Translations under genes and position numbers: made by a program
The notes under the pieces: generated by a model
Seen by the model: only the letters and a program-made list of their open reading frames with translations
Databases searched by the model: none
Told to the model about the DNA's origin: nothing
NCBI RefSeq assembly: GCF_040782645.1
Contig: NZ_CP160403.1
Span: 5,863,001-5,927,000 of the forward strand
DNA length: 64,000 nt
Direction: 5' to 3'
Source: Streptomyces sp. HUAS ZL42
GTDB taxonomy: Bacteria > Actinomycetota > Actinomycetes > Streptomycetales > Streptomycetaceae
Shown: piece by piece, positions 1 through 64,000 of the stretch
Numbering within the stretch: the stretch's first letter is position 1
How the letters are laid out: each line of letters opens with the position of its first letter

Positions 1-460
1 GGCCCAGTTGCTCGCGCAGGTAGTGGGCCCCGCTCGCGTCCCGCATGATGCCCATGCCCTTGGGGCCGCTGCTGGTCAGCAGACGGCCGCCGGCGAGGAA
101 GTCGACGTGCCAGGGGCCGGTGCGCGAGACCCGGACGGACAGCATGCCGGAGGTCAGGGTCGCGTGTTCCTCGTCGTACTCCGTGTGGACGGCGAAGTCC
201 TCCCGCTGGACTTCGAATTCGGGCCCCCGCGGCTGCTCGCCCTCGAAGTGGGTGAAGGTGACGCCGATGACGTCGGGCATCGGGGCGTGTGCGCTGATCG
301 TCACGACCGGTCCCTTCAGCAGGTCGCCGCGGTGGCGGATGGGCTGGGTCGGCGCGTGGATGTCGAGCGTGCCGTCCGTGGCGGTGACATCGAGGACCTC
401 GACCGGGTGGGCCGCGGTGACGCCCTCGCGCAGCAGCCAGTAGCCGTCGGTGAACTTCAT
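1..460 (-). CDS. GH31 alpha-xylosidase, N-terminal part (cut by window edge)
   Basis: Only the first ~153 residues are present; the rest lies to the left of the window. The start MKFTDGYWLLREGV and the later stretch HVDFLAGGRLLTSS match the N-terminal beta-sandwich of YicI-type family 31 alpha-xylosidases, which remove alpha-linked xylose from xyloglucan-type oligosaccharides in the cytoplasm. The catalytic domain is not visible, so activity cannot be judged. The ATG lies 11 bases after the stop of the upstream permease with a GGA-rich site between them, making this the last visible gene of a sugar ABC-transporter operon. The import genes plausibly deliver the substrate. The family is clear; the exact sugar is inferred. 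Confidence 0.85.
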   Translation of the reverse strand, partial: MKFTDGYWLLREGVTAAHPVEVLDVTATDGTLDIHAPTQPIRHRGDLLKGPVVTISAHAPMPDVIGVTFTHFEGEQPRGPEFEVQREDFAVHTEYDEEHATLTSGMLSVRVSRTGPWHVDFLAGGRLLTSSGPKGMGIMRDASGAHYLREQLG

Positions 461-471
461 GTGGGGGGTCC

Positions 472-1293
472 TTACTTCACGGCACCCACGGCGATGCCGC
501 GGGTGAGGGTCCGCTGGAAGACGAGGAAGAAGACGATGGCGGGGAGCACGCCGAGCAGGGCCGCCGCGTTGGTCATCGTGGCGTCCATCAGGCGCTGGCC
601 CTGGAGGACGCCGAGGGCCACCGACACGGTCTGGTTGTCGTTGGAGATCAGCATGACCAGGGGGAGCAGGAACTCGTTCCAGGTCCAGATGAAGAAGAAG
701 ACCAGCAGCACGCCGAGGGTCGGGCGGCTGACCGGGACGACGATCCGCCACAGGACCTGCCACTTGTCGGCGCCGTCGATCCGGGCGGCCTCGATGATCT
801 CGCGGGGGAACTGGCCGAGGACCGAGGACAGCAGGTACGTGCCGAAGGCCGCCTGGATCACCGTGAAGACGATGATCACGCTCAGCCGGGTGTCGTACAG
901 GCCCACTTCCTTGCTCAGGTAGTAGACCGGGTAGACCAGCGCCTCCTGCGGCAGCATGTTCGCGAGGACGAAGAAGGCCAGGACCCAGGTGCGGCCCTTG
1001 ATGCGGCCGACGCCGATCGCGTACGCGTTCAGGACGGACAGGACCGTCGCCAGGAGGGCGACCGAACCGCTGATCAGTACCGAGTTGACGAGCTTCTGGC
1101 TGTAGTCCACGCGTTCCCAGAAGTCCTTCAGACCGTCCAGGTACAGGCCGTCGGGCAGGCTCAGTGGCCCGTTCTGGGAGTACTCCGCGGGCGACTTGAT
1201 GGCGTTGACCGCCACGATCAGGAACGGGACGATCATGAAGAGCGCGGCGAGGCACAGGGCCACCAGCACCGGATAGCGACGGACGGCGGTCAT
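472..1293 (-). CDS. Sugar ABC transporter permease (LacG/MsmG/MalG type)
   Basis: 273-residue inner-membrane protein of the CUT1 carbohydrate importer family. The EAA-loop signature that docks the ATPase is visible (IIEAARIDGADKWQVLWRIV), followed by the usual C-terminal segment with WNEFLLPLV. Hydrophobic segments fit six membrane helices. The ATG overlaps the stop of the preceding permease by four bases, so the two are translationally coupled. The longer open frame upstream of this ATG is a shadow of that neighbour. No ATPase gene is present; in Streptomyces such importers usually share the MsiK ATPase encoded elsewhere. Substrate is probably a xylose-containing oligosaccharide, inferred from the GH31 gene downstream. 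Confidence 0.93.
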   Translation of the reverse strand: MTAVRRYPVLVALCLAALFMIVPFLIVAVNAIKSPAEYSQNGPLSLPDGLYLDGLKDFWERVDYSQKLVNSVLISGSVALLATVLSVLNAYAIGVGRIKGRTWVLAFFVLANMLPQEALVYPVYYLSKEVGLYDTRLSVIIVFTVIQAAFGTYLLSSVLGQFPREIIEAARIDGADKWQVLWRIVVPVSRPTLGVLLVFFFIWTWNEFLLPLVMLISNDNQTVSVALGVLQGQRLMDATMTNAAALLGVLPAIVFFLVFQRTLTRGIAVGAVK

Positions 1294-2255
1294 GCGCGCG
1301 CCCCTTCCTCCGCGTCCTCCGCGCGGGTCTGCAGCTTCAGCCCGACCAGCGAGAGGGCGAGGATGATCACGGTCAGGACGGTGGAGATCGCGGCGCCGTA
1401 GCCGACCTGGGTCTTCTCGAAGAACGTGGTGAACGAGAAGTAGGAGGGGACGTTCGTCGCACCGCCCGGCCCGCCCTTGGTCAGGACGTACACCGCGCCG
1501 AACACCTTCAGCGCGGCGATCGAGCACCAGGTGAGCACGACATAGGTCTCCGGGCGGATCTGCGGCAGCGTGATGTGCCAGAAGCGGCGCCACCAGCCGG
1601 CCCCGTCCAGCTCTGCCGCCTCGTACAGCTGCGGGTCGACGCGCTGCAGCCCGGCCATGAACACCACCAGCGGGAAGCCGATCTGCACCCACACCATCAC
1701 GCCCATCACGCTGTAGAGCGCGATGTCGGGGTCGCCCAGCCAGTCCTGCTGCCAGGACCCGAGACCGACCGCGTTCAGCAGGGCGTTGAGCGAGCCGTTG
1801 TCGGGCGCCAGGATCCAGCTCCAGACGATGCCCGCGACCGCGATCGGCAGCACCTGCGGAAGGTAGAAACAGGCGCGCAGCACGGCGGCCACCCTGCTGC
1901 CGAAGTGCTTGCCGACGTAGTCGAACAGCGCGGCCGCCAGGACGAGACCGATCACCGTCGGTACGGCCGCCATCGCGACGACCATGAACAGGCTGTGCCG
2001 GAAGGACGCCCAGAACTCGGAGTCGTCCATCAGCTCCCGGTAGTTGGCGAGCCCGGACCACGTCGGGCTGCCCACGCCCTGCCAGTCGGTGAAGCTCACA
2101 TACGTGTTCATCACGAAGGGCAGGACGACGACCGCGAGGAAGGCGAGGATCCCGGGGAGCAGGAACAGTGCGTACGAGGTGCGGGGGCGGCGCGAGGGCC
2201 GGGAACCGTGGTCCTTGCCGACCACCCGCGCGTCCCGTTCGACGGTCACCGTCAT
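1290..2255 (-). CDS. Sugar ABC transporter permease (LacF/MsmF/MalF type)
   Basis: 321-residue partner permease of the CUT1 importer. It starts with a polar cytoplasmic tail, then a hydrophobic segment (LFLLPGILAFLAVVVLP), and carries the EAA motif YEAAELDGAGWWRRFWHITL. The ATG overlaps the stop of the binding-protein gene by four bases and the gene overlaps the next permease by four bases, so the three are one operon. With its partner it forms the transmembrane channel for sugar delivered by the binding protein. The family is certain; the substrate is inferred from the neighbouring GH31 enzyme. Confidence 0.93.
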   Translation of the reverse strand: MTVTVERDARVVGKDHGSRPSRRPRTSYALFLLPGILAFLAVVVLPFVMNTYVSFTDWQGVGSPTWSGLANYRELMDDSEFWASFRHSLFMVVAMAAVPTVIGLVLAAALFDYVGKHFGSRVAAVLRACFYLPQVLPIAVAGIVWSWILAPDNGSLNALLNAVGLGSWQQDWLGDPDIALYSVMGVMVWVQIGFPLVVFMAGLQRVDPQLYEAAELDGAGWWRRFWHITLPQIRPETYVVLTWCSIAALKVFGAVYVLTKGGPGGATNVPSYFSFTTFFEKTQVGYGAAISTVLTVIILALSLVGLKLQTRAEDAEEGARA

Positions 2256-3544
2256 TGCTTCGGCGCGCCCTTGTCGTACGCCTTCTGCAGGGCGTCCAGG
2301 TAGGCGTCCGGTTTCTCGCTGCCGGTGATCAGCTTCTGGGTCTCGGAGACGAGGACGTCGTAGAAGCCGGCGACGGGCCAGTCGGGGTAGAAGGCCAGGC
2401 CGTCACGGCCGGACAGGGTGTTGAAGTTGGCGATGAGCTCCTTGGACTTCGCGTCCGTGATGGCGGAGGCGTCGGCCGCGACCGGGACGCCGCCCTTGTT
2501 GCCGAGGAGGTTCTGGATCTTCTTCGACATGGTGATGTCGATGAAGTCGTAGGCGAGGTCCTTGTTCTTCGCGTTCTTGGGGACCACCCACAGGTTGCCG
2601 CCGGAGCCGAGGGTGAGGTTCGAGTCGGGCCACAGGGTGGTGCCCCAGTCGAACTTCGCCTCGTCCTGGAAGCGGCCGTACCACCAACTGCCGGAGAACA
2701 GGATCGGCGCCTTGCCCTGGAGGAAGGAGACACCGGCCTGCTCGGCCGTGGCGCCGCTGGTGTTCTTGCCGATGTAGCCCTTCTTCACCCAGTCGGCGAA
2801 GGTGTCCGCCGCGTACGTCCAGGCCGCGTCGTGGAAGTCGGTCTTGCCCTTGTACAGCTCGTAGGCGTCGACCCAGGAGCGGTCGGCCTTCGACAGGGCC
2901 AGCTGGTAGACGTACTGCTGGGCTATGTACTCGCCGCCGGAGTTGGCGAGCGGGGTGACGCCGTTCTTGACGAAGGTGTCCATCGCGGCGGTCAGTTCGC
3001 CGAACGTCTTCGGCTCGGCGATCTTGTACTTGGCGAAAAGGGCCTTGTTGTAGAAGACCATCGTGTACTCGGCGTAGTTGGGCACGCCGTACCACTTGCC
3101 GGAGCCCATCACGCCGTTGGCGTCGTACACGCTCGTCGTGCGCACGCCCGCGCTGAGCTTCTTGTCCCAGCCGCGCTTCGTCGCCGCGGCGGTCAGGTCG
3201 GTCAGCAGGCCCTGCTTGGAGAGCAGGCCCGCCGTCGCGTTGCCCTTGTTGTACTCCAGGATGTCCGGGGCGTCGGAGGAGTTCAGGGCCATCTGGGCGG
3301 TCTTCTGGATCTGTTCGAAACTCTTCTCCTCGAACTTCACCTGCACGCCCGGGTGGGTCGCCTCGAACTCCTTGATGGCCTCGGCCCAGGCGACGCCCAT
3401 CGCGCTGTTCGGGGCCTCGTAGTGCCAGAGCCGGAGGGTCTTGCCGTCGGAGGAGCCGCTGTCCGAGTCACCGCAGGAGGCCAGCAGCAGTGATCCGGTC
3501 AGGACCACCGCCGTCGCCACCACACGCCTTCGTGCCGTCAACAT
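2252..3544 (-). CDS. Sugar-binding lipoprotein of an ABC importer
   Basis: 430-residue extracellular solute-binding protein (SBP family 1). The N terminus has arginines, a hydrophobic core and a lipobox LLLASC with the lipidated cysteine at position 24, followed by a Ser/Gly/Asp linker. The mature part begins KTLRLWHYEAPNSAMGVAW, typical of CUT1 binding proteins. It captures the sugar outside the membrane and hands it to the two permeases downstream, with which it shares start/stop overlaps. It is the first gene of the operon. Two palindromes of LacI-operator type lie 56-94 bases upstream of its start and probably control it. Confidence 0.93.
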   Translation of the reverse strand: MLTARRRVVATAVVLTGSLLLASCGDSDSGSSDGKTLRLWHYEAPNSAMGVAWAEAIKEFEATHPGVQVKFEEKSFEQIQKTAQMALNSSDAPDILEYNKGNATAGLLSKQGLLTDLTAAATKRGWDKKLSAGVRTTSVYDANGVMGSGKWYGVPNYAEYTMVFYNKALFAKYKIAEPKTFGELTAAMDTFVKNGVTPLANSGGEYIAQQYVYQLALSKADRSWVDAYELYKGKTDFHDAAWTYAADTFADWVKKGYIGKNTSGATAEQAGVSFLQGKAPILFSGSWWYGRFQDEAKFDWGTTLWPDSNLTLGSGGNLWVVPKNAKNKDLAYDFIDITMSKKIQNLLGNKGGVPVAADASAITDAKSKELIANFNTLSGRDGLAFYPDWPVAGFYDVLVSETQKLITGSEKPDAYLDALQKAYDKGAPKQ

Positions 3545-3599
3545 CCAGTGCCTCCAGTGGGAGTCGGATGGGTTTCAGGGCGGCGTCACGCTGAATTCG

Positions 3600-3638
3600 T
3601 CGAATCGATTCGATGCGTGACGTCGAAGCGCTTCGACG
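3600..3638. promoter_or_regulatory. Two LacI-family-type palindromic operators
   Basis: Two perfect palindromes sit upstream of the binding-protein gene: TCGAATCGATTCGA (3600-3613) and CGTCGAAGCGCTTCGACG (3621-3638). The second has the central CG step and flanking arms typical of LacI/GalR-family operators of sugar operons. The spacing, about two helical turns between centres, would let two dimers bind the same face. The regulator gene is not in the window, probably lying beyond the left edge. Binding is inferred. Confidence 0.7.
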
Positions 3639-4326
3639 AGGGAAGGTATGTGCCCCCTGTGGGTGCGTCAATGGGGTGCGCGGGAATTGCTTCGGGGCGT
3701 TGGCGCATGAGCCCTCGCCCGTCGGGCCACCCGCCGGCGCCGCTCGCGGCCGTTGCCGCTGAACGCGTCGGCGGTCGAGAGCGTATATGCGGGAGCCGGT
3801 TGTCCGCGCCGCCGGAGTGGACCGACCTGGCCGATTCCTCTTCGCGGAGGCGGAGTTGGAAGGTCGCGCCGCCGGTTTCGATGACCGTCGGGGTGGAGGA
3901 GTTCCAGCACATCATGGCCAAGACGCGGACGCCGGTCCTCGCCGTGGTGGGTTTTCCGGCCATGCCGGGAACGGTGCCGTCGCCCCTCGCCGATACCGCC
4001 CCGTTGTCGCCGGTCTCACCCGTGGGGCGAAAGGGGCCGGTGGGCCCTGGATTCGATGCCCTTCGATGGGTGCGCGCGCAACTCGGCACCGGGGAAGGGC
4101 GGTTCGGGCGGCCCTTTCAGCGGGCGGATTTCAGCCATCGGCGTGGACATGACGAGTGCGCACAATTGGCACATCGCGACCACGCCTCCCTCACGTGCGA
4201 TACATTCGACGGCCTGAGCACCGTGTGGTACTGGGGGCGCGCGGACCGGGTGGGGGCCCGGTTCGGCCGACGGGTGCTCGATGTCGCACGCGCACCCGGA
4301 ACTGTCCCGTGGGGGGAAATGCGCAA
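3639..4326. other. Intergenic region without a convincing gene
   Basis: About 690 bases between the divergent sugar operon and matA. Open frames occur on both strands, but none has a good ribosome site, recognisable motifs or a consistent coding pattern, and none continues a neighbour. The region should contain the matA promoter and the upstream part of the sugar-operon promoter. A degraded gene cannot be excluded. Confidence 0.5.
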
Positions 4327-5646
4327 GTGAAAAAGTGGCGGGAAGACGCCCAACCGGAATGGCCCGAGGTGGCATCCGCGACCCAGGGCTCACCGGTGAC
4401 GGGGGGCAGCACTCAGGCGTTCGCGGAAACCGGACGACGTGAGGTCGTCGCCGACGCCCGATCCGCTCGGAGGGCCGGCGACGACGGAATACCGGCTCCT
4501 CGGGAGGCGGGCCACGACGGCCTGGGGGACGCCGCGCGGAGCGCCGCGAGCGACGTTCTGGCGAGGGCGGACGGCAACGACGTTCTGGCGAAGGCGGACG
4601 GCAACGGCATCCTCGCGAAGGCCGCCGGCAACGGCGTAGAAGCGAAGGCCGTGGGCAAGGACGTATGGGCGAAGGCCACCACCGACGACGTACGGCCGAA
4701 GTCCTTCGACAGTGACCTGAAGGCGTTCCGCCGCGACATATGGGCGAGGCCCGCGCCGGATCGTGACGAGCCGTCCGCCGCTGGCGGTGCGGCCGGGAGC
4801 GGTTCCGGAGCAGCGGCCACACCCGCAGCCGTACCCGCACCCGTACCCGCACCCGTACCCGTACCCGCACCCGTCCGCGACCCGTGGCAGGAGGACCCCG
4901 ACGAGGTCGCGCACACGCACGACCCGCACGAGGTGACGGTCCAGCTCGACGCCGTGCAGTTCGGGGACCTGCGGCTGCAGCCGGTCGACGGTGGTGCTCC
5001 GGGCGACGGCCAGGACGGCTCGGACGGGCCGGTGTTCGTCGACGAGTCGGGCCGCCGCAGCCGTACCTTCCGCCGTATCGGCATCGCCATCGGGCTCGGC
5101 TGTGCGGCCTATGCCGTCGTCATCGTGGCCACGCTGCTGTCGGGCAACTCCAGCGCGCCCTGGCTCCCGGTCCCCGTACAGGACGACGGCAAGCCGGCCG
5201 GGCAGGTCGACACCTCCCCGCTGCCCACGCCGGGGGAGAGCTCGGCTCCTTCGGGCACCGCTCAGCCCGACCCTGCCGCCTCCGCCTCCGGCAGCGCGAC
5301 CGTCCCGCCGGGCACGGGCCTGCTGCCCAGCGCCTCGGGCAGCGCCACCGGACCGAGCGCGTCCGCCGACCCGAAGCCCTCGAGCAAACCCTCCGCCGGG
5401 CCCAGTACGGGCACCAGCAGCGGCGCCCCGGAGCCGTCGAGCAGCTCGGTCCCCAACCCCTCGACCAGCCCATCCGCGTCGAGCGGCGGCGGATCGCCCG
5501 ACCCGAGCTCCTCGCCATCCCCGGCCGGCGGCATCACCACCACCGTGGCCGAAGGACCGGCGGAGCCGAGCCCCGTCGCCTCCGCCGCCGGGGCGTCGGA
5601 GGTGCGCCCGGCCACTGCTTCCTCGTCCCCGGAGAACGTCCTCTGA
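4327..5646 (+). CDS. matA: MatA-type membrane-anchored protein with repetitive N terminus
   Basis: 439-residue protein started at a GTG nine bases after a GGGGGG site. Residues ~79-123 are five 9-residue repeats (pattern A-K-A-x-G-N-x-V-x). A Pro/Ala/Val-rich stretch follows at ~169-182, a single membrane helix at ~256-278 (IGIAIGLGCAAYAVVIVATL), and a Ser/Pro/Gly-rich tail probably outside the cell. It has no recognisable enzyme domain. Its stop overlaps the ATG of matB by one base, so the two are coupled. In S. coelicolor/lividans the matAB locus is known to make poly-beta-1,6-N-acetylglucosamine and cause mycelial aggregation. The name rests on position next to the matB-like gene, so it is less certain than matB. 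A scaffold or accessory role is inferred. Confidence 0.7.
   Translation: MKKWREDAQPEWPEVASATQGSPVTGGSTQAFAETGRREVVADARSARRAGDDGIPAPREAGHDGLGDAARSAASDVLARADGNDVLAKADGNGILAKAAGNGVEAKAVGKDVWAKATTDDVRPKSFDSDLKAFRRDIWARPAPDRDEPSAAGGAAGSGSGAAATPAAVPAPVPAPVPVPAPVRDPWQEDPDEVAHTHDPHEVTVQLDAVQFGDLRLQPVDGGAPGDGQDGSDGPVFVDESGRRSRTFRRIGIAIGLGCAAYAVVIVATLLSGNSSAPWLPVPVQDDGKPAGQVDTSPLPTPGESSAPSGTAQPDPAASASGSATVPPGTGLLPSASGSATGPSASADPKPSSKPSAGPSTGTSSGAPEPSSSSVPNPSTSPSASSGGGSPDPSSSPSPAGGITTTVAEGPAEPSPVASAAGASEVRPATASSSPENVL
4561..4695 (+). repeat. Five tandem 27-base repeats inside matA
   Basis: Five in-frame units of 27 bases, each beginning GCGARGGC or GCGAAGGC. They encode ARADGNDVL, AKADGNGIL, AKAAGNGVE, AKAVGKDVW and AKATTDDVR. 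Units diverge progressively towards the 3' end, as expected for an old tandem duplication under relaxed selection on exact sequence. Confidence 0.85.
4831..4873 (+). repeat. Short GTACCC/GCACCC repeat tract inside matA
   Basis: A microsatellite-like run of alternating GTACCC and GCACCC units encoding Val-Pro-Ala-Pro. Such tracts change length easily by slippage. Because the unit is six bases, length changes keep the frame and would alter only the proline-rich linker before the membrane helix. Confidence 0.8.
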
Positions 5647-7850
5647 TGGCACCCCGCACCAGCCGTCACCCCGCACGCACACGCGCACAAGGCTCAACGG
5701 CCGTCCGCCGCCGCTGGTTCCCCCTGCGTTACCTCCTGTTCTTCCTCCTCCTGCTCGCGATGACGGCGATGCTGCTGCTGCGCGGCTACGTGCACAGCGA
5801 GATCCTCGCCGACTACCGCGTCCGGCCCGAGGGCTCCTCCGACAAGGTGCCCGAAAAGATCCTCGACGGCGGCCCGGTCATCGACACCCGTGGCGGCCGC
5901 CCCGCCAGCCTGGACCTCCCGGACCACCGCATCGTCCTCACCTTTGACGACGGCCCCGATCCGAAGTGGACGCCCGAGGTCCTCGACGTCCTGAAGAAGC
6001 ACCACGCGCACGCCGTCTTCTTCATCACCGGCACCATGGCCTCCCGCTACCCGGACCTGGTGCGCCGCATGGTGGACGAGGGCCACGAGATCGGCCTGCA
6101 CACCTTCAACCACCCGGATCTGTCCTACCAGTCCAAGAAGCGCATCGACTGGGAGCTGTCCCAGAACCAGCTGGCGCTCGCGGGCGCGGCCGGCATCCGC
6201 TCCTCCCTCTTCCGCCCGCCGTACTCCTCCACCGCATCCGCCCTGGACAACAGCTCCTGGCCGGTGACCGAGTACATCGGCAGCCGCGGCTACATCACCG
6301 TCGTCACGAGCGACGACAGCGAGGACTGGCGCAAGCCCGGTGTCGAGGCGATCATCCGCAACTCCACGCCGAAGGACGGCAAGGGCTCGATCGTCCTCAT
6401 GCACGACTCCGGTGGCGACCGCCACCAGACCGTGCAGGCACTCGACCGGTACCTGCCCCAACTGCAGAAGCAGGGTTACGAGTTCCAGAACCTCACCGAG
6501 GCCCTGGACGCCCCGAGCGCGCACACGCCGGTCACCGGCCTCGAACTGGGCAAGGGCAAGGCCTGGGTCTTCCTGGTCGCGGCCTCCGACAACATCACCG
6601 CCGTCCTGGTCGTCGGTCTCGCGATCATCGGTGTCCTCGTCTTCGCCCGCTTCGGCCTGATGCTCCTGCTCTCCGCCGTCCACGTACGCAGAACCCGCCG
6701 CCAGGGCTTTCGGTGGGGACCGGACGCCCCGGTCACCGAACCGGTGTCGGTGCTGGTCCCGGCGTACAACGAGGCCAAGTGCATCGAGAACACGGTCCGT
6801 TCCCTGATGCGCAGCGAGCACCCCATCGAGGTCCTCGTGATCGACGACGGCTCCAGCGACGGCACCGCACGCATCGTCGAGGGCCTGGGCCTGCCGAACG
6901 TCCGTGTGATCAGGCAGCTCAACGCGGGCAAGCCCGCGGCGCTCAACCGCGGCCTGGCGAACGCCCGCCACGACCTCGTCGTGATGATGGACGGCGACAC
7001 GGTCTTCGAGCCCGCCACGGTCCGCGAACTCGTCCAGCCGTTCGCCGACCCGCGCGTCGGCGCCGTGGCCGGCAACGCCAAGGTCGGCAACAAGGACACG
7101 CTCATCGGCGCCTGGCAGCACATCGAGTACGTGATGGGCTTCAACCTGGACCGCCGTATGTACGACGTGCTGCAGTGCATGCCGACGATCCCGGGCGCGG
7201 TGGGGGCGTTCAGGCGCTCCGCGCTGGAGCGGGTCGGCGGCATGAGCGACGACACGCTGGCGGAGGACACCGACATCACCATGGCCCTCCACCGCGACGG
7301 CTGGCGCGTGGTGTACGCGGAGAAGGCCCGCGCCTGGACGGAGGCCCCGGAGTCGGTCCAGCAGCTGTGGTCGCAGCGCTACCGCTGGTCGTACGGCACC
7401 ATGCAGGCGATCTGGAAGCACCGCCGCGCGCTGGTGGAGAAGGGGCCGTCGGGCCGCTTCGGCAGAGTGGGCCTGCCGCTGGTGTCGCTGTTCATGGTCG
7501 TGGCCCCGCTCCTGGCCCCGCTGATCGACGTGTTCCTGGTCTACGGCCTGGTCTTCGGCCCGACCGGGAAGACGATCCTGGCCTGGTTCGGTGTGCTGGG
7601 GGTCCAGGCGATCTGCGCGGCGTACGCGTTCGCCCTCGACCGTGAACGTCTCACCCCCCTGGTCTCGCTGCCCCTGCAGCAGATCCTCTACCGCCAGCTC
7701 ATGTACGTCGTCCTGCTCCAGTCCTGGATCACCGCCCTCACCGGCGGCCGCCTGCGCTGGCAGAAGCTGCGGCGCAAGGGCGGGGTGTCTGCGCCACCGA
7801 GCGCACCGGCGCAGCGGGGGCGGGTCATGGACGGGAGGGCGGTCCGATGA
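5646..7850 (+). CDS. matB: MatB-type bifunctional polysaccharide deacetylase / family 2 glycosyltransferase
   Basis: 734-residue membrane enzyme. An N-terminal membrane helix (~20-40) is followed by an extracellular NodB deacetylase domain with TFDDGP (~98-103), HTFNHPD (~153) and RPPYSS. A second helix region (~310-345) leads to a cytoplasmic GT2 synthase domain with DDGSSDGT (~400), a DGD motif, ED in LAEDTDI and QRYRWSYG (~577), then C-terminal helices. All key motifs look intact, so it should polymerise an aminosugar and deacetylate the exported chain. In Streptomyces MatB is linked to poly-beta-1,6-N-acetylglucosamine and hyphal aggregation. The start overlaps the matA stop by one base and the end overlaps the acyltransferase by four. 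Confidence 0.9.
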   Translation: MAPRTSRHPARTRAQGSTAVRRRWFPLRYLLFFLLLLAMTAMLLLRGYVHSEILADYRVRPEGSSDKVPEKILDGGPVIDTRGGRPASLDLPDHRIVLTFDDGPDPKWTPEVLDVLKKHHAHAVFFITGTMASRYPDLVRRMVDEGHEIGLHTFNHPDLSYQSKKRIDWELSQNQLALAGAAGIRSSLFRPPYSSTASALDNSSWPVTEYIGSRGYITVVTSDDSEDWRKPGVEAIIRNSTPKDGKGSIVLMHDSGGDRHQTVQALDRYLPQLQKQGYEFQNLTEALDAPSAHTPVTGLELGKGKAWVFLVAASDNITAVLVVGLAIIGVLVFARFGLMLLLSAVHVRRTRRQGFRWGPDAPVTEPVSVLVPAYNEAKCIENTVRSLMRSEHPIEVLVIDDGSSDGTARIVEGLGLPNVRVIRQLNAGKPAALNRGLANARHDLVVMMDGDTVFEPATVRELVQPFADPRVGAVAGNAKVGNKDTLIGAWQHIEYVMGFNLDRRMYDVLQCMPTIPGAVGAFRRSALERVGGMSDDTLAEDTDITMALHRDGWRVVYAEKARAWTEAPESVQQLWSQRYRWSYGTMQAIWKHRRALVEKGPSGRFGRVGLPLVSLFMVVAPLLAPLIDVFLVYGLVFGPTGKTILAWFGVLGVQAICAAYAFALDRERLTPLVSLPLQQILYRQLMYVVLLQSWITALTGGRLRWQKLRRKGGVSAPPSAPAQRGRVMDGRAVR

Positions 7851-9058
7851 GCACGGAAGCACGGGATGCCACCGCACCCCCGCAGTCGCCCGCGGCCGAA
7901 CCGCCCCGCCGGCCCCCGGCCCGCGACCGCTATTTCGACCTGCTGCGCGCGATCGCCCTGTTCCGCGTCGTCTTCTACCACCTGATGGGCTGGTCCTGGC
8001 TGCCGGTGGTGTTCCCCTCCATGGGCGTGATGTTCGCCCTGGCCGGCAACCTCATGGCCCGCTCCCTCGAACGCCCGGCCGTGCAGGTCGTCCGCAGCCG
8101 CATGCGCCGGCTGCTGCCCCCGCTGTGGCTGCTCGGCGCGATCGGTGTGACGGGCATGCTGCTGCAGGGCTGGGGGCCCGACTCCGAGGGGCACCCCGTC
8201 TGGTGGTGGCTCCATCTCACCTTCTGGATCCTGCCGCTCAGCGACCCGCCGTACGCGGAGGGCCTGTCCGGCATCCACGGAGTGATCGGCGAGGACTGGG
8301 CCGCGGAACTCGCGGGCCCGCTCTGGTACATCCGCGCCTATCTCTGGTACGTCCTGCTCTCCCCGTTCCTGCTGAAGGCCCTGCGCGCGCTCCCATGGCC
8401 GACGATCCTGTCCCCGATCGTCCTGTCGGCCGCCCTCACCTGGCAGTGGATCATGATCCCCAGCGCGCGGATCGACTCGGCCGTCACGGACTTCTCCACG
8501 TTCGGCGCCTGCTGGATCCTGGGCATGGCCCACCAGGAAGGCATCCTGCGACGCCTGCCCCGCTACCTCGTCCCGTCCGTGGCCCCCGTGATCGCCGCGC
8601 TGGGTCTGTGGTACGCGCTCACACACGGCTTCCGGGCAGGCCACGACCTCGACGACATCCCGTTCGGGCAGGCGCTGTGGTCCTTCGCGACGGTACTGCT
8701 GCTCCTGCACCTCAGCCCGTCCTGGACGCAGTGGCCACGCCTCCTGCACCCCTGGGACCGCCTGGTCACGCTCCTCAACTCCCGTGCGGTGACGATCTAC
8801 CTGTGGCACAACGTGTGCATCCTGGTCGCCGCCACACTGTGGGACCGGCTGTGGGCCTTCGACGTGCTGGAACTGCACTTCTCCGGGCTGCTGGAGAGCT
8901 CGTGGCCGGTGCTGGTGGTGGCGTGGATCCTCATCTCCGCGTGCATCCTCTGCTTCGGCTGGGTCGAGGACCTGGCGGCGAAACGGAGACCGAGGCTGTG
9001 GCCGGACGGGTCGGAACGCGGGCGCAAGCAGGCTCGGGCGGGGGCGCATCGGGCCTGA
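7847..9058 (+). CDS. Membrane acyltransferase of the acyltransferase-3 family
   Basis: 403-residue protein with about ten hydrophobic segments. The N-terminal motif RYFDLLRAIALFRVVFYH contains the arginine and histidine typical of acyltransferase-3 (OatA/NolL-type) enzymes that O-acylate sugars at the membrane. The ATG overlaps the matB stop (ATGA), so it belongs to the mat operon. The likely job is acetylation or another acyl modification of the exported polymer, inferred from context. The basic C-terminal tail is probably cytoplasmic. A sugar-membrane permease role is less likely given the family signature. Confidence 0.85.
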   Translation: MSTEARDATAPPQSPAAEPPRRPPARDRYFDLLRAIALFRVVFYHLMGWSWLPVVFPSMGVMFALAGNLMARSLERPAVQVVRSRMRRLLPPLWLLGAIGVTGMLLQGWGPDSEGHPVWWWLHLTFWILPLSDPPYAEGLSGIHGVIGEDWAAELAGPLWYIRAYLWYVLLSPFLLKALRALPWPTILSPIVLSAALTWQWIMIPSARIDSAVTDFSTFGACWILGMAHQEGILRRLPRYLVPSVAPVIAALGLWYALTHGFRAGHDLDDIPFGQALWSFATVLLLLHLSPSWTQWPRLLHPWDRLVTLLNSRAVTIYLWHNVCILVAATLWDRLWAFDVLELHFSGLLESSWPVLVVAWILISACILCFGWVEDLAAKRRPRLWPDGSERGRKQARAGAHRA

Positions 9059-9229
9059 CCCGCTCGGTCCGTGCACGGTCCGCCGGCAGACTGCTTCTCT
9101 ACGGCGGTGGCGGCACCGTCGCTCTCCCGGGTGGCGCCTGCCGCTGCCGCCTCCGTCAAGCCGACGGCGAGGCCGTGGCGGCAGGAGACCTCGGCCCCGC
9201 CCTCCACGCCGCCGGCAGCGACCGGCTGA

Positions 9230-9379
9230 CCGGGCGGGGGGAAGCAGGTCAACGCCGTGCGGGGCGGTTCCTGGTTTTCGACCGGGCGCGGCTGCACCAT
9301 CGGCTACCGTGGCGAGGGCCGCGACGGCAGCGGCGGGTTCGCCAACGTCGGCATCCGAGTCGTGGCGAAGGCCGCGTAG
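9230..9379 (+). pseudogene. C-terminal remnant of a formylglycine-generating-enzyme/SUMF1-like protein
   Basis: From 9230 to the TAG at 9377 one frame reads VNAVRGGSWFSTG, then GYRGEGRDGSGGFANVGIRVV. This RGGSW...R...GFR-type ending is the C terminus of the SUMF1/FGE fold used in secreted formylglycine-generating and related non-heme iron proteins. An in-frame TGA at 9227-9229 closes the frame just upstream, and no start or N-terminal part is recognisable before it. It is best read as the 3' end of a lost gene. The family call rests on a short motif. Confidence 0.5.
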
Positions 9380-9536
9380 CCGGAAAACCTCTCACCCCGC
9401 CCCCGCGAAAGGTGAGAGCAACGTTCCCTTCCAGTCACCCACAGCCACAGCGCGGAAACGCGCCCTCCCTACCTTCGGGACTCATCACCGCTCATCACCC
9501 CGAACCACCCGAGCCCCGAAGCACCGTGGAGGCGTC

Positions 9537-10919
9537 ATGACAGCCCCTAGTACAGCCCCCGCCCAGAGCAGGGGAGGCCGCTGGATCGAGCACTGGGATC
9601 CGGAGGACGAGACCTTCTGGAACCAGACCGGTGAGAAGATCGCCCGCCGCAACCTTCTCTTCTCTGTCCTCTCCGAGCACATCGGCTTCTCCATCTGGAC
9701 CCTGTGGTCGGTGATGGTGCTGTTCATGGGACCGGAGTACGGGCTCACCCCGGCCGACAAGTTCTTCCTCGTCGCCATGGCGACCCTGGTCGGCTCGATC
9801 GTGCGCGTGCCGTACACCTTCGCCGTCGCCCGCTTCGGCGGCCGGAACTGGACGATCATCGCGGCGTCCGCACTGCTCATCCCGACCATCGCCGCGTACT
9901 TCGTGATGGAGCCGGGCACCTCGTACTCCACCTTCATGATCTGTGCGGTGCTCGCGGGCGTCGGCGGTGGCAACTTCGCCTCCTCCATGACCAACATCAA
10001 CTCCTTCTTCCCGCTGCGGAAGAAGGGCTGGGCGCTCGGTCTCAACGCGGGCGGCGGCAACATCGGCGTGCCCGTCGTGCAGCTCATCGGCCTCGCCGTC
10101 ATCGGAGCAAACGGCGGCCCGCGCCTGCTGCTCGGGATCTACATCCCCTTCATCCTCGTCTCCGCCGTCTGCGCCGCCCTCTTCATGGACAACATCTCGT
10201 CCGTGAAGAACGACACCGGCGCCGCCATGGAGGCCGTGAAGGACGCGCACACCTGGATCATGTCCTTCCTCTACATCGGCACCTTCGGTTCCTTCATCGG
10301 CTACAGCTTCGCCTTCGGCCTCGTCCTCCAGACGCAGTTCGGCCGTACGCCGCTCCAGGCGGCCTCGATCACCTTCATCGGCCCGTTGCTCGGCTCCCTG
10401 ATCCGGCCCGTGGGCGGCTGGCTCGCCGACCGGTTCGGGGGCGCGAAGATCACCCTCTGGAACTTCGTCGGCATGGCCGCGGCCACCGGTGTGATCGTCC
10501 TGGCCTCCATGCAGAAGTCGCTGCCGCTGTTCACCACCGCGTTCATCGCGCTGTTCGTACTGACCGGCCTTGGCAACGGCTCGACGTACAAGATGATCCC
10601 CGGCATCTTCCAGGCGAAGGCCGCCGCCAAGGGGCTCACCGGTGAGGAGGCCGCCTCCTACGGGCGTCGTCTGTCCGGCGCCTCGATGGGTCTGATCGGT
10701 GCGGTGGGTGCGCTCGGCGGGCTCGGCATCAACCTCGCCTTCCGTCAGTCCTTCCTCTCCGTGGGCTCCGGCACCGGCGCCTTCGTCGCCTTCCTCGCCT
10801 TCTACGGCGTGTGCTTCGTCGTCACCTGGGCCGTATACCTTCGCCGCACCACCGCGCAGGTTCCGGCCGCCACCGCCACTTCGGAGGCGAAGCCGCAGCT
10901 CAGCTACGCCGAGGTGTGA
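9537..10919 (+). CDS. narK: NarK-type nitrate/nitrite transporter (MFS)
   Basis: 460-residue major facilitator with about twelve membrane segments. It carries the NNP-family glycine-rich signatures GVGGGNFASSMTNINSFFP and LNAGGGNIGVPVVQ and a conserved arginine region (IVRVPYTFAVARFGG). These identify nitrate/nitrite porters of the NarK/NasA group. The ATG follows a GGAGG site (CGTGGAGGCGTC). The next gene on the same strand encodes a HemD/winged-helix protein of the NnaR type, so the pair probably serves nitrate/nitrite assimilation. The two are separated by a terminator-like hairpin, so the regulator likely has its own promoter. Direction of transport (nitrate uptake or exchange with nitrite) cannot be told. 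Confidence 0.92.
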   Translation: MTAPSTAPAQSRGGRWIEHWDPEDETFWNQTGEKIARRNLLFSVLSEHIGFSIWTLWSVMVLFMGPEYGLTPADKFFLVAMATLVGSIVRVPYTFAVARFGGRNWTIIAASALLIPTIAAYFVMEPGTSYSTFMICAVLAGVGGGNFASSMTNINSFFPLRKKGWALGLNAGGGNIGVPVVQLIGLAVIGANGGPRLLLGIYIPFILVSAVCAALFMDNISSVKNDTGAAMEAVKDAHTWIMSFLYIGTFGSFIGYSFAFGLVLQTQFGRTPLQAASITFIGPLLGSLIRPVGGWLADRFGGAKITLWNFVGMAAATGVIVLASMQKSLPLFTTAFIALFVLTGLGNGSTYKMIPGIFQAKAAAKGLTGEEAASYGRRLSGASMGLIGAVGALGGLGINLAFRQSFLSVGSGTGAFVAFLAFYGVCFVVTWAVYLRRTTAQVPAATATSEAKPQLSYAEV

Positions 10920-10947
10920 CGTAACACTGGCGCAATGAAGCCGAACC

Positions 10948-10975
10948 GAGCCTGTCACGCACCATTGACAGGCTC
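10948..10975 (+). terminator. Hairpin terminator after narK
   Basis: Perfect 10-base arms GAGCCTGTCA and TGACAGGCTC around an 8-base loop, 29 bases after the narK stop. There is no T-run, as is usual in Streptomyces. Confidence 0.75.
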
Positions 10976-11033
10976 GATCGGCATGTAGGCGCACACACCT
11001 GATGCAGGTGCCACGACTCCCGGGACGAGAGTT

Positions 11034-12209
11034 ATGTACGACGAACTGCCACAACCGGACCGGCGACCGGAACAGCGCCCGGAACACGGCCCCCTCGCGG
11101 GGTTCACCGTGGGTGTCACCGCCGCGCGGCGGGCCGACGAGCTCGGGGCTCTGCTGCAGCGGCGAGGAGCCGTCGTGCTGCATGCGCCTGCCCTGCGCAT
11201 CGTGCCGCTCGCCGACGACGGCGAACTGCTCGCCGCGACCAAGGACCTCATCGACCAGGCGCCGGACGTCGTGGTGGCCACCACGGCCATCGGTTTCCGG
11301 GGCTGGGTCGAGGCCGCCGACGGCTGGGGGCTCGGCGAGCAGCTGCTCGACCGGCTGCGCGGGGTGGAGCTGCTCGCCCGCGGGCCCAAGGTCAAGGGCG
11401 CGATACGGGCCGCCGGACTGACCGAGGACTGGTCGCCGTCCAGCGAGTCCATGGCCGAAGTGCTCGACCGGCTTCTGGAGGAGGGCGTCGACGGAAGGCG
11501 CGTCGCCGTCCAGCTGCACGGCGAGCCGCTGCCGGGATTCGTGGAGGCGCTGCGCGCCGGGGGAGCGGAGGTCGTGGGGGTGCCGGTGTACCGGTGGATG
11601 CCGCCGGAGGACATCTCGCCCCTGGACCGGCTCCTCGACGCCACGGTTTCGCGCGGCCTCGACGCGGTCACCTTCACCAGTGCTCCGGCCGCCGCCTCTC
11701 TGCTGTCGCGTGCCGAGGAGCGCGGGCTGCTGTCCGAGCTGCTCGCCGCCCTCAACCACGACGTCGTGCCGGCGTGTGTCGGCCCGGTCACCGCGTTGCC
11801 GCTGCAGGCCCGGGGTGTCGACACGGTCCAGCCCGAGCGCTTCCGGCTCGGTCCCCTCGTACAGCTGCTGTGCCAGGAGCTGCCGGGGCGGGCGCGGTCG
11901 CTGCCGATCGCCGGGCACCGGGTGGAGATCCGGGGGCATGCGGTGCTGGTGGACGGGGATCTCAAGCCGGTGCCGCCGGCGGGGATGTCGCTGCTGCGGG
12001 CGCTGTCGCGGCGGCCGGGATGGGTGGTGGCCCGGGCCGACCTGCTGCGGGCGTTGCCGGGTGCCGGGCGCGACGAGCATGCCGTGGAGACGGCGATGGC
12101 TCGGTTGCGTACGGCTCTGGGGGCGCCGAAGTTGATCCAGACGGTGGTGAAGCGGGGGTACAGGCTGGCGTTGGATCCGGCGGCGGACGCGAAGTACGCG
12201 GACGCGTGA
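11034..12209 (+). CDS. nnaR: Uroporphyrinogen-III synthase-like protein fused to winged-helix DNA-binding domain (NnaR type)
   Basis: 391 residues. The first ~265 residues have the HemD two-lobe fold (FTVGVTAARRADELGALL near the start, VDAVTF-like segment DAVTFTSAPAA midway). The last ~95 residues form an OmpR/PhoB-type winged helix (GMSLLRALSRRPGWVVARAD ... TAMARLRTALGAP ... VVKRGYRLAL). In S. coelicolor a protein of this make-up, NnaR, is a co-activator with GlnR of nitrate/nitrite assimilation genes, and the actinobacterial pairing with narK is conserved. Position next to narK supports that role. Whether the HemD half still makes haem precursor is unknown. The start is an ATG preceded by a weak GGGACGAGAG site. 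Confidence 0.85.
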   Translation: MYDELPQPDRRPEQRPEHGPLAGFTVGVTAARRADELGALLQRRGAVVLHAPALRIVPLADDGELLAATKDLIDQAPDVVVATTAIGFRGWVEAADGWGLGEQLLDRLRGVELLARGPKVKGAIRAAGLTEDWSPSSESMAEVLDRLLEEGVDGRRVAVQLHGEPLPGFVEALRAGGAEVVGVPVYRWMPPEDISPLDRLLDATVSRGLDAVTFTSAPAAASLLSRAEERGLLSELLAALNHDVVPACVGPVTALPLQARGVDTVQPERFRLGPLVQLLCQELPGRARSLPIAGHRVEIRGHAVLVDGDLKPVPPAGMSLLRALSRRPGWVVARADLLRALPGAGRDEHAVETAMARLRTALGAPKLIQTVVKRGYRLALDPAADAKYADA

Positions 12210-12349
12210 GCCAAATGTGATCAGGCCCCGGCGTCGGTGCTGGGGCCGGGCGGGTCGCGCAACCCGGCGCAGGCGGGGTGCCGCCCGCGCCCACGAGTGC
12301 GTGCGGCCTGCGAGCACCTATGACCGGGTGCCCGGCGTTGCGGCTGACG

Positions 12350-12509
12350 CGGGGTGGGCCGCGCAACTCGGCGCCCGCGGGGTGCCGCCCGCGCCCGCCC
12401 TCCCTCACTCTCGGCTTCGCTCGAGCGGGGGGACCGCCCACCGCCCCTGGGGGCACCTCCCACGCCCTTGAGGCAGTGGGGCGGCACGCATGCCCGCGGA
12501 CCGACGACA
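12350..12509. repeat. Dispersed GC-rich intergenic repeat, copy 1
   Basis: The block after nnaR shares a long segment with 35859-36027. Common parts include CTCTCGGCTTCGCTCGAGCG, GGGGGCACCTCCCACGCCCT, an AGGCAGTGGG run and TGCCCGCGGACCGAC. The core CTCGGCTTCGCTCGAG with flanking C-run and G-run can fold into a hairpin. The preceding 12240-12350 contains a degenerate earlier copy of its first part (GGGGTGCCGCCCGCGCCC occurs twice). Both copies lie just downstream of a gene. The whole 12210-12621 gap holds this repeat and no supported gene. Confidence 0.85.
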
Positions 12510-12621
12510 TGGTGCGGGCGGTACGAGGGGTTCCGGGCGCGTCGGCGGGCAGGCACTGTAGAGGGAACGTCGCATCTCACCGGTCCCTCCCCAGGGGCAA
12601 CTTCTAGGCGGTGACAGGCAC

Positions 12622-13221
12622 ATGGCACTGGGTACGGCCACGGTCCCCTACGAGCTGCGGTTCGACGCGGGGCGGATCTCCCTGGATCTCCTGGCGACCA
12701 CCCATCCCTTCGAACGGCTCGATTCGCTCTCGCGGTTGTGCGCCTGGATCACCGGATCGGGACTCGTCCCGGAGGGCACGTCACTCGGCCACGCGGACGC
12801 CTCCTGGCTCGTGGACTTTCGTGAACTGCGCGGATGCGTGGGCCAGTTGGTCCGTGGGCGCCTCGCGCCCGACGTGCGGGGAGTGGCGTACGACCTGGCG
12901 CTCGCCCGCGTCAACGAGATCGCGCGCACCGCGCCGCCCGCGCCTCGCGCGGTGCGCGGGGAGGACGGGGCGCTCGTACGGCGGCTGGACGGTCCGCCGG
13001 AGTGCGCCGCGCTGCTCGCCGCCGTCGCCCGGGACGTCGTGGAGCTGCTCACCGACCCGGTCGCGCGGGCGGGGCTGCGGCAGTGCGAAGGGGACAACTG
13101 CCCGATCGTGTACGTCGACACGTCCCGGGGACGCAGGAGGCGCTGGTGCTCCAGTGAGGTCTGCGGGAACCGGGAAAGGGTGGCCCGGCACCGGCGCCGG
13201 GCGGCCCTCGCCCGAGCCTAG
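12622..13221 (+). CDS. CGNR zinc-finger protein (ABATE domain)
   Basis: 199 residues. The N-terminal ~125 residues resemble the ABATE domain (RFDAGRISLDLLATTH opening, DFRELRGCVGQLV). The C-terminal ~45 residues are a CGNR zinc finger, with CEGDNCPIVYVDTSRGRRRR and WCSSEVCGNRERVARHRRR providing the four cysteines. These proteins are putative DNA-binding regulators of unknown targets. The ATG follows an AGGCGGTGACAGGC stretch. The gene stands alone between a repeat-rich gap and the sigU promoter region. No regulatory target is evident. Confidence 0.85.
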   Translation: MALGTATVPYELRFDAGRISLDLLATTHPFERLDSLSRLCAWITGSGLVPEGTSLGHADASWLVDFRELRGCVGQLVRGRLAPDVRGVAYDLALARVNEIARTAPPAPRAVRGEDGALVRRLDGPPECAALLAAVARDVVELLTDPVARAGLRQCEGDNCPIVYVDTSRGRRRRWCSSEVCGNRERVARHRRRAALARA

Positions 13222-13496
13222 GTGTCCGGTATGCGCCTTCTGTGAGGTGGGTGGCTAAACTGAAGCGAAGTGATTTCAATTACATCCCGTTTACCTTCCA
13301 CGTGGCTCGGGCAGCTCGCGTGATCTTGCTGATGTGGGGGAAATGTAAAGATCGCGGGGTGGGAATGTGCACCCATGTCCCCCTCGTCACGTCACCCCGC
13401 AGAAAACTGTCACCTCACGTTGAACACGCCACCACACCTGTACGTACCCGGTGTTGAGCGACCGACTGGGGGAACCCCCGGACATCGGAGGTGGGC

Positions 13497-14072
13497 GTGC
13501 GCAAGGATTCCGTCGTGGCCAATGAACGTGGATCGAGGGCCCGACATCGCATGTCCCAGCCCTCGGAACCAGATGAGGAGCTGATGCGTGCCCTGTACAG
13601 GGAGCACGCCGGACCTCTCCTTGCGTACGTCCTTCGCCTGGTCGCGGGTGACCGCCAGAGAGCCGAGGACGTGGTGCAGGAAACACTCATCCGTGCCTGG
13701 AAGAACGCCGGCCAGCTCAATCGAGCGACCGGATCGGTACGCCCCTGGCTGGTGACGGTCGCGCGTCGCATCGTCATCGACGGCCACCGAAGCCGGCAGG
13801 CCCGGCCGCAGGAGGTCGACCCGTCGCCGCTGGAGGTCATCCCCGCGGAGGACGAGATCGACAAGGCGCTGTGGCTGATGACTCTGTCGGACGCGCTCGA
13901 CGACCTGACCCCGGCCCACCGGGAGGTGCTCGTCGAGACGTACTTCAAGGGGCGTACCGTCAACGAGGCGGCGGAGACCCTGGGTATTCCGAGCGGAACC
14001 GTCCGTTCCAGGGTGTTCTACGCCCTGCGGTCGATGAAGCTGGCACTGGAGGAGCGGGGGGTGACGGCGTGA
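13497..14072 (+). CDS. sigU: ECF RNA polymerase sigma factor, SigU-like
   Basis: 191-residue extracytoplasmic-function sigma factor. Region 2 (YREHAGPLLAYVLRLVAGD ... AEDVVQETLIRAWKN) and region 4 (LTPAHREVLVETYF ... LGIPSGTVRSRVFYALRSM) are both complete. I chose GTG 13497, which has GGAGGTG six bases upstream; the earlier in-frame GTG at 13491 overlaps that ribosome site. The stop overlaps the ATG of a zinc-binding anti-sigma gene by one base. In S. coelicolor the sigma factor at this map position is SigU, reported to affect secretion and differentiation. The symbol rests on synteny from memory. Confidence 0.88.
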   Translation: MRKDSVVANERGSRARHRMSQPSEPDEELMRALYREHAGPLLAYVLRLVAGDRQRAEDVVQETLIRAWKNAGQLNRATGSVRPWLVTVARRIVIDGHRSRQARPQEVDPSPLEVIPAEDEIDKALWLMTLSDALDDLTPAHREVLVETYFKGRTVNEAAETLGIPSGTVRSRVFYALRSMKLALEERGVTA

Positions 14073-14884
14073 TGAGTGTTTACGGGGGATTCGGAACAGG
14101 CGGTACGGGTATGTCTGGCCCCATGCAGGGATCTCCGGGCCCGAGCGAGCACGAGACCGTCGGCGCCTACGCGCTCGGTATCCTCGACGACGCCGAGGCG
14201 ACCGCCTTCGAAGCACACCTCGCCACCTGCGAGTGGTGCGCCCAGCAGCTCGACGAGCTCGCCGGGATGGAGCCGATGCTCGCCGCGCTCGCGGACCTGC
14301 CGGGCGCCGGTACACCCGCGATCGGCGAGTCACTGTCGGTCAGGCCGAGCCCGCGCCTCGCGGACAAGCTGGTCGACGAGGTCGCCGAGCGGCGCGCCCA
14401 GAAGCGCCGCCGCAGCTTCTACATGGTGGCCGCCGCGGCCGCGCTGATCATCGGCGGCCCGCTCGTCGCCGTGACGGTGACCGGTGGCGACTCCGGCGGC
14501 GGCACCGAGGCGGCGCCCGCGAGCCCGGCCAAGACCCTCTTCGGCACCATGAGCGACAAGGTCACGGCAACCGACCCGTCGACCGACGTCACGGCGACCG
14601 TCGCCATGGCGAAGAAGGACTGGGGCACCTCGGCGGTCCTGGAGCTCAAGAACGTCAAGGGCCCGGAGAAGTGCTCGCTCATCGCCGTCGGCAAGAACGG
14701 CGAGCGCGAGACGATCTCGTCCTGGTCCGTACCGAACTGGGGCTACGGTCTGCCGAACGCGAAGACGGACGAGGCCAAGAACCCGCTGTACATCGGCGGT
14801 GGAGCGGCCTTCACCCCGAACGAGATCGACCACTTCGAGGTCATGACCTTCGACGGGAAGAAGCTCGTCCAGGTCGACGCGTAG
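14072..14884 (+). CDS. rsuA: Membrane anti-sigma factor with zinc-binding ASD domain, RsuA-like
   Basis: 270 residues. The cytoplasmic N-terminal domain carries the ZAS motif H49-x3-C53-x2-C56 (AHLATCEWCAQQL). A membrane helix lies at ~116-136 (FYMVAAAAALIIGGPLVAVTV), and the rest forms an extracellular domain of the anti-sigma-K C-terminal type. It should hold SigU at the membrane until an envelope signal arrives. The ATG overlaps the sigU stop by one base, giving coupled translation, and a strong terminator follows 33 bases after the stop. No site-2 protease gene is nearby. Confidence 0.88.
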   Translation: MSVYGGFGTGGTGMSGPMQGSPGPSEHETVGAYALGILDDAEATAFEAHLATCEWCAQQLDELAGMEPMLAALADLPGAGTPAIGESLSVRPSPRLADKLVDEVAERRAQKRRRSFYMVAAAAALIIGGPLVAVTVTGGDSGGGTEAAPASPAKTLFGTMSDKVTATDPSTDVTATVAMAKKDWGTSAVLELKNVKGPEKCSLIAVGKNGERETISSWSVPNWGYGLPNAKTDEAKNPLYIGGGAAFTPNEIDHFEVMTFDGKKLVQVDA

Positions 14885-14916
14885 GACGCACGGCCAACAA
14901 CGCACGACGCACGAGC

Positions 14917-14949
14917 GGACCTGCCCGGCAAGATCGCCCGGGCAGGTCC
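14917..14949 (+). terminator. Terminator after sigU-rsuA
   Basis: Perfect 12-base arms GGACCTGCCCGG and CCGGGCAGGTCC with a 9-base loop. Confidence 0.85.
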
Positions 14950-15013
14950 GTAGCCTCTGTGGCCCCCCTTCGCGTACGGTTGACGGCTGCCCAGCACGTC
15001 AGAAGGGGGCCCG

Positions 15014-17413
15014 GTGGCCGCTCAGGCTCAGCAGGAGACCGCGCTCGACTCCGCACACGACTCCGTACGGGACCGAGAGATCAGCGCCGAACAGGAACAC
15101 CTGGACCAGGTGTACCGACGCCTCGAGGAGAAGATCCACGAGGCGGAGTTCCTGATGAAGGACGCGGCCCAGCGCGGGCAGGTCGGCACGCCCGGCGCAC
15201 TCGCCGAACGGGACGCACAGGTCTTCCGGGCGGGCATCCACCTCAACCGACTCAACAACGAGTTCGAGGACTTCCTCTTCGGCCGTATCGACCTGCTGCT
15301 CGGCAAGGACGGCAAGAAGGGGCCCGACGGCGCCTACACCGCAGTCGAGCCGGCGGAAGGGGCCGTACGCGCCGACAACACCGCCGACATCGCCGAGACC
15401 CTGCACATCGGCCGCATCGGCGTGCTCGACCAGGACTACGCCCCGCTGGTGATCGACTGGCGGGCCCCGGCGGCCGCTCCCTTCTACCGGTCCACCCCGG
15501 TGGATCCGGGGCGGGTCGTACGGCGGCGGGTCATCCGTTCCAAGGGCCGCCGGGTGCTGGGCGTCGAGGACGACCTGATGCGGCCCGAGCTGAAGGCCTT
15601 CCTCGACGGGCACGAGCTGCCGGTCATCGGCGACGGCGCCCTCATGGCCGCCCTCGGCCAGGCCCGCGGCCACACCATGCGGGACATCGTCGCCTCCATC
15701 CAGGCCGAGCAGGACCTGGTCATCCGCGCCCCCGCCGCCTCCGTGACCTACGTCGAGGGCGGCCCGGGCACCGGGAAGACGGCCGTCGCCCTGCACCGGG
15801 CGGCATACCTCCTCTACCAGGACCGGCGCCGGTACGCGGGCGGCATCCTGATCGTCTCGCCGACCCCTCTGCTCGTGGCGTACACCGAGGGCGTCCTGCC
15901 GTCCCTCGGCGAGGAGGGCCAGGTCGCCATCCGCGCGATCGGCTCGCTCGTCGACGGCGCCACGGCCACGCTGTACGACTCCCCGTCCGTGGCCCGCGCC
16001 AAGGGCTCGTACCGAATGCTCAGGGTCCTGCGGAAGGCGGCCCGCGGCGCGCTGGAGCTGGGACCGGGCGGCGGCGGTGCCGCGCGTCCCGCAGCGCCCG
16101 GTCAGCTCGCCCTCGGCGACGACGACACGATGGCCCCCGCGGGCCCGCCCACCCGGCTCCGCGTGGTCGCCTTCGGGCGCCGGCTCGAACTGGAGGCGGA
16201 CGACCTGGACCGCATCCGCCGCACCGCCCTCGGCGGTACCGCGCCGGTCAACCTCCTGCGCCCCCGCGCCCGCAAGCTGCTGCTGGACGCCCTCTGGGAG
16301 CAGTCCGGTGCCGCCACCCGCCACACCGACCCCGAACTCGGCGCCGAACTGCGGTCGTCGTTCGACGAGGACGTGACGGACGAGGACTCCTTCATCGCCT
16401 TCCTCGACGCCTGGTGGCCGGAGCTGACCCCGAAGGCCGTTCTCGCCGCCATGGCGGACGAACGGCGGCTGGGCCGCTGGGCCCGGCGGATCCTGAACCC
16501 CGGCGAGATCCGCAGGGTCGCCCGCTCCCTCAGGCGCGACGGCCACTCCGTCCACGACATCGCGATGCTCGACGAGCTCCAGGCCGTCCTCGGCACCCCG
16601 GCCCGCCCGAAGAAGCGGCGCGAGCTGGATCCGCTCGACCAGCTCACCGGGCTCGAGGAGCTCATGCCCGTACGCGAGGAGTCGCAGCGCGAGCGGGCCG
16701 AGCGGCTGGCACAGGAGCGCACCGAGTACGCGCACGTCATCGTCGACGAGGCCCAGGACCTCACGCCCATGCAGTGGCGCATGGTCGGCCGCCGGGGCCG
16801 GCACGCCACCTGGACGATCGTCGGCGACCCGGCCCAGTCCTCCTGGTCCGACCCCGACGAGGCCGCCGAGGCCCGCGACGAGGCCCTGGGCACCCGCCCG
16901 CGCCGCCGCTTCCAGCTGACCGTGAACTACCGCAACCCGGCCGAGATCGCCGAACTGGCGGCGAAGGTGCTGGCGCTCGCGATGCCGGGTGCCGAGTCGC
17001 CCTCGGCCGTGCGCTCCACCGGAGTCGAACCGCGTTTCGTGACAACGAACAACGGACACAGCAGCGGCGTACGCGAATCGCTCGCCCGTACGGTCCGCGA
17101 GGAGGCCGCACGGCTGCTGGACCGGGTCGACGGCACGGTCGGCGTCGTCGTCGCCATGAACCGGCGCGAGGAGGCCGCCCGCTGGCTGGCCGGGCTCGGC
17201 GACCGCGTGGTGGCGCTCGGCAGCCTGGAGGCGAAGGGCCTGGAGTACGACGCGACGGTCGTCGTGTCCCCGGCGGAGATCGCGGACGAGTCGCCGGCGG
17301 GGCTGCGGGTGCTGTACGTGGCGCTGACCCGGGCCACCCGGCAGCTGACGATCGTGTCCGCCGAGCGGGACGACCCGGACCCGAACGGCGTGCCGGACCT
17401 GCTCAGGGACTGA
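15014..17413 (+). CDS. HelD-type UvrD-like helicase (RNA polymerase-recycling motor)
   Basis: 799 residues. An N-terminal coiled-coil arm (SAEQEHLDQVYRRLEEKIHE) precedes a superfamily 1 motor with Walker A GGPGTGKT (~249-256), Walker B VDEAQD (~576), WTIVGDPAQS (motif III) and VALTRATRQL (motif VI). A long N-terminal arm with this motor is the HelD layout; HelD removes stalled RNA polymerase from DNA, and one Streptomyces paralogue (HelR) protects against rifamycins. GTG 15014 follows AGAAGGGGG. The short gap upstream holds a terminator and no obvious rifamycin-associated element, so this is more likely the housekeeping HelD. The assignment to HelD rather than a DNA-repair helicase rests on the N-terminal arm. 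Confidence 0.85.
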   Translation: MAAQAQQETALDSAHDSVRDREISAEQEHLDQVYRRLEEKIHEAEFLMKDAAQRGQVGTPGALAERDAQVFRAGIHLNRLNNEFEDFLFGRIDLLLGKDGKKGPDGAYTAVEPAEGAVRADNTADIAETLHIGRIGVLDQDYAPLVIDWRAPAAAPFYRSTPVDPGRVVRRRVIRSKGRRVLGVEDDLMRPELKAFLDGHELPVIGDGALMAALGQARGHTMRDIVASIQAEQDLVIRAPAASVTYVEGGPGTGKTAVALHRAAYLLYQDRRRYAGGILIVSPTPLLVAYTEGVLPSLGEEGQVAIRAIGSLVDGATATLYDSPSVARAKGSYRMLRVLRKAARGALELGPGGGGAARPAAPGQLALGDDDTMAPAGPPTRLRVVAFGRRLELEADDLDRIRRTALGGTAPVNLLRPRARKLLLDALWEQSGAATRHTDPELGAELRSSFDEDVTDEDSFIAFLDAWWPELTPKAVLAAMADERRLGRWARRILNPGEIRRVARSLRRDGHSVHDIAMLDELQAVLGTPARPKKRRELDPLDQLTGLEELMPVREESQRERAERLAQERTEYAHVIVDEAQDLTPMQWRMVGRRGRHATWTIVGDPAQSSWSDPDEAAEARDEALGTRPRRRFQLTVNYRNPAEIAELAAKVLALAMPGAESPSAVRSTGVEPRFVTTNNGHSSGVRESLARTVREEAARLLDRVDGTVGVVVAMNRREEAARWLAGLGDRVVALGSLEAKGLEYDATVVVSPAEIADESPAGLRVLYVALTRATRQLTIVSAERDDPDPNGVPDLLRD

Positions 17414-17481
17414 TCGCGGATTGATCCACATGAACTCTCGGTACGGGAATGGGCTTACGGGATCCGTTTGTTAGCCTGGGT

Positions 17482-17617
17482 GTGACACCGGCCCGATCCA
17501 AGCCCCCGGGCCCAACCTTCGTCGCTACGAGCGACCACTTGCCGCGAGGCGAGCATGGCGGGTCGGTGTCACTGAACGTTCGAGAGGCCCGCGTCACTGT
17601 GACGTGGGCCTCTTTCG
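17482..17617 (+). ncRNA. Candidate structured RNA upstream of malic enzyme
   Basis: Bases 17482-17495 (GTGACACCGGCCCG) can pair with 17559-17572 (CGGGTCGGTGTCAC) as a 14-base stem with a single G-U pair. It encloses two hairpins: GTCGC/GCGAC (17521-17535) and CTTGCC-GCGA-GGCGAG with a GNRA tetraloop (17538-17553), plus a C/G-rich strand near 17500-17515. Eleven bases further on is a strong terminator hairpin (17584-17612) followed by TTTC. A -10-like TTAGCCT ends at 17477, placing the 5' end near the first stem base. It could be an independent small RNA or a riboswitch-like attenuator of the malic enzyme gene, which starts 113 bases later. I do not recognise it as a known class. Confidence 0.6.
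17584..17616 (+). terminator. Terminator ending the candidate RNA
   Basis: Thirteen-base arms GAGGCCCGCGTCA and TGACGTGGGCCTC (one G-U) with a 3-base loop, followed by TTTC. Confidence 0.8.
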
Positions 17618-17725
17618 TCGGAGAACAAAAAGTTCGCAATTCAACCCGGCTAACGCCTACTCGGCGGTAGGTGCGACGATCGGACGGCATCCAGCGTCAC
17701 ACGGTGAAAGCAGAGGAAGTCGGCC

Positions 17726-19150
17726 ATGGCAACGGCGCCCAGCGTCTCCTACTCGATGACGGTTCGCCTGGAGGTGCCCGCGAGCGGAACCGCGGTCTCC
17801 CAGCTCACCACGGCCGTCGAGTCCCACGGAGGCTCGGTGACCGGCCTCGACGTCACCGCGTCCGGTCACGAGAAGCTCCGTATCGACGTCACCATCGCGG
17901 CCACCTCCACCGCGCACGCCGACGAGATCGTCGAGCAGCTGCGCCAGATCGAGGGCGTGACGCTCGGCAAGGTCTCCGACCGTACGTTCCTGATGCACCT
18001 CGGCGGCAAGATCGAGATGGCGTCGAAGCACCCCATCCGCAACCGTGACGACCTGTCCATGGTCTACACGCCGGGTGTGGCCCGCGTCTGCATGGCGATC
18101 GCCGAGAACCCCGAGGACGCCCGCCGCCTCACCATCAAGCGCAATTCGGTTGCGGTCGTGACGGACGGCTCCGCGGTGCTGGGCCTCGGCAACATCGGCC
18201 CGAAGGCCGCACTGCCGGTCATGGAGGGCAAGGCGGCCCTCTTCAAGCGCTTCGCCGGCATCGACGCCTGGCCGATCTGCCTCGACACGCAGGACACCGA
18301 CGCCATCGTCGAGATCGTCAAGGCCATAGCTCCCGGGTTCGCCGGCATCAACCTCGAGGACATCTCCGCCCCGCGCTGCTTCGAGATCGAGGCGCGGCTG
18401 CGCGAGGCCCTCGACATCCCCGTCTTCCACGACGACCAGCACGGCACGGCGATCGTCGTCCTCGCCGCCCTCACAAACGCACTTCGCGTCGTGAACAAGG
18501 GAATTGGGGACGTGCGCGTGGTCATGTCCGGCGCCGGCGCGGCCGGTACGGCCATCCTCAAGCTGCTGCTCGCCGCGGGTGTCAAGAACGCGGTCGTCGC
18601 CGACATCCACGGCGTCGTGCACGCCGGCCGTGAGGACCTGGTGGACGCCGCGGCCGACTCGCCGCTGCGCTGGATCGCCGACAACACCAACCCCGAGGGG
18701 CTGACGGGCACCCTGAAGGAGGCCGTGCGCGGCGCCGACGTCTTCATCGGCGTCTCCGCTCCCAACGTGCTCGACGGCGTCGACGTGGCCGCCATGGCCG
18801 AAGGAGCGATCGTGTTCGCGCTCGCGAACCCGGACCCCGAGGTGGACCCGGCAATCGCCCGCCAGACGGCCGCAGTTGTGGCCACGGGACGCTCCGACTT
18901 CCCGAACCAGATCAACAACGTCCTGGTGTTCCCGGGCGTCTTCCGCGGCCTGCTGGACGCGCAGTCCCGCACGGTCAACACGGACATGATGCTGGCGGCC
19001 GCGAAGGCGCTGGCGGACGTGGTGACCGAGGACGAGCTGAACCCGAACTACATCATCCCGAGCGTCTTCAACGACAAGGTCGCGGGCGCGGTGGCCGGGG
19101 CGGTGCGGGAGGCCGCGAAGGCGGCGACGAACAACGCGTCCGGCATCTGA
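17726..19150 (+). CDS. NAD(P)-dependent malic enzyme with N-terminal ACT domain
   Basis: 474 residues. Residues ~10-90 look like an ACT regulatory domain (VRLEVPASGTAVSQLTTAV). The malic enzyme core has YTPGVARVC, the K-rich NSVAVVTDGSAVLGLGNIG, metal-binding INLEDISAP and HDDQHGTAIV, and a Rossmann SGAGAAGTAI (~268). It decarboxylates malate to pyruvate, making NADH or NADPH. The short length, without the phosphotransacetylase tail of MaeB, is normal for the actinobacterial form. The ATG follows AGAGGAAGT. A candidate structured RNA and terminator lie directly upstream and may control it. Coenzyme preference cannot be read safely. Confidence 0.93.
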   Translation: MATAPSVSYSMTVRLEVPASGTAVSQLTTAVESHGGSVTGLDVTASGHEKLRIDVTIAATSTAHADEIVEQLRQIEGVTLGKVSDRTFLMHLGGKIEMASKHPIRNRDDLSMVYTPGVARVCMAIAENPEDARRLTIKRNSVAVVTDGSAVLGLGNIGPKAALPVMEGKAALFKRFAGIDAWPICLDTQDTDAIVEIVKAIAPGFAGINLEDISAPRCFEIEARLREALDIPVFHDDQHGTAIVVLAALTNALRVVNKGIGDVRVVMSGAGAAGTAILKLLLAAGVKNAVVADIHGVVHAGREDLVDAAADSPLRWIADNTNPEGLTGTLKEAVRGADVFIGVSAPNVLDGVDVAAMAEGAIVFALANPDPEVDPAIARQTAAVVATGRSDFPNQINNVLVFPGVFRGLLDAQSRTVNTDMMLAAAKALADVVTEDELNPNYIIPSVFNDKVAGAVAGAVREAAKAATNNASGI

Positions 19151-19232
19151 GCCGGGGGCGGTCGCGGTGGCCGGCCCCCGTCCCGCCGGGTGGGGGCTGC
19201 ACCTTTCGGCGCCGGTCGGCCATAATCAGCCT

Positions 19233-19303
19233 GTCCGGAGTTTGAGTACGAGGCCCTTACGGGCCGAAGCGGGGGCTGTGGGCGAAAGCCCCCAGACGTG
19301 ACG
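19233..19303. repeat. Copy of a common Streptomyces intergenic repeat
   Basis: The motif GTCCGGAGTTTGAG is followed by GAGGCCCTTACGGGCCGAAG and the hairpin GGGGGCT-N9-AGCCCCC (19271-19293). I recognise it as a family of short repeats scattered between Streptomyces genes. Here it lies after the malic enzyme, where its two hairpins could also end transcription. The rest of the 19151-19608 gap holds the hup promoter region and no supported gene. Confidence 0.7.
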
Positions 19304-19608
19304 ATCGCCACGCTGCCTGGAAACCGGCGCGTCGCAAAACATGTCTCACCGGCGGAGCCCTATCGTGTCGGCCAGGCTCAGCCTCTTTTCGTGTGACTCC
19401 CAAGGGTGTTCTCACGACTCCTGCGGGTGCCGGATTGGCTTTCCCGCCGCAGGTAGGGGCAGGATGCGTCCCTGGGCGCGAGGGTCCGGCGACGGACCCG
19501 GGTCCCTGGACTGTCCGAGGACCCTGGCAGCATCGACTTCGCTGTGCCCAGTGTGCGGCTCCGCCGCGGGGCACGCCTCAACGGCAAGAAGAACACGGGA
19601 GTAACAAC

Positions 19609-19890
19609 ATGAACCGCAGTGAGCTGGTGGCCGCGCTGGCCGACCGCGCCGAGGTGACCCGCAAGGACGCCGACGCCGTCCTGGCCGCGTTCGCCGAGGT
19701 CGTCGGTGACATCGTCTCCAAGGGCGACGAGAAGGTCACCATCCCCGGCTTCCTGACCTTCGAGCGCACCCACCGTGCCGCTCGCACCGCGCGCAACCCG
19801 CAGACCGGTGACCCCATCCAGATCCCGGCCGGCTACAGCGTGAAGGTCTCCGCGGGCTCCAAGCTCAAGGAAGCCGCGAAGGGCAAGTGA
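19609..19890 (+). CDS. hupA: DNA-binding protein HU
   Basis: 93-residue HU protein with the family pattern MNRSELVAALADRAEVTRKD, the KVTIPGFLTFE strand and the minor-groove-binding arm RTARNPQTGDPIQIPA. It binds and bends DNA without strong sequence preference and is a main nucleoid protein of vegetative cells. It lacks the long lysine-rich C-terminal tail of the HupS type, so it is the short form. The ATG has a GGGAG site. It ends in front of a large perfect palindrome that separates it from convergent murA. Confidence 0.95.
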   Translation: MNRSELVAALADRAEVTRKDADAVLAAFAEVVGDIVSKGDEKVTIPGFLTFERTHRAARTARNPQTGDPIQIPAGYSVKVSAGSKLKEAAKGK

Positions 19891-19942
19891 CCTTGCCGTC
19901 CGTGCGCCACATGACGGCGTACGGCTCGTAGCAACAACGCCA

Positions 19943-19976
19943 ATGGGGCGGCTCCCGGATCCGGGAGCCGCCCCAT
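19943..19976. terminator. Bidirectional terminator between hupA and murA
   Basis: A 34-base perfect palindrome, with arms reading ATGGGGCGGCTCCCGGA towards the centre. It can work for transcripts arriving from either side. Confidence 0.88.
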
Positions 19977-19998
19977 CGCGGTCATGTCGACGCGGCGC

Positions 19999-20052
19999 TC
20001 AGCCGAGGGCCTTGCCCGGCGGTTCGACCTCGGCGCCCGGCTCGGTCAGCTT
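19999..20052 (-). repeat. Duplicated 3' end of murA
   Basis: These 54 bases match the last 54 bases of murA (20138-20191) at 48 positions, offset by 139 bases and in the same orientation. Read on the minus strand they still encode LTEPGAEVEPPGKALG and a TGA, against LVELGAKVELPGKALG in murA. The copy has no start and is a relic. Confidence 0.85.
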
Positions 20053-20069
20053 GTGCGTGCTGTGTTTGT

Positions 20070-20096
20070 CCGGGGGATGCCCCTCGGATCCCCCGG
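20070..20096 (-). terminator. Hairpin downstream of murA
   Basis: Nine-base arms CCGGGGGAT and ATCCCCCGG with a 9-base loop, lying between the true murA end and its duplicated tail. Probably the murA terminator. Confidence 0.55.
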
Positions 20097-20137
20097 CCGA
20101 GGCCGGTGCTGCCCCGGGCGTGGTGGTGAGGTGGGGG

Positions 20138-21478
20138 TCAGCCGAGGGCCTTGCCCGGCAGTTCGACCTTCGCGCCCAGCTCGACCAGCTTCTCCATGAA
20201 GTTCTCGTAGCCCCGGTTGATGAGGTCGATGCCGTGGACGCGGGACGTCCCCTGGGCCGCCAGGGCGGCGATGAGGTATGAGAAGCCGCCGCGGAGGTCC
20301 GGGATGACCAGGTCGGCGCCCTGGAGCTTCGTGGGGCCGGACACGACGGCCGAGTGGAGGAAGTTGCGCTGGCCGAAGCGGCAGTCCGAGCCGCCCAGGC
20401 ACTCGCGGTACAGCTGGATGTGAGCGCCCATCTGGTTCAGCGCGGAGGTGAAGCCGAGCCGTGACTCGTACACCGTCTCGTGGATGATGGACAGGCCCGT
20501 CGCCTGTGTGAGGGCGACCACCAGCGGCTGCTGCCAGTCCGTCTGGAAGCCGGGGTGCACGTCCGTTTCGAGGGCGATCGACTTCAACTGGCCGCCCGGG
20601 TGCCAGAAGCGGATGCCCTCGTCGTCGATCTCGAACGCGCCACCCACCTTCCGGTAGGTGTTCAGGAACGTCATCATCGAGCGCTGCTGGGCGCCGCGCA
20701 CGAAGATGTTGCCCTCGGTCGCCAGCGCCGCGGACGCCCAGGAGGCGGCCTCCAGACGGTCCGGGAGGGCGCGGTGGTTGTAGCCGCCGAGCTTGTCCAC
20801 ACCGGTGATGCGGATGGTGCGGTCGGTGTCCATCGCGATGATGGCGCCCATCTTCTGCAGGACGCAGATCAGGTCCTCGATCTCCGGCTCCACGGCCGCG
20901 TTCGAGAGTTCCGTGACGCCCTCGGCGAGGACGGCGGTGAGCAGCACCTGCTCGGTCGCGCCGACGGACGGGTAGGGCAGGCGGATCTTCGTACCGCGCA
21001 GGCCCTTGGGCGCCTCCAGGTACTGGCCGTCGGCCCGCTTCTCGATGGACGCGCCGAACTGCCGCAGCACCTCGAAGTGGAAGTCGATCGGCCGGCCGCC
21101 TATGTCGCAGCCGCCGAGCCCCGGGATGAACGCGTGACCCAGACGGTGCAGCAGCGGACCGCAGAACAGGATCGGGATTCGGCTCGAACCCGCGTGCGCG
21201 TCGATGTCGGCGACGTTCGCGCTCTCCACGTTCGTCGGGTCCATCACCAGCTCGCCCGGCTCCTCACCCGGACGGACCGTCACCCCGTGCAGTTGCAGCA
21301 GTCCGCGTACGACGCGCACGTCGCGGATGTCAGGAACGTTGCGCAGCCGACTCGGTGCACCGCCCAGCAGGGCGGCCACCATGGCCTTCGGTACGAGGTT
21401 CTTCGCACCGCGGACACGGATCTCGCCCTCCAGCGGGGTTCCGCCGTGGACAAGCAGGACATCGTCGTTGACGGTCAT
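20138..21478 (-). CDS. murA: UDP-N-acetylglucosamine 1-carboxyvinyltransferase
   Basis: 446 residues. MurA adds enolpyruvate to UDP-GlcNAc, the first committed step of peptidoglycan synthesis, in the cytoplasm. The start region GGTPLEGEIRVRGAKN supplies the substrate-binding Lys-Asn pair. The loop GLGGCDIGGRPIDFHF has the catalytic cysteine (Cys124) that fosfomycin attacks, unlike mycobacterial MurA, which has Asp there. ATG 21478 (MTVNDDVLLVHGG) fits the family N terminus. The longer open frame upstream has no family similarity. It is transcribed towards hupA and separated from it by terminators and a duplicated copy of its own 3' end. Confidence 0.95.
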   Translation of the reverse strand: MTVNDDVLLVHGGTPLEGEIRVRGAKNLVPKAMVAALLGGAPSRLRNVPDIRDVRVVRGLLQLHGVTVRPGEEPGELVMDPTNVESANVADIDAHAGSSRIPILFCGPLLHRLGHAFIPGLGGCDIGGRPIDFHFEVLRQFGASIEKRADGQYLEAPKGLRGTKIRLPYPSVGATEQVLLTAVLAEGVTELSNAAVEPEIEDLICVLQKMGAIIAMDTDRTIRITGVDKLGGYNHRALPDRLEAASWASAALATEGNIFVRGAQQRSMMTFLNTYRKVGGAFEIDDEGIRFWHPGGQLKSIALETDVHPGFQTDWQQPLVVALTQATGLSIIHETVYESRLGFTSALNQMGAHIQLYRECLGGSDCRFGQRNFLHSAVVSGPTKLQGADLVIPDLRGGFSYLIAALAAQGTSRVHGIDLINRGYENFMEKLVELGAKVELPGKALG

Positions 21479-21788
21479 GAATCTCGCGTTCCGTGGAGGT
21501 GGGCAGGGGCCAGAAGGCAAAGGGTAGTCGCCGCCCACCCCCCTTCTGTAAGCCCGAGGACCGCTCAGGCCTGTCATAGCTGTGTCACAACACGAACCGT
21601 TTCCCGCCGGGCACAAGCGGTCACTGCCGCCTTCGTGCGCGTGGCGACGCACCTATACGCCCGCCCGTCTCCCACCACCACCCTCAAATGAGGCCCTGAC
21701 GGGCCGCTTCTTCTGATTCATGGCTGCGTTCACCCTCGTCGCCGCATTGCCTCCCCACACCACGCCAAGATGCGGGATCATTTCTGCC

Positions 21789-22361
21789 ATGACCGAGGTG
21801 TCCTCGCTCACAGGGCGGCTGCTCGTGGCAACGCCCGCCCTGGCGGACCCGAACTTCGACCGTGCGGTGGTGCTCCTTCTCGACCACGACGAGGAGGGCT
21901 CGCTCGGCGTCGTCCTCAACCGTCCGACTCCGGTGGACGTGGGCGACATCCTGGAGGGCTGGGCGGATCTCGCCGGCGAGCCCGGCGTCGTCTTCCAGGG
22001 CGGTCCGGTGTCCCTGGACTCGGCCCTCGGGGTGGCTGTCATCCCCGGCGGAGCGGCCGCCGAACGCGCCCCGCTGGGCTGGCGCCGGGTGCACGGCGCG
22101 ATCGGCCTGGTCGACCTGGAGGCCCCGCCGGAGCTGCTGGCCTCCGCCCTCGGCTCGCTCCGCATCTTCGCCGGGTACGCCGGATGGGGCCCCGGCCAGC
22201 TGGAGGACGAGCTGGTCGAGGGCGCCTGGTACGTAGTCGAGTCCGAGCCCGGTGACGTCTCCTCGCCGTCGCCGGAGACACTGTGGCGCGAGGTCCTGCG
22301 CCGCCAGCGCAACGAGCTGGCGATGGTGGCGACGTATCCGGACGACCCTTCGCTCAACTGA
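21789..22361 (+). CDS. YqgE/AlgH family protein (DUF179)
   Basis: 190 residues from ATG 21789 (MTEVSSLTGRLLVATPALAD). The family signatures are clear: F-x-R-A-V-V-L-L-L-x-H, GVVLNRP, FQGGPV and the later FAGYAGWGPGQLE. AlgH-like proteins are widespread soluble proteins whose biochemical role is unresolved. The earlier in-frame ATG at 21720 would add 23 residues with no family similarity, so I did not use it. It is followed 29 bases later by a small DUF3039 gene on the same strand. Confidence 0.9.
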   Translation: MTEVSSLTGRLLVATPALADPNFDRAVVLLLDHDEEGSLGVVLNRPTPVDVGDILEGWADLAGEPGVVFQGGPVSLDSALGVAVIPGGAAAERAPLGWRRVHGAIGLVDLEAPPELLASALGSLRIFAGYAGWGPGQLEDELVEGAWYVVESEPGDVSSPSPETLWREVLRRQRNELAMVATYPDDPSLN

Positions 22362-22390
22362 TACGTGTGAGCTTCAGTACCCTTGGCGAC

Positions 22391-22675
22391 ATGAGCACTC
22401 TCGAGCCCGAGCGCGGGACTGGTACGGGGACCCTCGTCGAGCCGACGCCGCAGGTGTCCCACGGTGACGGCGACCACGAGCGCTTCGCCCACTACGTCCA
22501 GAAGGACAAGATCATGGCGAGCGCCCTCGACGGCACCCCCGTCGTGGCGCTCTGCGGCAAGGTCTGGGTGCCGGGCCGCGACCCGAAGAAGTACCCCGTG
22601 TGTCCCATGTGCAAGGAGATCTACGACTCCATGGGCGCCGGTGGCGGCGACGGCAAGGGCGACGGCAAGAAGTAA
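22391..22675 (+). CDS. DUF3039 small zinc-ribbon-like protein
   Basis: 94 residues. The central part has HYVQKDKIMASALDGTPVVA, LCGKVWVPGRDPKKYPVCPM and a second CxxC, giving cysteines spaced as C...CPMC, which suggests a metal-binding ribbon. The ends are Gly/Lys-rich and probably disordered. The family is typical of actinobacteria and has no assigned function. It lies close behind the AlgH-like gene and is followed by a clear terminator. Confidence 0.85.
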   Translation: MSTLEPERGTGTGTLVEPTPQVSHGDGDHERFAHYVQKDKIMASALDGTPVVALCGKVWVPGRDPKKYPVCPMCKEIYDSMGAGGGDGKGDGKK

Positions 22676-22696
22676 CCCGCTCACAGTCCGGCCTTC

Positions 22697-22737
22697 GAAG
22701 GCCTCCGGGGTGCGTTTGGCGTGCCCTGGAGGCCTTC
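22697..22737 (+). terminator. Terminator after the DUF3039 gene
   Basis: Ten-base arms GAAGGCCTCC and GGAGGCCTTC, extendable by three G-C pairs past a mismatch, 21 bases after the stop. Confidence 0.85.
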
Positions 22738-22749
22738 GCCGTGTCACGA

Positions 22750-22765
22750 AGTGGTCGAGACCTCT
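22750..22765. promoter_or_regulatory. DasR-responsive element-like operator
   Basis: AGTGGTCGAGACCTCT matches the palindromic DasR consensus (A, C/G, TGGTCTAGACCA, C/G, T) at 14 of 16 positions. DasR is the GntR-type repressor of chitin/GlcNAc use in Streptomyces. The site lies in front of a relic sugar permease and the GH20 hexosaminidase gene, which fits that regulon. Confidence 0.7.
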
Positions 22766-22801
22766 TGTCGGCATGTTCATGTGGCCCATAGCCTTCGGAA
22801 T

Positions 22802-22839
22802 GTTGTGCAACGCGAAACGGTCATTGCGTATGTTGCAAC
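22802..22839. promoter_or_regulatory. Pair of TGTTG...CAACG palindromes upstream of the relic permease/GH20 unit
   Basis: TGTTGTGCAACG (22801-22812) and TGTTGCAACG (22831-22840) are two related palindromes thirty bases apart. They look like operator half-units of a sugar-type repressor acting on the same promoter as the DasR-like site. No binding protein can be assigned. Confidence 0.4.
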
Positions 22840-22895
22840 GGCCTTCACGCGGAGCGAGTGCAGATCGTCTTCGGTGTCAACGTGCAGCCATTCGC

Positions 22896-23048
22896 ATGTG
22901 GCGGCCGGAGGCGCTGGAGGAGGCCGCCCACATCGACGGGAGCGTGTTTTCCTTCATTTCCGCCTGGAACGACTTCCTCTTCGCCAAGTCGTGCGTCATC
23001 AGCGACACTTCGCTGGTCTCGGGACGGGACGGAGCGGTAAAGGACTGA
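22896..23048 (+). pseudogene. Relic of a sugar ABC transporter permease (DasC/NgcG-like)
   Basis: A 50-codon frame keeps three separate pieces of a CUT1 permease C-terminal half. These are the EAA motif (PEALEEAAHIDG), the segment VFSFISAWNDFLFAKS plus VISDTS, and the C terminus LVSGRDGAVKD. In a normal permease these are separated by about 25 and 40 residues, so two in-frame deletions have fused them. No binding-protein gene, second permease or N-terminal half remains. It ends two bases before the hexosaminidase start. It is non-functional as a transporter; the frame may persist because it lies in the GH20 leader. Confidence 0.8.
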
Positions 23049-23049
23049 C

Positions 23050-24675
23050 GTGACTGAACTGATTCCGATGCCCCGCAGCGTCGTCGCCAGTTCCGGCGAG
23101 GTGCCGCTGACGGCTTCCTCCCAGCTCTACGCCGGCACCGGGACGGAGGGCGTCGGGCACTGGCTGCGTACCGTCCTCTGGCAGGCCACCGGCCTGCCGC
23201 TGCGTGAGGGGCGGGAGCTCGACGACACCGAGGGCGACGGCATCGGGCTCCGGCTCGACTCCGAGCTCGGTCCCGAGGAGTACCGCCTGGTCAGCGACCG
23301 GAGCGGCGTCCTGATCGAGGGAGGCGGCGCGGCCGGCGTCTTCTGGGGCGCCCAGACGCTCCGTCAGCTCCTCGACCCCGACGCGTACCGCAGGGCCCCG
23401 CTCAGCCGCGACCGCGCCTGGGCCGTGCCGCATGTGACGATCGAAGACGCGCCCCGCTTCCGCTGGCGCGGCCTCATGCTCGACGTCGCCCGGCACTTCA
23501 TGCCCAAGGAAGGCGTCCTGCGTTACCTGGACCTCATGGCCGCGCACAAGCTCAACGTCTTCCACTTCCATCTGACGGACGATCAGGGCTGGCGAATCGA
23601 GATCAAGAGGTACCCCCGGCTGACCGAGGTCGGCTCCTGGCGCGCACGTACGAAATTCGGTCATCGTGCCTCGCCGCTGTGGGAGGAGAAGCCGCACGGT
23701 GGCTTCTACACCCAGGACGACATCCGGGAGATCGTCGCGTACGCCGCCGAGCGGCATATCGCCGTCGTCCCCGAAATCGACGTACCCGGCCACTCGCAGG
23801 CCGCCATCGCCGCGTACCCGGAACTCGGCAACACCGACGTCATTGACACCAAGGCCCTTTCTGTCTGGGACAACTGGGGGATCTCTCCGAACGTACTCGC
23901 CCCCACTGACAACACCCTCCGCTTCTACGAGGGCGTGTTCGAGGAACTCCTCGAGCTATTCCCATGGGAGTTCGTCCACGTCGGCGGTGACGAATGTCTC
24001 AAGGACCAGTGGCGGCATTCGCCCGCCGCACAGGCGCGCATCAAGGAACTCGGGCTCGCGGACGAGGACGAACTGCAGTCGTGGTTCATCGGCCACTTCG
24101 ACAAGTGGCTTTCCGTGCGCGGGCGCAGACTCATCGGCTGGGACGAGATCCTGGAGGGCGGCCTCGCGCAGGGCGCGGCCGTGTCGTCGTGGCGCGGATA
24201 CGCGGGCGGGATCGCCGCCGCGCGGGCCGGCCACGACGTCGTCATGTGCCCCGAACAGCAGGTGTACCTGGACCACCGGCAGGACGCGGGTGCGGACGAG
24301 CCGGTCCCCATCGGCTACGTCCGCACCCTTGAGGACGTGTATCGCTTCGACCCCGTTCCACCGGAGCTGACTTCCGAGGAGACCGGACATGTGCTCGGCA
24401 CCCAGGCCAACCTGTGGACCGAGGTGATGGAGGACCACGCACGCGTGGACTACCAGGCGTTTCCCCGGCTCGCGGCATTCGCGGAGGTGGCGTGGAGTTC
24501 TCTGCCCGCCCCGCGGGAAAGGGACTTCGCCGAATTCGAGCGGCGGATGGCCGCCCATTACCGGCGACTTGACGCCCTGGGAGTCTCCTACCGGCCGCCG
24601 GGCGGCCCCCTGCCGTGGCAGAAGCGTCCCGGAGTGCTCGGCCGCCCGATCGACGGGCCGCCCCCGGCCCGGTAA
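23050..24675 (+). CDS. Beta-N-acetylhexosaminidase, GH20
   Basis: 541 residues from GTG 23050. An N-terminal GH20b-like domain (~1-130) precedes the TIM barrel, which begins RFRWRGLMLDVARHF. The catalytic pair Asp314-Glu315 is in HVGGDE. The substrate region includes HFHLTDDQGWRIEIKRYP and VPEIDVPGHSQA. It releases terminal GlcNAc/GalNAc from chito-oligosaccharides by substrate-assisted catalysis. I see no signal peptide, so it is likely cytoplasmic and acts on imported sugars. The DasR-like site upstream fits aminosugar control. The importer that would feed it is reduced to a relic just in front. Confidence 0.95.
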   Translation: MTELIPMPRSVVASSGEVPLTASSQLYAGTGTEGVGHWLRTVLWQATGLPLREGRELDDTEGDGIGLRLDSELGPEEYRLVSDRSGVLIEGGGAAGVFWGAQTLRQLLDPDAYRRAPLSRDRAWAVPHVTIEDAPRFRWRGLMLDVARHFMPKEGVLRYLDLMAAHKLNVFHFHLTDDQGWRIEIKRYPRLTEVGSWRARTKFGHRASPLWEEKPHGGFYTQDDIREIVAYAAERHIAVVPEIDVPGHSQAAIAAYPELGNTDVIDTKALSVWDNWGISPNVLAPTDNTLRFYEGVFEELLELFPWEFVHVGGDECLKDQWRHSPAAQARIKELGLADEDELQSWFIGHFDKWLSVRGRRLIGWDEILEGGLAQGAAVSSWRGYAGGIAAARAGHDVVMCPEQQVYLDHRQDAGADEPVPIGYVRTLEDVYRFDPVPPELTSEETGHVLGTQANLWTEVMEDHARVDYQAFPRLAAFAEVAWSSLPAPRERDFAEFERRMAAHYRRLDALGVSYRPPGGPLPWQKRPGVLGRPIDGPPPAR

Positions 24676-24917
24676 CCGCCCCGAACAAGTATGGGAAAAA
24701 CTCCGGCAGGGTCACCGAAGAGTGGCAATTCGAGCGCACCGGCGATGCCGTATGAAAACGGACGATCTCCTCGGTGATGTGGGCGAATGCCTCCTAGCGG
24801 ACCCCCGCGTTCGGGTCTTGCGAAGATGTGCCAGAGTTGCCACGTCCGCCCTGTCAGCACGTACCGTACGGCAACACAGGTGGGACCAGGTGGGGCAGCG
24901 GGAAGGGGCAGCCGGTT

Positions 24918-25811
24918 TTGAGCACGCACGCACCGCAGGCGGCGCAGGCCGTCACGCTGCCCACGACGCTGGACGAGGCAGTGGCGGCGCTCACCGCCAT
25001 GCCCGCCGCGGTGCCCGTGGCCGGCGGCACGGACCTGATGGCCGCGGTCAACTCCGGGCAGCTCCGGCCCGCCGGTCTGGTCGGTCTCGGCCGGATCAGC
25101 GAGATCCGCGGCTGGCAGTACCAGGACGGTCACGCTCTGCTCGGCGCGGGCCTCACCCACGCCCGCATGGGGCGCCCCGACTTCGCCGCCCTCATCCCGG
25201 CGCTAGCGGCCTCCGCGCGCGCCGCGGGTCCGCCGCAGATCCGCAACGCGGGCACCCTGGGCGGCAACATCGCCTCGTCCGCGCCCACCGGGGACGCGCT
25301 GCCGGTCCTTGCCGCCCTGGAGGCGACGCTGATCATCGCGGGCCCGGGCGGAGCCCGCCGGGAGATCCCGGTGTCGCACCTGCTGGCCGGCGTGGAGATG
25401 CTGCGCGGCGGCGAACTCATCGGGTACGTGCGCGTGCCGCTGCTGCACGCGCCGCAGGTCTTCCTGAAGGCGACCGGCCGCACCGGCCCCGGGCGCTCCC
25501 TCGCGTCCGTGGCGCTGGTCCTCGACCCGGCCCGGCGCGGGGTCAGGTGCGCCGTCGGCGCCATAGCGCCGATGCCGCTGCGACCCCTGGAGGCCGAGCA
25601 GTGGGTCGCCCAGCTCATCGACTGGGACAACAACCGCGCGATCGTCCCCGAGGCGCTGGGCGCCTTCGGCGAGTACGTCGCCGCGGCCTGCATCCCCGAC
25701 CCGGCCCCGGAGGGGGACGGTTCCGTACCGCAGCTTCCGCCCGCCGTACTGCACCTGCGGCGCACCGTCGCCGCGCTGGCCCGACGAGCACTGGGAAGGG
25801 CGCTGTCGTGA
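24918..25811 (+). CDS. FAD-binding (medium) subunit of a xanthine dehydrogenase/CO dehydrogenase-like enzyme
   Basis: 297 residues from TTG 24918, with GGAAGGGG 9 bases upstream. The FAD-binding motifs of the CoxM/XdhB family are present: VAGGTDLMAAVNSGQ and the QIRNAGTLGGNIASSAPTGD loop. It passes electrons from the iron-sulfur subunit to FAD and then to the acceptor. The stop overlaps the GTG of the next subunit (GTGA). It opens a five-gene unit of overlapping genes. The 240 bases upstream contain no gene and should hold the promoter. Confidence 0.92.
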   Translation: MSTHAPQAAQAVTLPTTLDEAVAALTAMPAAVPVAGGTDLMAAVNSGQLRPAGLVGLGRISEIRGWQYQDGHALLGAGLTHARMGRPDFAALIPALAASARAAGPPQIRNAGTLGGNIASSAPTGDALPVLAALEATLIIAGPGGARREIPVSHLLAGVEMLRGGELIGYVRVPLLHAPQVFLKATGRTGPGRSLASVALVLDPARRGVRCAVGAIAPMPLRPLEAEQWVAQLIDWDNNRAIVPEALGAFGEYVAAACIPDPAPEGDGSVPQLPPAVLHLRRTVAALARRALGRALS

Positions 25812-27604
25812 CCGACGACCAGCACGGAGAGGGCACGCCCCAGGGCGCGGGCCGCTGGGACCCGCTGCCCCAGGGTGACTACGACGACGGCGCCACCGCC
25901 TTCGTGAAGCTCCCGGAGGGCGGCATCGACGCCCTCCTGTCGGGCAACAGCCCGCTCGCCGCCCCGGGCCACGGCTACGTGCCCCCGCGGATAGCGGTCG
26001 CGCCCTCGCCCACCGACCCGAACGCGACGGGCGCGTGGACCGCGCCCGCCGACGGAGCAGAGTGGCCCGACGCGAACGCCGTACCGTCCCACGAGACCGG
26101 CGGCGAGACCGGCGGCGACGACCGGTTCAGCTACAACCCCGGTGCCACCGGGCAGTGGACCTTCGAGGAGACCGCTCCGGCACCCGGTCACGACGTGACC
26201 GGGCAGTGGTCGATCCCCGTCGCCGGGGGCGACCTTCCGGACGAATCGGGCGAGTTCACGACGTCGTCGCTGATCGAGCAGTGGGGCGGAACGCCTCCGG
26301 CCACGCTGCCGGGCGGCGCGCCGGCACCCTGGGCGACGAGCGCGACGGGGGAGCCGTGGGGGCAGCAGGCGGCGGACTCCGGCGGGGCGGAGGCCTCTTC
26401 GGCCGCTGCCGGCGCCGGTGTGGCCGAGCGGTCGACGGTGAGCGGGCACGAGCACCACGGCCACGGTCCCGGGCAGCCTGCTCACGAACACGACCACCAC
26501 GACCACCATCACCATGAGCCCGGGCAGTCGGCGCACGAGCACGCCGCCCACGACGGGACGGCGACGCACTACGCGCCCCAGCACTCGGCAGAGGCGGCCG
26601 CCCAGGCCGCCCCGCACGCCTCGGAGGCCGCCGAAGGGGCTGCCGAAGCCGAAGGGGCCGCTGAGGGGCCCGGGATCGCCGGGGACGCCCGGGAGCCCAC
26701 CGAGCCGCCCGCACGGCCCGGTTCGCCCGCGGGACACGGCCCGGCGTCGGGGGACGACGCGCAGGGCACGGCATCCGGTCGCTCCCACGCGGAGACCCCC
26801 GAGGGCGCCGCGAACGACCCGTCCCACGACGAGTCACCCGCGCCTGGCGGCACGGCGGCCACCGCATCACAGGACGACCCGGCCCCCGCGCCCGACGACA
26901 CCCCGGCTTCCGGCTCGCCCGGCAACGCGCCCGACTCGGCGTCCCCGCACGAGGCCCCTCCGCCTCCCCACGAGGAGCACCCCCTCGCGTCGTACGTCCT
27001 GCGCGTCAACGGTGCCGAGCGCCCCGTCGCCGACGCCTGGATCGGTGAGTCGCTGCTCTACGTCCTGCGCGAGCGGCTCGGCCTCGCGGGTGCCAAGGAC
27101 GGCTGCTCGCAGGGCGAGTGCGGGGCCTGCAACGTGCAGGTCGACGGGCGGCTCGTCGCCTCCTGCCTCGTTCCGGCCGTGACCACCGCCGGCAGCGAGG
27201 TCCGCACGGTCGAGGGCCTGGCCGAGGACGGGCAGCCCTCGGACGTGCAGCGGGCGCTCGCCAGGTGCGGCGCGGTGCAGTGCGGTTTCTGCGTGCCCGG
27301 CATGGCGATGACCGTGCACGACCTGCTGGAGGGCAACCCGGCGCCGACCGACCTGGAGACCCGCCAGGCGCTGTGCGGAAACCTGTGCCGCTGCTCCGGC
27401 TACCGGGGCGTCGTGGAGGCCGTCAAGGAGGTCGTCGCCGAACGCGAGGCACACCGCGCGGCGGACGCCGAGACGGAGCCGGACGAGGCACGTATCCCGC
27501 ATCAGGCGGGCCCGGGAGCCGGCGGCGTCAACCCGTCGGCGTTCGAGCGGACCGGTCCGCACGACCGGACGTACGGACAGGGACAGGACGGAGGCCAGGC
27601 GTGA
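25808..27604 (+). CDS. [2Fe-2S] subunit of a molybdenum hydroxylase-like enzyme with very long His-rich N-terminal extension
   Basis: 598 residues, about 400 more than usual. Residues from ~397 form a normal CoxS/XdhA-type subunit: the plant-ferredoxin cluster C433-x4-C438-x2-C441...C453 (CSQGECGACNVQ) and the second cluster (CGFC ... CRCSGY). Residues 1-395 are low-complexity and acidic, with two similar GATGQW/VTGQW stretches and a histidine-rich tract at ~214-246 (HEHHGHG, HEHDHHDHHHHE). No fold is recognisable there. The histidines suggest metal binding, which is inferred. GTG start and stop both overlap neighbours by four bases, so it is part of the operon. Confidence 0.88.
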   Translation: MTDDQHGEGTPQGAGRWDPLPQGDYDDGATAFVKLPEGGIDALLSGNSPLAAPGHGYVPPRIAVAPSPTDPNATGAWTAPADGAEWPDANAVPSHETGGETGGDDRFSYNPGATGQWTFEETAPAPGHDVTGQWSIPVAGGDLPDESGEFTTSSLIEQWGGTPPATLPGGAPAPWATSATGEPWGQQAADSGGAEASSAAAGAGVAERSTVSGHEHHGHGPGQPAHEHDHHDHHHHEPGQSAHEHAAHDGTATHYAPQHSAEAAAQAAPHASEAAEGAAEAEGAAEGPGIAGDAREPTEPPARPGSPAGHGPASGDDAQGTASGRSHAETPEGAANDPSHDESPAPGGTAATASQDDPAPAPDDTPASGSPGNAPDSASPHEAPPPPHEEHPLASYVLRVNGAERPVADAWIGESLLYVLRERLGLAGAKDGCSQGECGACNVQVDGRLVASCLVPAVTTAGSEVRTVEGLAEDGQPSDVQRALARCGAVQCGFCVPGMAMTVHDLLEGNPAPTDLETRQALCGNLCRCSGYRGVVEAVKEVVAEREAHRAADAETEPDEARIPHQAGPGAGGVNPSAFERTGPHDRTYGQGQDGGQA

Positions 27605-29910
27605 GCAACGAAGCCGCCACCGCGACCACCACCGCGGAGGCCGCACCCGCCCCCGAGCCACTGCCGCACGGCCTGGGCGCCTCCCTGCGGCCCGCCGACG
27701 CCCGTGCCAAGACCGAGGGCACGTTCCCGTATGCGGCCGACCTGTGGGCCGAGGGCCTGCTGTGGGCGGCCGTACTGCGCTCGCCGCACCCGCACGCGCG
27801 CATCGTGTCCATCGACACGTCCCACGCGCGCGAGATGCCCGGCGTACGGGCCGTCGTCACACACGAGGACGTCCCCGGCCGCCCGCTGTACGGCCGCGGC
27901 AAGGCGGACCGCCCGGTCTTCGCCTCCGAGGTCGTACGCCACCACGGCGAGCCCATCGCCGCCGTCGCCGCCGACCACCCGGACACCGCGCGCATGGCCG
28001 CCGCAGCCGTCATCGTCGAGTACGAGGTGCTCGACCCGGTGACCGACCCCGAGCAGGCCTTCGAGGCCGAACCGCTGCACCCCGACGGCAACCTGATCCG
28101 GCACATCCCGCTGCGCCACGGCGACGCGGACGCGGTCGGCGACGTCGTGGTGGAGGGCCTGTACCGCATCGGCCGCCAGGACCCGGCCCCCATCGGCGCC
28201 GAGGCGGGCCTCGCCGTGCCGCGTCCCGACGGCGGCGTGGAGCTCTACCTGGCCTCCACCGACCCGCACGCCGACCGGGACACGGCCGCCGCGTGCTACG
28301 GCCTGGAGCCCGAGCGCGTGAAGATCGTCGTCACGGGCGTGCCCGGCGCCACGGCCGACCGCGAGGACCAGGGCTTCCAGATCCCGCTCGGCCTGCTGGC
28401 GCTGAAGACCGGCTGCCCGGTCAAACTCACCGCGACGCGCGAAGAGTCCTTCCTGGGGCACGCGCACCGCCACCCCACGCTGCTGCGGTATCGCCACCAC
28501 GCCGACGCCGAGGGCAAGCTGGTCAAGGTCGAGGCGCAGATCCTGCTCGACGCGGGCCCGTACGCCGACACGTCCTCGGACGCCCTGGCCGCCGCGGTGG
28601 CGTTCGCCTGCGGACCCTACGTCGTTCCCAACGCCTTCATCGAGGGCTGGGCCGTCCGCACGAACAACCCGCCGTCGGGGCATGTTCGCGGCGAAGGCGC
28701 GATGCAGGTCTGCGCAGCCTACGAGGCACAGATGGACAAGCTCGCGAAGAAGCTCGCCGTCGACCCGGCGGAGCTGCGCCTGCGCAACGCGATGGCCACG
28801 GGTGACGTGCTGCCGACGGGCCAGACCGTGACCTGCCCGGCTCCGGTCGCCGAACTGCTGCAGGCCGTACAGGAGTTCCCGCTCCCGCCGCTGCCCAAGG
28901 ACACACCCGAGGAGGAGTGGCTGCTGCCCGGCGGCCCCGAGGGCGCCGGCGAACCGGGCGCGGTGCGCCGCGGCGTCGGCTACGCCCTGGGCATGGTGCA
29001 CATGCTGGGCGCGGAGGGCGCCGACGAGGTCTCCACGGCGACGGTCAAGGTCCAGGACGGCGTGGCGACCGTGCTGTGCGCCGCGGTGGAGACCGGGCAG
29101 GGCTTCACGACGCTGGCCCGGCAGATCGTCCAGGAGACGCTCGGCATCGACGAGGTGCACGTCGCCCCGGTCGACACCGACCAGCCCCCGGCGGGCGCGG
29201 GCTGCCGCGGACGCCACACATGGGTCTCGGGCGGCGCGGTGGAACGGGCCGCGAAAATGGTCCGTACGCAGCTGCTGCAACCGCTGGCGCACAAGTTCGG
29301 CATGTCGACCGAGCTGCTCCAGATCACCGACGGAAAGATCACGTCGTACGACGGCGTCCTGTCCACCACCGTCACGGAGGCGATGGAGGGCAAGGAGTTG
29401 TGGGCCACGGCCCAGTGCCGCCCCCACCCCACCGAACCGCTGGACGACGCGGGCCAGGGCGACGCCTTCGTGGGCCTCGCCTTCTGCGCGATCCGCGCGG
29501 TCGTGGACGTCGACATCGAACTGGGCTCGGTACGGGTCGTGGAGCTCGCGGTCGCCCAGGACGTGGGCCGGGTCCTGAACCCGACGCAGCTCGCCGCCCG
29601 TATCGAGGCGGGCGTGACGCAGGGCGTGGGCATCGCCCTCACGGAGAACCTGCGCACCCCGCGCGGCCTGATCCGCCACCCCGACCTCACCGGCTACGCC
29701 CTGCCGACCGCCCTGGACGCGCCCGACATCCAGATCGTCAAGCTGATCGAGGAACGGGACGTCGTCGCGCCCTTCGGGGCGAAGGCGGTCAGCGCGGTGC
29801 CGGTCGTGACCTCCCCGGCGGCGATCGCCTCCGCCGTACGGGCCGCCACGGGCCGCCCGGTCAACCGGCTGCCGATCCGCCCGCAGGCGGCGGTGGTGAC
29901 GGTCCAGTGA
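27601..29910 (+). CDS. Molybdopterin-binding (large) subunit of a xanthine dehydrogenase-like enzyme, catalytic Glu absent
   Basis: 769 residues. Family features include the N-terminal AKTEGTFPYAAD domain, SPHPHARI, HVRGEGAMQV (molybdenum-centre loop) and GAGCRGRHTWVSGG, and the C-terminal cofactor region. At the usual G-x-K-x-V-G-E-P active-site loop the sequence reads FGAKAVSAVPVV, so Ser731-Ala732 replace Gly-Glu. That glutamate is the general base of xanthine dehydrogenase and related hydroxylases. The protein is otherwise full-length, so it may do different chemistry, or be inactive, rather than be a decaying gene. It overlaps its neighbours by four bases on both sides. Confidence 0.88.
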   Translation: MSNEAATATTTAEAAPAPEPLPHGLGASLRPADARAKTEGTFPYAADLWAEGLLWAAVLRSPHPHARIVSIDTSHAREMPGVRAVVTHEDVPGRPLYGRGKADRPVFASEVVRHHGEPIAAVAADHPDTARMAAAAVIVEYEVLDPVTDPEQAFEAEPLHPDGNLIRHIPLRHGDADAVGDVVVEGLYRIGRQDPAPIGAEAGLAVPRPDGGVELYLASTDPHADRDTAAACYGLEPERVKIVVTGVPGATADREDQGFQIPLGLLALKTGCPVKLTATREESFLGHAHRHPTLLRYRHHADAEGKLVKVEAQILLDAGPYADTSSDALAAAVAFACGPYVVPNAFIEGWAVRTNNPPSGHVRGEGAMQVCAAYEAQMDKLAKKLAVDPAELRLRNAMATGDVLPTGQTVTCPAPVAELLQAVQEFPLPPLPKDTPEEEWLLPGGPEGAGEPGAVRRGVGYALGMVHMLGAEGADEVSTATVKVQDGVATVLCAAVETGQGFTTLARQIVQETLGIDEVHVAPVDTDQPPAGAGCRGRHTWVSGGAVERAAKMVRTQLLQPLAHKFGMSTELLQITDGKITSYDGVLSTTVTEAMEGKELWATAQCRPHPTEPLDDAGQGDAFVGLAFCAIRAVVDVDIELGSVRVVELAVAQDVGRVLNPTQLAARIEAGVTQGVGIALTENLRTPRGLIRHPDLTGYALPTALDAPDIQIVKLIEERDVVAPFGAKAVSAVPVVTSPAAIASAVRAATGRPVNRLPIRPQAAVVTVQ

Positions 29911-30026
29911 GCGAGCCGGGGCAGCGGTACGAACCTCCGCCCGGCGTGGGCAAGTTGCTGCTGTGGATCCTGCTGTTCGCAGTTGCGGCGGTGGTCGTGG
30001 TCCTGGGCGGCATCTACTTCACGTGA
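29907..30026 (+). CDS. Small single-helix membrane protein in the xdh-like operon
   Basis: 39 residues from GTG 29907, overlapping the preceding stop by four bases (GTGA). It has a Pro-rich polar start (EPGQRYEPPPGVGK) followed by one hydrophobic helix LLLWILLFAVAAVVVVLGGI. Its stop overlaps the GTG of the next gene, so the reading frame is held in a tight series of overlaps, which supports it being real. Function unknown; it could anchor the oxidoreductase to the membrane (inference). Confidence 0.7.
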   Translation: MSEPGQRYEPPPGVGKLLLWILLFAVAAVVVVLGGIYFT

Positions 30027-30556
30027 ACGGCGTCGTCCTCGTCACGGGTGTGATGGCGGCCGGGAAGTCGACGGTCGCGCAGGCACTGGCGGAGAGACTG
30101 CCGCGGTCCGTGCACGTCCGCGGGGACGTGTTCCGGCGGATGATCGTTTCGGGGCGGGAGGAGTACGTCCCCGGAGCCGGCGCGGGCAGTGAGGCGGAGA
30201 CCCAACTACGGCTGAGGCACAGGCTGTCGGCGGCGACGGCGGACGCGTACGCGGAGGCGGGTTTCACGGCGGTCGTGCAGGACGTCGTACTGGGCGAGGA
30301 CCTGACCGCCTACGCAGCGCTGATCCGCACCCGCCCGCTGTACGTGGTCGTGCTGGCGCCGAGTGCCGGGGCGGTGGCGGCGCGGGAGGCCGGGCGGGCG
30401 AAGACGGGCTACGGGGCGTGGACGCTCGAGGCGCTGGACGCGGCGCTGCGGACGGAGACGCCGCGCATCGGCCTGTGGCTGGACACGTCGGAGCTGACCG
30501 TGGAGGAGACGGTGGAGACGATCCTGGCGGAGAGGCAACGCGCGAGGGTGGTCTGA
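30023..30556 (+). CDS. P-loop kinase-like AAA-family ATPase
   Basis: 177 residues from GTG 30023, overlapping the upstream stop. A Walker A motif G9-VMAA-GKST (residues 9-17) sits at the very N terminus, followed by HVRGDVFRRMIVSG and later DVVLGED. The size and pattern resemble small-molecule kinases of the chloramphenicol-phosphotransferase/gluconate-kinase group. The substrate is unknown. It closes the overlapping unit with the molybdenum-enzyme genes, which hints at a shared pathway, but distant coupling is possible. Confidence 0.8.
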   Translation: MNGVVLVTGVMAAGKSTVAQALAERLPRSVHVRGDVFRRMIVSGREEYVPGAGAGSEAETQLRLRHRLSAATADAYAEAGFTAVVQDVVLGEDLTAYAALIRTRPLYVVVLAPSAGAVAAREAGRAKTGYGAWTLEALDAALRTETPRIGLWLDTSELTVEETVETILAERQRARVV

Positions 30557-30696
30557 GCGTCTTCCGGTGAGGGGGCGTTGTCAGTGGCGGGGCGTAGTGT
30601 TCTGGGCAGTGGGGAACGGCCGGCGGTGCCGGCCCGACCGGCTGGGCTGCCGTGCGCTGCCCGGGGGACTGTGAACTTCATGCACGGGGGACAACC

Positions 30697-31863
30697 ATGA
30701 GCACGACCGACACCGCGGTGATCACCTTCACCGACGCCGAGCTCGATCCGTACGTCACGCACGCGGCGACGCGCCGCTGGCTGACCGGCCCCGGACTGCC
30801 GGGCGTGGGCGGCCTGTTGACGTTCGAGGCGCTGCGCCGCGACGGCCTGCGGACGGTGGCGGACTCGACGGGCGACCCGGAGGGCAGACTGGCGAGGGAG
30901 CTGCGGGACCGGCTGGTCATAGGGGGACTCCTGGGCGCCGACGGCGCCGAGCGGGAGTCGGTCCTGCTGGACGGTGCGACGGGCGAGATCTCGACGACAT
31001 ACTTCTTCCACGACCGCCCCGACCTGATGGACTCCAGCCCGCTGGCGCCGTCGCTGCGGACGCTGGTGCGGTTCGCGACCGCCGCGGACGAACTGGCGGC
31101 ACTGCGCGGTCAGTTCGCGTGCTACGCGGGCCGCTTCGGCCCGCAGGCGGTGGCGGGGGCTTCGCGACAGCTGCTGGCCCTGTTCGAGGAGGGCGCGGAC
31201 GGCGAGCTGCCTCCGTTCTGGAGGATGACGGCGGTGATCCGCCCGCTGTCCCTCATGGCGGGCCCGGGCACGACGTCGGGCCTCGCCCTGGACCTCCCGC
31301 CCCGCCTCCTGGACGAGGAGTTCGGCACCGCCCGGATCGCCCGCTTCGAGGAGGTCGACTTCCCTGCCGCGCTCACGCACGAGCCGACGCGCCGCTTCCT
31401 GCGCGAGGTGGGCCTGCCGGAGGAGACCGTCTGGTTCTCGCTGGACACGGACGTCCCGCTGGCGACCCTGGCGGAGTACCGCGAGGACGAGCAGGCGGAC
31501 CTCCCCGAGGACGCCGACCGCCTGATACGCCTCGGCCACCTCCTGGAGGACACCAGCCTCGTCCTCGACGGCACCACGGGCGCGGTCCTCTGCTGGAGCG
31601 AACCCGACGAGACCCTGCGCCCGATGAACGCCGACATCTCGACACTGGCGTTCACCTTCTGGCTGATCCACCGCGAGAAGTCCCTGGACGGCCGGCACAG
31701 CCTCACGGACGCGTACGAGCAACTGGCCGACACGATGACCCGAACCCTGGCATCCCTCGACCCGACGGCCTGCGACCCCACCCCGACCTCCCCGGAGGAC
31801 GACGGCTGGCGCTACTGGCCGGAGATGTTCGAGGACGAGGCGGGCGGAGGGCTGTACGCGTAG
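30697..31863 (+). CDS. Tandem SUKH-4-type protein (putative immunity protein)
   Basis: 388 residues with two related halves. Each contains a TRRWL/TRRFL-GLP opening (THAATRRWLTGPGLPG and THEPTRRFLREVGLPE), a later LIxGxLL strand and a DGxTGxxxxxxF strand (LLDGATGEISTTYF and VLDGTTGAVLCW). This is the pattern of SUKH-4 immunity domains of polymorphic toxin systems, here duplicated in one chain. No toxin gene, deaminase or secretion module is next to it, so it may be an orphan or serve another role. The ATG follows a GGGGGAC site. Confidence 0.8.
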   Translation: MSTTDTAVITFTDAELDPYVTHAATRRWLTGPGLPGVGGLLTFEALRRDGLRTVADSTGDPEGRLARELRDRLVIGGLLGADGAERESVLLDGATGEISTTYFFHDRPDLMDSSPLAPSLRTLVRFATAADELAALRGQFACYAGRFGPQAVAGASRQLLALFEEGADGELPPFWRMTAVIRPLSLMAGPGTTSGLALDLPPRLLDEEFGTARIARFEEVDFPAALTHEPTRRFLREVGLPEETVWFSLDTDVPLATLAEYREDEQADLPEDADRLIRLGHLLEDTSLVLDGTTGAVLCWSEPDETLRPMNADISTLAFTFWLIHREKSLDGRHSLTDAYEQLADTMTRTLASLDPTACDPTPTSPEDDGWRYWPEMFEDEAGGGLYA

Positions 31864-31881
31864 CCCTCCGCCCGGAAAAGA

Positions 31882-31952
31882 AGCCGTGGCGGGAATCGAA
31901 CCCGCGTAACTCGCTTTGCAGGCGAGTCCCTAAACCACTCGGGCACACGGCC
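31882..31952 (-). tRNA. tRNA-Cys (GCA)
   Basis: 71-base cloverleaf on the minus strand. Acceptor arms are GGCCGTG and CACGGCT (one G-U at the end), the anticodon stem is CTCGC/GCGAG with loop CTGCAAA (anticodon GCA), and the T-loop is GGGTTCGATTCCC. The CCA end is not encoded. Confidence 0.95.
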
Positions 31953-32165
31953 GTGTCGGGGAGCGTGGTGCTCCGTTCCTAACTCGGTGCAATGACCGTA
32001 CGGCGGGTTCGGAAGCGGGCTCAAGGGCGGGGTGGGGGCTGCAATGCGACTGCCATACGCCGTTCATGAAAGGGGTGCGGACCGGCGGTCGTACGACCAA
32101 GGTCCCGGTCCGGGGCAGACTTCCGACAGGGGTCAACCCGGGCCGTGTACCTTACGCTGGCGACC

Positions 32166-32864
32166 ATGACCGCCCTGGAACCATGCGACACCGGCGTCGC
32201 GGGCCCTCTGACCTCGCCTCGGCTGCCGAGCGGGACGGCAGCGTGCTGGGTCGCTCCTACCGGGCCCTGAGCATCGGCATCGTCTCCGTCGTCCTGCTGA
32301 TCGCCTTCGAGGCGACGGCCGTGGGGACGGCGATGCCCGTGGCGGCGCGGGAGTTGGACGGGGCGTCGTTGTACGCGTTCGCGTTCTCCGGGTACTTCAC
32401 CTGGTTCTGGCGAGGATGCCCCGGCGTTCACGCAGAGGAGGAATCGCCTCCCCGCCTCGGGACGCGGAGCGTCGCCGCATCCGCCCTCCCCCGGGCGCGG
32501 AGCGCCCGCACGGCCATCCGGCACGCTCGGCGTGGGTGTTCGTCACCGCACCCGCCGTCGGGAGCGCGACGAGGTGTGAACGGCCGAGTGCACAAGCTTC
32601 GCCGTTCAGTTCACGGCCGAGAAGGTGACGACCAGCCTGTTCGGGATGGTGCTCGTCGGGCAGTGGTCCGATCGGCGGGGGCCGCTCGGGGCGTTGACCA
32701 CAGGGATCGGCGCGTTCGCGGCGGAGTTGCTCCCGCTGGATCCCGGATTCGACGTGGACGAGGCGGAGCGGTTCGTCCTTGACGTGTGCCAAGGCGTTCT
32801 CGACGTCCACGGCATCGCAGCGCGGCTGCCGCGCTTCGCCGACTGTGAGGTGGATCCCACCTGA
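32166..32864 (+). pseudogene. Broken MFS transporter gene, interrupted and chimeric
   Basis: An N-terminal MFS fragment (GRSYRALSIGIVSVVLLIAF, ATAVGTAMPVAARELDG, FSGYFT) stops at 32400. It resumes at 32628 with TSLFGMVLVGQWSDRRGPLG, exactly the next residues of the family (loop 2-3 signature GQWSDRRGP). About 227 foreign bases lie between. The likely start ATG 32166 (MTALEPCDTGVAG) is in a different frame from the fragment, so a frameshift is also present. After GALTTGIGAFA the frame runs into an unrelated tail (LDPGFDVDEAERFVLDVCQG) to a TGA at 32864. Ten of twelve helices are missing, so it is dead as a transporter. Confidence 0.85.
32401..32627. other. Foreign segment inserted in the MFS gene
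   Basis: About 227 bases separate two fragments that join perfectly in the MFS family. The left end has a small hairpin GGAGG-AATCG-CCTCC (32437-32451). No transposase frame, long terminal inverted repeats or clear target duplication is visible. It may be a short non-autonomous element, possibly of the IS200/IS605 group, which lacks inverted repeats, or leftover from a rearrangement. Confidence 0.4.
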
Positions 32865-32964
32865 CGGTGACCCGGCCCGGTCCGCACGTTGGTGCTTCCG
32901 GGCCGCCGGTAGGGTGGCCCGGTTGTCATACCCGCCCGAGCCGCCCGACCCACCCACGGAGACC

Positions 32965-34818
32965 GTGACTACCGCCCGCCCGTCACCCGCCACCACCCTC
33001 AACGGAGGGCCCTCCGGGCCCGCCCCCGTGTCTGCTTCCTCCTCCCACTCCCACCATCTGTCACCTGCCTTCCCCGGCCGCGCCCCCTGGGGCACCGCCA
33101 GCAAGCTGCGTGCCTGGCAGCAGGGGGCGATGGAGAAGTACCTCCAGGAGCAGCCGCGTGACTTCCTCGCCGTCGCCACGCCCGGCGCCGGCAAGACGAC
33201 CTTCGCGCTGACGCTGGCGTCCTGGTTGCTGCACCACCACGTCGTGCAGCAGGTCACCGTGGTCGCGCCGACCGAGCATCTGAAGAAGCAGTGGGCCGAG
33301 GCGGCCGCCCGGATCGGCATCAAGCTCGACCCCGAGTACAGTGCGGGACCGCTCGGCAAGGACTACCACGGGGTCGCGGTCACGTACGCCGGAGTCGGCG
33401 TGCGGCCCATGCTGCACCGCAACCGCGTCGAGCAGCGCAAGACCCTCGTCATCCTCGACGAGATCCACCACGCCGGCGACTCCAAGTCCTGGGGCGAGGC
33501 CTGCCTCGAGGCCTTCGAGCCCGCCACCCGGCGCCTCGCGCTCACCGGTACGCCCTTCCGCTCCGACACCAACCCCATCCCCTTCGTGACGTACGAGGAG
33601 GGGGCGGACGGGATCCGCCGCTCCGCCGCCGACTACACGTACGGGTACGGGTCCGCCCTCGCCGACGGGGTCGTCCGGCCCGTCATCTTCATGACCTACA
33701 GCGGCAACATGCGCTGGCGCACCAAGGCCGGCGACGAGGTCGCCGCCCGGCTCGGCGAGCCCATGACGAAGGACGCCATCAGCCAGGCCTGGCGGACGGC
33801 GCTGGACCCGCGCGGCGAATGGATGCCCAGCGTGCTGCGCGCCGCCGACCAGCGCCTGACCGAGGTCAGGAAGGCCGTCCCGGACGCGGGTGCGCTGGTC
33901 ATCGCCTCCGACCAGGACTCGGCCCGCGCCTACGCCAAGCTGATCCGGGAGATCACCGGCAGCAAGGCGACCGTCGTCCTCTCCGACGACGCCGGAGCGT
34001 CCGGCAGGATCGACGAGTTCAGCCACAACACCGACCGCTGGATGGTCGCGGTGCGGATGGTGTCCGAGGGCGTCGACGTGCCCCGGCTGGCGGTGGGTGT
34101 GTACGCCACCACCATCTCCACCCCGCTCTTCTTCGCGCAGGCCGTCGGGCGTTTCGTACGGTCGCGCAGGCGCGGCGAGACCGCCTCCGTGTTCCTCCCC
34201 ACCGTCCCCGACCTGCTCGGCTTCGCCGGTGAGATGGAGCGCGAGCGCGACCACGTCCTCGACAAGCCCAAGAAGGACGGCGAGGAGGACCCGTACGCCG
34301 AGGAGGAGAAGCTCCTCCAGGAGGCCGAGAAGCAGCAGGACGAGGACACCGGCGATCAGGACATGCTCCCCTTCGAGGCGCTGGAGTCCGACGCCGTCTT
34401 CGACCGGGTCATGTACAACGGCGCCGAGTTCGGCATGCAGGCCCACCCGGGGAGCGAGGAGGAGCAGGACTACCTCGGCATTCCGGGCCTCCTCGAGCCC
34501 GACCAGGTGCAGCTTCTGCTGCAGAAGCGGCAGGCCAAGCAGATCGCGCACAGCCGCAGGAAGCCGGACGCGGAGGCCGACCTGCTCGAGATGCCCGCCG
34601 AGCGGCGGCCGGTCGTCACGCACAAGGAGATGATGGAGCTGCGCAAGCAGCTCAACACGATGGTCGGCGCGTACGTCCATCAGAGCGGCAAGCCGCACGG
34701 CGTGATCCACACCGAGTTGCGGCGCGTGTGCGGCGGGCCGCCGAGCGCCGAGGCGACGGCCGGACAGCTGCGGCAGCGCATCGCCAAGGTCCAGGAGTGG
34801 GCGACCCGCATGAAGTGA
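32965..34818 (+). CDS. DEAD/DEAH-type superfamily 2 helicase
   Basis: 617 residues from GTG 32965 (GGAG five bases upstream). A variable Ser/Pro-rich start is followed by LRAWQQGAMEKYL (Q-like region), Walker A TPGAGKTT (~72-79), VVAPTEHLKKQW (Ia), DEIHHAG (Walker B, ~166), ALTGTPFRSD (III) and the second RecA domain with VRMVSEGVDVPRL and QAVGRFVRSRR (VI). An acidic linker with EEEKLLQEAEKQQDEDTGDQ and a C-terminal helical region follow. It should be an ATP-driven DNA or RNA translocase; the substrate is unknown. It has no neighbour that gives context: a dead MFS gene precedes it and a regulator follows. Confidence 0.88.
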   Translation: MTTARPSPATTLNGGPSGPAPVSASSSHSHHLSPAFPGRAPWGTASKLRAWQQGAMEKYLQEQPRDFLAVATPGAGKTTFALTLASWLLHHHVVQQVTVVAPTEHLKKQWAEAAARIGIKLDPEYSAGPLGKDYHGVAVTYAGVGVRPMLHRNRVEQRKTLVILDEIHHAGDSKSWGEACLEAFEPATRRLALTGTPFRSDTNPIPFVTYEEGADGIRRSAADYTYGYGSALADGVVRPVIFMTYSGNMRWRTKAGDEVAARLGEPMTKDAISQAWRTALDPRGEWMPSVLRAADQRLTEVRKAVPDAGALVIASDQDSARAYAKLIREITGSKATVVLSDDAGASGRIDEFSHNTDRWMVAVRMVSEGVDVPRLAVGVYATTISTPLFFAQAVGRFVRSRRRGETASVFLPTVPDLLGFAGEMERERDHVLDKPKKDGEEDPYAEEEKLLQEAEKQQDEDTGDQDMLPFEALESDAVFDRVMYNGAEFGMQAHPGSEEEQDYLGIPGLLEPDQVQLLLQKRQAKQIAHSRRKPDAEADLLEMPAERRPVVTHKEMMELRKQLNTMVGAYVHQSGKPHGVIHTELRRVCGGPPSAEATAGQLRQRIAKVQEWATRMK

Positions 34819-35181
34819 CGTCGTGCGCCCTGTGGTGCGGGCGTACCGCGTGATGCGGGGTTGCGAGGCGGTTTCGGGGGCGTGAAGTGGGGCCCAGGGC
34901 GCCGGGCACACGGCACGTATCGGGATAAACACAAGTAGTCCATACCGGCCGATGACCGGATTCTGGACGGAGCCTTCCGCTCAGCGAACCGGCTTCGCTA
35001 ATGTCCCGCTACGCACACGCCCCGTGGCAGCGCCGCCGCGGAGCGCAGCCGTGAAGCGACTGGGCCCGGACAAGCCGGGTCGTCCTGCCGATCGGCGGCC
35101 TCTCAAGCGCGTCGCCGACGGGACTCGGCGACGCATCCGTAGCGCGGGGGCTGCCGACCTCACCACTAAGGAGTGGGCGTC
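34819..35181. other. Intergenic region before the IclR gene
   Basis: About 360 bases with no supported gene. A plausible -10 element TAATGT lies near 34999, and AAGGAG (35168-35173) is the ribosome site of the IclR gene. The helicase stop is not followed by an obvious strong hairpin. Confidence 0.5.
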
Positions 35182-35823
35182 GTGACCGCGGAGACCTCCC
35201 AGACGCTCGATCGAGGACTACGGGTTCTCAAGCTGCTGGCCGACACGGACCACGGGCTGACCGTGACCGAACTGTCCAACAAACTCGGTGTGAACCGGAC
35301 CGTGGTGTACCGCTTGCTCGCCACGCTGGAGCAGCATGCGCTCGTACGGCGTGACCTGGGCGGACGAGCCCGGGTCGGGCTGGGAGTGCTGCGGCTGGGG
35401 CGCCAGGTGCATCCGCTGGTACGGGAGGCCGCGCTGCCCGCGCTGCGGTCGCTGGCCGAGGACATCGGGGCGACGGCCCATCTGACGCTGGTCGACGGGT
35501 CGGAGGCGTTGGCCGTGGCCGTCGTGGAGCCGTCGTGGACCGACTACCACGTCGCGTACCGGCCCGGGTTCCGGCATCCGCTGGACCGGGGGGCCGCGGG
35601 CCGGGCGATTCTCGCTGCGCGGCAGGCGCCGTCGGCGGAGCCCGGGTACACCTTGACCCACGGGGAGTTGGAGGCGGGGGCGAGCGGGGCGGCGGCGCCG
35701 TTGCTCGGGGTCACGGGTGTTGAGGGCAGCGTCGGGGTGGTGATGCTGGCGGACGCGGTGCCGGAGCGGGTGGGGCCGCGGGTGGTGGACGCGGCGCGGG
35801 AGGTCGCGGAGGCGTTGCGGTGA
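35182..35823 (+). CDS. IclR-family transcriptional regulator
   Basis: 213 residues from GTG 35182, which has AAGGAG eight bases upstream; the in-frame GTG at 35173 overlaps that site. A winged helix-turn-helix (TLDRGLRVLKLLADTDHGLT ... ELSNKLGVNRTVVYRLLATLE) is followed by a GAF-like effector domain (ATAHLTLVDGSEALAVAVVE and PLDRGAAGRAILA). The target is not obvious because no metabolic operon is adjacent. A dispersed repeat follows the stop. Confidence 0.9.
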   Translation: MTAETSQTLDRGLRVLKLLADTDHGLTVTELSNKLGVNRTVVYRLLATLEQHALVRRDLGGRARVGLGVLRLGRQVHPLVREAALPALRSLAEDIGATAHLTLVDGSEALAVAVVEPSWTDYHVAYRPGFRHPLDRGAAGRAILAARQAPSAEPGYTLTHGELEAGASGAAAPLLGVTGVEGSVGVVMLADAVPERVGPRVVDAAREVAEALR

Positions 35824-35858
35824 GCCGGCGGTAGTAGGTGCCCGGGGTTGGTGCCGGC

Positions 35859-36027
35859 GGGTGGGTCGCGCAGCGCGGCGCTGACGGGGCGCCGCCCGCG
35901 GCCACCCTCCCCCACCCTCCCCCACTCTCGGCTTCGCTCGAGCGGGGGACCCCCATCGCCCCTGGGGGCACCTCCCACGCCCTTAAGGCAGTGGGTGAGG
36001 CACGACTGCCCGCGGACCGACCGCGCT
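35859..36027. repeat. Dispersed GC-rich intergenic repeat, copy 2
   Basis: Second copy of the element at 12350-12509. It has the same CTCTCGGCTTCGCTCGAGCG hairpin core and the same GGGGGCACCTCCCACGCCCT and CTGCCCGCGGACCGACC segments, preceded by a short direct run of CACCCTCCC units. It lies between the IclR gene and the YlbL gene. Confidence 0.85.
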
Positions 36028-36068
36028 GCCGAGCGGTGACCGGCCCCTGGCCGGAACGTGCCCTCACG

Positions 36069-36075
36069 TTAGATT
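36069..36075 (+). promoter_or_regulatory. -10 element suggesting a leaderless ylbL transcript
   Basis: TTAGATT ends six bases before the GTG start and there is no ribosome site between them. This spacing would put the transcription start at or next to the start codon. Confidence 0.45.
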
Positions 36076-36081
36076 GATCCC

Positions 36082-36873
36082 GTGCTCTCTCGTCTCACTC
36101 GCCCCCAGGCCCTCGCCGTCTGTGCGCTGCCCGTCGTCGCGCTGGTGGCCACCGCGGTGTTCGCGCCGTTGCCGTTCGCCGTGGCGGAGCCCGGGATGAC
36201 GGCGAACGTGCTCGGCAAGAACAAGGGCACCCAGGTGATCACGATCTCCGGGGCGCCGACGCGGGCGACGAGCGGGCAGTTGCGGATGACGACCATCGAG
36301 GCGACCTCCCCGGACACGGACGTCTCGCTGGCCGACGTGATCGACGGCTGGTTCCGCTCCGACCAGGCGATCATGCCGCGCGATTCGGTCTACCCGAGTG
36401 GCGAGAACACCAAGGAGATCGAGCGGCACAACACGGAGCAGATGAAGGAGTCCCAGGACGCGGCGACCGAGGCCGCCCTGAGCTACCTGCACCTCAGCGA
36501 CAAGAACATCAAGGTCACCCTGAAGCTCTCGGACGTCGGCGGCCCCAGTGCCGGGCTGCTCTTCTCGCTCGGCATCGTCGACAAGCTCGACGGCGACGGC
36601 AGCGGCGGCGACCTCACGGGCGGCCGCACCATCGCCGGTACGGGAACGATCGACGCCGACGGGAAGGTGGGCGCGGTCGGCGGCGTGGCCCTGAAGACGC
36701 AGGCCGCGCGCAGGGACGGGGCGACGGTGTTCCTCGTGCCCAAGGACGAGTGCTCCGACGCCGAGTCCGAGCTGCCCAAGGGGCTGCGGCTGGTTCCGGT
36801 GACCACGCTGAAGGGCGCGGTCAGCGCACTGGTCGCCCTGCAGACGGGGAAGGGCTCCGTACCGAGCTGCTAG
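36082..36873 (+). CDS. YlbL-type membrane-anchored S16 (Lon-like) serine protease
   Basis: 263 residues. One N-terminal membrane helix (ALAVCALPVVALVATAVFAP) leads to an extracytoplasmic domain. Its C-terminal half is the Lon protease domain with the catalytic serine in GGPSAG (Ser156) and the lysine in GGVALKTQAA (Lys205). The TIAGTGTIDADGKVGAVGG strand is typical. It lacks an ATPase, as usual for YlbL/PDZ-S16 proteins. The stop codon is also the first three bases of a terminator arm shared with the convergent gene. A -10-like element directly upstream suggests leaderless translation from the GTG. Confidence 0.88.
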   Translation: MLSRLTRPQALAVCALPVVALVATAVFAPLPFAVAEPGMTANVLGKNKGTQVITISGAPTRATSGQLRMTTIEATSPDTDVSLADVIDGWFRSDQAIMPRDSVYPSGENTKEIERHNTEQMKESQDAATEAALSYLHLSDKNIKVTLKLSDVGGPSAGLLFSLGIVDKLDGDGSGGDLTGGRTIAGTGTIDADGKVGAVGGVALKTQAARRDGATVFLVPKDECSDAESELPKGLRLVPVTTLKGAVSALVALQTGKGSVPSC

Positions 36874-36926
36874 GGCTCTTCTGACGGATCTCCGCGGCGT
36901 CGCGGCGTTCCATCAGAAGAGCCCTA
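36871..36926. terminator. Bidirectional terminator containing both stop codons
   Basis: Perfect 14-base arms TAGGGCTCTTCTGA (36871-36884) and TCAGAAGAGCCCTA (36913-36926). The TAG of the protease gene opens the left arm and the TAG of the convergent small gene opens the right arm on the other strand. Confidence 0.9.
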
Positions 36927-37115
36927 GTGGGCGAGGACCGGCCTCGTGGCGCTCGGCGTGGCCAGGCGCAGGCCCACCTCCACGAGGGTCCAGCCGACGC
37001 GGGTGCGCAGGGCGCGCGGGGGCTTCGCCTCCATCGCGAGGCGGTGGGCCTCGGCTTCGGCGTGCAGGCCGGCGGCGCGGACGTGGTGCAGGGCGAGCTT
37101 GGTCTCGATGTGCAT
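36924..37115 (-). CDS. Small hypothetical protein, 63 residues
   Basis: ATG 37115 to a TAG that lies inside the shared terminator. The protein (MHIETKLALHHVRAAGLHAE opening) is helical and basic, with no membrane segment or known motif. It starts 12 bases after the end of the ArsR-type relic on the same strand, so it was probably co-transcribed with that regulator. The terminator built around its stop codon supports it being a real gene. Function unknown. Confidence 0.6.
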   Translation of the reverse strand: MHIETKLALHHVRAAGLHAEAEAHRLAMEAKPPRALRTRVGWTLVEVGLRLATPSATRPVLAH

Positions 37116-37127
37116 CGGTGTGGCCTC

Positions 37128-37620
37128 TCAGTCCGTGCTGATGGGGAAGAGGTGCGTGTGGATGCGTACCGTCTCGACGCCCGGGGAGTCCGTGTCGCGG
37201 ACCCGGCTCCGGTAGTCGTCGACCAGTGCGTGCATCTTGGTGACGAGTTCGGCGGCCAGTTCGGGCGTCAGCCGTAGCGTCGCGTCGCTCATGTCGGAGC
37301 CCTGGGACCATGCCTCGGACCAGTCGTCGCGAGTGCCGAGCCAGGTCGAGTTTTCACGGGCGTGGCGTCCTCGAACTCGGTGCTGTCGAAGACCAGTCCC
37401 TCGTCCACCGCCTGCCACCAGCGCTCCCACCCCTTGCCCTGCTCGGGTGCGTCCTCCACGAAGCCGTGGGCGGCGAGCTGGCGCAGGTGGTAGCTGGTGG
37501 CTCCGCTGGACTCGCCGAGCCGCTGGGCCAGTTGGGACGCCGTGGCGGGCCCGCGCTGTCGCAGCGCGTCCAGCAACTGCATCCGCAGTGGGTGTGCCAG
37601 TCCGCGTGCTTTGCAATCAC
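37128..37620 (-). pseudogene. Frameshifted ArsR-family winged-helix regulator
   Basis: The DNA-binding half (LAHPLRMQLLDALRQRG, LAQRLGESSGATSYHLRQLA) is intact in one frame down to EFEDATPV near 37350. The C-terminal half continues in another frame (NSTWLGTRDDWSEAWSQGSD, then LRLTPELAAELVTKMHALV) to the TGA at 37128. About twenty codons that normally join the halves are missing. The N terminus also lacks an in-frame start: the available GTG/TTG codons near 37616-37620 are in other frames. Two lesions make a working regulator unlikely. Confidence 0.82.
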
Positions 37621-37638
37621 TTCTTTGTAAGTCTCGCC

Positions 37639-38364
37639 TCAGATCCCCGTCTTCAACCCCCGTGCCCGCAGCAGCAGTTCGCCCACCGATGCCAGCCAGT
37701 CGGCCAGCAGCGCCAGCGCGACCGTGAGGACGGAGCCGAGCACCAGCACCGGCATGCGCCGGGTGGTGATGCCCGTCGTGATCAGCACGCCCAGGCCGCC
37801 GCCCCCGGCGAAGGCCGCCAGAGTCGCCGTACCGACGTTCAGCACGAGGGCGGTCCGGACGCCCGCGAGGATCACCAGCGGCGTCGGGACGTTCGCCTTC
37901 AGGGAGGCGATCACGGTCGACAGAACCGGGAGGACAGCGCAGAGGACCATGCCGATCAGGGCGGCCGTCCTGCCCGTGCCGAGCCAGAGGGTCAGGAGCG
38001 CCAGCAGGCCGACCGCCGGGACCGCCCGGCCCAGGGCGGCGACGGCCCTCGCCACCCGGAGCACCCTCCCGAACCCCGCACGGGCCGGCAGCACAGCCGG
38101 CGGAAGCGTGATGATCAGCACGAGGATCGTCGAGATCACCGCCAGTTCCACGTGCTGCCACAGCGCCTCCGACACCCGGCCGTGGGCCAGCGCGTTCTCG
38201 GAGACCGTGTCCAGGTCGGCCTGCCGGCACCACAGCAGGGCCGCCAGCAGTACGGCCACCAGGAAGGCGGGCAAGAGGGTCAGCTTCTGCCAGGTCACGT
38301 GGAGCCGGGGGAGAGGCGACGGCGGGCAGGCCTGTGTCGGTTCGTCCACCTCCGACGTGGTCAT
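37639..38364 (-). CDS. OpuC-type osmoprotectant ABC transporter permease
   Basis: 241 residues with about six membrane helices and the binding-protein-dependent permease core (AAFAGGGGLGVLITTGI). It resembles OpuCB/OpuCD-type permeases for glycine betaine, choline or related osmolytes. The ATG overlaps the stop of a second permease by four bases. The usual partner genes, an ATPase with CBS domains and a substrate-binding protein, are absent on either side: upstream lies the AsnC regulator and downstream a broken ArsR gene. The pair is therefore an orphan, either assisted by components elsewhere or left by a deletion. Confidence 0.85.
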   Translation of the reverse strand: MTTSEVDEPTQACPPSPLPRLHVTWQKLTLLPAFLVAVLLAALLWCRQADLDTVSENALAHGRVSEALWQHVELAVISTILVLIITLPPAVLPARAGFGRVLRVARAVAALGRAVPAVGLLALLTLWLGTGRTAALIGMVLCAVLPVLSTVIASLKANVPTPLVILAGVRTALVLNVGTATLAAFAGGGGLGVLITTGITTRRMPVLVLGSVLTVALALLADWLASVGELLLRARGLKTGI

Positions 38365-38969
38365 ACGCGAACCCCCCTCGGAATCGTCAGCCGCCCGACG
38401 ACCACGTACGCGGCGTCGAACAGCAGCGTCAGGACGACGATTCCGAGCGTGCCCGCGAGGACCTCGTTGAGCGCGTTCTCGCCGGCCGGGGACTCAAGAC
38501 CGCGGAAGATCTCGTTGCCGAGGCCCGGCCCGGACGCGTACGCCGCGATCGCCGCGATGCCCATCAGCATCCGCGTGGCGACCCGGATGCCGGTCAGGAT
38601 CTGCGGCCAGGCGATCGCCAGCTCCACGCGTACCGCCCGCGCCGTCGGGTCGACCCCCCGCAGCCCCGCCACCGAATGCCGCACGATCGGCAGCAGCCCG
38701 AACAGCGTCAGCGCGATGACGGTCGGCGGCACGCCGAGCCCCACCACCGGGATCAGCAGACCGATCACGGCGAGCGAAGGGACGGCCAGAAGGGTGGAGG
38801 CGGTCGTGGTCACGAGACGGCCGGCCCGCTCGCCGCGGTGGGCGAGGACCGCGATCAGTACGCCGAGCACGGTCGCCACGGCCACGCAGGCGAACACGAC
38901 ACCGGCGTTCCGGCAGGCGTCGGTGAGCAACTGCTGGTGGCGGTCGCCGAGGTACTCCCAGAAGCTCAC
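38361..38969 (-). CDS. OpuC-type osmoprotectant ABC transporter permease, partner
   Basis: 202 residues from GTG 38969, AGGAG nine bases upstream. The opening FWEYLGDRHQQLLTDA and the segment LLAVPSLAVIGLLIPVVGLG are characteristic of OpuCB-like permeases. It overlaps the next permease by four bases. It starts 22 bases after the stop of the AsnC-type regulator on the same strand, so the regulator and both permeases may share a transcript. See the partner entry for the missing ATPase and binding protein. Confidence 0.87.
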   Translation of the reverse strand: MSFWEYLGDRHQQLLTDACRNAGVVFACVAVATVLGVLIAVLAHRGERAGRLVTTTASTLLAVPSLAVIGLLIPVVGLGVPPTVIALTLFGLLPIVRHSVAGLRGVDPTARAVRVELAIAWPQILTGIRVATRMLMGIAAIAAYASGPGLGNEIFRGLESPAGENALNEVLAGTLGIVVLTLLFDAAYVVVGRLTIPRGVRV

Positions 38970-38990
38970 ACGCCCTCACTCCTACATGGG

Positions 38991-40726
<1,736 letters not shown>

Positions 40727-40758
40727 CCGACGGCTGTGCCCGGCATAGGGTGACGTCC

Positions 40759-41040
40759 ATGGCGAGGATCAACGACGTGGGCGGCACCCAGGGGTTCGGA
40801 GCCATCGACACCACCGATGACCCGGCGCCCTTCCACGCCGACTGGGAGGCCCGGGTCGTCGGGCTGTTCAACGCCCTGCGTGCGCGGGGGATCTTCAACA
40901 CGGACGAGTTCCGGGACGCGATCGAGTCGATCCCGCCGGGGGAGTACCTGGCGTCCTCGTACTACGAGCGCTGGTTCAACGCCATCTGCGCGCTGCTGGA
41001 GCGAAAGGGCGTCATCGGGCCGGGTGAGCTGGATGACTGA
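40759..41040 (+). CDS. Nitrile hydratase beta subunit, N-terminal part (split)
   Basis: 93 residues. It matches the N-terminal half of the nitrile hydratase beta subunit (MARINDVGGTQGFGAI, then FHADWEARVVGLFNAL). In most bacteria this is fused to the C-terminal half; here the second half is the next gene, overlapping by eight bases. A three-gene arrangement of this kind is known for toyocamycin nitrile hydratase and for thiocyanate hydrolase. It starts 32 bases after hppD and may be read through from it. Nitrile hydratase turns nitriles into amides. Confidence 0.85.
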   Translation: MARINDVGGTQGFGAIDTTDDPAPFHADWEARVVGLFNALRARGIFNTDEFRDAIESIPPGEYLASSYYERWFNAICALLERKGVIGPGELDD

Positions 41041-41320
41041 CCGCTTCCCGCCGGGCACCCGGGTCTGCACCTTCCGCCACGACCCGCCGCACCACACCCG
41101 CCTGCCCCGGTACGCGCGCGGCAAGCGGGGCGTGGTCGTCGAGCCGGAGGGGCGGGCGCCGCTCGCCGACGTCAGCGCGCAGGGGCGCTCGGCCGTGCCC
41201 GTCGAGCAGGTGTACGCGGTCCGCTTCGAGGCCCGCGACCTGTGGGGCGAGGGCGACCACCACGTCGTACTGGACCTGTGGGAGAGCTATCTGGAGGAGG
41301 AGCCCGGCGATGAGCGGTGA
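41033..41320 (+). CDS. Nitrile hydratase beta subunit, C-terminal part (split)
   Basis: 95 residues with the SH3-like barrel of the beta C-terminal domain: TDRFPPGTRVCTFRHDPPHH, then GKRGVVVEPEG, VYAVRFEARDLWGEG and HHVVLDLWESYLEE. It overlaps the preceding half by eight bases and the alpha gene by eleven, so all three are translated together. It should complete the beta chain and bind the alpha subunit near the metal site. Confidence 0.87.
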   Translation: MTDRFPPGTRVCTFRHDPPHHTRLPRYARGKRGVVVEPEGRAPLADVSAQGRSAVPVEQVYAVRFEARDLWGEGDHHVVLDLWESYLEEEPGDER

Positions 41321-41891
41321 CCACTCCGACGCGCTGATCGCGCGGCGGGTACGGCGGCTGGAGACCCTGCTGGAGGAGAAGGGGCTGGTCTCGGGCGAGG
41401 CGGTGGACGAGGTGATCGACGCGTTCCTGGCGGGCTCGTCCCCGGCCAACGGCGCACGGGTGGTGGCGCGCGCCTGGACCGACGAGGCGTACCGGTCCCG
41501 TCTGCTGGCGGACGGCACCGCCGCTGTCCGGGAGCTCGGCTTCATGGAGGGCCCGTACCAGCGCCTGCGGGTCGTGGAGAACACGGACTCGACCCACAAC
41601 GTCATCGTCTGCACCCTCTGCTCCTGCTATCCGCTCCGCCTCCTCGGCCCGTCCCCCGGCTGGTACAAGTCCGAGGCGTACCGCTCCCGCGTGGTGCGCG
41701 AACCCCGGGCGGTCCTGGCGGAGTTCGGCCTCCACCTGCCCGATTCGGTGGACATCACGGTGTGGGACTCCAGCGCCGAGACGCGCTACATGGTGCTCCC
41801 GCGCAGACCGGAGGGGACCGACGCGCTGGACGAGGAGCGGTTGGCGGCGCTGGTCACCCGCAACGCGCTGATCGGCACGGCCGCGGTCTGA
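41310..41891 (+). CDS. Nitrile hydratase alpha subunit, cobalt type
   Basis: 193 residues. The metal-binding motif VCTLCSCY (Cys101, Cys104, Cys106, with Ser between) is the cobalt form; iron enzymes have CSLCSC. Flanking family sequence is intact (WYKSEAYRSRVVREPRAVLAEFG, VDITVWDSSAETRYMVLP). The two outer-sphere cysteines are normally oxidised after translation. No cobalt activator protein gene is next to the three subunits, so maturation is either autonomous, through the small beta piece, or uses a distant helper. It ends seven bases before the convergent TPR gene. Confidence 0.92.
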   Translation: MSGDHSDALIARRVRRLETLLEEKGLVSGEAVDEVIDAFLAGSSPANGARVVARAWTDEAYRSRLLADGTAAVRELGFMEGPYQRLRVVENTDSTHNVIVCTLCSCYPLRLLGPSPGWYKSEAYRSRVVREPRAVLAEFGLHLPDSVDITVWDSSAETRYMVLPRRPEGTDALDEERLAALVTRNALIGTAAV

Positions 41892-41898
41892 ACCCCTC

Positions 41899-43302
41899 CT
41901 ACTCCGGCACGCCCTCGTCCGCCGGCTCCCCCAACTCCGCCAACGCGGCCCTCGCCTCCCGCACATGCAGCGGCGAGAAGTACGGATTGATCCGCAGCGC
42001 CTCCTGAAGGTGCCGCCGCGCCGGCCCGGACTGCTGCAGCTGCCGCTCGATCATGCCCCGGTGGTACGCGTACAACGCACTGCGCACCCCGCCCCCGTGC
42101 ACCTTGTCCGTGGCCGCCGTGGCGAACCGCAGCGCCTCCTCGTCCTGGCCTGCCCGGTGCAGCGCCCACCCCAGCGCGTCGGCCACCGCGATCCCCGGCT
42201 GGCGCTGCCACTCGGCCCGCAGCCGCTGCACCGCCGCCTGCGGATCCCCGTGGTCCGCCTCGGACAGGCCGAGGACGAGCTCCCCGTCGACCCCGCCCGC
42301 CGCGTCCTGGTTCACCCGCTCCCGCAGCAGGTCGTACTGCACCCGCGCCGCCGATTCCAAACCCAGCGACTCGTACAACTCGCCCAGCTCCAGCGCGTAC
42401 TGCGGCAGCGGCTGCTTGGCCAGCGCCGCCCGGTACGCGCCCAGCGCCTCCGACGTGCGGCCCAGCGCGGCCAGCGCCCGCCCCTGCCCGGCCTGCGCGG
42501 CCCGCTGGTCGGGGTCGAGACGCAGCGCCGCCCGGAAGTGCCGCAGGGCGACCTCCCGGTCCCCGCGTTCCCACGCCAGCTGCCCGGCCCGCTCCAGCCA
42601 CGCCGCCTGCTCGGCCGGCGCCTCGGCCGCCGCCGCGTCGGACAGCGCGGCCGCCGCGTCCTCGCGCCTGCCCTGGTCGCGGTAGACGGCTGCGGCCCGC
42701 GCCAGCACGGCCGGCCCGGACCGCAGCTCAAGGAGCTTCTCCAGCGTCCGCCTGGTCGCCTTGTAGTCACCGAGGCCCGTGTACGCGTCGAGGAGCGGCG
42801 GATAGGCCGTCCACCGCTTCGGCGCCAGCTTCAGAGCCGACTCGCCCCAGGTCCGCGCCGCCCTGAAGTCCCGGCGCGCGTTCGCCAGCGCGGCCATGCC
42901 GTCGAGCGCCTCCGCGTTCCCCTCCGGCCGCACGTCGAGCGACGTGCGCAGCGCCTGCTCCGCCTTCGGGTAGTACACGGCGGCGTCCGCGGTGCGCCGG
43001 CCCTGCTCCACGTAGGCCGCCCCGAGCACGGCCCACGACTGCGCGTCCCCGGGATGCGCCCGCACCCGTGCCTCGCGCTCGTCGATCAGCACGGCCAGGT
43101 CGGGCAGCGCGGCCGGGACACCGGCGCCGACGGCCGTCAGCGCCTGCGCGCCCTGGGCCGGCGCGGGCGCCCTGGTCGCCGCCGGATCGTCGAGCAGGGA
43201 CATCAGCAGCCCGCCGAGTACGGCACACCCCAACAGCGAGCCGATCAGCACGCGCCCGCGCACCCGGGGCCGGGCTTCGTCTTCCTTCTGCATGGCGTCC
43301 AT
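41899..43302 (-). CDS. Membrane-anchored TPR protein
   Basis: 467 residues from ATG 43302. One N-terminal helix (VLIGSLLGCAVLGGLLMSLL) is followed by about eight TPR-like repeats (AQSWAVLGAAYVEQGRR, VALRHFRAALRLDPDQRAAQ, ARRHLQEALRINPYFSPLHV). The protein is probably exposed on one side of the membrane as a docking platform. Partners cannot be inferred from context: it is convergent with nitrile hydratase and divergent from an FAD oxidase. The precise start among three nearby ATG/GTG codons is uncertain. Confidence 0.82.
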   Translation of the reverse strand: MDAMQKEDEARPRVRGRVLIGSLLGCAVLGGLLMSLLDDPAATRAPAPAQGAQALTAVGAGVPAALPDLAVLIDEREARVRAHPGDAQSWAVLGAAYVEQGRRTADAAVYYPKAEQALRTSLDVRPEGNAEALDGMAALANARRDFRAARTWGESALKLAPKRWTAYPPLLDAYTGLGDYKATRRTLEKLLELRSGPAVLARAAAVYRDQGRREDAAAALSDAAAAEAPAEQAAWLERAGQLAWERGDREVALRHFRAALRLDPDQRAAQAGQGRALAALGRTSEALGAYRAALAKQPLPQYALELGELYESLGLESAARVQYDLLRERVNQDAAGGVDGELVLGLSEADHGDPQAAVQRLRAEWQRQPGIAVADALGWALHRAGQDEEALRFATAATDKVHGGGVRSALYAYHRGMIERQLQQSGPARRHLQEALRINPYFSPLHVREARAALAELGEPADEGVPE

Positions 43303-43400
43303 GCCGCTCACTGTGCGGCAGTACGACGACCACACCCGGGCGGCCCAAGGGTGCCGCCGACGGGGTTCACACCGATGGCCCCCGGTGCGACGCTGTGATC

Positions 43401-44801
43401 ATGAGCCGTATCGAAGCGCCGCGCGACGAAGCCACCGGCAACCTTCTCGACCGGCTGCTCGCCGGCCTGCCCGCCGAGGCCGTCCTCACCGACCCGGACG
43501 TCACGGCCTCCTACGCCAACGACATGGCCAGCTTCTGCCCGGCCGGCGCTCCCGCGGTGGTCGTCCTGCCGCGCACGGTCGAACAGGTCCAGCACGTCAT
43601 GCGCACCGCCACGCAGCTGCGCGTCCCGGTCGTCCCGCAGGGCGCCCGCACGGGCCTGTCGGGCGGGGCCAACGCCTCCGAGGGCTGCATCGTGCTGTCG
43701 CTGACGAAGATGGACCGGATCCTGGAGATCAGCCCCGTCGACCGCATCGCGGTGGTCGAGCCCGGAGTCGTCAACGCGACCCTCTCCCGCGCGGTGGGCG
43801 AACACGGTCTCTACTACCCGCCGGACCCCTCCAGCTGGGAGATGTGCACGATCGGCGGCAACATCGGCACGGCGTCGGGCGGCCTGTGCTGCGTGAAGTA
43901 CGGGGTGACGGCCGAGTACGTCCTCGGCCTGGACGTCGTGCTGGCGGACGGGCGGCTCATGAGCACCGGCCGGCGCACGGCGAAGGGGGTCGCCGGGTAC
44001 GACCTGACCCGGCTGTTCGTCGGCTCCGAGGGCTCGCTCGGCATCGTCGTACGGGCGATCCTGGCCCTCCGGCCGCAGCCGCCGCAGCAGCTGGTGCTGG
44101 CCGCCGAGTTCGCCTCCGCGGCCGCCGCCTGCGACGCCGTCTGCCGGATCATGGCGGGCGGCCACGTCCCGTCGCTCCTCGAACTCATGGATCGTACGAC
44201 GGTGAAGGCCGTCAACGACCTGGGCCACATGGGCCTGCCGGAGACGACGGAAGCGCTGCTGATGGCCGCGTTCGACACACCCGACCCGGCCGCCGACCTC
44301 GCCGCGGTCGGCGAGCTGTGCGAGGCCGCGGGCGCCACCCAGGTGGTCCCGGCCGACGACGTGGCCGAGTCCGAACTGCTGCTGCAGGCACGGCGGCTGT
44401 CGCTCACCGCCCTCGAGGCGGTCAAGGGCACGACGATGATCGACGACGTGTGCGTGCCCCGGTCGAGGCTCGGCGACATGCTCGAGGGTGTCGCGCGGAT
44501 CGCCGAGAAGTACCAGCTCACCATCGGGGTCTGCGCGCACGCGGGCGACGGCAACACACATCCCACGGTCTGCTTCGACGCGCAGGACCCCGACGAGTCC
44601 CGGCGCGCCCGCGAGTCCTTCGACGAGATCATGGCCCTCGGTCTGGAACTCGGCGGCACGATCACCGGCGAGCACGGCGTGGGCGTGCTGAAGAAGGAGT
44701 GGCTGGCGCGCGAGATCGGCCCGGTGGGGGTGGAGATGCAGCGGGCGGTCAAGCAGGTCTTCGACCCGCTGGGCATCCTGAACCCGGGCAAGCTGTTCTG
44801 A
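43401..44801 (+). CDS. FAD-linked oxidase of the GlcD / D-lactate dehydrogenase type
   Basis: 466 residues from ATG 43401 (an in-frame GTG lies six bases earlier). The PCMH-type FAD-binding domain is clear (VPVVPQGARTGLSGGAN, CTIGGNIGTASGGLCCVKYG, DLTRLFVGSEGSLGIV). The C-terminal oxidase domain has GVCAHAGDGNTHPTV, GGTITGEHGVGVLKK and the ending DPLGILNPGKLF. Such enzymes oxidise 2-hydroxy acids such as glycolate or D-lactate. No iron-sulfur partner (GlcF) is adjacent, so it may act alone. Substrate undetermined. Confidence 0.9.
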   Translation: MSRIEAPRDEATGNLLDRLLAGLPAEAVLTDPDVTASYANDMASFCPAGAPAVVVLPRTVEQVQHVMRTATQLRVPVVPQGARTGLSGGANASEGCIVLSLTKMDRILEISPVDRIAVVEPGVVNATLSRAVGEHGLYYPPDPSSWEMCTIGGNIGTASGGLCCVKYGVTAEYVLGLDVVLADGRLMSTGRRTAKGVAGYDLTRLFVGSEGSLGIVVRAILALRPQPPQQLVLAAEFASAAAACDAVCRIMAGGHVPSLLELMDRTTVKAVNDLGHMGLPETTEALLMAAFDTPDPAADLAAVGELCEAAGATQVVPADDVAESELLLQARRLSLTALEAVKGTTMIDDVCVPRSRLGDMLEGVARIAEKYQLTIGVCAHAGDGNTHPTVCFDAQDPDESRRARESFDEIMALGLELGGTITGEHGVGVLKKEWLAREIGPVGVEMQRAVKQVFDPLGILNPGKLF

Positions 44802-44820
44802 ACTTCGCGGCCCGCCGGGC

Positions 44821-45231
44821 TCACCGGGCGAGCAGCTGGGCGAGGGCGTCGTCCATCCCCAGCTGCTCGCCCTCCGTCCCCGGCGGGACCACCCGAAGCG
44901 TCCGCTCCAGCCAGGCCGACACCTGCGCGGCGGGCGCCTCGAGCAGGGCGTCCCCATCGGGTGAACTCAGCGCCATCAGCACGACGCTGCGCCCGTCCGC
45001 CTTCGTCGGCCACACCCGTACGTCCCCCTGCCCGCACGGCCGGAACACCCCCTCCACCAGCAACTCGCGGGCGAACGCCCAGTACACGGGCTGCTCGGAG
45101 TCGATGTGGAAGGTGATGTGCACGGCGAACGGGTCCTCCGTGCGGTAGCTGAGCCGGGCCGCGACGGGGATGCTGTGCTCCGGCGACAGGACGAGTCTGA
45201 GCTCCAGCTCGCGCTCCACCATGGTGTGCAT
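44821..45231 (-). CDS. ssgG: SsgA-like sporulation/cell division protein, SsgG-like
   Basis: 136 residues of the SsgA-like protein family, found only in morphologically complex actinomycetes. Family positions include ARLSYRTEDPFAVHITFHID, VYWAFARELLVEGVFRP and VRVWPTKADGRSVVLMALSSP. These proteins direct septum placement and cell-wall remodelling during sporulation. SsgG of S. coelicolor is encoded at this map position next to an FAD oxidase, so the symbol follows synteny from memory. ATG 45231 has AGGAAGG nine bases upstream. Loss of SsgG in S. coelicolor is known to make some septa skip. Confidence 0.85.
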   Translation of the reverse strand: MHTMVERELELRLVLSPEHSIPVAARLSYRTEDPFAVHITFHIDSEQPVYWAFARELLVEGVFRPCGQGDVRVWPTKADGRSVVLMALSSPDGDALLEAPAAQVSAWLERTLRVVPPGTEGEQLGMDDALAQLLAR

Positions 45232-45473
45232 CGTCGTACCTTCCTCTCGTAGGGGGCCCGTTCGGGTGGGCCCGTACGAGGTGAGAGGGCGAGGGGTCCG
45301 GAATCATTACGCGGGTTCGCGGAACTTTTTTCGGGCCTGTCCTCCGCGTGTGAAGTACGTGTACGAGGTTGCCCGGAAAGGGGCGGGTCCGGCGGGACTG
45401 GCGGTGCCACATGCGCTGGTCTGATAGATGTGGAGGCCGCATACGACCCCCGAGCAGATACGGGACGACGGAC

Positions 45474-47060
45474 ATGAGCGCCCCAACCCCGGCCCCCGGC
45501 GACGACAGGCCCCGCGAAGGGTATTACCCGGACCCGTCCATTCCTGGATACGTCCGGTACTGGAACGGTGCCGCCTGGGTACCGGGCACGAGCCGGCCGG
45601 CGCCGTCCGACGGCGAGCCGCTCACGCCCCCGCCCGGCACGCGCCCCGCACAGCCCTCCGTGGAGGAGACCGGGCCGCACTTCTTCGACGAGGACCCGCA
45701 GCCCTCCGCCGGCGACCAGTACGGGAGCCGGCCCGAACCGGCGTCCGCGTGGGGCGCCGACCGGTCCCGGCAGTCCGGCTTCGGCGGCGATCAGGACCGC
45801 CGGGTCTCCTGGGGCAGCCCGCAGGGCGCCGACCCCCGCGTGCCCGCCCCGAGTCCGGCGCAGCCCGACGGCCGCTCGCCGAGCGCGGACGGTACGGCGA
45901 CGATCCCGCCCGCGGAGCAGGAGGAGGTTTCCGGTTCCGATGGCGCCGTGGCCTCGGGCGGCACGTTCGTGTTCCGCCGCCCGACGGGCAGGCCGGACGC
46001 CTCCGGCCCTCCGGCGGACGACGGCACCGTGACGTTCCGTGCGCTGCCCCCGCGCACGGGTCAGCAGGACGGGGCGTCCGGGGCGCAGCCGGGGAGCACG
46101 GGCGCCCCGGCAGACGGCGGTGGCGCGGGCGCGGAGGCGGGTGCGGGCGGCGGAGCTCCCGGCTTCGGTGCCGGCAAGGCGGCCGTCGAGCGTGCGGCAG
46201 CGGCACAGGCACAGGCGCAGGGCCAGGGCCAGGCCCAGGCGCAGGGCCAGCCGCAGGTACCGGCCCCGGTACAGGCGGCCGGTGCCGGGGCGGCCGCGCA
46301 GCCGCCCGCCGTCGTGGCCCCGGCGGCTCTCTCCAGCCCCCAGCAGGCCGGCCCGGGTGTTCCCCAGCGGGCCGCCGGTGTGCCCCAGCAGGCCGCGGCC
46401 CGCGCCGAGCAGGCTGCCGCCCCGGCTCCCCCCATGAGCACCGGTGTCGGTGGCGGGCAGTCCTCCTGGGCGCAGCAGGTGCACCAGTTGGCGGGGGCGT
46501 CCGGGGACGGCAGGCCGCCCGCGCCCTGGAAGCCGCCGGTCGAGGACGTGTTCCAGGCGGCCGCCCGGCGCCAGGCGGCGGCCCGCCCCGCGGGGCTCGG
46601 CAAGCGGCTGGCCGCCCGGCTGATCGACACCGTCGTCCTCGCGGGCGTCACCGCCGTGGCCGCCGTACCGCTGGGGATCAAGGCGGTCGACCACGTGACC
46701 GAGAAGATCGACGCGGCCAAGCTCTCCGGCCGTACCGTCACGGTCTGGCTGCTCGACGGCACGACCTCGGTGTATCTGGGTGTCGTCCTCGCCGTCCTGC
46801 TGGTCTTCGGCGTGCTCTACGAGGTGCTGCCCACCGCCAAGTGGGGCCGGACGCTGGGCAAGAAGCTGCTCGGCCTGGAGGTACGGGACATCGAGGCACA
46901 CGAGCCGCCGTCCTTCGGCCTGGCCCTGCGCCGCTGGCTCGTCTACAGCGTCCCCGGTCTGCTCGGCATCGGTGTCGTCGGTGTCGTGTGGGGTCTGTTC
47001 GACCGGCCGTGGCACCAGTGCTGGCACGACAAGGCGTCCCATACGTTCGTGGCGGGCTGA
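45474..47060 (+). CDS. RDD-family membrane protein with DUF2510 N terminus
   Basis: 528 residues. The N terminus has a DUF2510 motif (GYYPDPSIPGYVRYWNGAAW). A ~350-residue low-complexity middle region follows, rich in Pro/Gly/Ala/Gln with QAQAQGQGQAQAQGQ. The RDD domain lies in the last ~160 residues (GKRLAARLIDTVVLAGVTAV, WGRTLGKKLLGLEV, RRWLVYSVPGLLG, DKASHTFV) with three membrane helices. RDD proteins are of uncertain function, some linked to ion exchange. A second, shorter RDD gene follows 89 bases later on the same strand. Confidence 0.87.
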   Translation: MSAPTPAPGDDRPREGYYPDPSIPGYVRYWNGAAWVPGTSRPAPSDGEPLTPPPGTRPAQPSVEETGPHFFDEDPQPSAGDQYGSRPEPASAWGADRSRQSGFGGDQDRRVSWGSPQGADPRVPAPSPAQPDGRSPSADGTATIPPAEQEEVSGSDGAVASGGTFVFRRPTGRPDASGPPADDGTVTFRALPPRTGQQDGASGAQPGSTGAPADGGGAGAEAGAGGGAPGFGAGKAAVERAAAAQAQAQGQGQAQAQGQPQVPAPVQAAGAGAAAQPPAVVAPAALSSPQQAGPGVPQRAAGVPQQAAARAEQAAAPAPPMSTGVGGGQSSWAQQVHQLAGASGDGRPPAPWKPPVEDVFQAAARRQAAARPAGLGKRLAARLIDTVVLAGVTAVAAVPLGIKAVDHVTEKIDAAKLSGRTVTVWLLDGTTSVYLGVVLAVLLVFGVLYEVLPTAKWGRTLGKKLLGLEVRDIEAHEPPSFGLALRRWLVYSVPGLLGIGVVGVVWGLFDRPWHQCWHDKASHTFVAG

Positions 47061-47149
47061 CCGCATACAGCAGAAGAACCAGTCAAATCGGTACTCCGGA
47101 CGGCCGCTCGCCGGATGCGGAGCCGGGACGTTCGCGGTCGACTCGGGCC

Positions 47150-47812
47150 ATGAGCAGCGAACCGCCTCCCGGCTCCGGTCAGCAGCCACCGGAGGACGAC
47201 CCGTTCAGGAAGCAGCCGCCGCCCGGGGCGCCCGGCGAGGGCTCGGGCTCGCCCTACGGCGGCGAGCCGCCTCACGGAGGTCAGCAGCCCCCGCCGTACG
47301 GAGGCGGCCCCTACGGCGGTGACCCCTACGGGGGCGGTCCCCACCCCGGCGACCCGCTCGCCGGCATGCCCCCGCTCGCCGACAGCGGCAAGCGAACGCT
47401 GGCCCGCATCATCGACATGATCCTCGTTGGTGTCGTGGTGTGGCTGCTCACCTGGGGCTTCGGCGTCACCGAGTACGACGTGGACAGTGACAAGGTCAAC
47501 GTGGCGAGGTCGCTGTGGCAGTCGGTCGTCGCGGCCGTGCTCTACATCGGATACGACACCTTCATGATCGCCAGGTCGGGGCAGACCCTCGGCAAGAAGT
47601 GGCTGAACATGCGGGTGGCCAACCTCGACGACGGCGCCACGCCCTCCGTACAGGCCACGCTCATGCGCTCGCTGGTGCTGTGGCTGCCGTTCGCGTTCTG
47701 CTGCGCCTGCGTCTGGACCGCGATCTCGGGCGGCTGGAGCTTCTTCGACAAGCCCTACAAGCAGGGCCTGCACGACAAGGCGGCGAAGACGGTGGTGGTC
47801 AGCACCAACTGA
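47150..47812 (+). CDS. RDD-family membrane protein
   Basis: 220 residues. A Pro/Gly-rich cytoplasmic start (repeated PYGG) leads to the RDD domain SGKRTLARIIDMILVGVVVW, ARSGQTLGKKWLNMRVANLD, MRSLVLWLPFAFC and DKPYKQGLHDKAAKTVVV. It is a paralogue of the preceding gene without the DUF2510 motif, so the pair probably arose by duplication. ATG 47150 is the only start compatible with the domain limits. Confidence 0.87.
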   Translation: MSSEPPPGSGQQPPEDDPFRKQPPPGAPGEGSGSPYGGEPPHGGQQPPPYGGGPYGGDPYGGGPHPGDPLAGMPPLADSGKRTLARIIDMILVGVVVWLLTWGFGVTEYDVDSDKVNVARSLWQSVVAAVLYIGYDTFMIARSGQTLGKKWLNMRVANLDDGATPSVQATLMRSLVLWLPFAFCCACVWTAISGGWSFFDKPYKQGLHDKAAKTVVVSTN

Positions 47813-48043
47813 CGGCAGACGCACCTGAAGACCGCAGCCCCGCGCCTGCTCTCGCCGGGGCCGCTGACCGTGCCGGTGCCGCGGGCCCCCGGCGGAACGC
47901 CGCCCGGATTCCCGGCCGGCCGACGCGTGGAGGTCGCGCCGGCGATGGATGCTGCCACGGGATGCGGTGGACCGGTGAGCACCGCCTGGCGGAAGACAGC
48001 ACGACGGCGGGCCCGTGAGGCACGGGACCGCCGTGATGTCGTG

Positions 48044-48310
48044 TCAGGAAGCCGTCGGCGCGCGCACCGGCTCGGCCGCGGCGACCGTCGCGGGTACGGG
48101 CTCCTCGGCGGGCGGCTCTGCCACGGGCCGGGGCGTCGGCTTCGGTACCGGGACCGTGAGCGCGACGAGCAGGCCGAGCGCGAGCGCCGCGACGGCGATG
48201 ACCGCGATCCCGGGGCCCGAACTCGTCTGTGACAGCAGCAGCATGGCGAGCGTGGAGAAGAGCACGGTGCAGGAACCGTAGGTGAGCTGTGCGAAAGTCG
48301 GACGAGGCAT
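48044..48310 (-). CDS. Small two-helix membrane protein
   Basis: 88 residues from ATG 48310 (GAGGAC nine bases upstream). Two hydrophobic segments (GSCTVLFSTLAMLLLSQTSS and GIAVIAVAALALGLLVALTV) are followed by a Pro/Glu/Ala-rich tail. Similar short proteins are common in Streptomyces, with no known function. An in-frame ATG at 48361 would add 17 residues but has no ribosome site. It is divergent from the M6 protease gene. Confidence 0.65.
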   Translation of the reverse strand: MPRPTFAQLTYGSCTVLFSTLAMLLLSQTSSGPGIAVIAVAALALGLLVALTVPVPKPTPRPVAEPPAEEPVPATVAAAEPVRAPTAS

Positions 48311-48557
48311 GGCAATCGTGTCCTCGGAAGCGGGGGCGATCTCGACTCTATTCGCCTGCATGCCCGAGTGGAACGAGCGGTAAGCGTGACCTTACCCACG
48401 GTGCCGGTGCACAGGGGGCGCACGGAGTCATGGGGTCCATCAAGTGGACGGTCGCACGCGCCGGTTCCGTTGCCGTCGTGTGTCCGCAATGCGAACGCCC
48501 CTCTCCAATAATGCAGTTGTCCTGTCCAAGTCAAGGTCTGTCTTTTCTCGTAAACCA

Positions 48558-48583
48558 GTAGTCAAATGGCGTCACTTGACTAC
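48558..48583. promoter_or_regulatory. Inverted repeat upstream of the M6 protease gene
   Basis: Perfect arms GTAGTCAA and TTGACTAC separated by ten bases, 80 bases before the protease start. It lies in an A/T-richer island (48500-48590) that contrasts with the surrounding GC-rich DNA and probably holds the promoter. The remaining 48311-48662 gap contains no supported gene. Confidence 0.6.
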
Positions 48584-48662
48584 ACGCGTATAACCGCGCG
48601 CGGACCTTCCACAACAGGACCCCCCTTCCGCGCGGCCGGAGCGCGTTAGGGGAGGACATCAA

Positions 48663-51005
48663 GTGACCAGTAGACCCTGGACGTTCAGAGCGGCCGCCAC
48701 GGTCGTCGCGCTCGCGGCGGCCTCCGCCACGTTCTCGACGTTCGCCGTGGCGCAGGCGGCGGACGGCAAGTCCGCGCAGGCACCGGTGGTGGACGGGCAC
48801 GACCCGCAGCCGGTGAAGGCCAAGGAGCACGACCTCGACGGCCCGCTGACCAAGACCCAGCAGGCACAGCGCAAGGAGGCACTCGACCAGGTCATATCCG
48901 GTGCCGCCACGGTGAAGAACCGTGACGGCTCGAAGGTCGTCCAGCTCAAGGGCGAGGACAAGTACGTCGAGCTCGGCCGCGAGAAGACCGACAAGATCTT
49001 CACGATCCTCGTCGAGTTCGGCGACCAGATCGACAGCCGCTACGGCGGCACGGTCGGCCCGCTGCACAACCAGATCGCCGCACCGGACCGCGCCGTGAAC
49101 AACAGCACGGCCTGGCAGGCGGACTACGACCAGCAGCACTTCCAGGACCTGTACTTCGGCACCGGCACGAACGTCGAGTCGCTGAAGAAGTACTACGAGA
49201 AGCAGTCCTCGGGCCGCTACTCGGTCGAGGGCGAAGTGACCGACTGGGTCAAGGTCCCCTACAACGAGGCCCGTTACGGCTCCAACGACGCCCCCACCGG
49301 CGCCTGGTACGCGGTCCAGGACGGCGTCAACGCCTGGGTCGCCGAGCGCGAGGCCGCCGGTGACACGGCCGCCGAGATCAAGGCGGAGCTGGCCCAGTTC
49401 GACCAGTGGGACCGCTACGACTTCGACGGCGACGGCAACTTCAACGAGGCCGACGGCTACATCGACCACTTCCAGATCGTGCACGCGGGTGAGGACGAGT
49501 CCGCGGGCGGCGGCGCCCAGGGCGAGGACGCGATCTGGGCCCACCGCTGGTACGCGTTCGGAACCGACGCCGGCGCCACCGGCCCCGACGGCAACAGGCT
49601 CGGCGGCGCCCAGATCGGCGACACCGGCATCTGGGTCGGCGACTACACCATCCAGCCGGAGAACGGCGGCCTGGGCGTCTTCGCCCACGAGTACGGCCAC
49701 GACCTCGGCCTGCCCGACGAGTACGACACCTCCGGCGGCGGCGAGAACTCCACCGGCTTCTGGACCCTGATGTCGTCCGGCTCCTGGCTGGGCACCGGCA
49801 AGGAGTCCATCGGCGACCTGCCCGGCGACATGAACGCCTGGGACAAGCTGCAGCTCGGCTGGCTCGACTACGACGTCGCCAAGGCCGGCACCAAGTCCAC
49901 GCACACGCTGGGCGTCGCGGAGTACAACACCAAGAACGCCCAGGCCCTCGTGGTCCAGCTGCCCGACAAGACGGTCACCACCGAGGTGGTCACCCCGGCG
50001 CAGGGCGCCACCCAGTGGTGGAGCGGCAGCGGCGACAACCTCCGCAACACGCTGGCCCGTTCGGTCGACCTGACCGGTAAGTCCTCGGCGTCGCTGACTC
50101 TCGACGCCTGGTGGGACATCGAGAAGGACTACGACTACCTCTACACCGAGGTGTCCACCGACGGCGGCGCCAACTGGACGCCGGTCGACGGCACGCTGGC
50201 CGACGGCACCGCCGTCCCGAAGGACGGCAGCGGCAAGCCCGCCCTCACCGGCACGGTCGAGGCCTACCAGAAGCTGACGTTCCCGCTGGACGCCTACGCG
50301 GGCAAGAAGATCGACGTCCGTTTCCGCTACCAGACCGACGGCGGTGTGGCGCAGAAGGGCTTCGCGGCCGACGAGATCACGCTGACCGCCGACGGCGCGG
50401 CCCTGTTCTCCGACAACGCGGAGACCGCGGACGCGGCCTGGACGGCCAGCGGCTTCTCCCGCATCGGCGCGTCCATCACGGACGACTACGCGCAGTACTA
50501 CATCGCGGAGAACCGCCAGTACGTGTCGTACGACAAGACCCTCAAGGTCGGCCCGTACAACTACGGCTTCTCGACGACCCGTCCGGACTGGGTGGAGCAC
50601 TACCCGTACCAGAACGGCCTGTTGATCTGGAAGTGGGACACCTCCCAGGCGGACGACAACACCAGCCAGCACCCGGGTGAGGGCCTGATCCTCCCGATCG
50701 ACTCGCACCCGACCCCGCTGAAGTGGTCCGACGGCACGCTGATGCGCAACCGCATCCAGGCCTTCGACTCGACCTTCAGCTGGTACCCGACGGACGCGAT
50801 CACGCTGCACAAGGCGGACGTCGCGACCAAGATCAAGTCGCGGGCCGGTGTCCCGGTCTTCGACGACGGCAAGTCGGCGTACTACGACGAGTCGAACCCG
50901 CTGGCGGGCGTCAAGATCACTGACACCAACACCCGGATCAAGATCCTCTGGGAGCCGCTGAGCGGCTCGACGATCACCCTCCAGGTCGGACCGTCGGCGA
51001 AGTAG
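48663..51005 (+). CDS. Secreted M6 metalloprotease (immune inhibitor A type)
   Basis: 780 residues from GTG 48663 with GGGGAGGAC upstream. A signal peptide (RPWTFRAAATVVALAAASAT ... VAQA) and a propeptide (~35-105) precede the M6 catalytic domain with the zinc motif H342-EYGH-DLGLPDEYD. A DFDGDGNFNEADG loop looks like a calcium site. The C-terminal part has an immune-inhibitor-type beta domain (SASLTLDAWWDIEKDYDYLY). It degrades extracellular protein. In Streptomyces, proteases of this kind act during development or nutrient scavenging. It is expressed alone, behind an operator-like inverted repeat and ahead of a strong terminator. Confidence 0.93.
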   Translation: MTSRPWTFRAAATVVALAAASATFSTFAVAQAADGKSAQAPVVDGHDPQPVKAKEHDLDGPLTKTQQAQRKEALDQVISGAATVKNRDGSKVVQLKGEDKYVELGREKTDKIFTILVEFGDQIDSRYGGTVGPLHNQIAAPDRAVNNSTAWQADYDQQHFQDLYFGTGTNVESLKKYYEKQSSGRYSVEGEVTDWVKVPYNEARYGSNDAPTGAWYAVQDGVNAWVAEREAAGDTAAEIKAELAQFDQWDRYDFDGDGNFNEADGYIDHFQIVHAGEDESAGGGAQGEDAIWAHRWYAFGTDAGATGPDGNRLGGAQIGDTGIWVGDYTIQPENGGLGVFAHEYGHDLGLPDEYDTSGGGENSTGFWTLMSSGSWLGTGKESIGDLPGDMNAWDKLQLGWLDYDVAKAGTKSTHTLGVAEYNTKNAQALVVQLPDKTVTTEVVTPAQGATQWWSGSGDNLRNTLARSVDLTGKSSASLTLDAWWDIEKDYDYLYTEVSTDGGANWTPVDGTLADGTAVPKDGSGKPALTGTVEAYQKLTFPLDAYAGKKIDVRFRYQTDGGVAQKGFAADEITLTADGAALFSDNAETADAAWTASGFSRIGASITDDYAQYYIAENRQYVSYDKTLKVGPYNYGFSTTRPDWVEHYPYQNGLLIWKWDTSQADDNTSQHPGEGLILPIDSHPTPLKWSDGTLMRNRIQAFDSTFSWYPTDAITLHKADVATKIKSRAGVPVFDDGKSAYYDESNPLAGVKITDTNTRIKILWEPLSGSTITLQVGPSAK

Positions 51006-51031
51006 TCAACGTTTTCGCAGGTCAAAAGCGT

Positions 51032-51065
51032 ATCGGCGGCAACCCCTGGCGGGGTTGCCGCCGAT
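51032..51065 (+). terminator. Terminator after the M6 protease gene
   Basis: Perfect 15-base arms ATCGGCGGCAACCCC and GGGGTTGCCGCCGAT with a TGGC tetraloop, followed by CGTGTTTA. Confidence 0.92.
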
Positions 51066-51138
51066 CGTGTTTAGGTGCGTCCTGTGGTTCTCTTATTGAC
51101 ACCGCCTGGAACACCGACTGAAACGGGGATGTGACCGC

Positions 51139-51486
51139 ATGGCCGCAGGAGGCTTCTGCAAGCTGCCGAACGGCACGGTGGTGGTGGCGCTGAATCTGCC
51201 CCGCCCCGCCGTCGAGGGTCACGCCTGGGGTACCCCCGGCGTGCGCGTCCTCGTCCACGCCCAGAACCGGGCGCGGGCCCTGACCAGGCTCCGCAACCTC
51301 GGCATGCGTGCGGTCTACCTGCGGGGCAACGCGGCCCCGCCCACCCCGGACGAGATCACGGCCGTCCTGCACCACCCCGACGGCCTGATATGGCGCACCG
51401 CCCCCGACAGTGACGTGACGATGACGGAGCTGTGGCACCCGATCAGGGCCCTGCTGAGGCGCCCCACGGCACCGCAGGCGCAGTAG
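51139..51486 (+). CDS. Conserved-looking hypothetical protein, 115 residues
   Basis: ATG 51139 after an AACGGGGATG stretch. The protein is soluble, mixed alpha/beta in appearance (FCKLPNGTVVVALNLPRP, VRVLVHAQNRARALTRLRNL, DEITAVLHHPDGLIWRT). No motif or signal is recognisable. Codon usage has the strong third-position GC of real Streptomyces genes, and it fits exactly between the protease terminator and convergent pncA. Function unknown. Confidence 0.7.
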   Translation: MAAGGFCKLPNGTVVVALNLPRPAVEGHAWGTPGVRVLVHAQNRARALTRLRNLGMRAVYLRGNAAPPTPDEITAVLHHPDGLIWRTAPDSDVTMTELWHPIRALLRRPTAPQAQ

Positions 51487-51513
51487 GACGCGTGGGGGCC
51501 GCGCTCGGGCCGC

Positions 51514-52101
51514 CTACTGCACGACGGGCTTCCCGGACAGCTCGACCCCGGCTTCCCGCATCTCCTCGATCGCCCGCTCGGTGCTCTCCTGGCCCACCCC
51601 GGCGGTGAGGTCGAGGAGGACGTGGGTGACGAAGCCCTCCTTCGCGGCGTCGAGGGCGGTGGCCCGCACACAGTGGTCGGTGGCGATCCCGACCACGTCC
51701 ACCTCGCCGATCTCCCGGGCCTTCAGCCAGTCGCCCAGCTTCACCCCGTTCTCGTCGGTGCCCTCGAACCCGCTGTAGGCCGCCGCGTACGCCCCCTTGT
51801 CGAAGACGGCGTCGATCGCGCCGGAGGCGACCGCGGGGGCGAAGTTCGGGTGGAAGCCGACCCCCTCCGTGCCCGCGACACAGTGCGCGGGCCAGGAGTG
51901 GCGGTAGTCGGGGTTGTCGGCGAAGTGGCCGCCGGGCGCGATGTGGTGGTCGCGCGTGGCCACCACATGCCGGTAGCCGGCGGGCGCCTGCCCGATCAGC
52001 TCGGTGATCGCGGCGGCGACATCGGCACCCCCGGCGACCGCGAGGCTGCCCCCCTCGCAGAAGTCGTTCTGCACGTCTACGACGATCAAGGCGCGGCGCA
52101 T
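51514..52101 (-). CDS. pncA: Nicotinamidase
   Basis: 195-residue isochorismatase-fold amidase that turns nicotinamide into nicotinate for NAD salvage. The triad is visible: Asp in VVDVQNDF (D9), Lys in FDKGAY, and Cys in GIATDHCVRATALDA. Metal-binding Asp/His lie in TRDHHIAPGGHF. It is upstream of nothing on its strand but lies directly downstream of pncB, 131 bases away, so the two nicotinate salvage genes form a functional pair. Confidence 0.95.
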   Translation of the reverse strand: MRRALIVVDVQNDFCEGGSLAVAGGADVAAAITELIGQAPAGYRHVVATRDHHIAPGGHFADNPDYRHSWPAHCVAGTEGVGFHPNFAPAVASGAIDAVFDKGAYAAAYSGFEGTDENGVKLGDWLKAREIGEVDVVGIATDHCVRATALDAAKEGFVTHVLLDLTAGVGQESTERAIEEMREAGVELSGKPVVQ

Positions 52102-52232
52102 GGTGGGTGTCCTTCGGCTATGGGGTCTTCGATGAGGAAGGGGTGCGGGCCCGGCCGTGAACTTCCGAGCCTAGAGACTTCCCGGCGGGTAGGGGAGGGG
52201 CACTACGGGGCGTGAACAATGGCGCACCCTGC

Positions 52233-53579
52233 CTAGCTACCCGAGCGCCCCTGGACATACTCCGTCGGAATGACCGGTTCCCCGCGTGAGAGCTGTGTGG
52301 CCGACAGCGGAAGGCCGGCCCGGGCGGCCACGTGCCGGTCACGTACGGTGTCCAGCGGCTCGCGGGCGACGACCTCGCCGCCCTTGATCAGCTCGACGAG
52401 CAGCTGCCGGTCGGCGAGCTCGGGCGGTACGGCACCCGTTCCGACGACCTCGGTCTGCGCGACGCCGTCCGCGTCCAGCCGCCGCGCGGCCCACTTGCGG
52501 CCGCCTATGGACGTCTTGCCGCCGCTCGACTTCTTGGCCACCGGGACCAGCGGCGCGTTCGGGTCGTCGGACTCGGCGCGCGCGACCAGCTTGTACACCA
52601 TCGAGCAGGTCGGATGCCCGGACCCGGTCACCAGCTGCGTACCGACGCCGTACGCGTCGACGGGCGCCGCGGCCAGTGAGGCGATCGCGTACTCGTCCAG
52701 GTCGGAGGTCACGATGATCTTCGTGTCCCGGGCGCCCAGCTCGTCGAGCTGCTGGCGCACCCGGTGCGCGACCAGCAGCAGGTCCCCGGAGTCGATCCGC
52801 ACGGCGCCCAGTTCGGGCCCGGCGATCTCCAGGGCCGTACGGACCGCCTCGGCGACGTCGTACGTGTCCACGAGCAGGGTGGTGTTGCGGCCCAGCGAGT
52901 TCACCTGGGCCCGGAAGGCGTCGCGCTCGGTGTCGTGCAGCAGCGTGAAGGCGTGCGCCGAGGTGCCGACGGTCGGAATGTTGTAGCGGAAGCCCGCGGC
53001 CAGGTCGGAGGTCGAGGCGAAGCCGCCGACGTACGCGGCCCGGGAGGCCGCGACGGCCGCCAGTTCGTGGGTGCGCCGGGCGCCCATCTCGATCAGCGGC
53101 CGGTCTCCGGCGGCCGAGGACATCCGGGACGCGGCGGCCGCGATCGCCGAGTCGTGGTTGAGGATGGACAGGATCACCGTCTCCAGGAGCACGCACTCGG
53201 CGAAGGAGCCCTCGACCCGCATGATCGGGGAGCCCGGGAAGTAGACCTCGCCCTCGGGATAGCCCCGGACGTCACCGCTGAAGCGGTAACCGGCCAGCCA
53301 CTCCAGGGTCTCCTCGTCGACGATCTTCCGCTCGCGCAGGAAGCCGAGCACGCCCTCGTCGAAGCGGAAGTTCTCGACGGCGTCCAGGACGCGCCCGGTG
53401 CCGGCGACGACGCCGTAGCGGCGCCCGTTGGGCAGCCGGCGGGTGAAGACCTCGAACACCGACCGCCGCCCGGCCGTGCCCGCCTTCAGGGCTGCCTGCA
53501 ACATCGTGAGCTCGTACTGGTCCGTGAAGAGCGCCGTCGAGGGAACGTCCACCGGCAGCCCAAGGTCCGCTACGTCCAC
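52233..53579 (-). CDS. pncB: Nicotinate phosphoribosyltransferase
   Basis: 448 residues. It joins nicotinate to PRPP to make nicotinate mononucleotide, the step after PncA. Family motifs include [18 protein letters not shown] at the start, [21 protein letters not shown], the substrate region [20 protein letters not shown] and [14 protein letters not shown] chose GTG 53579, five bases after AGGAGAGG; a TTG one codon earlier is also possible. It is divergent from clpS. Confidence 0.95.
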
Positions 53580-53769
53580 CAAACCTCTCCTAGCCCTGAT
53601 TCTCCGGGTGCCCCGGCGTCGGCCGGGGTCCGGGGGCCGTCCCCCGGTGCTTGCAGCATGGCAATGGATCGTACCCCCATCTCGTCAGTTTGACGATTTC
53701 GGGTCGCGCGACATGCAAAAGGCTTTGCTGCGGGGCGCATTTGTGCGACCACCCCCCTCGGGTGGCAGC

Positions 53770-54087
53770 ATGGGCTCTGTGACGTCACCCGCTCCCGTAG
53801 AGATCGAACGCACTGAGTCGGCGGAAGAGGTCTTCGCCGTCCCCGAGCCGGACGTCCCCTGGGTCACCATCGTCCACAACGACCCGGTCAACCTCATGAG
53901 CTACGTGACCTACGTCTTCCAGGCGTACTTCGGCTACACCAAGGACAAGGCCACCAAGCTCATGCTCGATGTCCACCACAAGGGCCGGGCGGTCGTCTCC
54001 AGCGGTACCCGCGAGGAGATGGAACGCGACGTGCAGGCCATGCACGGCTACGGCCTGTGGGCCACCCTCCAGCAGGACCGGAAGTAG
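53770..54087 (+). CDS. clpS: ATP-dependent Clp protease adaptor ClpS
   Basis: 105 residues. The core is typical: [20 protein letters not shown], the helix [16 protein letters not shown] and [19 protein letters not shown]. ClpS delivers N-degron substrates to ClpA/ClpC and blocks others. The N-terminal ~30 residues form the usual flexible extension. GTG 53779 is an alternative start three codons later. A DUF2017 gene follows 12 bases downstream, an arrangement conserved in actinobacteria. Confidence 0.94.
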
Positions 54088-54099
54088 CGATATCCCCTG

Positions 54100-54702
54100 A
54101 TGCCAGGACACTTCGAACCGCTCCCCGGCGGCGGCGCGGCCGTCGCGCTCGACGACGTCGAGATCTCCATCATCCGGTCGCTGGCCGTCCAGCTCCTGGA
54201 ACTCATCGGCCCCGGCCCCGCCGAGGACGCCCCGGCCGACCCGCTCGCCGAGCTGTTCGCCGAGGGTCCGAGCGAACCGCCCGCGGACCCCGTCCTCAAG
54301 CGGCTCTTCCCCGACGCCTACAGCGATCCCGAGGCGGCTCCCGGGCCCCAGGAGGCCGAGGAGCAGAAGGCGCACTCCGCCGAGTTCCGCCGCTACACCG
54401 AGAACGACCTGCGTGCCGGCAAACGCGACAACGCCCTCGCGGTGATCCACTCCCTGGACGCGCTGACCCCGGTGGACGAGGCCGGGGCGGTCCTCAAGCT
54501 GTCGCACGAGGAGTCCCAGCAGTGGCTGGGTGCCCTCAACGACCTGCGCCTGGCGATCGGCTCCCGCCTGGAGATCGCCGACGAGGACGACACCGAGCTC
54601 CTCTACCGGCTCCCGGACGAGGACCCGCGTAAGCCGATGGTCATGGCGTACCTGTGGCTCGGCGGGCTCCAGGAGACATTGGTTTCCACCCTCCTGCCCT
54701 GA
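54100..54702 (+). CDS. DUF2017 family protein
   Basis: 200 residues, acidic and mostly helical. Opening FEPLPGGGAAVALDDVEISI and the closing segment MVMAYLWLGGLQETLVSTLL are typical of DUF2017, a family found beside clpS in actinobacteria and of unknown biochemical role. It starts 12 bases after clpS, so it is co-transcribed. Its closeness to ClpS suggests a link with proteolysis, which is inference. Confidence 0.88.
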   Translation: MPGHFEPLPGGGAAVALDDVEISIIRSLAVQLLELIGPGPAEDAPADPLAELFAEGPSEPPADPVLKRLFPDAYSDPEAAPGPQEAEEQKAHSAEFRRYTENDLRAGKRDNALAVIHSLDALTPVDEAGAVLKLSHEESQQWLGALNDLRLAIGSRLEIADEDDTELLYRLPDEDPRKPMVMAYLWLGGLQETLVSTLLP

Positions 54703-55044
54703 AATGCGCGGGCCCTGTGTTCGCTCAGAGGACGCTCAAATCCGGATAACGATCGCGTCACCGTAGCGGCGGTTTATGCGCCCTACGGGTGCTCTTTGTC
54801 CGCTTCTTCCTGTGCTGTGCGCCACATGTGGCACAGGCGATCAATATTGCGGCCGTGATAGATCTTCACGACCGCCCGGCGAACACCACCCATGTGCCAG
54901 CCGGGTGCGCCACCGAGCCGGCAACCGCCGGCCAGGCAGGGGCGGGCTCCGCGAGCCCGCCCAGCTCCATCAATCCGGGGGGATCGAGACCCGATCCGAG
55001 GCCGACGAGAGGCCCGGGTCGGCATGGAGAAAGGCGCACCACAC
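54703..55044 (+). other. Long leader of the amino-acid permease with palindrome and hairpin
   Basis: About 340 bases without a gene. It contains the palindrome GCCACATGTGGC (54821-54832), with TGTGC/GCACA just outside, which may be an operator. It also contains a perfect hairpin GGGCGGGCTC-CGC-GAGCCCGCCC (54940-54962), 83 bases before the permease start. The hairpin could end the clpS transcript or attenuate the permease. Confidence 0.55.
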
Positions 55045-56469
55045 ATGACCTCCGCCAAGGTCGACACGGAGAAGACCTCCGAAGAGGGCTATGAGCGCGG
55101 ACTGGGCAGCCGCCAGGTCCAGATGATCGCGATCGGCGGCGCCATCGGCGTCGGCCTGTTCCTGGGAGCCGGCGCGAACATCGCCAAGGCCGGACCCAGC
55201 CTCATCCTGATGTACGCACTCGCGGGCGCGATCGTCTTCTTCATCATGCGGGCGCTCGGCGAGCTCCTGCTCTACCGCCCGGTCTCGGGCTCCTTCGCGG
55301 AGTACTCCCGAGAGTTCCTCGGCCCGTTCTTCGGCTACTTCACCGGCTGGACGTACTGGCTGATGTGGGTCGTCACCGGCATGGCCGAGCTGACGGCCGC
55401 CGCGATCTACGTCAACTACTGGTTCCCGGCCATCCCGCAGTGGGTGACGGCCCTGGTCTTCCTGGTGATCCTCTTCGGGGTCAACCTGATCTCCGTGAAG
55501 CTCTTCGGTGAGCTGGAGTTCTGGTTCTCGATGGTCAAGGTCACCGCCCTCATCGGCATGATCGTGATCGGCCTGGGCGTGCTCACCCTCGGCTTCAGCT
55601 CCGCCGGTGACACCGCGGCCGTCTCCAACCTGTGGGCCTTCGACGGCTTCTTCCCCAAGGGCATCGGCTCGTCCCTGATGACCCTGCAGGGCGTCATGTT
55701 CGCCTACCTCGCCGTCGAGCTGGTCGGCGTCACGGCCGGTGAGTCCGAGAACCCGGAGAAGACCCTCCCCAAGGCGATCAACACCCTGCCCTGGCGCATC
55801 GCGCTGTTCTACGTCGGCGCCCTCACCGTCATCCTGTGCGTGGTGAAGTGGACGGAGTTCGCGCCGGGCGTGAGCCCCTTCGTCGCCGCCTTCGCGAAGA
55901 TCGGCATCCCGGCCGGCGCGGGCATCGTCAACTTCGTCGTCCTGACCGCGGCCCTGTCCTCCTGCAACTCGGGCATGTACTCCACGGGCCGCATGCTGCG
56001 GAACCTGGCCGACAGCGGCGAGGCCCCGGCCGCCTTCAGGAAGCTGTCCGCGTCCAAGACCCCGGCCTTCGGCATCACCGTCTCGGTCCTCTTCATGGGC
56101 ATCGGCGTGGTCCTGAACTACGTCGTCCCGGAGAAGGCCTTCGGCTACGTCACCTCCGTCGCCACCGCGGCCGGCATCTGGACCTGGCTGATGATCCTGG
56201 TCAGCCATGTCCTCTACCGCCGTGCGGTCGAGGCCGGCCGGCTGCCCGCCTCCTCCTTCCCGGCGCCGGGCGGAGCGGCGTGCAGCTGGATCGCCATCGT
56301 GTTCCTGCTCTTCGTCACCGGCCTGATCGCGTACGACGCCGACTCCCGGGTCTGCCTCTACGTCATGGCCGGCTGGGCCGCCGCGCTGGCCGTCGGCTGG
56401 GCGATCCTGAAGTCCCGCAACCCGCAGGTGACGGAGCGCCGCGAGCGTGCGCTGGAGAAGGTGGGCTGA
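55045..56469 (+). CDS. Amino-acid permease (APC superfamily, AnsP/ProY type)
   Basis: 474 residues with twelve hydrophobic segments. The opening RGLGSRQVQMIAIGGAIGVG and the later ALGELLLYRPVSGSFAEYSR and GVTAGESENPEKTLPKAIN are signatures of the amino-acid transporter family that takes up asparagine, proline, aromatic or branched amino acids by proton symport. The exact substrate cannot be read. I chose ATG 55045; an in-frame ATG at 55024 would add seven residues. Tandem terminators follow. A long leader with a hairpin precedes it. Confidence 0.9.
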   Translation: MTSAKVDTEKTSEEGYERGLGSRQVQMIAIGGAIGVGLFLGAGANIAKAGPSLILMYALAGAIVFFIMRALGELLLYRPVSGSFAEYSREFLGPFFGYFTGWTYWLMWVVTGMAELTAAAIYVNYWFPAIPQWVTALVFLVILFGVNLISVKLFGELEFWFSMVKVTALIGMIVIGLGVLTLGFSSAGDTAAVSNLWAFDGFFPKGIGSSLMTLQGVMFAYLAVELVGVTAGESENPEKTLPKAINTLPWRIALFYVGALTVILCVVKWTEFAPGVSPFVAAFAKIGIPAGAGIVNFVVLTAALSSCNSGMYSTGRMLRNLADSGEAPAAFRKLSASKTPAFGITVSVLFMGIGVVLNYVVPEKAFGYVTSVATAAGIWTWLMILVSHVLYRRAVEAGRLPASSFPAPGGAACSWIAIVFLLFVTGLIAYDADSRVCLYVMAGWAAALAVGWAILKSRNPQVTERRERALEKVG

Positions 56470-56501
56470 TCCTCCTCCTGCCCCTCACCACGGACGTCCG
56501 G

Positions 56502-56594
56502 CCGGAGCGGGTACTCGTGGCACCCGCTCCGGCTGCCGCTCAGGGTGTCCGGCATATGGGCCACTCCGTACCACACCTCGGTACGGAGTGGCCC
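56502..56594 (+). terminator. Tandem terminators after the amino-acid permease
   Basis: Two perfect hairpins: CCGGAGCGGGT-N9-ACCCGCTCCGG (56502-56532) and GGGCCACTCCGTACC-N7-GGTACGGAGTGGCCC (56558-56594), the second followed by TTCTGCTT. The second ends 20 bases before the next start. Confidence 0.9.
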
Positions 56595-56614
56595 TTCTGC
56601 TTATCCTGACGAGC

Positions 56615-57037
56615 ATGCTGACCATCACCCAGGCCCTCGTCGACCAGATCGTCGCGCACGCTCGCAAGGACCATCCCGACGAGGCGTGCGGCGTCGTCGC
56701 GGGCCCGGCGGGCACGGACCGCCCCGAGCGCTTCATCCCCATGCTGAACGCGGCCATGTCGCCCACGTTCTACGAGTTCGACTCGGGCGACCTCCTCAAG
56801 CTCTACCGCGAGATGGACGACCGCGACGAGGAGCCCGTGATCATCTACCACTCCCACACCGCGACCGAGGCCTACCCCTCCCGCACGGACCTCTCGTACG
56901 CCAACGAGCCGGGCGCCCACTACGTCCTGGTGTCGACGGCGGACACCGACGGAGCCGGCGAGTTCCAGTTCCGGTCGTTCCGGATCGTTGAGGGCGAGGT
57001 GACGGAGGAGGAGGTCAAGGTGGTGGAGTCGTACTGA
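56615..57037 (+). CDS. mec: JAMM/Mov34 metalloprotease, Mec-like
   Basis: 140 residues. The JAMM zinc motif is complete: an upstream glutamate in HPDEACGVVAG, then H79-S-H81 (IIYHSHTATEAYPSRTDL) and the aspartate ten residues on. In M. tuberculosis the homologue Mec+ cuts cysteine off the CysO-cysteine adduct. cysO and cysM follow on the same strand, so this is the release or processing step of the CysO route. It is separated from them by a leader-peptide region. It may also trim the C terminus of CysO (see cysO). Confidence 0.9.
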   Translation: MLTITQALVDQIVAHARKDHPDEACGVVAGPAGTDRPERFIPMLNAAMSPTFYEFDSGDLLKLYREMDDRDEEPVIIYHSHTATEAYPSRTDLSYANEPGAHYVLVSTADTDGAGEFQFRSFRIVEGEVTEEEVKVVESY

Positions 57038-57116
57038 TCTCGAACTCTGGATGAAATCCGTCCGGAATGCGAGATCACTCTCCGGATGCCCGACCGGGAA
57101 TCGATACGATGAGCCC

Positions 57117-57212
57117 ATGGTTCTGAACGACGTGAGCGAAAAGACGCCGGGCATGCTGCTCGTGGCGCGGCTGCACGTCGACCTGTGCAGGCTCGCCAGC
57201 GCCATCTGTTGA
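57117..57212 (+). CDS. Cysteine-containing leader peptide upstream of cysO-cysM
   Basis: 31 codons: MVLNDVSEKTPG followed by MLLVARLHVDLCRLASAIC and TGA. The core HVDLCR-x-ASA-x-C with cysteine as the last residue is a pattern I recognise from actinobacterial leader peptides in front of sulfur and cysteine genes. It lies 115 bases before cysO. Slow translation at the cysteine codons (TGC at 24, TGT at 31 just before the stop) could sense cysteine supply. An overlapping ATG at 57109 gives only a five-codon frame. Confidence 0.75.
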   Translation: MVLNDVSEKTPGMLLVARLHVDLCRLASAIC

Positions 57213-57326
57213 CGCTGCCCTGCCGCCGTACGGCCGTGGGCCGCGGCGCCTCACACGCACCACCTGCCTTATCTGCGCTGCCGTGCGCCCACCGACCCGA
57301 ACACCATCCGACAGGAGCCCGCAACC

Positions 57327-57605
57327 ATGGCCATCGAGGTCCGCATCCCCACCATCCTTCGCCAGTACACCGACGGCCAGAAGGCGGTGGAAGGCACCGG
57401 GGACACCCTCGCCGAGCTCTTCGCCGACCTCGAGACCCGGCACGCGGGAATCCAGGCCCGCATCGTGGACGGAGGCGAACTGCGCCGCTTCGTCAACGTC
57501 TACCTCAACGACGAGGACGTCCGCTTCCTCGAAGGCATCAACACCAAGCTCTCCGACGGCGACAACGTGACCATCCTGCCCGCCGTCGCCGGCGGCATGG
57601 CCTGA
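57327..57605 (+). CDS. cysO: Sulfur-carrier protein CysO (MoaD/ThiS-like)
   Basis: 92-residue ubiquitin-fold sulfur carrier: AIEVRIPTILRQYTDGQKAV, VNVYLNDEDVRFLEG and the C-terminal NVTILPAVAGGMA. Its C-terminal thiocarboxylate gives sulfide to CysM for cysteine synthesis. The diglycine is followed by Met-Ala, so two residues must be removed before activation. The JAMM protease encoded just upstream is the obvious candidate. ATG 57327 follows AGGAG. cysM starts 22 bases after the stop. Confidence 0.93.
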   Translation: MAIEVRIPTILRQYTDGQKAVEGTGDTLAELFADLETRHAGIQARIVDGGELRRFVNVYLNDEDVRFLEGINTKLSDGDNVTILPAVAGGMA

Positions 57606-57621
57606 CCCGAACGGTCGCTGA

Positions 57622-58578
<957 letters not shown>

Positions 58579-58590
58579 GGCCCAGGACGT

Positions 58591-59037
58591 TCACATCGCC
58601 AGGTGCCGGACCTGGTCCCACAGGACCGGGTCCACCACACCCACCCGGCGCCGGAAGTCCCAGACGGGCACCTGCCGCAGCTCGCCCGTCTCCAGGAAAC
58701 TCGGCCGCCCCTGCGCGTCCCCGACGGCGCCCGGCGGCAGGGGGATCACCCCGACCCGCTCGTCGCGGTACTTACTGGTGATCTTCGCGACGGTCGCGTG
58801 CCGGCCGCGCACCGCGAGCACCAGACAGGGCCGGTCCTTGCCCCCCGAACCGTCCTCGTAGGGAACGCCCGCCCACCAGATCTCGGCGGGCCGCGGCTGT
58901 CCCGACGGTCCCTCAGCACGCCCCCGGGGCCGTGTCCTGCGCTCTTGCGGACGGCGCCGCCCCCACCCGTCGACGAGCGCGGCGACCAGCGCGAGCAAAA
59001 CCACCGCGGCGAGCGCGAGCCACCAGGACGTGTCCAT
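58591..59037 (-). CDS. Membrane-anchored PemK/MazF-like protein
   Basis: 148 residues from ATG 59037. An N-terminal helix (DTSWWLALAAVVLLALVAAL) is followed by a basic linker and a PemK-fold domain (RPAEIWWAGVPYEDGSGGKD, PCLVLAVRGRHATVAKITSK). MazF/PemK toxins are soluble mRNA nucleases paired with an antitoxin. Here there is a membrane anchor and no antitoxin gene next to it. It may have lost toxicity or act in another way. It is convergent with cysM. Confidence 0.8.
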   Translation of the reverse strand: MDTSWWLALAAVVLLALVAALVDGWGRRRPQERRTRPRGRAEGPSGQPRPAEIWWAGVPYEDGSGGKDRPCLVLAVRGRHATVAKITSKYRDERVGVIPLPPGAVGDAQGRPSFLETGELRQVPVWDFRRRVGVVDPVLWDQVRHLAM

Positions 59038-59252
59038 ACTTGAGGACGTTACCGGCGTGCATGCGCGGCCGCGCGCCTTCTCTCGCACCTCATGCGCCCC
59101 GCTGCCAGCCGAACCGGTGACAGCACAGGTGAGTTCGCCCACAACAGACCTTGGTGGAGGAGCGACAGGAGGTTTTGCGCCTTACGCTCGACGGACCGCA
59201 CGACCCCCGACGCACCCACTCTCGTATTCCCGCCAGCGGAGGTTTCTGCTTC

Positions 59253-60005
59253 ATGAAGCTCACCGTCGTCGGCTGCTCGGGGTCGTTCCCGTCCGCGGAA
59301 TCGGCCTGCTCGAGCTACCTCGTCGAGGCCGACGGCTTCCGGCTGCTCCTCGACATGGGCAACGGCGCCCTCGGCGAGTTGCAGCGCCACTGCGGTCTCT
59401 ACGACCTCGACGCAATCTTTCTGAGCCATCTGCACGCCGACCACTGCATCGACATGTGCGCGTACTTCGTGGCGCGCTACTACCGTCACGACGGCGGTCG
59501 CTGCGATCCGATCCCGGTCTACGGACCGGAGGGCACGGAGCACCGTCTGACCACGGCCTACGCCGACACCCCCTCGGCCTCCTCGATGAGCGAGGTCTTC
59601 GACTTCCACACGGTCAAGCCGTCCACGTTCGACATCGGGCCGTTCACGGTGCACACGGAACGCGTCGCGCACCCCGTGGAGGCCTACGCCATCCGCGTCG
59701 AGCACGCCGGGAAGTCCCTGACGTACTCCGGCGACACCGGCGTGAGCCCGGCCCTCGTGGAACTCGCCCGGGACACCGACCTGTTCCTGTGCGAGGCCGC
59801 GTTCACGCACGGCAAGGAGGACATCCCCGACCTGCACCTCAACGGCCGCGAGGCGGGCGAGACGGCGGCACGGGCGGGCGCGAGGCGCCTGGTCCTGACC
59901 CACATCCCGCCGTGGACCGACCCCCAGATCAACCTGGCGGACGCCCGGGCGGTGTACGACGGGCCGGTAGAACTGGCGGTGCCGAGGGTGTCGTACGAGA
60001 TCTAG
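59253..60005 (+). CDS. Metallo-beta-lactamase-fold hydrolase
   Basis: 250 residues from ATG 59253. The metal site HLHADHCIDM (H-x-H-x-D-H) and later SGDTG, AHPVEAY and LTHIPPW are complete. The opening MKLTVVGCSGSFPSAESACS resembles the RNase Z-like branch and cyclic-nucleotide phosphodiesterases. The substrate is unknown. It ends in a very strong terminator shared with the convergent PTS gene. Confidence 0.9.
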   Translation: MKLTVVGCSGSFPSAESACSSYLVEADGFRLLLDMGNGALGELQRHCGLYDLDAIFLSHLHADHCIDMCAYFVARYYRHDGGRCDPIPVYGPEGTEHRLTTAYADTPSASSMSEVFDFHTVKPSTFDIGPFTVHTERVAHPVEAYAIRVEHAGKSLTYSGDTGVSPALVELARDTDLFLCEAAFTHGKEDIPDLHLNGREAGETAARAGARRLVLTHIPPWTDPQINLADARAVYDGPVELAVPRVSYEI

Positions 60006-60015
60006 CCGTGGCGAC

Positions 60016-60063
60016 ATGAGGAAGGCCCCCGGAGCGGTTCAGGGCTCCGGGGGCCTTCCTCAT
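60016..60063. terminator. Bidirectional terminator between the hydrolase and nagE2
   Basis: Twenty-base perfect arms beginning ATGAGGAAGGCCCCCGGAGC, with an 8-base loop. The strongest terminator in the window. Confidence 0.95.
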
Positions 60064-60074
60064 GTGCACGCGGC

Positions 60075-61328
60075 TCACGCCTTGGTGAGGTCCTCGATGT
60101 CCTCCTCGGGCTCGCGGCCCGGGGTGGGGAGGTTGAACTTGATGATGGCGAAGCGGAAGACGAAGTAGTAGACGGCGCCGAAGACCAGGCCTATCGGGAT
60201 GATGAGCCATGGCTTGGTGGCGAGGTTCCAGTTGAGTCCGTAGTCGATCGCGCCGGCCGAGAAGGTGAAGCCCGCGTGGACGCCGAGCGCCCAGGTGACC
60301 GCCATGGACAGTGCGGTGAGCACCGCGTGGATCGCGTACAGCACCGGGGCGATGAACATGAACGAGAACTCGATCGGCTCGGTCACACCGGTCACGAAGG
60401 AGGTCAGCGCGACCGAGACCATCAGGCCCGTCACCGCCTTGCGGCGCTCGGGGCGGGCGGTGTGCGCGATGGCGAGCGCGGCGGCCGGCAGACCGAACAT
60501 CATGATCGGGAAGAAGCCCGTCATGAACTGCCCGGCGGTCGGGTCGCCCGCGAAGAAGCGGTTCAGGTCGCCGTGCACGATCTCGCCGGCGGAGTTCTTG
60601 AAGTCGCCGATCTGGAACCAGGAGACGGCGTTCACGAACTGGTGCATGCCGATCGGGATCAGCGCGCGGTTGATCAGACCGAACAGGGCCGCACCCACCG
60701 CGCCGAGACCGGTGATCCACTCGCCGAAGTCGGAGATGACCTCACCGATCGGCTCCCAGACCAGGCCGAAGAAGACACCCGCGAGCGTGCCGACGAAGGC
60801 CATGATGATCGGGACCAGACGGCGGCCGTTGAAGAAGCCGAGCCAGTCGACCAGCTTGGTACGGTGGAACTTCTGCCACAGCACCGCGGACAGCAGACCC
60901 AGGACGATGCCGCCGAGGACACCGGGGTTGTTGTAGGTGGCGGCGACGTCGGCGCCGTTCTGGATCTTGGCCTCGGTGACCGGGAACGCCTTCAGCACAT
61001 TGCTGTAGACGAGGAAGCCGACCAGGGCCGCGAGTGCGGTGGAGCCGTCCGACTTCTTGGCGAAGCCGATCGCGACTCCGACGCAGAAGAGCAGCGGCAG
61101 ATTGTCGAATACGGCGCCGCCCGCGGTCGCGAAGACGGAGGCGACCTTGTGCCAGCCGAGTCCGTCGTCGCCGAACACGTCGGGCTGACCGAGCCGGAGC
61201 AGGATGCCCGCCGCCGGGAGCACGGCGATGGGGAGCTGCAGGCTGCGGCCGATCTTCTGCAGGCCCTGGAACAGGCCGGATCCCCACTTCTTCGCGGGGG
61301 CCGCCGTGGGCGCGGTGGCGGTGCTCAT
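60075..61328 (-). CDS. nagE2: N-acetylglucosamine PTS EIIC component
   Basis: 417 residues with about ten membrane segments. The IIC signatures of the glucose/GlcNAc family are present: LPIAVLPAAGILLRLGQPDV, the NNLPLLFCVGVAIGFAKKSD-like DNLPLLFCVGVAIGFAKK, INRALIPIGMHQFVNAV and GVTEPIEFSFMFIAP. It imports and phosphorylates GlcNAc together with EIIB (NagF, divergent) and a distant EIIA. Two DasR-like sites lie directly upstream. In S. coelicolor NagE2 is the GlcNAc permease and DasR target. S. coelicolor has a second IIC gene next to nagF; here there is only one. Confidence 0.93.
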   Translation of the reverse strand: MSTATAPTAAPAKKWGSGLFQGLQKIGRSLQLPIAVLPAAGILLRLGQPDVFGDDGLGWHKVASVFATAGGAVFDNLPLLFCVGVAIGFAKKSDGSTALAALVGFLVYSNVLKAFPVTEAKIQNGADVAATYNNPGVLGGIVLGLLSAVLWQKFHRTKLVDWLGFFNGRRLVPIIMAFVGTLAGVFFGLVWEPIGEVISDFGEWITGLGAVGAALFGLINRALIPIGMHQFVNAVSWFQIGDFKNSAGEIVHGDLNRFFAGDPTAGQFMTGFFPIMMFGLPAAALAIAHTARPERRKAVTGLMVSVALTSFVTGVTEPIEFSFMFIAPVLYAIHAVLTALSMAVTWALGVHAGFTFSAGAIDYGLNWNLATKPWLIIPIGLVFGAVYYFVFRFAIIKFNLPTPGREPEEDIEDLTKA

Positions 61329-61344
61329 AGACTTCCTCCGGGGT

Positions 61345-61377
61345 GGTGGTCTACACCACTGAGTGGTGTAGACCTGT
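61345..61377. promoter_or_regulatory. Two overlapping DasR-like operators upstream of nagE2
   Basis: GGTGGTCTACACCACT (61345-61360) and AGTGGTGTAGACCTGT (61362-61377) each match the DasR consensus at 14 of 16 positions. They lie 17-50 bases upstream of nagE2. Confidence 0.85.
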
Positions 61378-61495
61378 TGTAGCAGATGAAGATGGCACAA
61401 GGAACCCGCGATTCACGTGACGTTTGAACTACTCTGAGCTACGGCTCGATGACGTCCCGAAAGGGTGTGACCAGGGGTTTGTCGACCGCCCGCAG

Positions 61496-61511
61496 GGTGG
61501 TGTAGACCAGT
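61496..61511. promoter_or_regulatory. DasR-like operator upstream of nagF
   Basis: GGTGGTGTAGACCAGT matches the DasR consensus at 14 of 16 positions, 34 bases before the EIIB start. Confidence 0.82.
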
Positions 61512-61544
61512 TGCAACAAGCGGCACGGATCAGGGAGACAGAGC

Positions 61545-61778
61545 ATGGCCACCAAGGCTGAGAAGATCGTCGCCGGGCTCGGCGGCATCGACAACATCGA
61601 AGAGGTCGAGGGCTGCATCACCCGCCTGCGGACCGAAGTCGTCGACGCGAGCCTGGTCGACGAGGCCGCCCTGAAGGCCGCCGGAGCACACGGCGTCGTG
61701 AAGATGGGCACGGCGATCCAGGTCGTCATCGGCACGGACGCCGACCCGATCGCGGCGGAGATCGAAGACATGATGTGA
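61545..61778 (+). CDS. nagF: PTS EIIB component (GlcNAc type)
   Basis: 77-residue EIIB domain. The phosphorylated cysteine is Cys24 in [13 protein letters not shown]. It takes phosphate from EIIA and passes it to the sugar during transport by NagE2. It is divergent from nagE2, with three DasR-like sites in the shared region. ATG 61545 follows CAGGGAGACAGAG. Confidence 0.93.
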
Positions 61779-61867
61779 GCGCCCGGCGCCATCCGGACAC
61801 TCACTCGGCAAGGGCCTTTCCCACCGCGGGAGGGGCCCCTTCCACATGTACGGCTAGGCTCAGCGGC

Positions 61868-62605
61868 ATGTCTCGAATCGACGGCCGCACCCCCGAACAG
61901 CTCCGCCCCGTCACCATCGAACGCGGCTGGAGCAAGCACGCCGAGGGCTCCGTCCTCGTCTCCTTCGGCGACACCAAGGTCTTCTGCACCGCCTCCGTCA
62001 CCGAAGGCGTCCCGCGCTGGCGCAAGGGCAGCGGCGAAGGCTGGGTCACCGCGGAGTACGCCATGCTGCCCCGCGCCACCAACACCCGCGGCGACCGAGA
62101 GTCCGTCAAGGGCAGGATCGGCGGCCGTACGCACGAGATCAGCCGCCTCATCGGCCGCTCCCTGCGCGCGGTCATCGACTACAAGGCCCTCGGCGAGAAC
62201 ACGATCGTGCTCGACTGCGACGTACTGCAGGCCGACGGCGGCACCCGCACCGCGGCCATCACCGGCGCGTACGTCGCCCTCGCCGACGCCGTCTCCTGGG
62301 CGCAGGGCAAGAAGCTGATCAAGCCCGGCCGCCAGCCGCTCACGGGAACCGTCGCGGCCGTCTCCGTCGGCATCGTCGGCGGAGTCCCCCTCCTGGACCT
62401 CTGCTACGAGGAGGACGTCCGGGCCGAAACGGACATGAACGTCGTCTGCACCGGCGACGGCCGCTTCGTCGAGGTCCAGGGCACCGCGGAGGCCGAGCCG
62501 TTCGCCCGCGAGGAGCTCAACGCCCTGCTCGACCTGGCGGTTTCCGGCTGCACGGAGCTGGCCGCGCTGCAGCGCAAGGCTCTTGATACGGTCCTCGAAA
62601 AGTAA
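61868..62605 (+). CDS. rph: Ribonuclease PH
   Basis: 245 residues. It trims tRNA 3' ends by phosphorolysis. Family motifs are [19 protein letters not shown] at the start, [34 protein letters not shown] and [20 protein letters not shown]. It lies upstream of a lipoprotein gene and rdgB, the usual Streptomyces order. Confidence 0.96.
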
Positions 62606-62619
62606 AGGACGCGCCAAGA

Positions 62620-62655
62620 AAGGCGGACGGTGCGGGCAACCGCGCCGCCCGCCTT
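62620..62655 (+). terminator. Hairpin after rph
   Basis: Imperfect stem AAGGCGG-A-CGG with CCG-C-CCGCCTT, 14 bases after the stop. Confidence 0.6.
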
Positions 62656-62713
62656 CGCGTCAGTACGGATACCAACGGGGCCCTCGGGCCCGACAACGGG
62701 GAGGAACACGAAC

Positions 62714-63112
62714 ATGGCCGCGAGCCGACGCCGCCGTACGACCGCCATCGCCGCCGCGGTGGCGGCCGTCGCACTGACCGCCGGACTGACCACCGGCTGC
62801 GACGCCGTCAACAAGGCACTGGACTGCGTCCAGACCGCCGAGGCCATCGCCGACAGCGTCACCGACCTCCAGCAGGCCGTGGAGAACGCGTCGAACGACC
62901 CCACGCAGATCGACGAATCCCTCCAGTCCATCGACCAGAACCTCAACGAGATCGGCGACAAGACCGACAACGCCGACCTCGACAAGGCCACCGAGGACAT
63001 GCGCAAGGCCGTCACCGAAGTGCAGACGGCCATCAAGAACGGCGACCAGACCCCCGACATCAGCGGAGTCACGGACGCGGCGGGCGAACTGACGAAGGTC
63101 TGCCGGCCGTAG
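62714..63112 (+). CDS. Small secreted lipoprotein or coiled-coil protein
   Basis: 132 residues. A basic signal peptide (SRRRRTTAIAAAVAAVALTA) ends in TTGC (Cys29), a weak lipobox. The mature part is mostly helical with regularly spaced hydrophobic residues (AEAIADSVTDLQQAVENASN, TEDMRKAVTEVQTAIKNG), consistent with a short coiled coil. Function unknown. It lies between rph and rdgB. Confidence 0.75.
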   Translation: MAASRRRRTTAIAAAVAAVALTAGLTTGCDAVNKALDCVQTAEAIADSVTDLQQAVENASNDPTQIDESLQSIDQNLNEIGDKTDNADLDKATEDMRKAVTEVQTAIKNGDQTPDISGVTDAAGELTKVCRP

Positions 63113-63145
63113 GGCGCCGCCGGTGAGGCCGGGATACTGGACGTC

Positions 63146-63748
63146 ATGACCCGCTTGATCCTCGCCACACGCAACGCCGGGAAGATCACCGAGCTGAAGA
63201 CGATCCTCGCCGACGCAGGTCTCGCCCACGACCTCGTCGGCGCGGACGCCTACCCCGACATCCCCGACGTCAAGGAGACCGGCGTCACCTTCGCCGAGAA
63301 CGCCCTGCTCAAGGCACACACCCTCGCCCAGGCCACCGGACTGCCCGCGGTCGCCGACGACTCGGGCCTGTGCGTCGACGTCCTGAACGGCGCCCCCGGC
63401 ATCTTCTCCGCCCGCTGGTCGGGCCGGCACGGCGACGACAGGGCCAACCTGGAACTGCTGCTGGCCCAGCTCGCCGACATCACCGACGAGCACCGGGGTG
63501 CACACTTCGCCTGCGCGGCGGCGCTGGCCCTCCCGGACGGCACGGAGAGGGTCGTCGAGGGCCGGCTGACGGGTGTGCTGCGGCACACCCCGGTCGGCAC
63601 GAACGGTTTCGGCTACGACCCGATCCTTCAGCCGGCGGGGGACACGCGGACGTGCGCGGAGCTGACCCCTGAGGAGAAGAACGCGATCAGCCATCGGGGG
63701 AAGGCGTTCCGGGCGTTGGTGCCGGTGGTGCGGGAGCTGTTGGGCTGA
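63146..63748 (+). CDS. rdgB: Non-canonical purine NTP pyrophosphatase
   Basis: 200 residues of the HAM1/RdgB family, which hydrolyses ITP and XTP to keep them out of DNA. Family motifs are LILATRNAGKITELKTIL, FAENALLKAHTLAQATGLP, VADDSGLCVDVLNGAPGI and GTNGFGYDPIL. A strong terminator follows. Confidence 0.96.
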   Translation: MTRLILATRNAGKITELKTILADAGLAHDLVGADAYPDIPDVKETGVTFAENALLKAHTLAQATGLPAVADDSGLCVDVLNGAPGIFSARWSGRHGDDRANLELLLAQLADITDEHRGAHFACAAALALPDGTERVVEGRLTGVLRHTPVGTNGFGYDPILQPAGDTRTCAELTPEEKNAISHRGKAFRALVPVVRELLG

Positions 63749-63755
63749 AACACGG

Positions 63756-63786
63756 GAGAGGGGCCGCCCGCTGGGTGGCCCCTCTC
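63756..63786 (+). terminator. Terminator after rdgB
   Basis: Fourteen-base arms GAGAGGGGCCGCCC and GGGTGGCCCCTCTC (one G-U), 3-base loop, followed by TTTG. Confidence 0.88.
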
Positions 63787-63792
63787 TTTGCG

Positions 63793-63877
63793 TGCGGCCG
63801 GTGGGACTCGAACCCACACGGGTGTGAACCCACTGGGACCTAAACCCAGCATGACTGCCAAATTCCATCACGGCCGC
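63793..63877 (-). tRNA. tRNA-Leu (TAG)
   Basis: 85-base class II tRNA on the minus strand. Acceptor arms are GCGGCCG and CGGCCGC, the anticodon stem is CTGGG/CCCAG with loop TTTAGGT (anticodon TAG, decoding CUA), there is a long variable arm, and the T-loop is GGGTTCGAGTCCC. The CCA end is not encoded. Confidence 0.95.
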
Positions 63878-63931
63878 TCAAAAACGGTCATCACGCTAGA
63901 CCGGCGGCACTCAGTGTACGGGGCTGCCGGG

Positions 63932-64000
63932 TCACCCGGCGAGTGGGACTCTGCCCTTCTGCCGACACCACGTTTCCGTCACTGCATGGCAGTTGGGGCA
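63932..64000 (-). CDS. C-terminal end of an HNH-nuclease-like protein (cut by window edge)
   Basis: Only 22 codons are visible, CPNCHAVTETWCRQKG then RVPLAG and TGA. The CPNCHA motif with following TETW is the zinc-binding C-terminal part of many HNH endonucleases, where it follows the catalytic HH. The rest lies to the right of the window. It is directly upstream of the tRNA-Leu gene on the same strand. Confidence 0.55.
   Translation of the reverse strand, partial: CPNCHAVTETWCRQKGRVPLAG

Follow-up and report, generated by a model that had tools for sequence, protein, structure and literature searches.

The analyzed window (64,000 nucleotides of Streptomyces sp. HUAS ZL42, contig NZ_CP160403.1) carries, on its plus strand, genes for a HelD/HelR-like helicase (15014..17413; below the NCBIfam cut-offs) and for a malic enzyme (17726..19150; Pfam malic and Malic_M above cut-off, below the NCBIfam cut-offs), separated by an intergenic gap of 312 bases. 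Within this gap, and therefore outside both coding sequences, lies a predicted small RNA (sRNA) gene. Directly before the helicase gene, positions 13491-14884 of the plus strand hold the gene of an ECF sigma factor, which exceeds the cut-off of NCBIfam PRK09645, together with a zinc-finger ORF of anti-sigma-like character.

All parts of the sRNA gene are placed on the plus strand. A preceding sequence-only reading had proposed a 14-base long-range stem with one G-U pair, and the pairing check bore it out: the 5' strand of this helix, P1 (17482..17495), pairs with its 3' strand at 17559..17572. P1 encloses a C-rich, partly to largely unpaired joining segment, J1/3 (17496..17520), the hairpin P3 (17521..17535, GTCGC/GCGAC, with a loop of the YNNGA type) and the hairpin P4 (17538..17553), whose tetraloop GCGA (17544-17547) is of the GNRA (GNGA) type; both hairpins had been recognized beforehand. 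They are followed by an intrinsic terminator hairpin of 13-15 bp with a short T run (17582..17615), in which the previously described 13-base stem (17584-17596 with 17600-17612) can be extended to 15 bp. Upstream lies a SigR-type ECF promoter pattern, GGAAT-N19-GTT (17446..17472), composed of a -35-like GGAAT (17446-17450) and a -10-like GTT (17470-17472), which overlaps a vegetative-type -10 element, TAGCCT (TANNNT; 17472..17477), read from the sequence. The latter was correctly seen as ending four bases before the first stem; it is only a part of the predicted promoter, the GGAAT box having passed unmentioned. The transcript would start near 17480 and end near 17612-17617, with a length of approximately 130 nt. 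RNAfold gave -80.8 kcal/mol for the sRNA region, compared with a shuffle mean of -60.2 (z of -4.91; none of 200 shuffles as stable).

A terminated, structured RNA unrecognized by Rfam had been anticipated, and indeed no Rfam 15 covariance model matched the sRNA above its gathering cut-off, in the window and in 38 loci. The evalue-mode search of positions 17380-17725 revealed nothing close, the best sub-threshold match, Thr_leader, reaching 18.8 bits where the cut-off demands 55. At one locus harboring an sRNA copy (L118), an Rfam ASdes match (61.6 bits, 1058-1125) was present and did not overlap this copy.

The screening of genomes showed that the sRNA is widespread. Using blastn, it was found in 198 of 199 genomes of Streptomyces, and a covariance model (R1) detected it in at least 120 of 121 genomes of the family, representing 16 of 17 genera. 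On the level of the class, R1 matched at least 189 of 394 genomes and R2, a model built from a diverse alignment, at least 236 of 394 (77 of 137 genera); in a sample of the phylum, at least 31 of 396 genomes gave a match, all 31 belonging to the same class. It should be stressed that covariance-model scans of more than 40 genomes were run with stricter filters, and these genome counts are therefore lower bounds. For two genomes, one of the genus (G178) and one of the family (G207), no convincing copy was obtained even with R2 (E of 0.08 and 0.02, respectively), which may reflect a loss or an assembly gap. A pattern scan of genomes yielded at least 119 loci, and the matches listed include Cellulomonas, Brevibacterium, Arthrobacter, Microbacterium, Nocardioides, Gordonia, Williamsia, Rhodococcus, Geodermatophilus, Rothia, Kocuria, and others. 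Among these listed matches, R1 recognized all 80 tried and R2 the other 39 of 39, as is to be expected from the pattern itself.

Several sets of loci were used in the comparisons. The genus set comprised 67 rows (70 of the 198 blastn matches were fetched, of which three were discarded as their core duplicated that of another locus). The distant set comprised 22 loci (23 rows), hand-picked for family diversity from the 149 non-genus genomes matched by R1 in the class and chosen before their promoters were inspected. From the pattern scan, 80 of the at least 119 loci entered the first analyses; the other 39 and loci L071-L109 were added later, after the exclusion of two duplicates and of two weak matches on the opposite strand. 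The anchored set held 186 of 188 rows, four weak opposite-strand matches and the long-P3 copies L136 and L137 being left out. Finally, a diverse alignment of 63 rows was made from 65 candidates minus L188 and L226, after the duplicate L114 had been removed.

The three-way junction fits the 63 diverse sequences, with 95.9% of cells paired, compared with 31-46% when the partners were slid. Two-sided changes, the compensatory evidence whose lack the sequence-only reading had named as fatal to its proposal, were present at 16 of 23 pairs in this alignment and at 3 of 30 pairs in the close set of 67 genus loci. The number of cells with such changes in the 63-row alignment was 163, versus 55 in shuffles, and none of 500 shuffles was as good. 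They affected 12 of the 13 P1 pairs and two pairs of P3 (alignment pairs 47-59 and 49-57), while the top three pairs of P4 and its GNGA loop were near-invariant even where P1 and P3 covary. Two properties of the alignment bear on these values: its row ends were placed by the best P1 helix, which favors pairing in P1, and 25 of its 63 rows were contributed by the pattern scan, in which P3 and P4 are prescribed, and the invariance of these hairpins is therefore in part built in. In a control of the P1-helix score on 103 rows, the mean was 34.9 and the lowest value 20, compared with a mean of 18.3 and a highest value of 35 for shuffled 3' flanks. Conserved in spite of being unpaired are, in J1/3, CCCC-GG and one A (invariant in the 63 rows) and, in the hairpin loops, GA (P3) and GNGA (P4); J1/3 columns 24, 25, 30, and 31 are predicted to be mostly paired. 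A variant with a much longer P3 arm was seen in the divergent copies L136, L137, L269, L270, and L271, in which the C-rich strand and P4 are unchanged, and one locus (L124) carries two tandem copies of the sRNA (2081-2185 and 2263-2367), approximately 180 bases apart. Across the 67 genus loci, the mean pairwise identity was 0.969 in the core (J1/3-P3-P4), 0.641 in the promoter, 0.384 in the terminator region, and 0.321 and 0.235 in the outer flanks. As judged from the aligned sequences, the comparison shows the predicted sRNA to be a member of an actinomycete three-way-junction family with a variable, covarying P1, near-invariant P3 and P4, and a conserved C-rich J1/3.

The terminator is less general. 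With a simple detector and one mononucleotide shuffle of each sequence as a control, a terminator-like hairpin was found no more than 75 nt from P1 in 56 of the 67 genus loci (3 after shuffling), in 9 of 16 further family loci (none after shuffling), in only 3 of 23 distant rows (none after shuffling), and in only 8 of 80 among the pattern-scan matches listed, the last value being near the 5 obtained in shuffles.

SigR-dependent promoters have been described as GGAAT-N18-19-GTT (PMC9205884), and the pattern of the window matches this consensus exactly. In the whole window, GGAAY-N17-19-GTT occurs three times, compared with a chance expectation of 0.67 (a count of three was attained in 3 of 100 shuffles), and it is therefore the conservation of the pattern, rather than one match alone, that gives it weight. 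Compared with dinucleotide shuffles, this strict pattern was present upstream of the sRNA in 55 of 67 genus loci (shuffle mean 0.56), in 8 of the 16 further loci of the family (0.11), a set with 12 loci from other genera and 4 from the genus, in 11 of 23 distant rows of the class (0.04), and in 24 of 79 among the pattern-scan matches listed (0.17). With the added loci, which carry no shuffle control, the pattern was counted in 83 of 99 genus loci, in 7 of 21 family loci outside the genus, and in 31 of 118 among the pattern-scan matches listed (7 of 39 among the added loci of that kind). The distance from the end of GTT to P3 was 48-49 bases in the 55 genus loci, 44-51 in the distant rows, with a single value of 61, and 42-49 among the 79 pattern-scan matches listed. 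Each of the tandem copies of L124 has its own GGAAY-N18-GTT. These observations support the placement of the sRNA behind a predicted promoter of the SigR/SigH ECF group in Streptomyces and in several distant lineages. In the genus, this pattern overlaps a vegetative-type -10, and it is therefore probable that in these lineages the sRNA is raised, above a basal expression, under thiol-oxidative stress or a stress related to it. The same overlap was observed in Microbacterium loci.

The position of the sRNA, with a structured domain followed by a terminator approximately 110 nt before the start codon of the malic enzyme gene, may suggest a cis-acting riboswitch or attenuator, in which ligand sensing by the domain would govern the terminator at 17584-17612. 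This had been raised in the sequence-only reading, where ligand control of malic enzyme was held to make sense and a switch pairing between GGGCCC and the terminator to be possible. Within the family, the sRNA is indeed co-directional with the malic enzyme gene in 91 of 120 loci (66 of 83 in an earlier subset), but it is inverted, and thus divergent, in the remaining 29 (17 of 83). All 91 co-directional loci come from the genus, while the inverted ones comprise 8 of the genus and all 21 examined of other genera of the family, and the gene order of the window is therefore not general. In the examined loci of other families, the neighbours are unrelated to malic enzyme (e.g., 2-oxoglutarate dehydrogenase-like, AIR synthase-like, ApbE/DUF349, carboxyltransferase/WhiB, and PHO4 phosphate transporter genes). 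The GGGCCC motif is present at 17508-17513, but a possible partner (GGGCC/GGCCC within 45 nt after P1) was found in no more than 30 of the 67 genus loci, so that the pairing is not conserved and the terminator switch was rejected. Furthermore, a separate conserved promoter pattern stands directly before the sRNA. The leader model is thus already largely refuted, and we consider it very improbable; by the comparison of loci, in which orientation and neighbours change between lineages, the sRNA is shown to be a separate predicted gene, in line with the free small RNA that had been offered as an alternative. A conserved protein of approximately 200 aa adjoins the sRNA, in either relative orientation, in 63 of the 186 anchored rows (L113, L120, L155, L190, and 59 more); no Pfam or NCBIfam match was obtained for the members tried. 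Of these loci, 56 could be assigned to genera, mostly of the Micrococcales, with about 15 on the Nocardioides/Propionibacteriaceae side.

A separate gene may also be constitutively transcribed, with TANNNT driving the sRNA by means of a housekeeping sigma factor and the GGAAT box being incidental or serving another factor. As the two elements overlap in the genus, the housekeeping factor may suffice there; TANNNT lies within 40 bases upstream in all 67 genus rows (a count with no chance control). No strict ECF pattern was seen in 14 of 21 family loci of other genera and in 87 of 118 loci among the pattern-scan matches listed; among the first 80 of these, 45 have a TANNNT instead, and 9 have a TTG-TANNNT promoter with no ECF pattern. 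Neither promoter type was seen in 15 of 186 rows (among matches listed). Against this explanation speak the recurrence of GGAAY at SigR-type spacing in distant loci, the lack of TANNNT in 13 of the 35 loci outside the family that carry the strict pattern (among matches listed), and the exact fit of the window to the published SigR consensus. We lean against constitutive expression, while regarding it as a serious contender, and the predicted stress control is likely in some lineages and may or may not extend to others.

What we propose, with somewhat better than even confidence, is an independent, conserved sRNA gene with a stress-type promoter pattern, whose product of approximately 130 nt would act in trans. 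P1 and the GNRA hairpin would hold, present, and protect the J1/3 segment (CCCCGG...CCAA), and this segment would pair by a short seed with the G-rich ribosome-binding sites of several mRNAs, which is the mechanism that we prefer. When the own genome was searched for extended complements to J1/3, the gene itself and two sites with 3 mismatches were obtained, and the reversed-pattern control also gave three sites, which argues against a long antisense target; such a target was rejected. The same result lends weight to a rival reading, an RNA that does not pair with mRNAs at all, the P3/P4/J core docking an actinomycete protein to be sequestered or delivered, according to a 6S/Ms1- or CsrB-like logic. 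In favor of protein binding is the near-invariance of the P4 top and its loop (in part due to the selection of rows by pattern, as mentioned above), and the invariance of P4 pairs would be explained by protein or tertiary contacts no less than by base pairing. On the other hand, the partner is only putative, and the C-rich J1/3 is conserved too, as it is in pairing sRNAs. A purely protein-binding RNA is a sizeable minority possibility in our assessment, and we rate the docking of a partner protein on the invariant core as almost equal in likelihood to the preferred seed pairing by J1/3.

In a broader reading, this sRNA would serve the SigR/SigH response to thiol-oxidative stress as a regulatory RNA of the whole actinomycete class, its aptamer-like three-way-junction core being preserved throughout that class and no Rfam family covering it. 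It would be an actinobacterial counterpart of stress-sigma sRNAs. This reading is offered tentatively, at somewhat less than even confidence, and was slightly weakened by the low frequency of the strict pattern in other genera of the family and among the added pattern-scan loci listed. A structured RNA retained so broadly in the family and the class probably has some general role, and if the ECF promoter is used, the thiol-stress response would gain an RNA arm.

A function is known for very few of the sRNAs of Streptomyces (PMC8388888). The same text lists scr2952, cited there from Vockenhuber et al. 2011, as one of 11 S. coelicolor sRNAs confirmed by expression, and describes it as conserved in more than half of the tested Streptomyces (PMC8388888). 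Its name follows SCO2952, a gene listed as HelD-like (PMC10719064), and a malic enzyme is encoded by SCO2951 (PMC7494193); the sRNA of the window is likewise situated after a HelD-like gene and before malic enzyme, and is therefore probably scr2952, as judged by name and neighbours only. If so, the transcript is likely already known in one species. The confirmed S. coelicolor set is, however, stated to be in Rfam (PMC8388888), whereas the sRNA of the window has no Rfam 15 match, which either argues against this identity or means that scr2952 has no covariance model. The open-access texts searched describe neither a class-wide family nor a SigR link for this sRNA; the class-wide range, the covariation-supported fold, and the SigR-type promoter pattern are new here.

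Other known RNAs share single features with this family. Ms1 is also a conserved structured RNA of actinobacteria, but in S. coelicolor it measures approximately 230 nt and lies in the SCO3558-SCO3559 region (PMC9130861), a length and a place that differ from those of the sRNA described here. The 6C RNA is likewise an actinomycete sRNA with C-rich unpaired segments (PMC8388888). It is built, however, of two stem-loops with at least six C each, whereas the sRNA of the window has a C-rich junction strand and hairpin loops of the YNNGA and GNGA types; two stem-loops of the 6C kind are absent from its fold, and the Rfam search gave no match to it either. In enterobacteria, MicA and RybB are ECF-sigma-dependent sRNAs, encoded by standalone genes with a stress promoter and a terminator, which belong to the sigma-E envelope stress response and act with Hfq. 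The predicted sRNA gene of the window would share with them the logic of a stress ECF sigma factor, a standalone gene, and a terminator, here with a promoter pattern of the SigR/SigH type, and this likeness is one of logic, with no kinship of sequence or fold being claimed.
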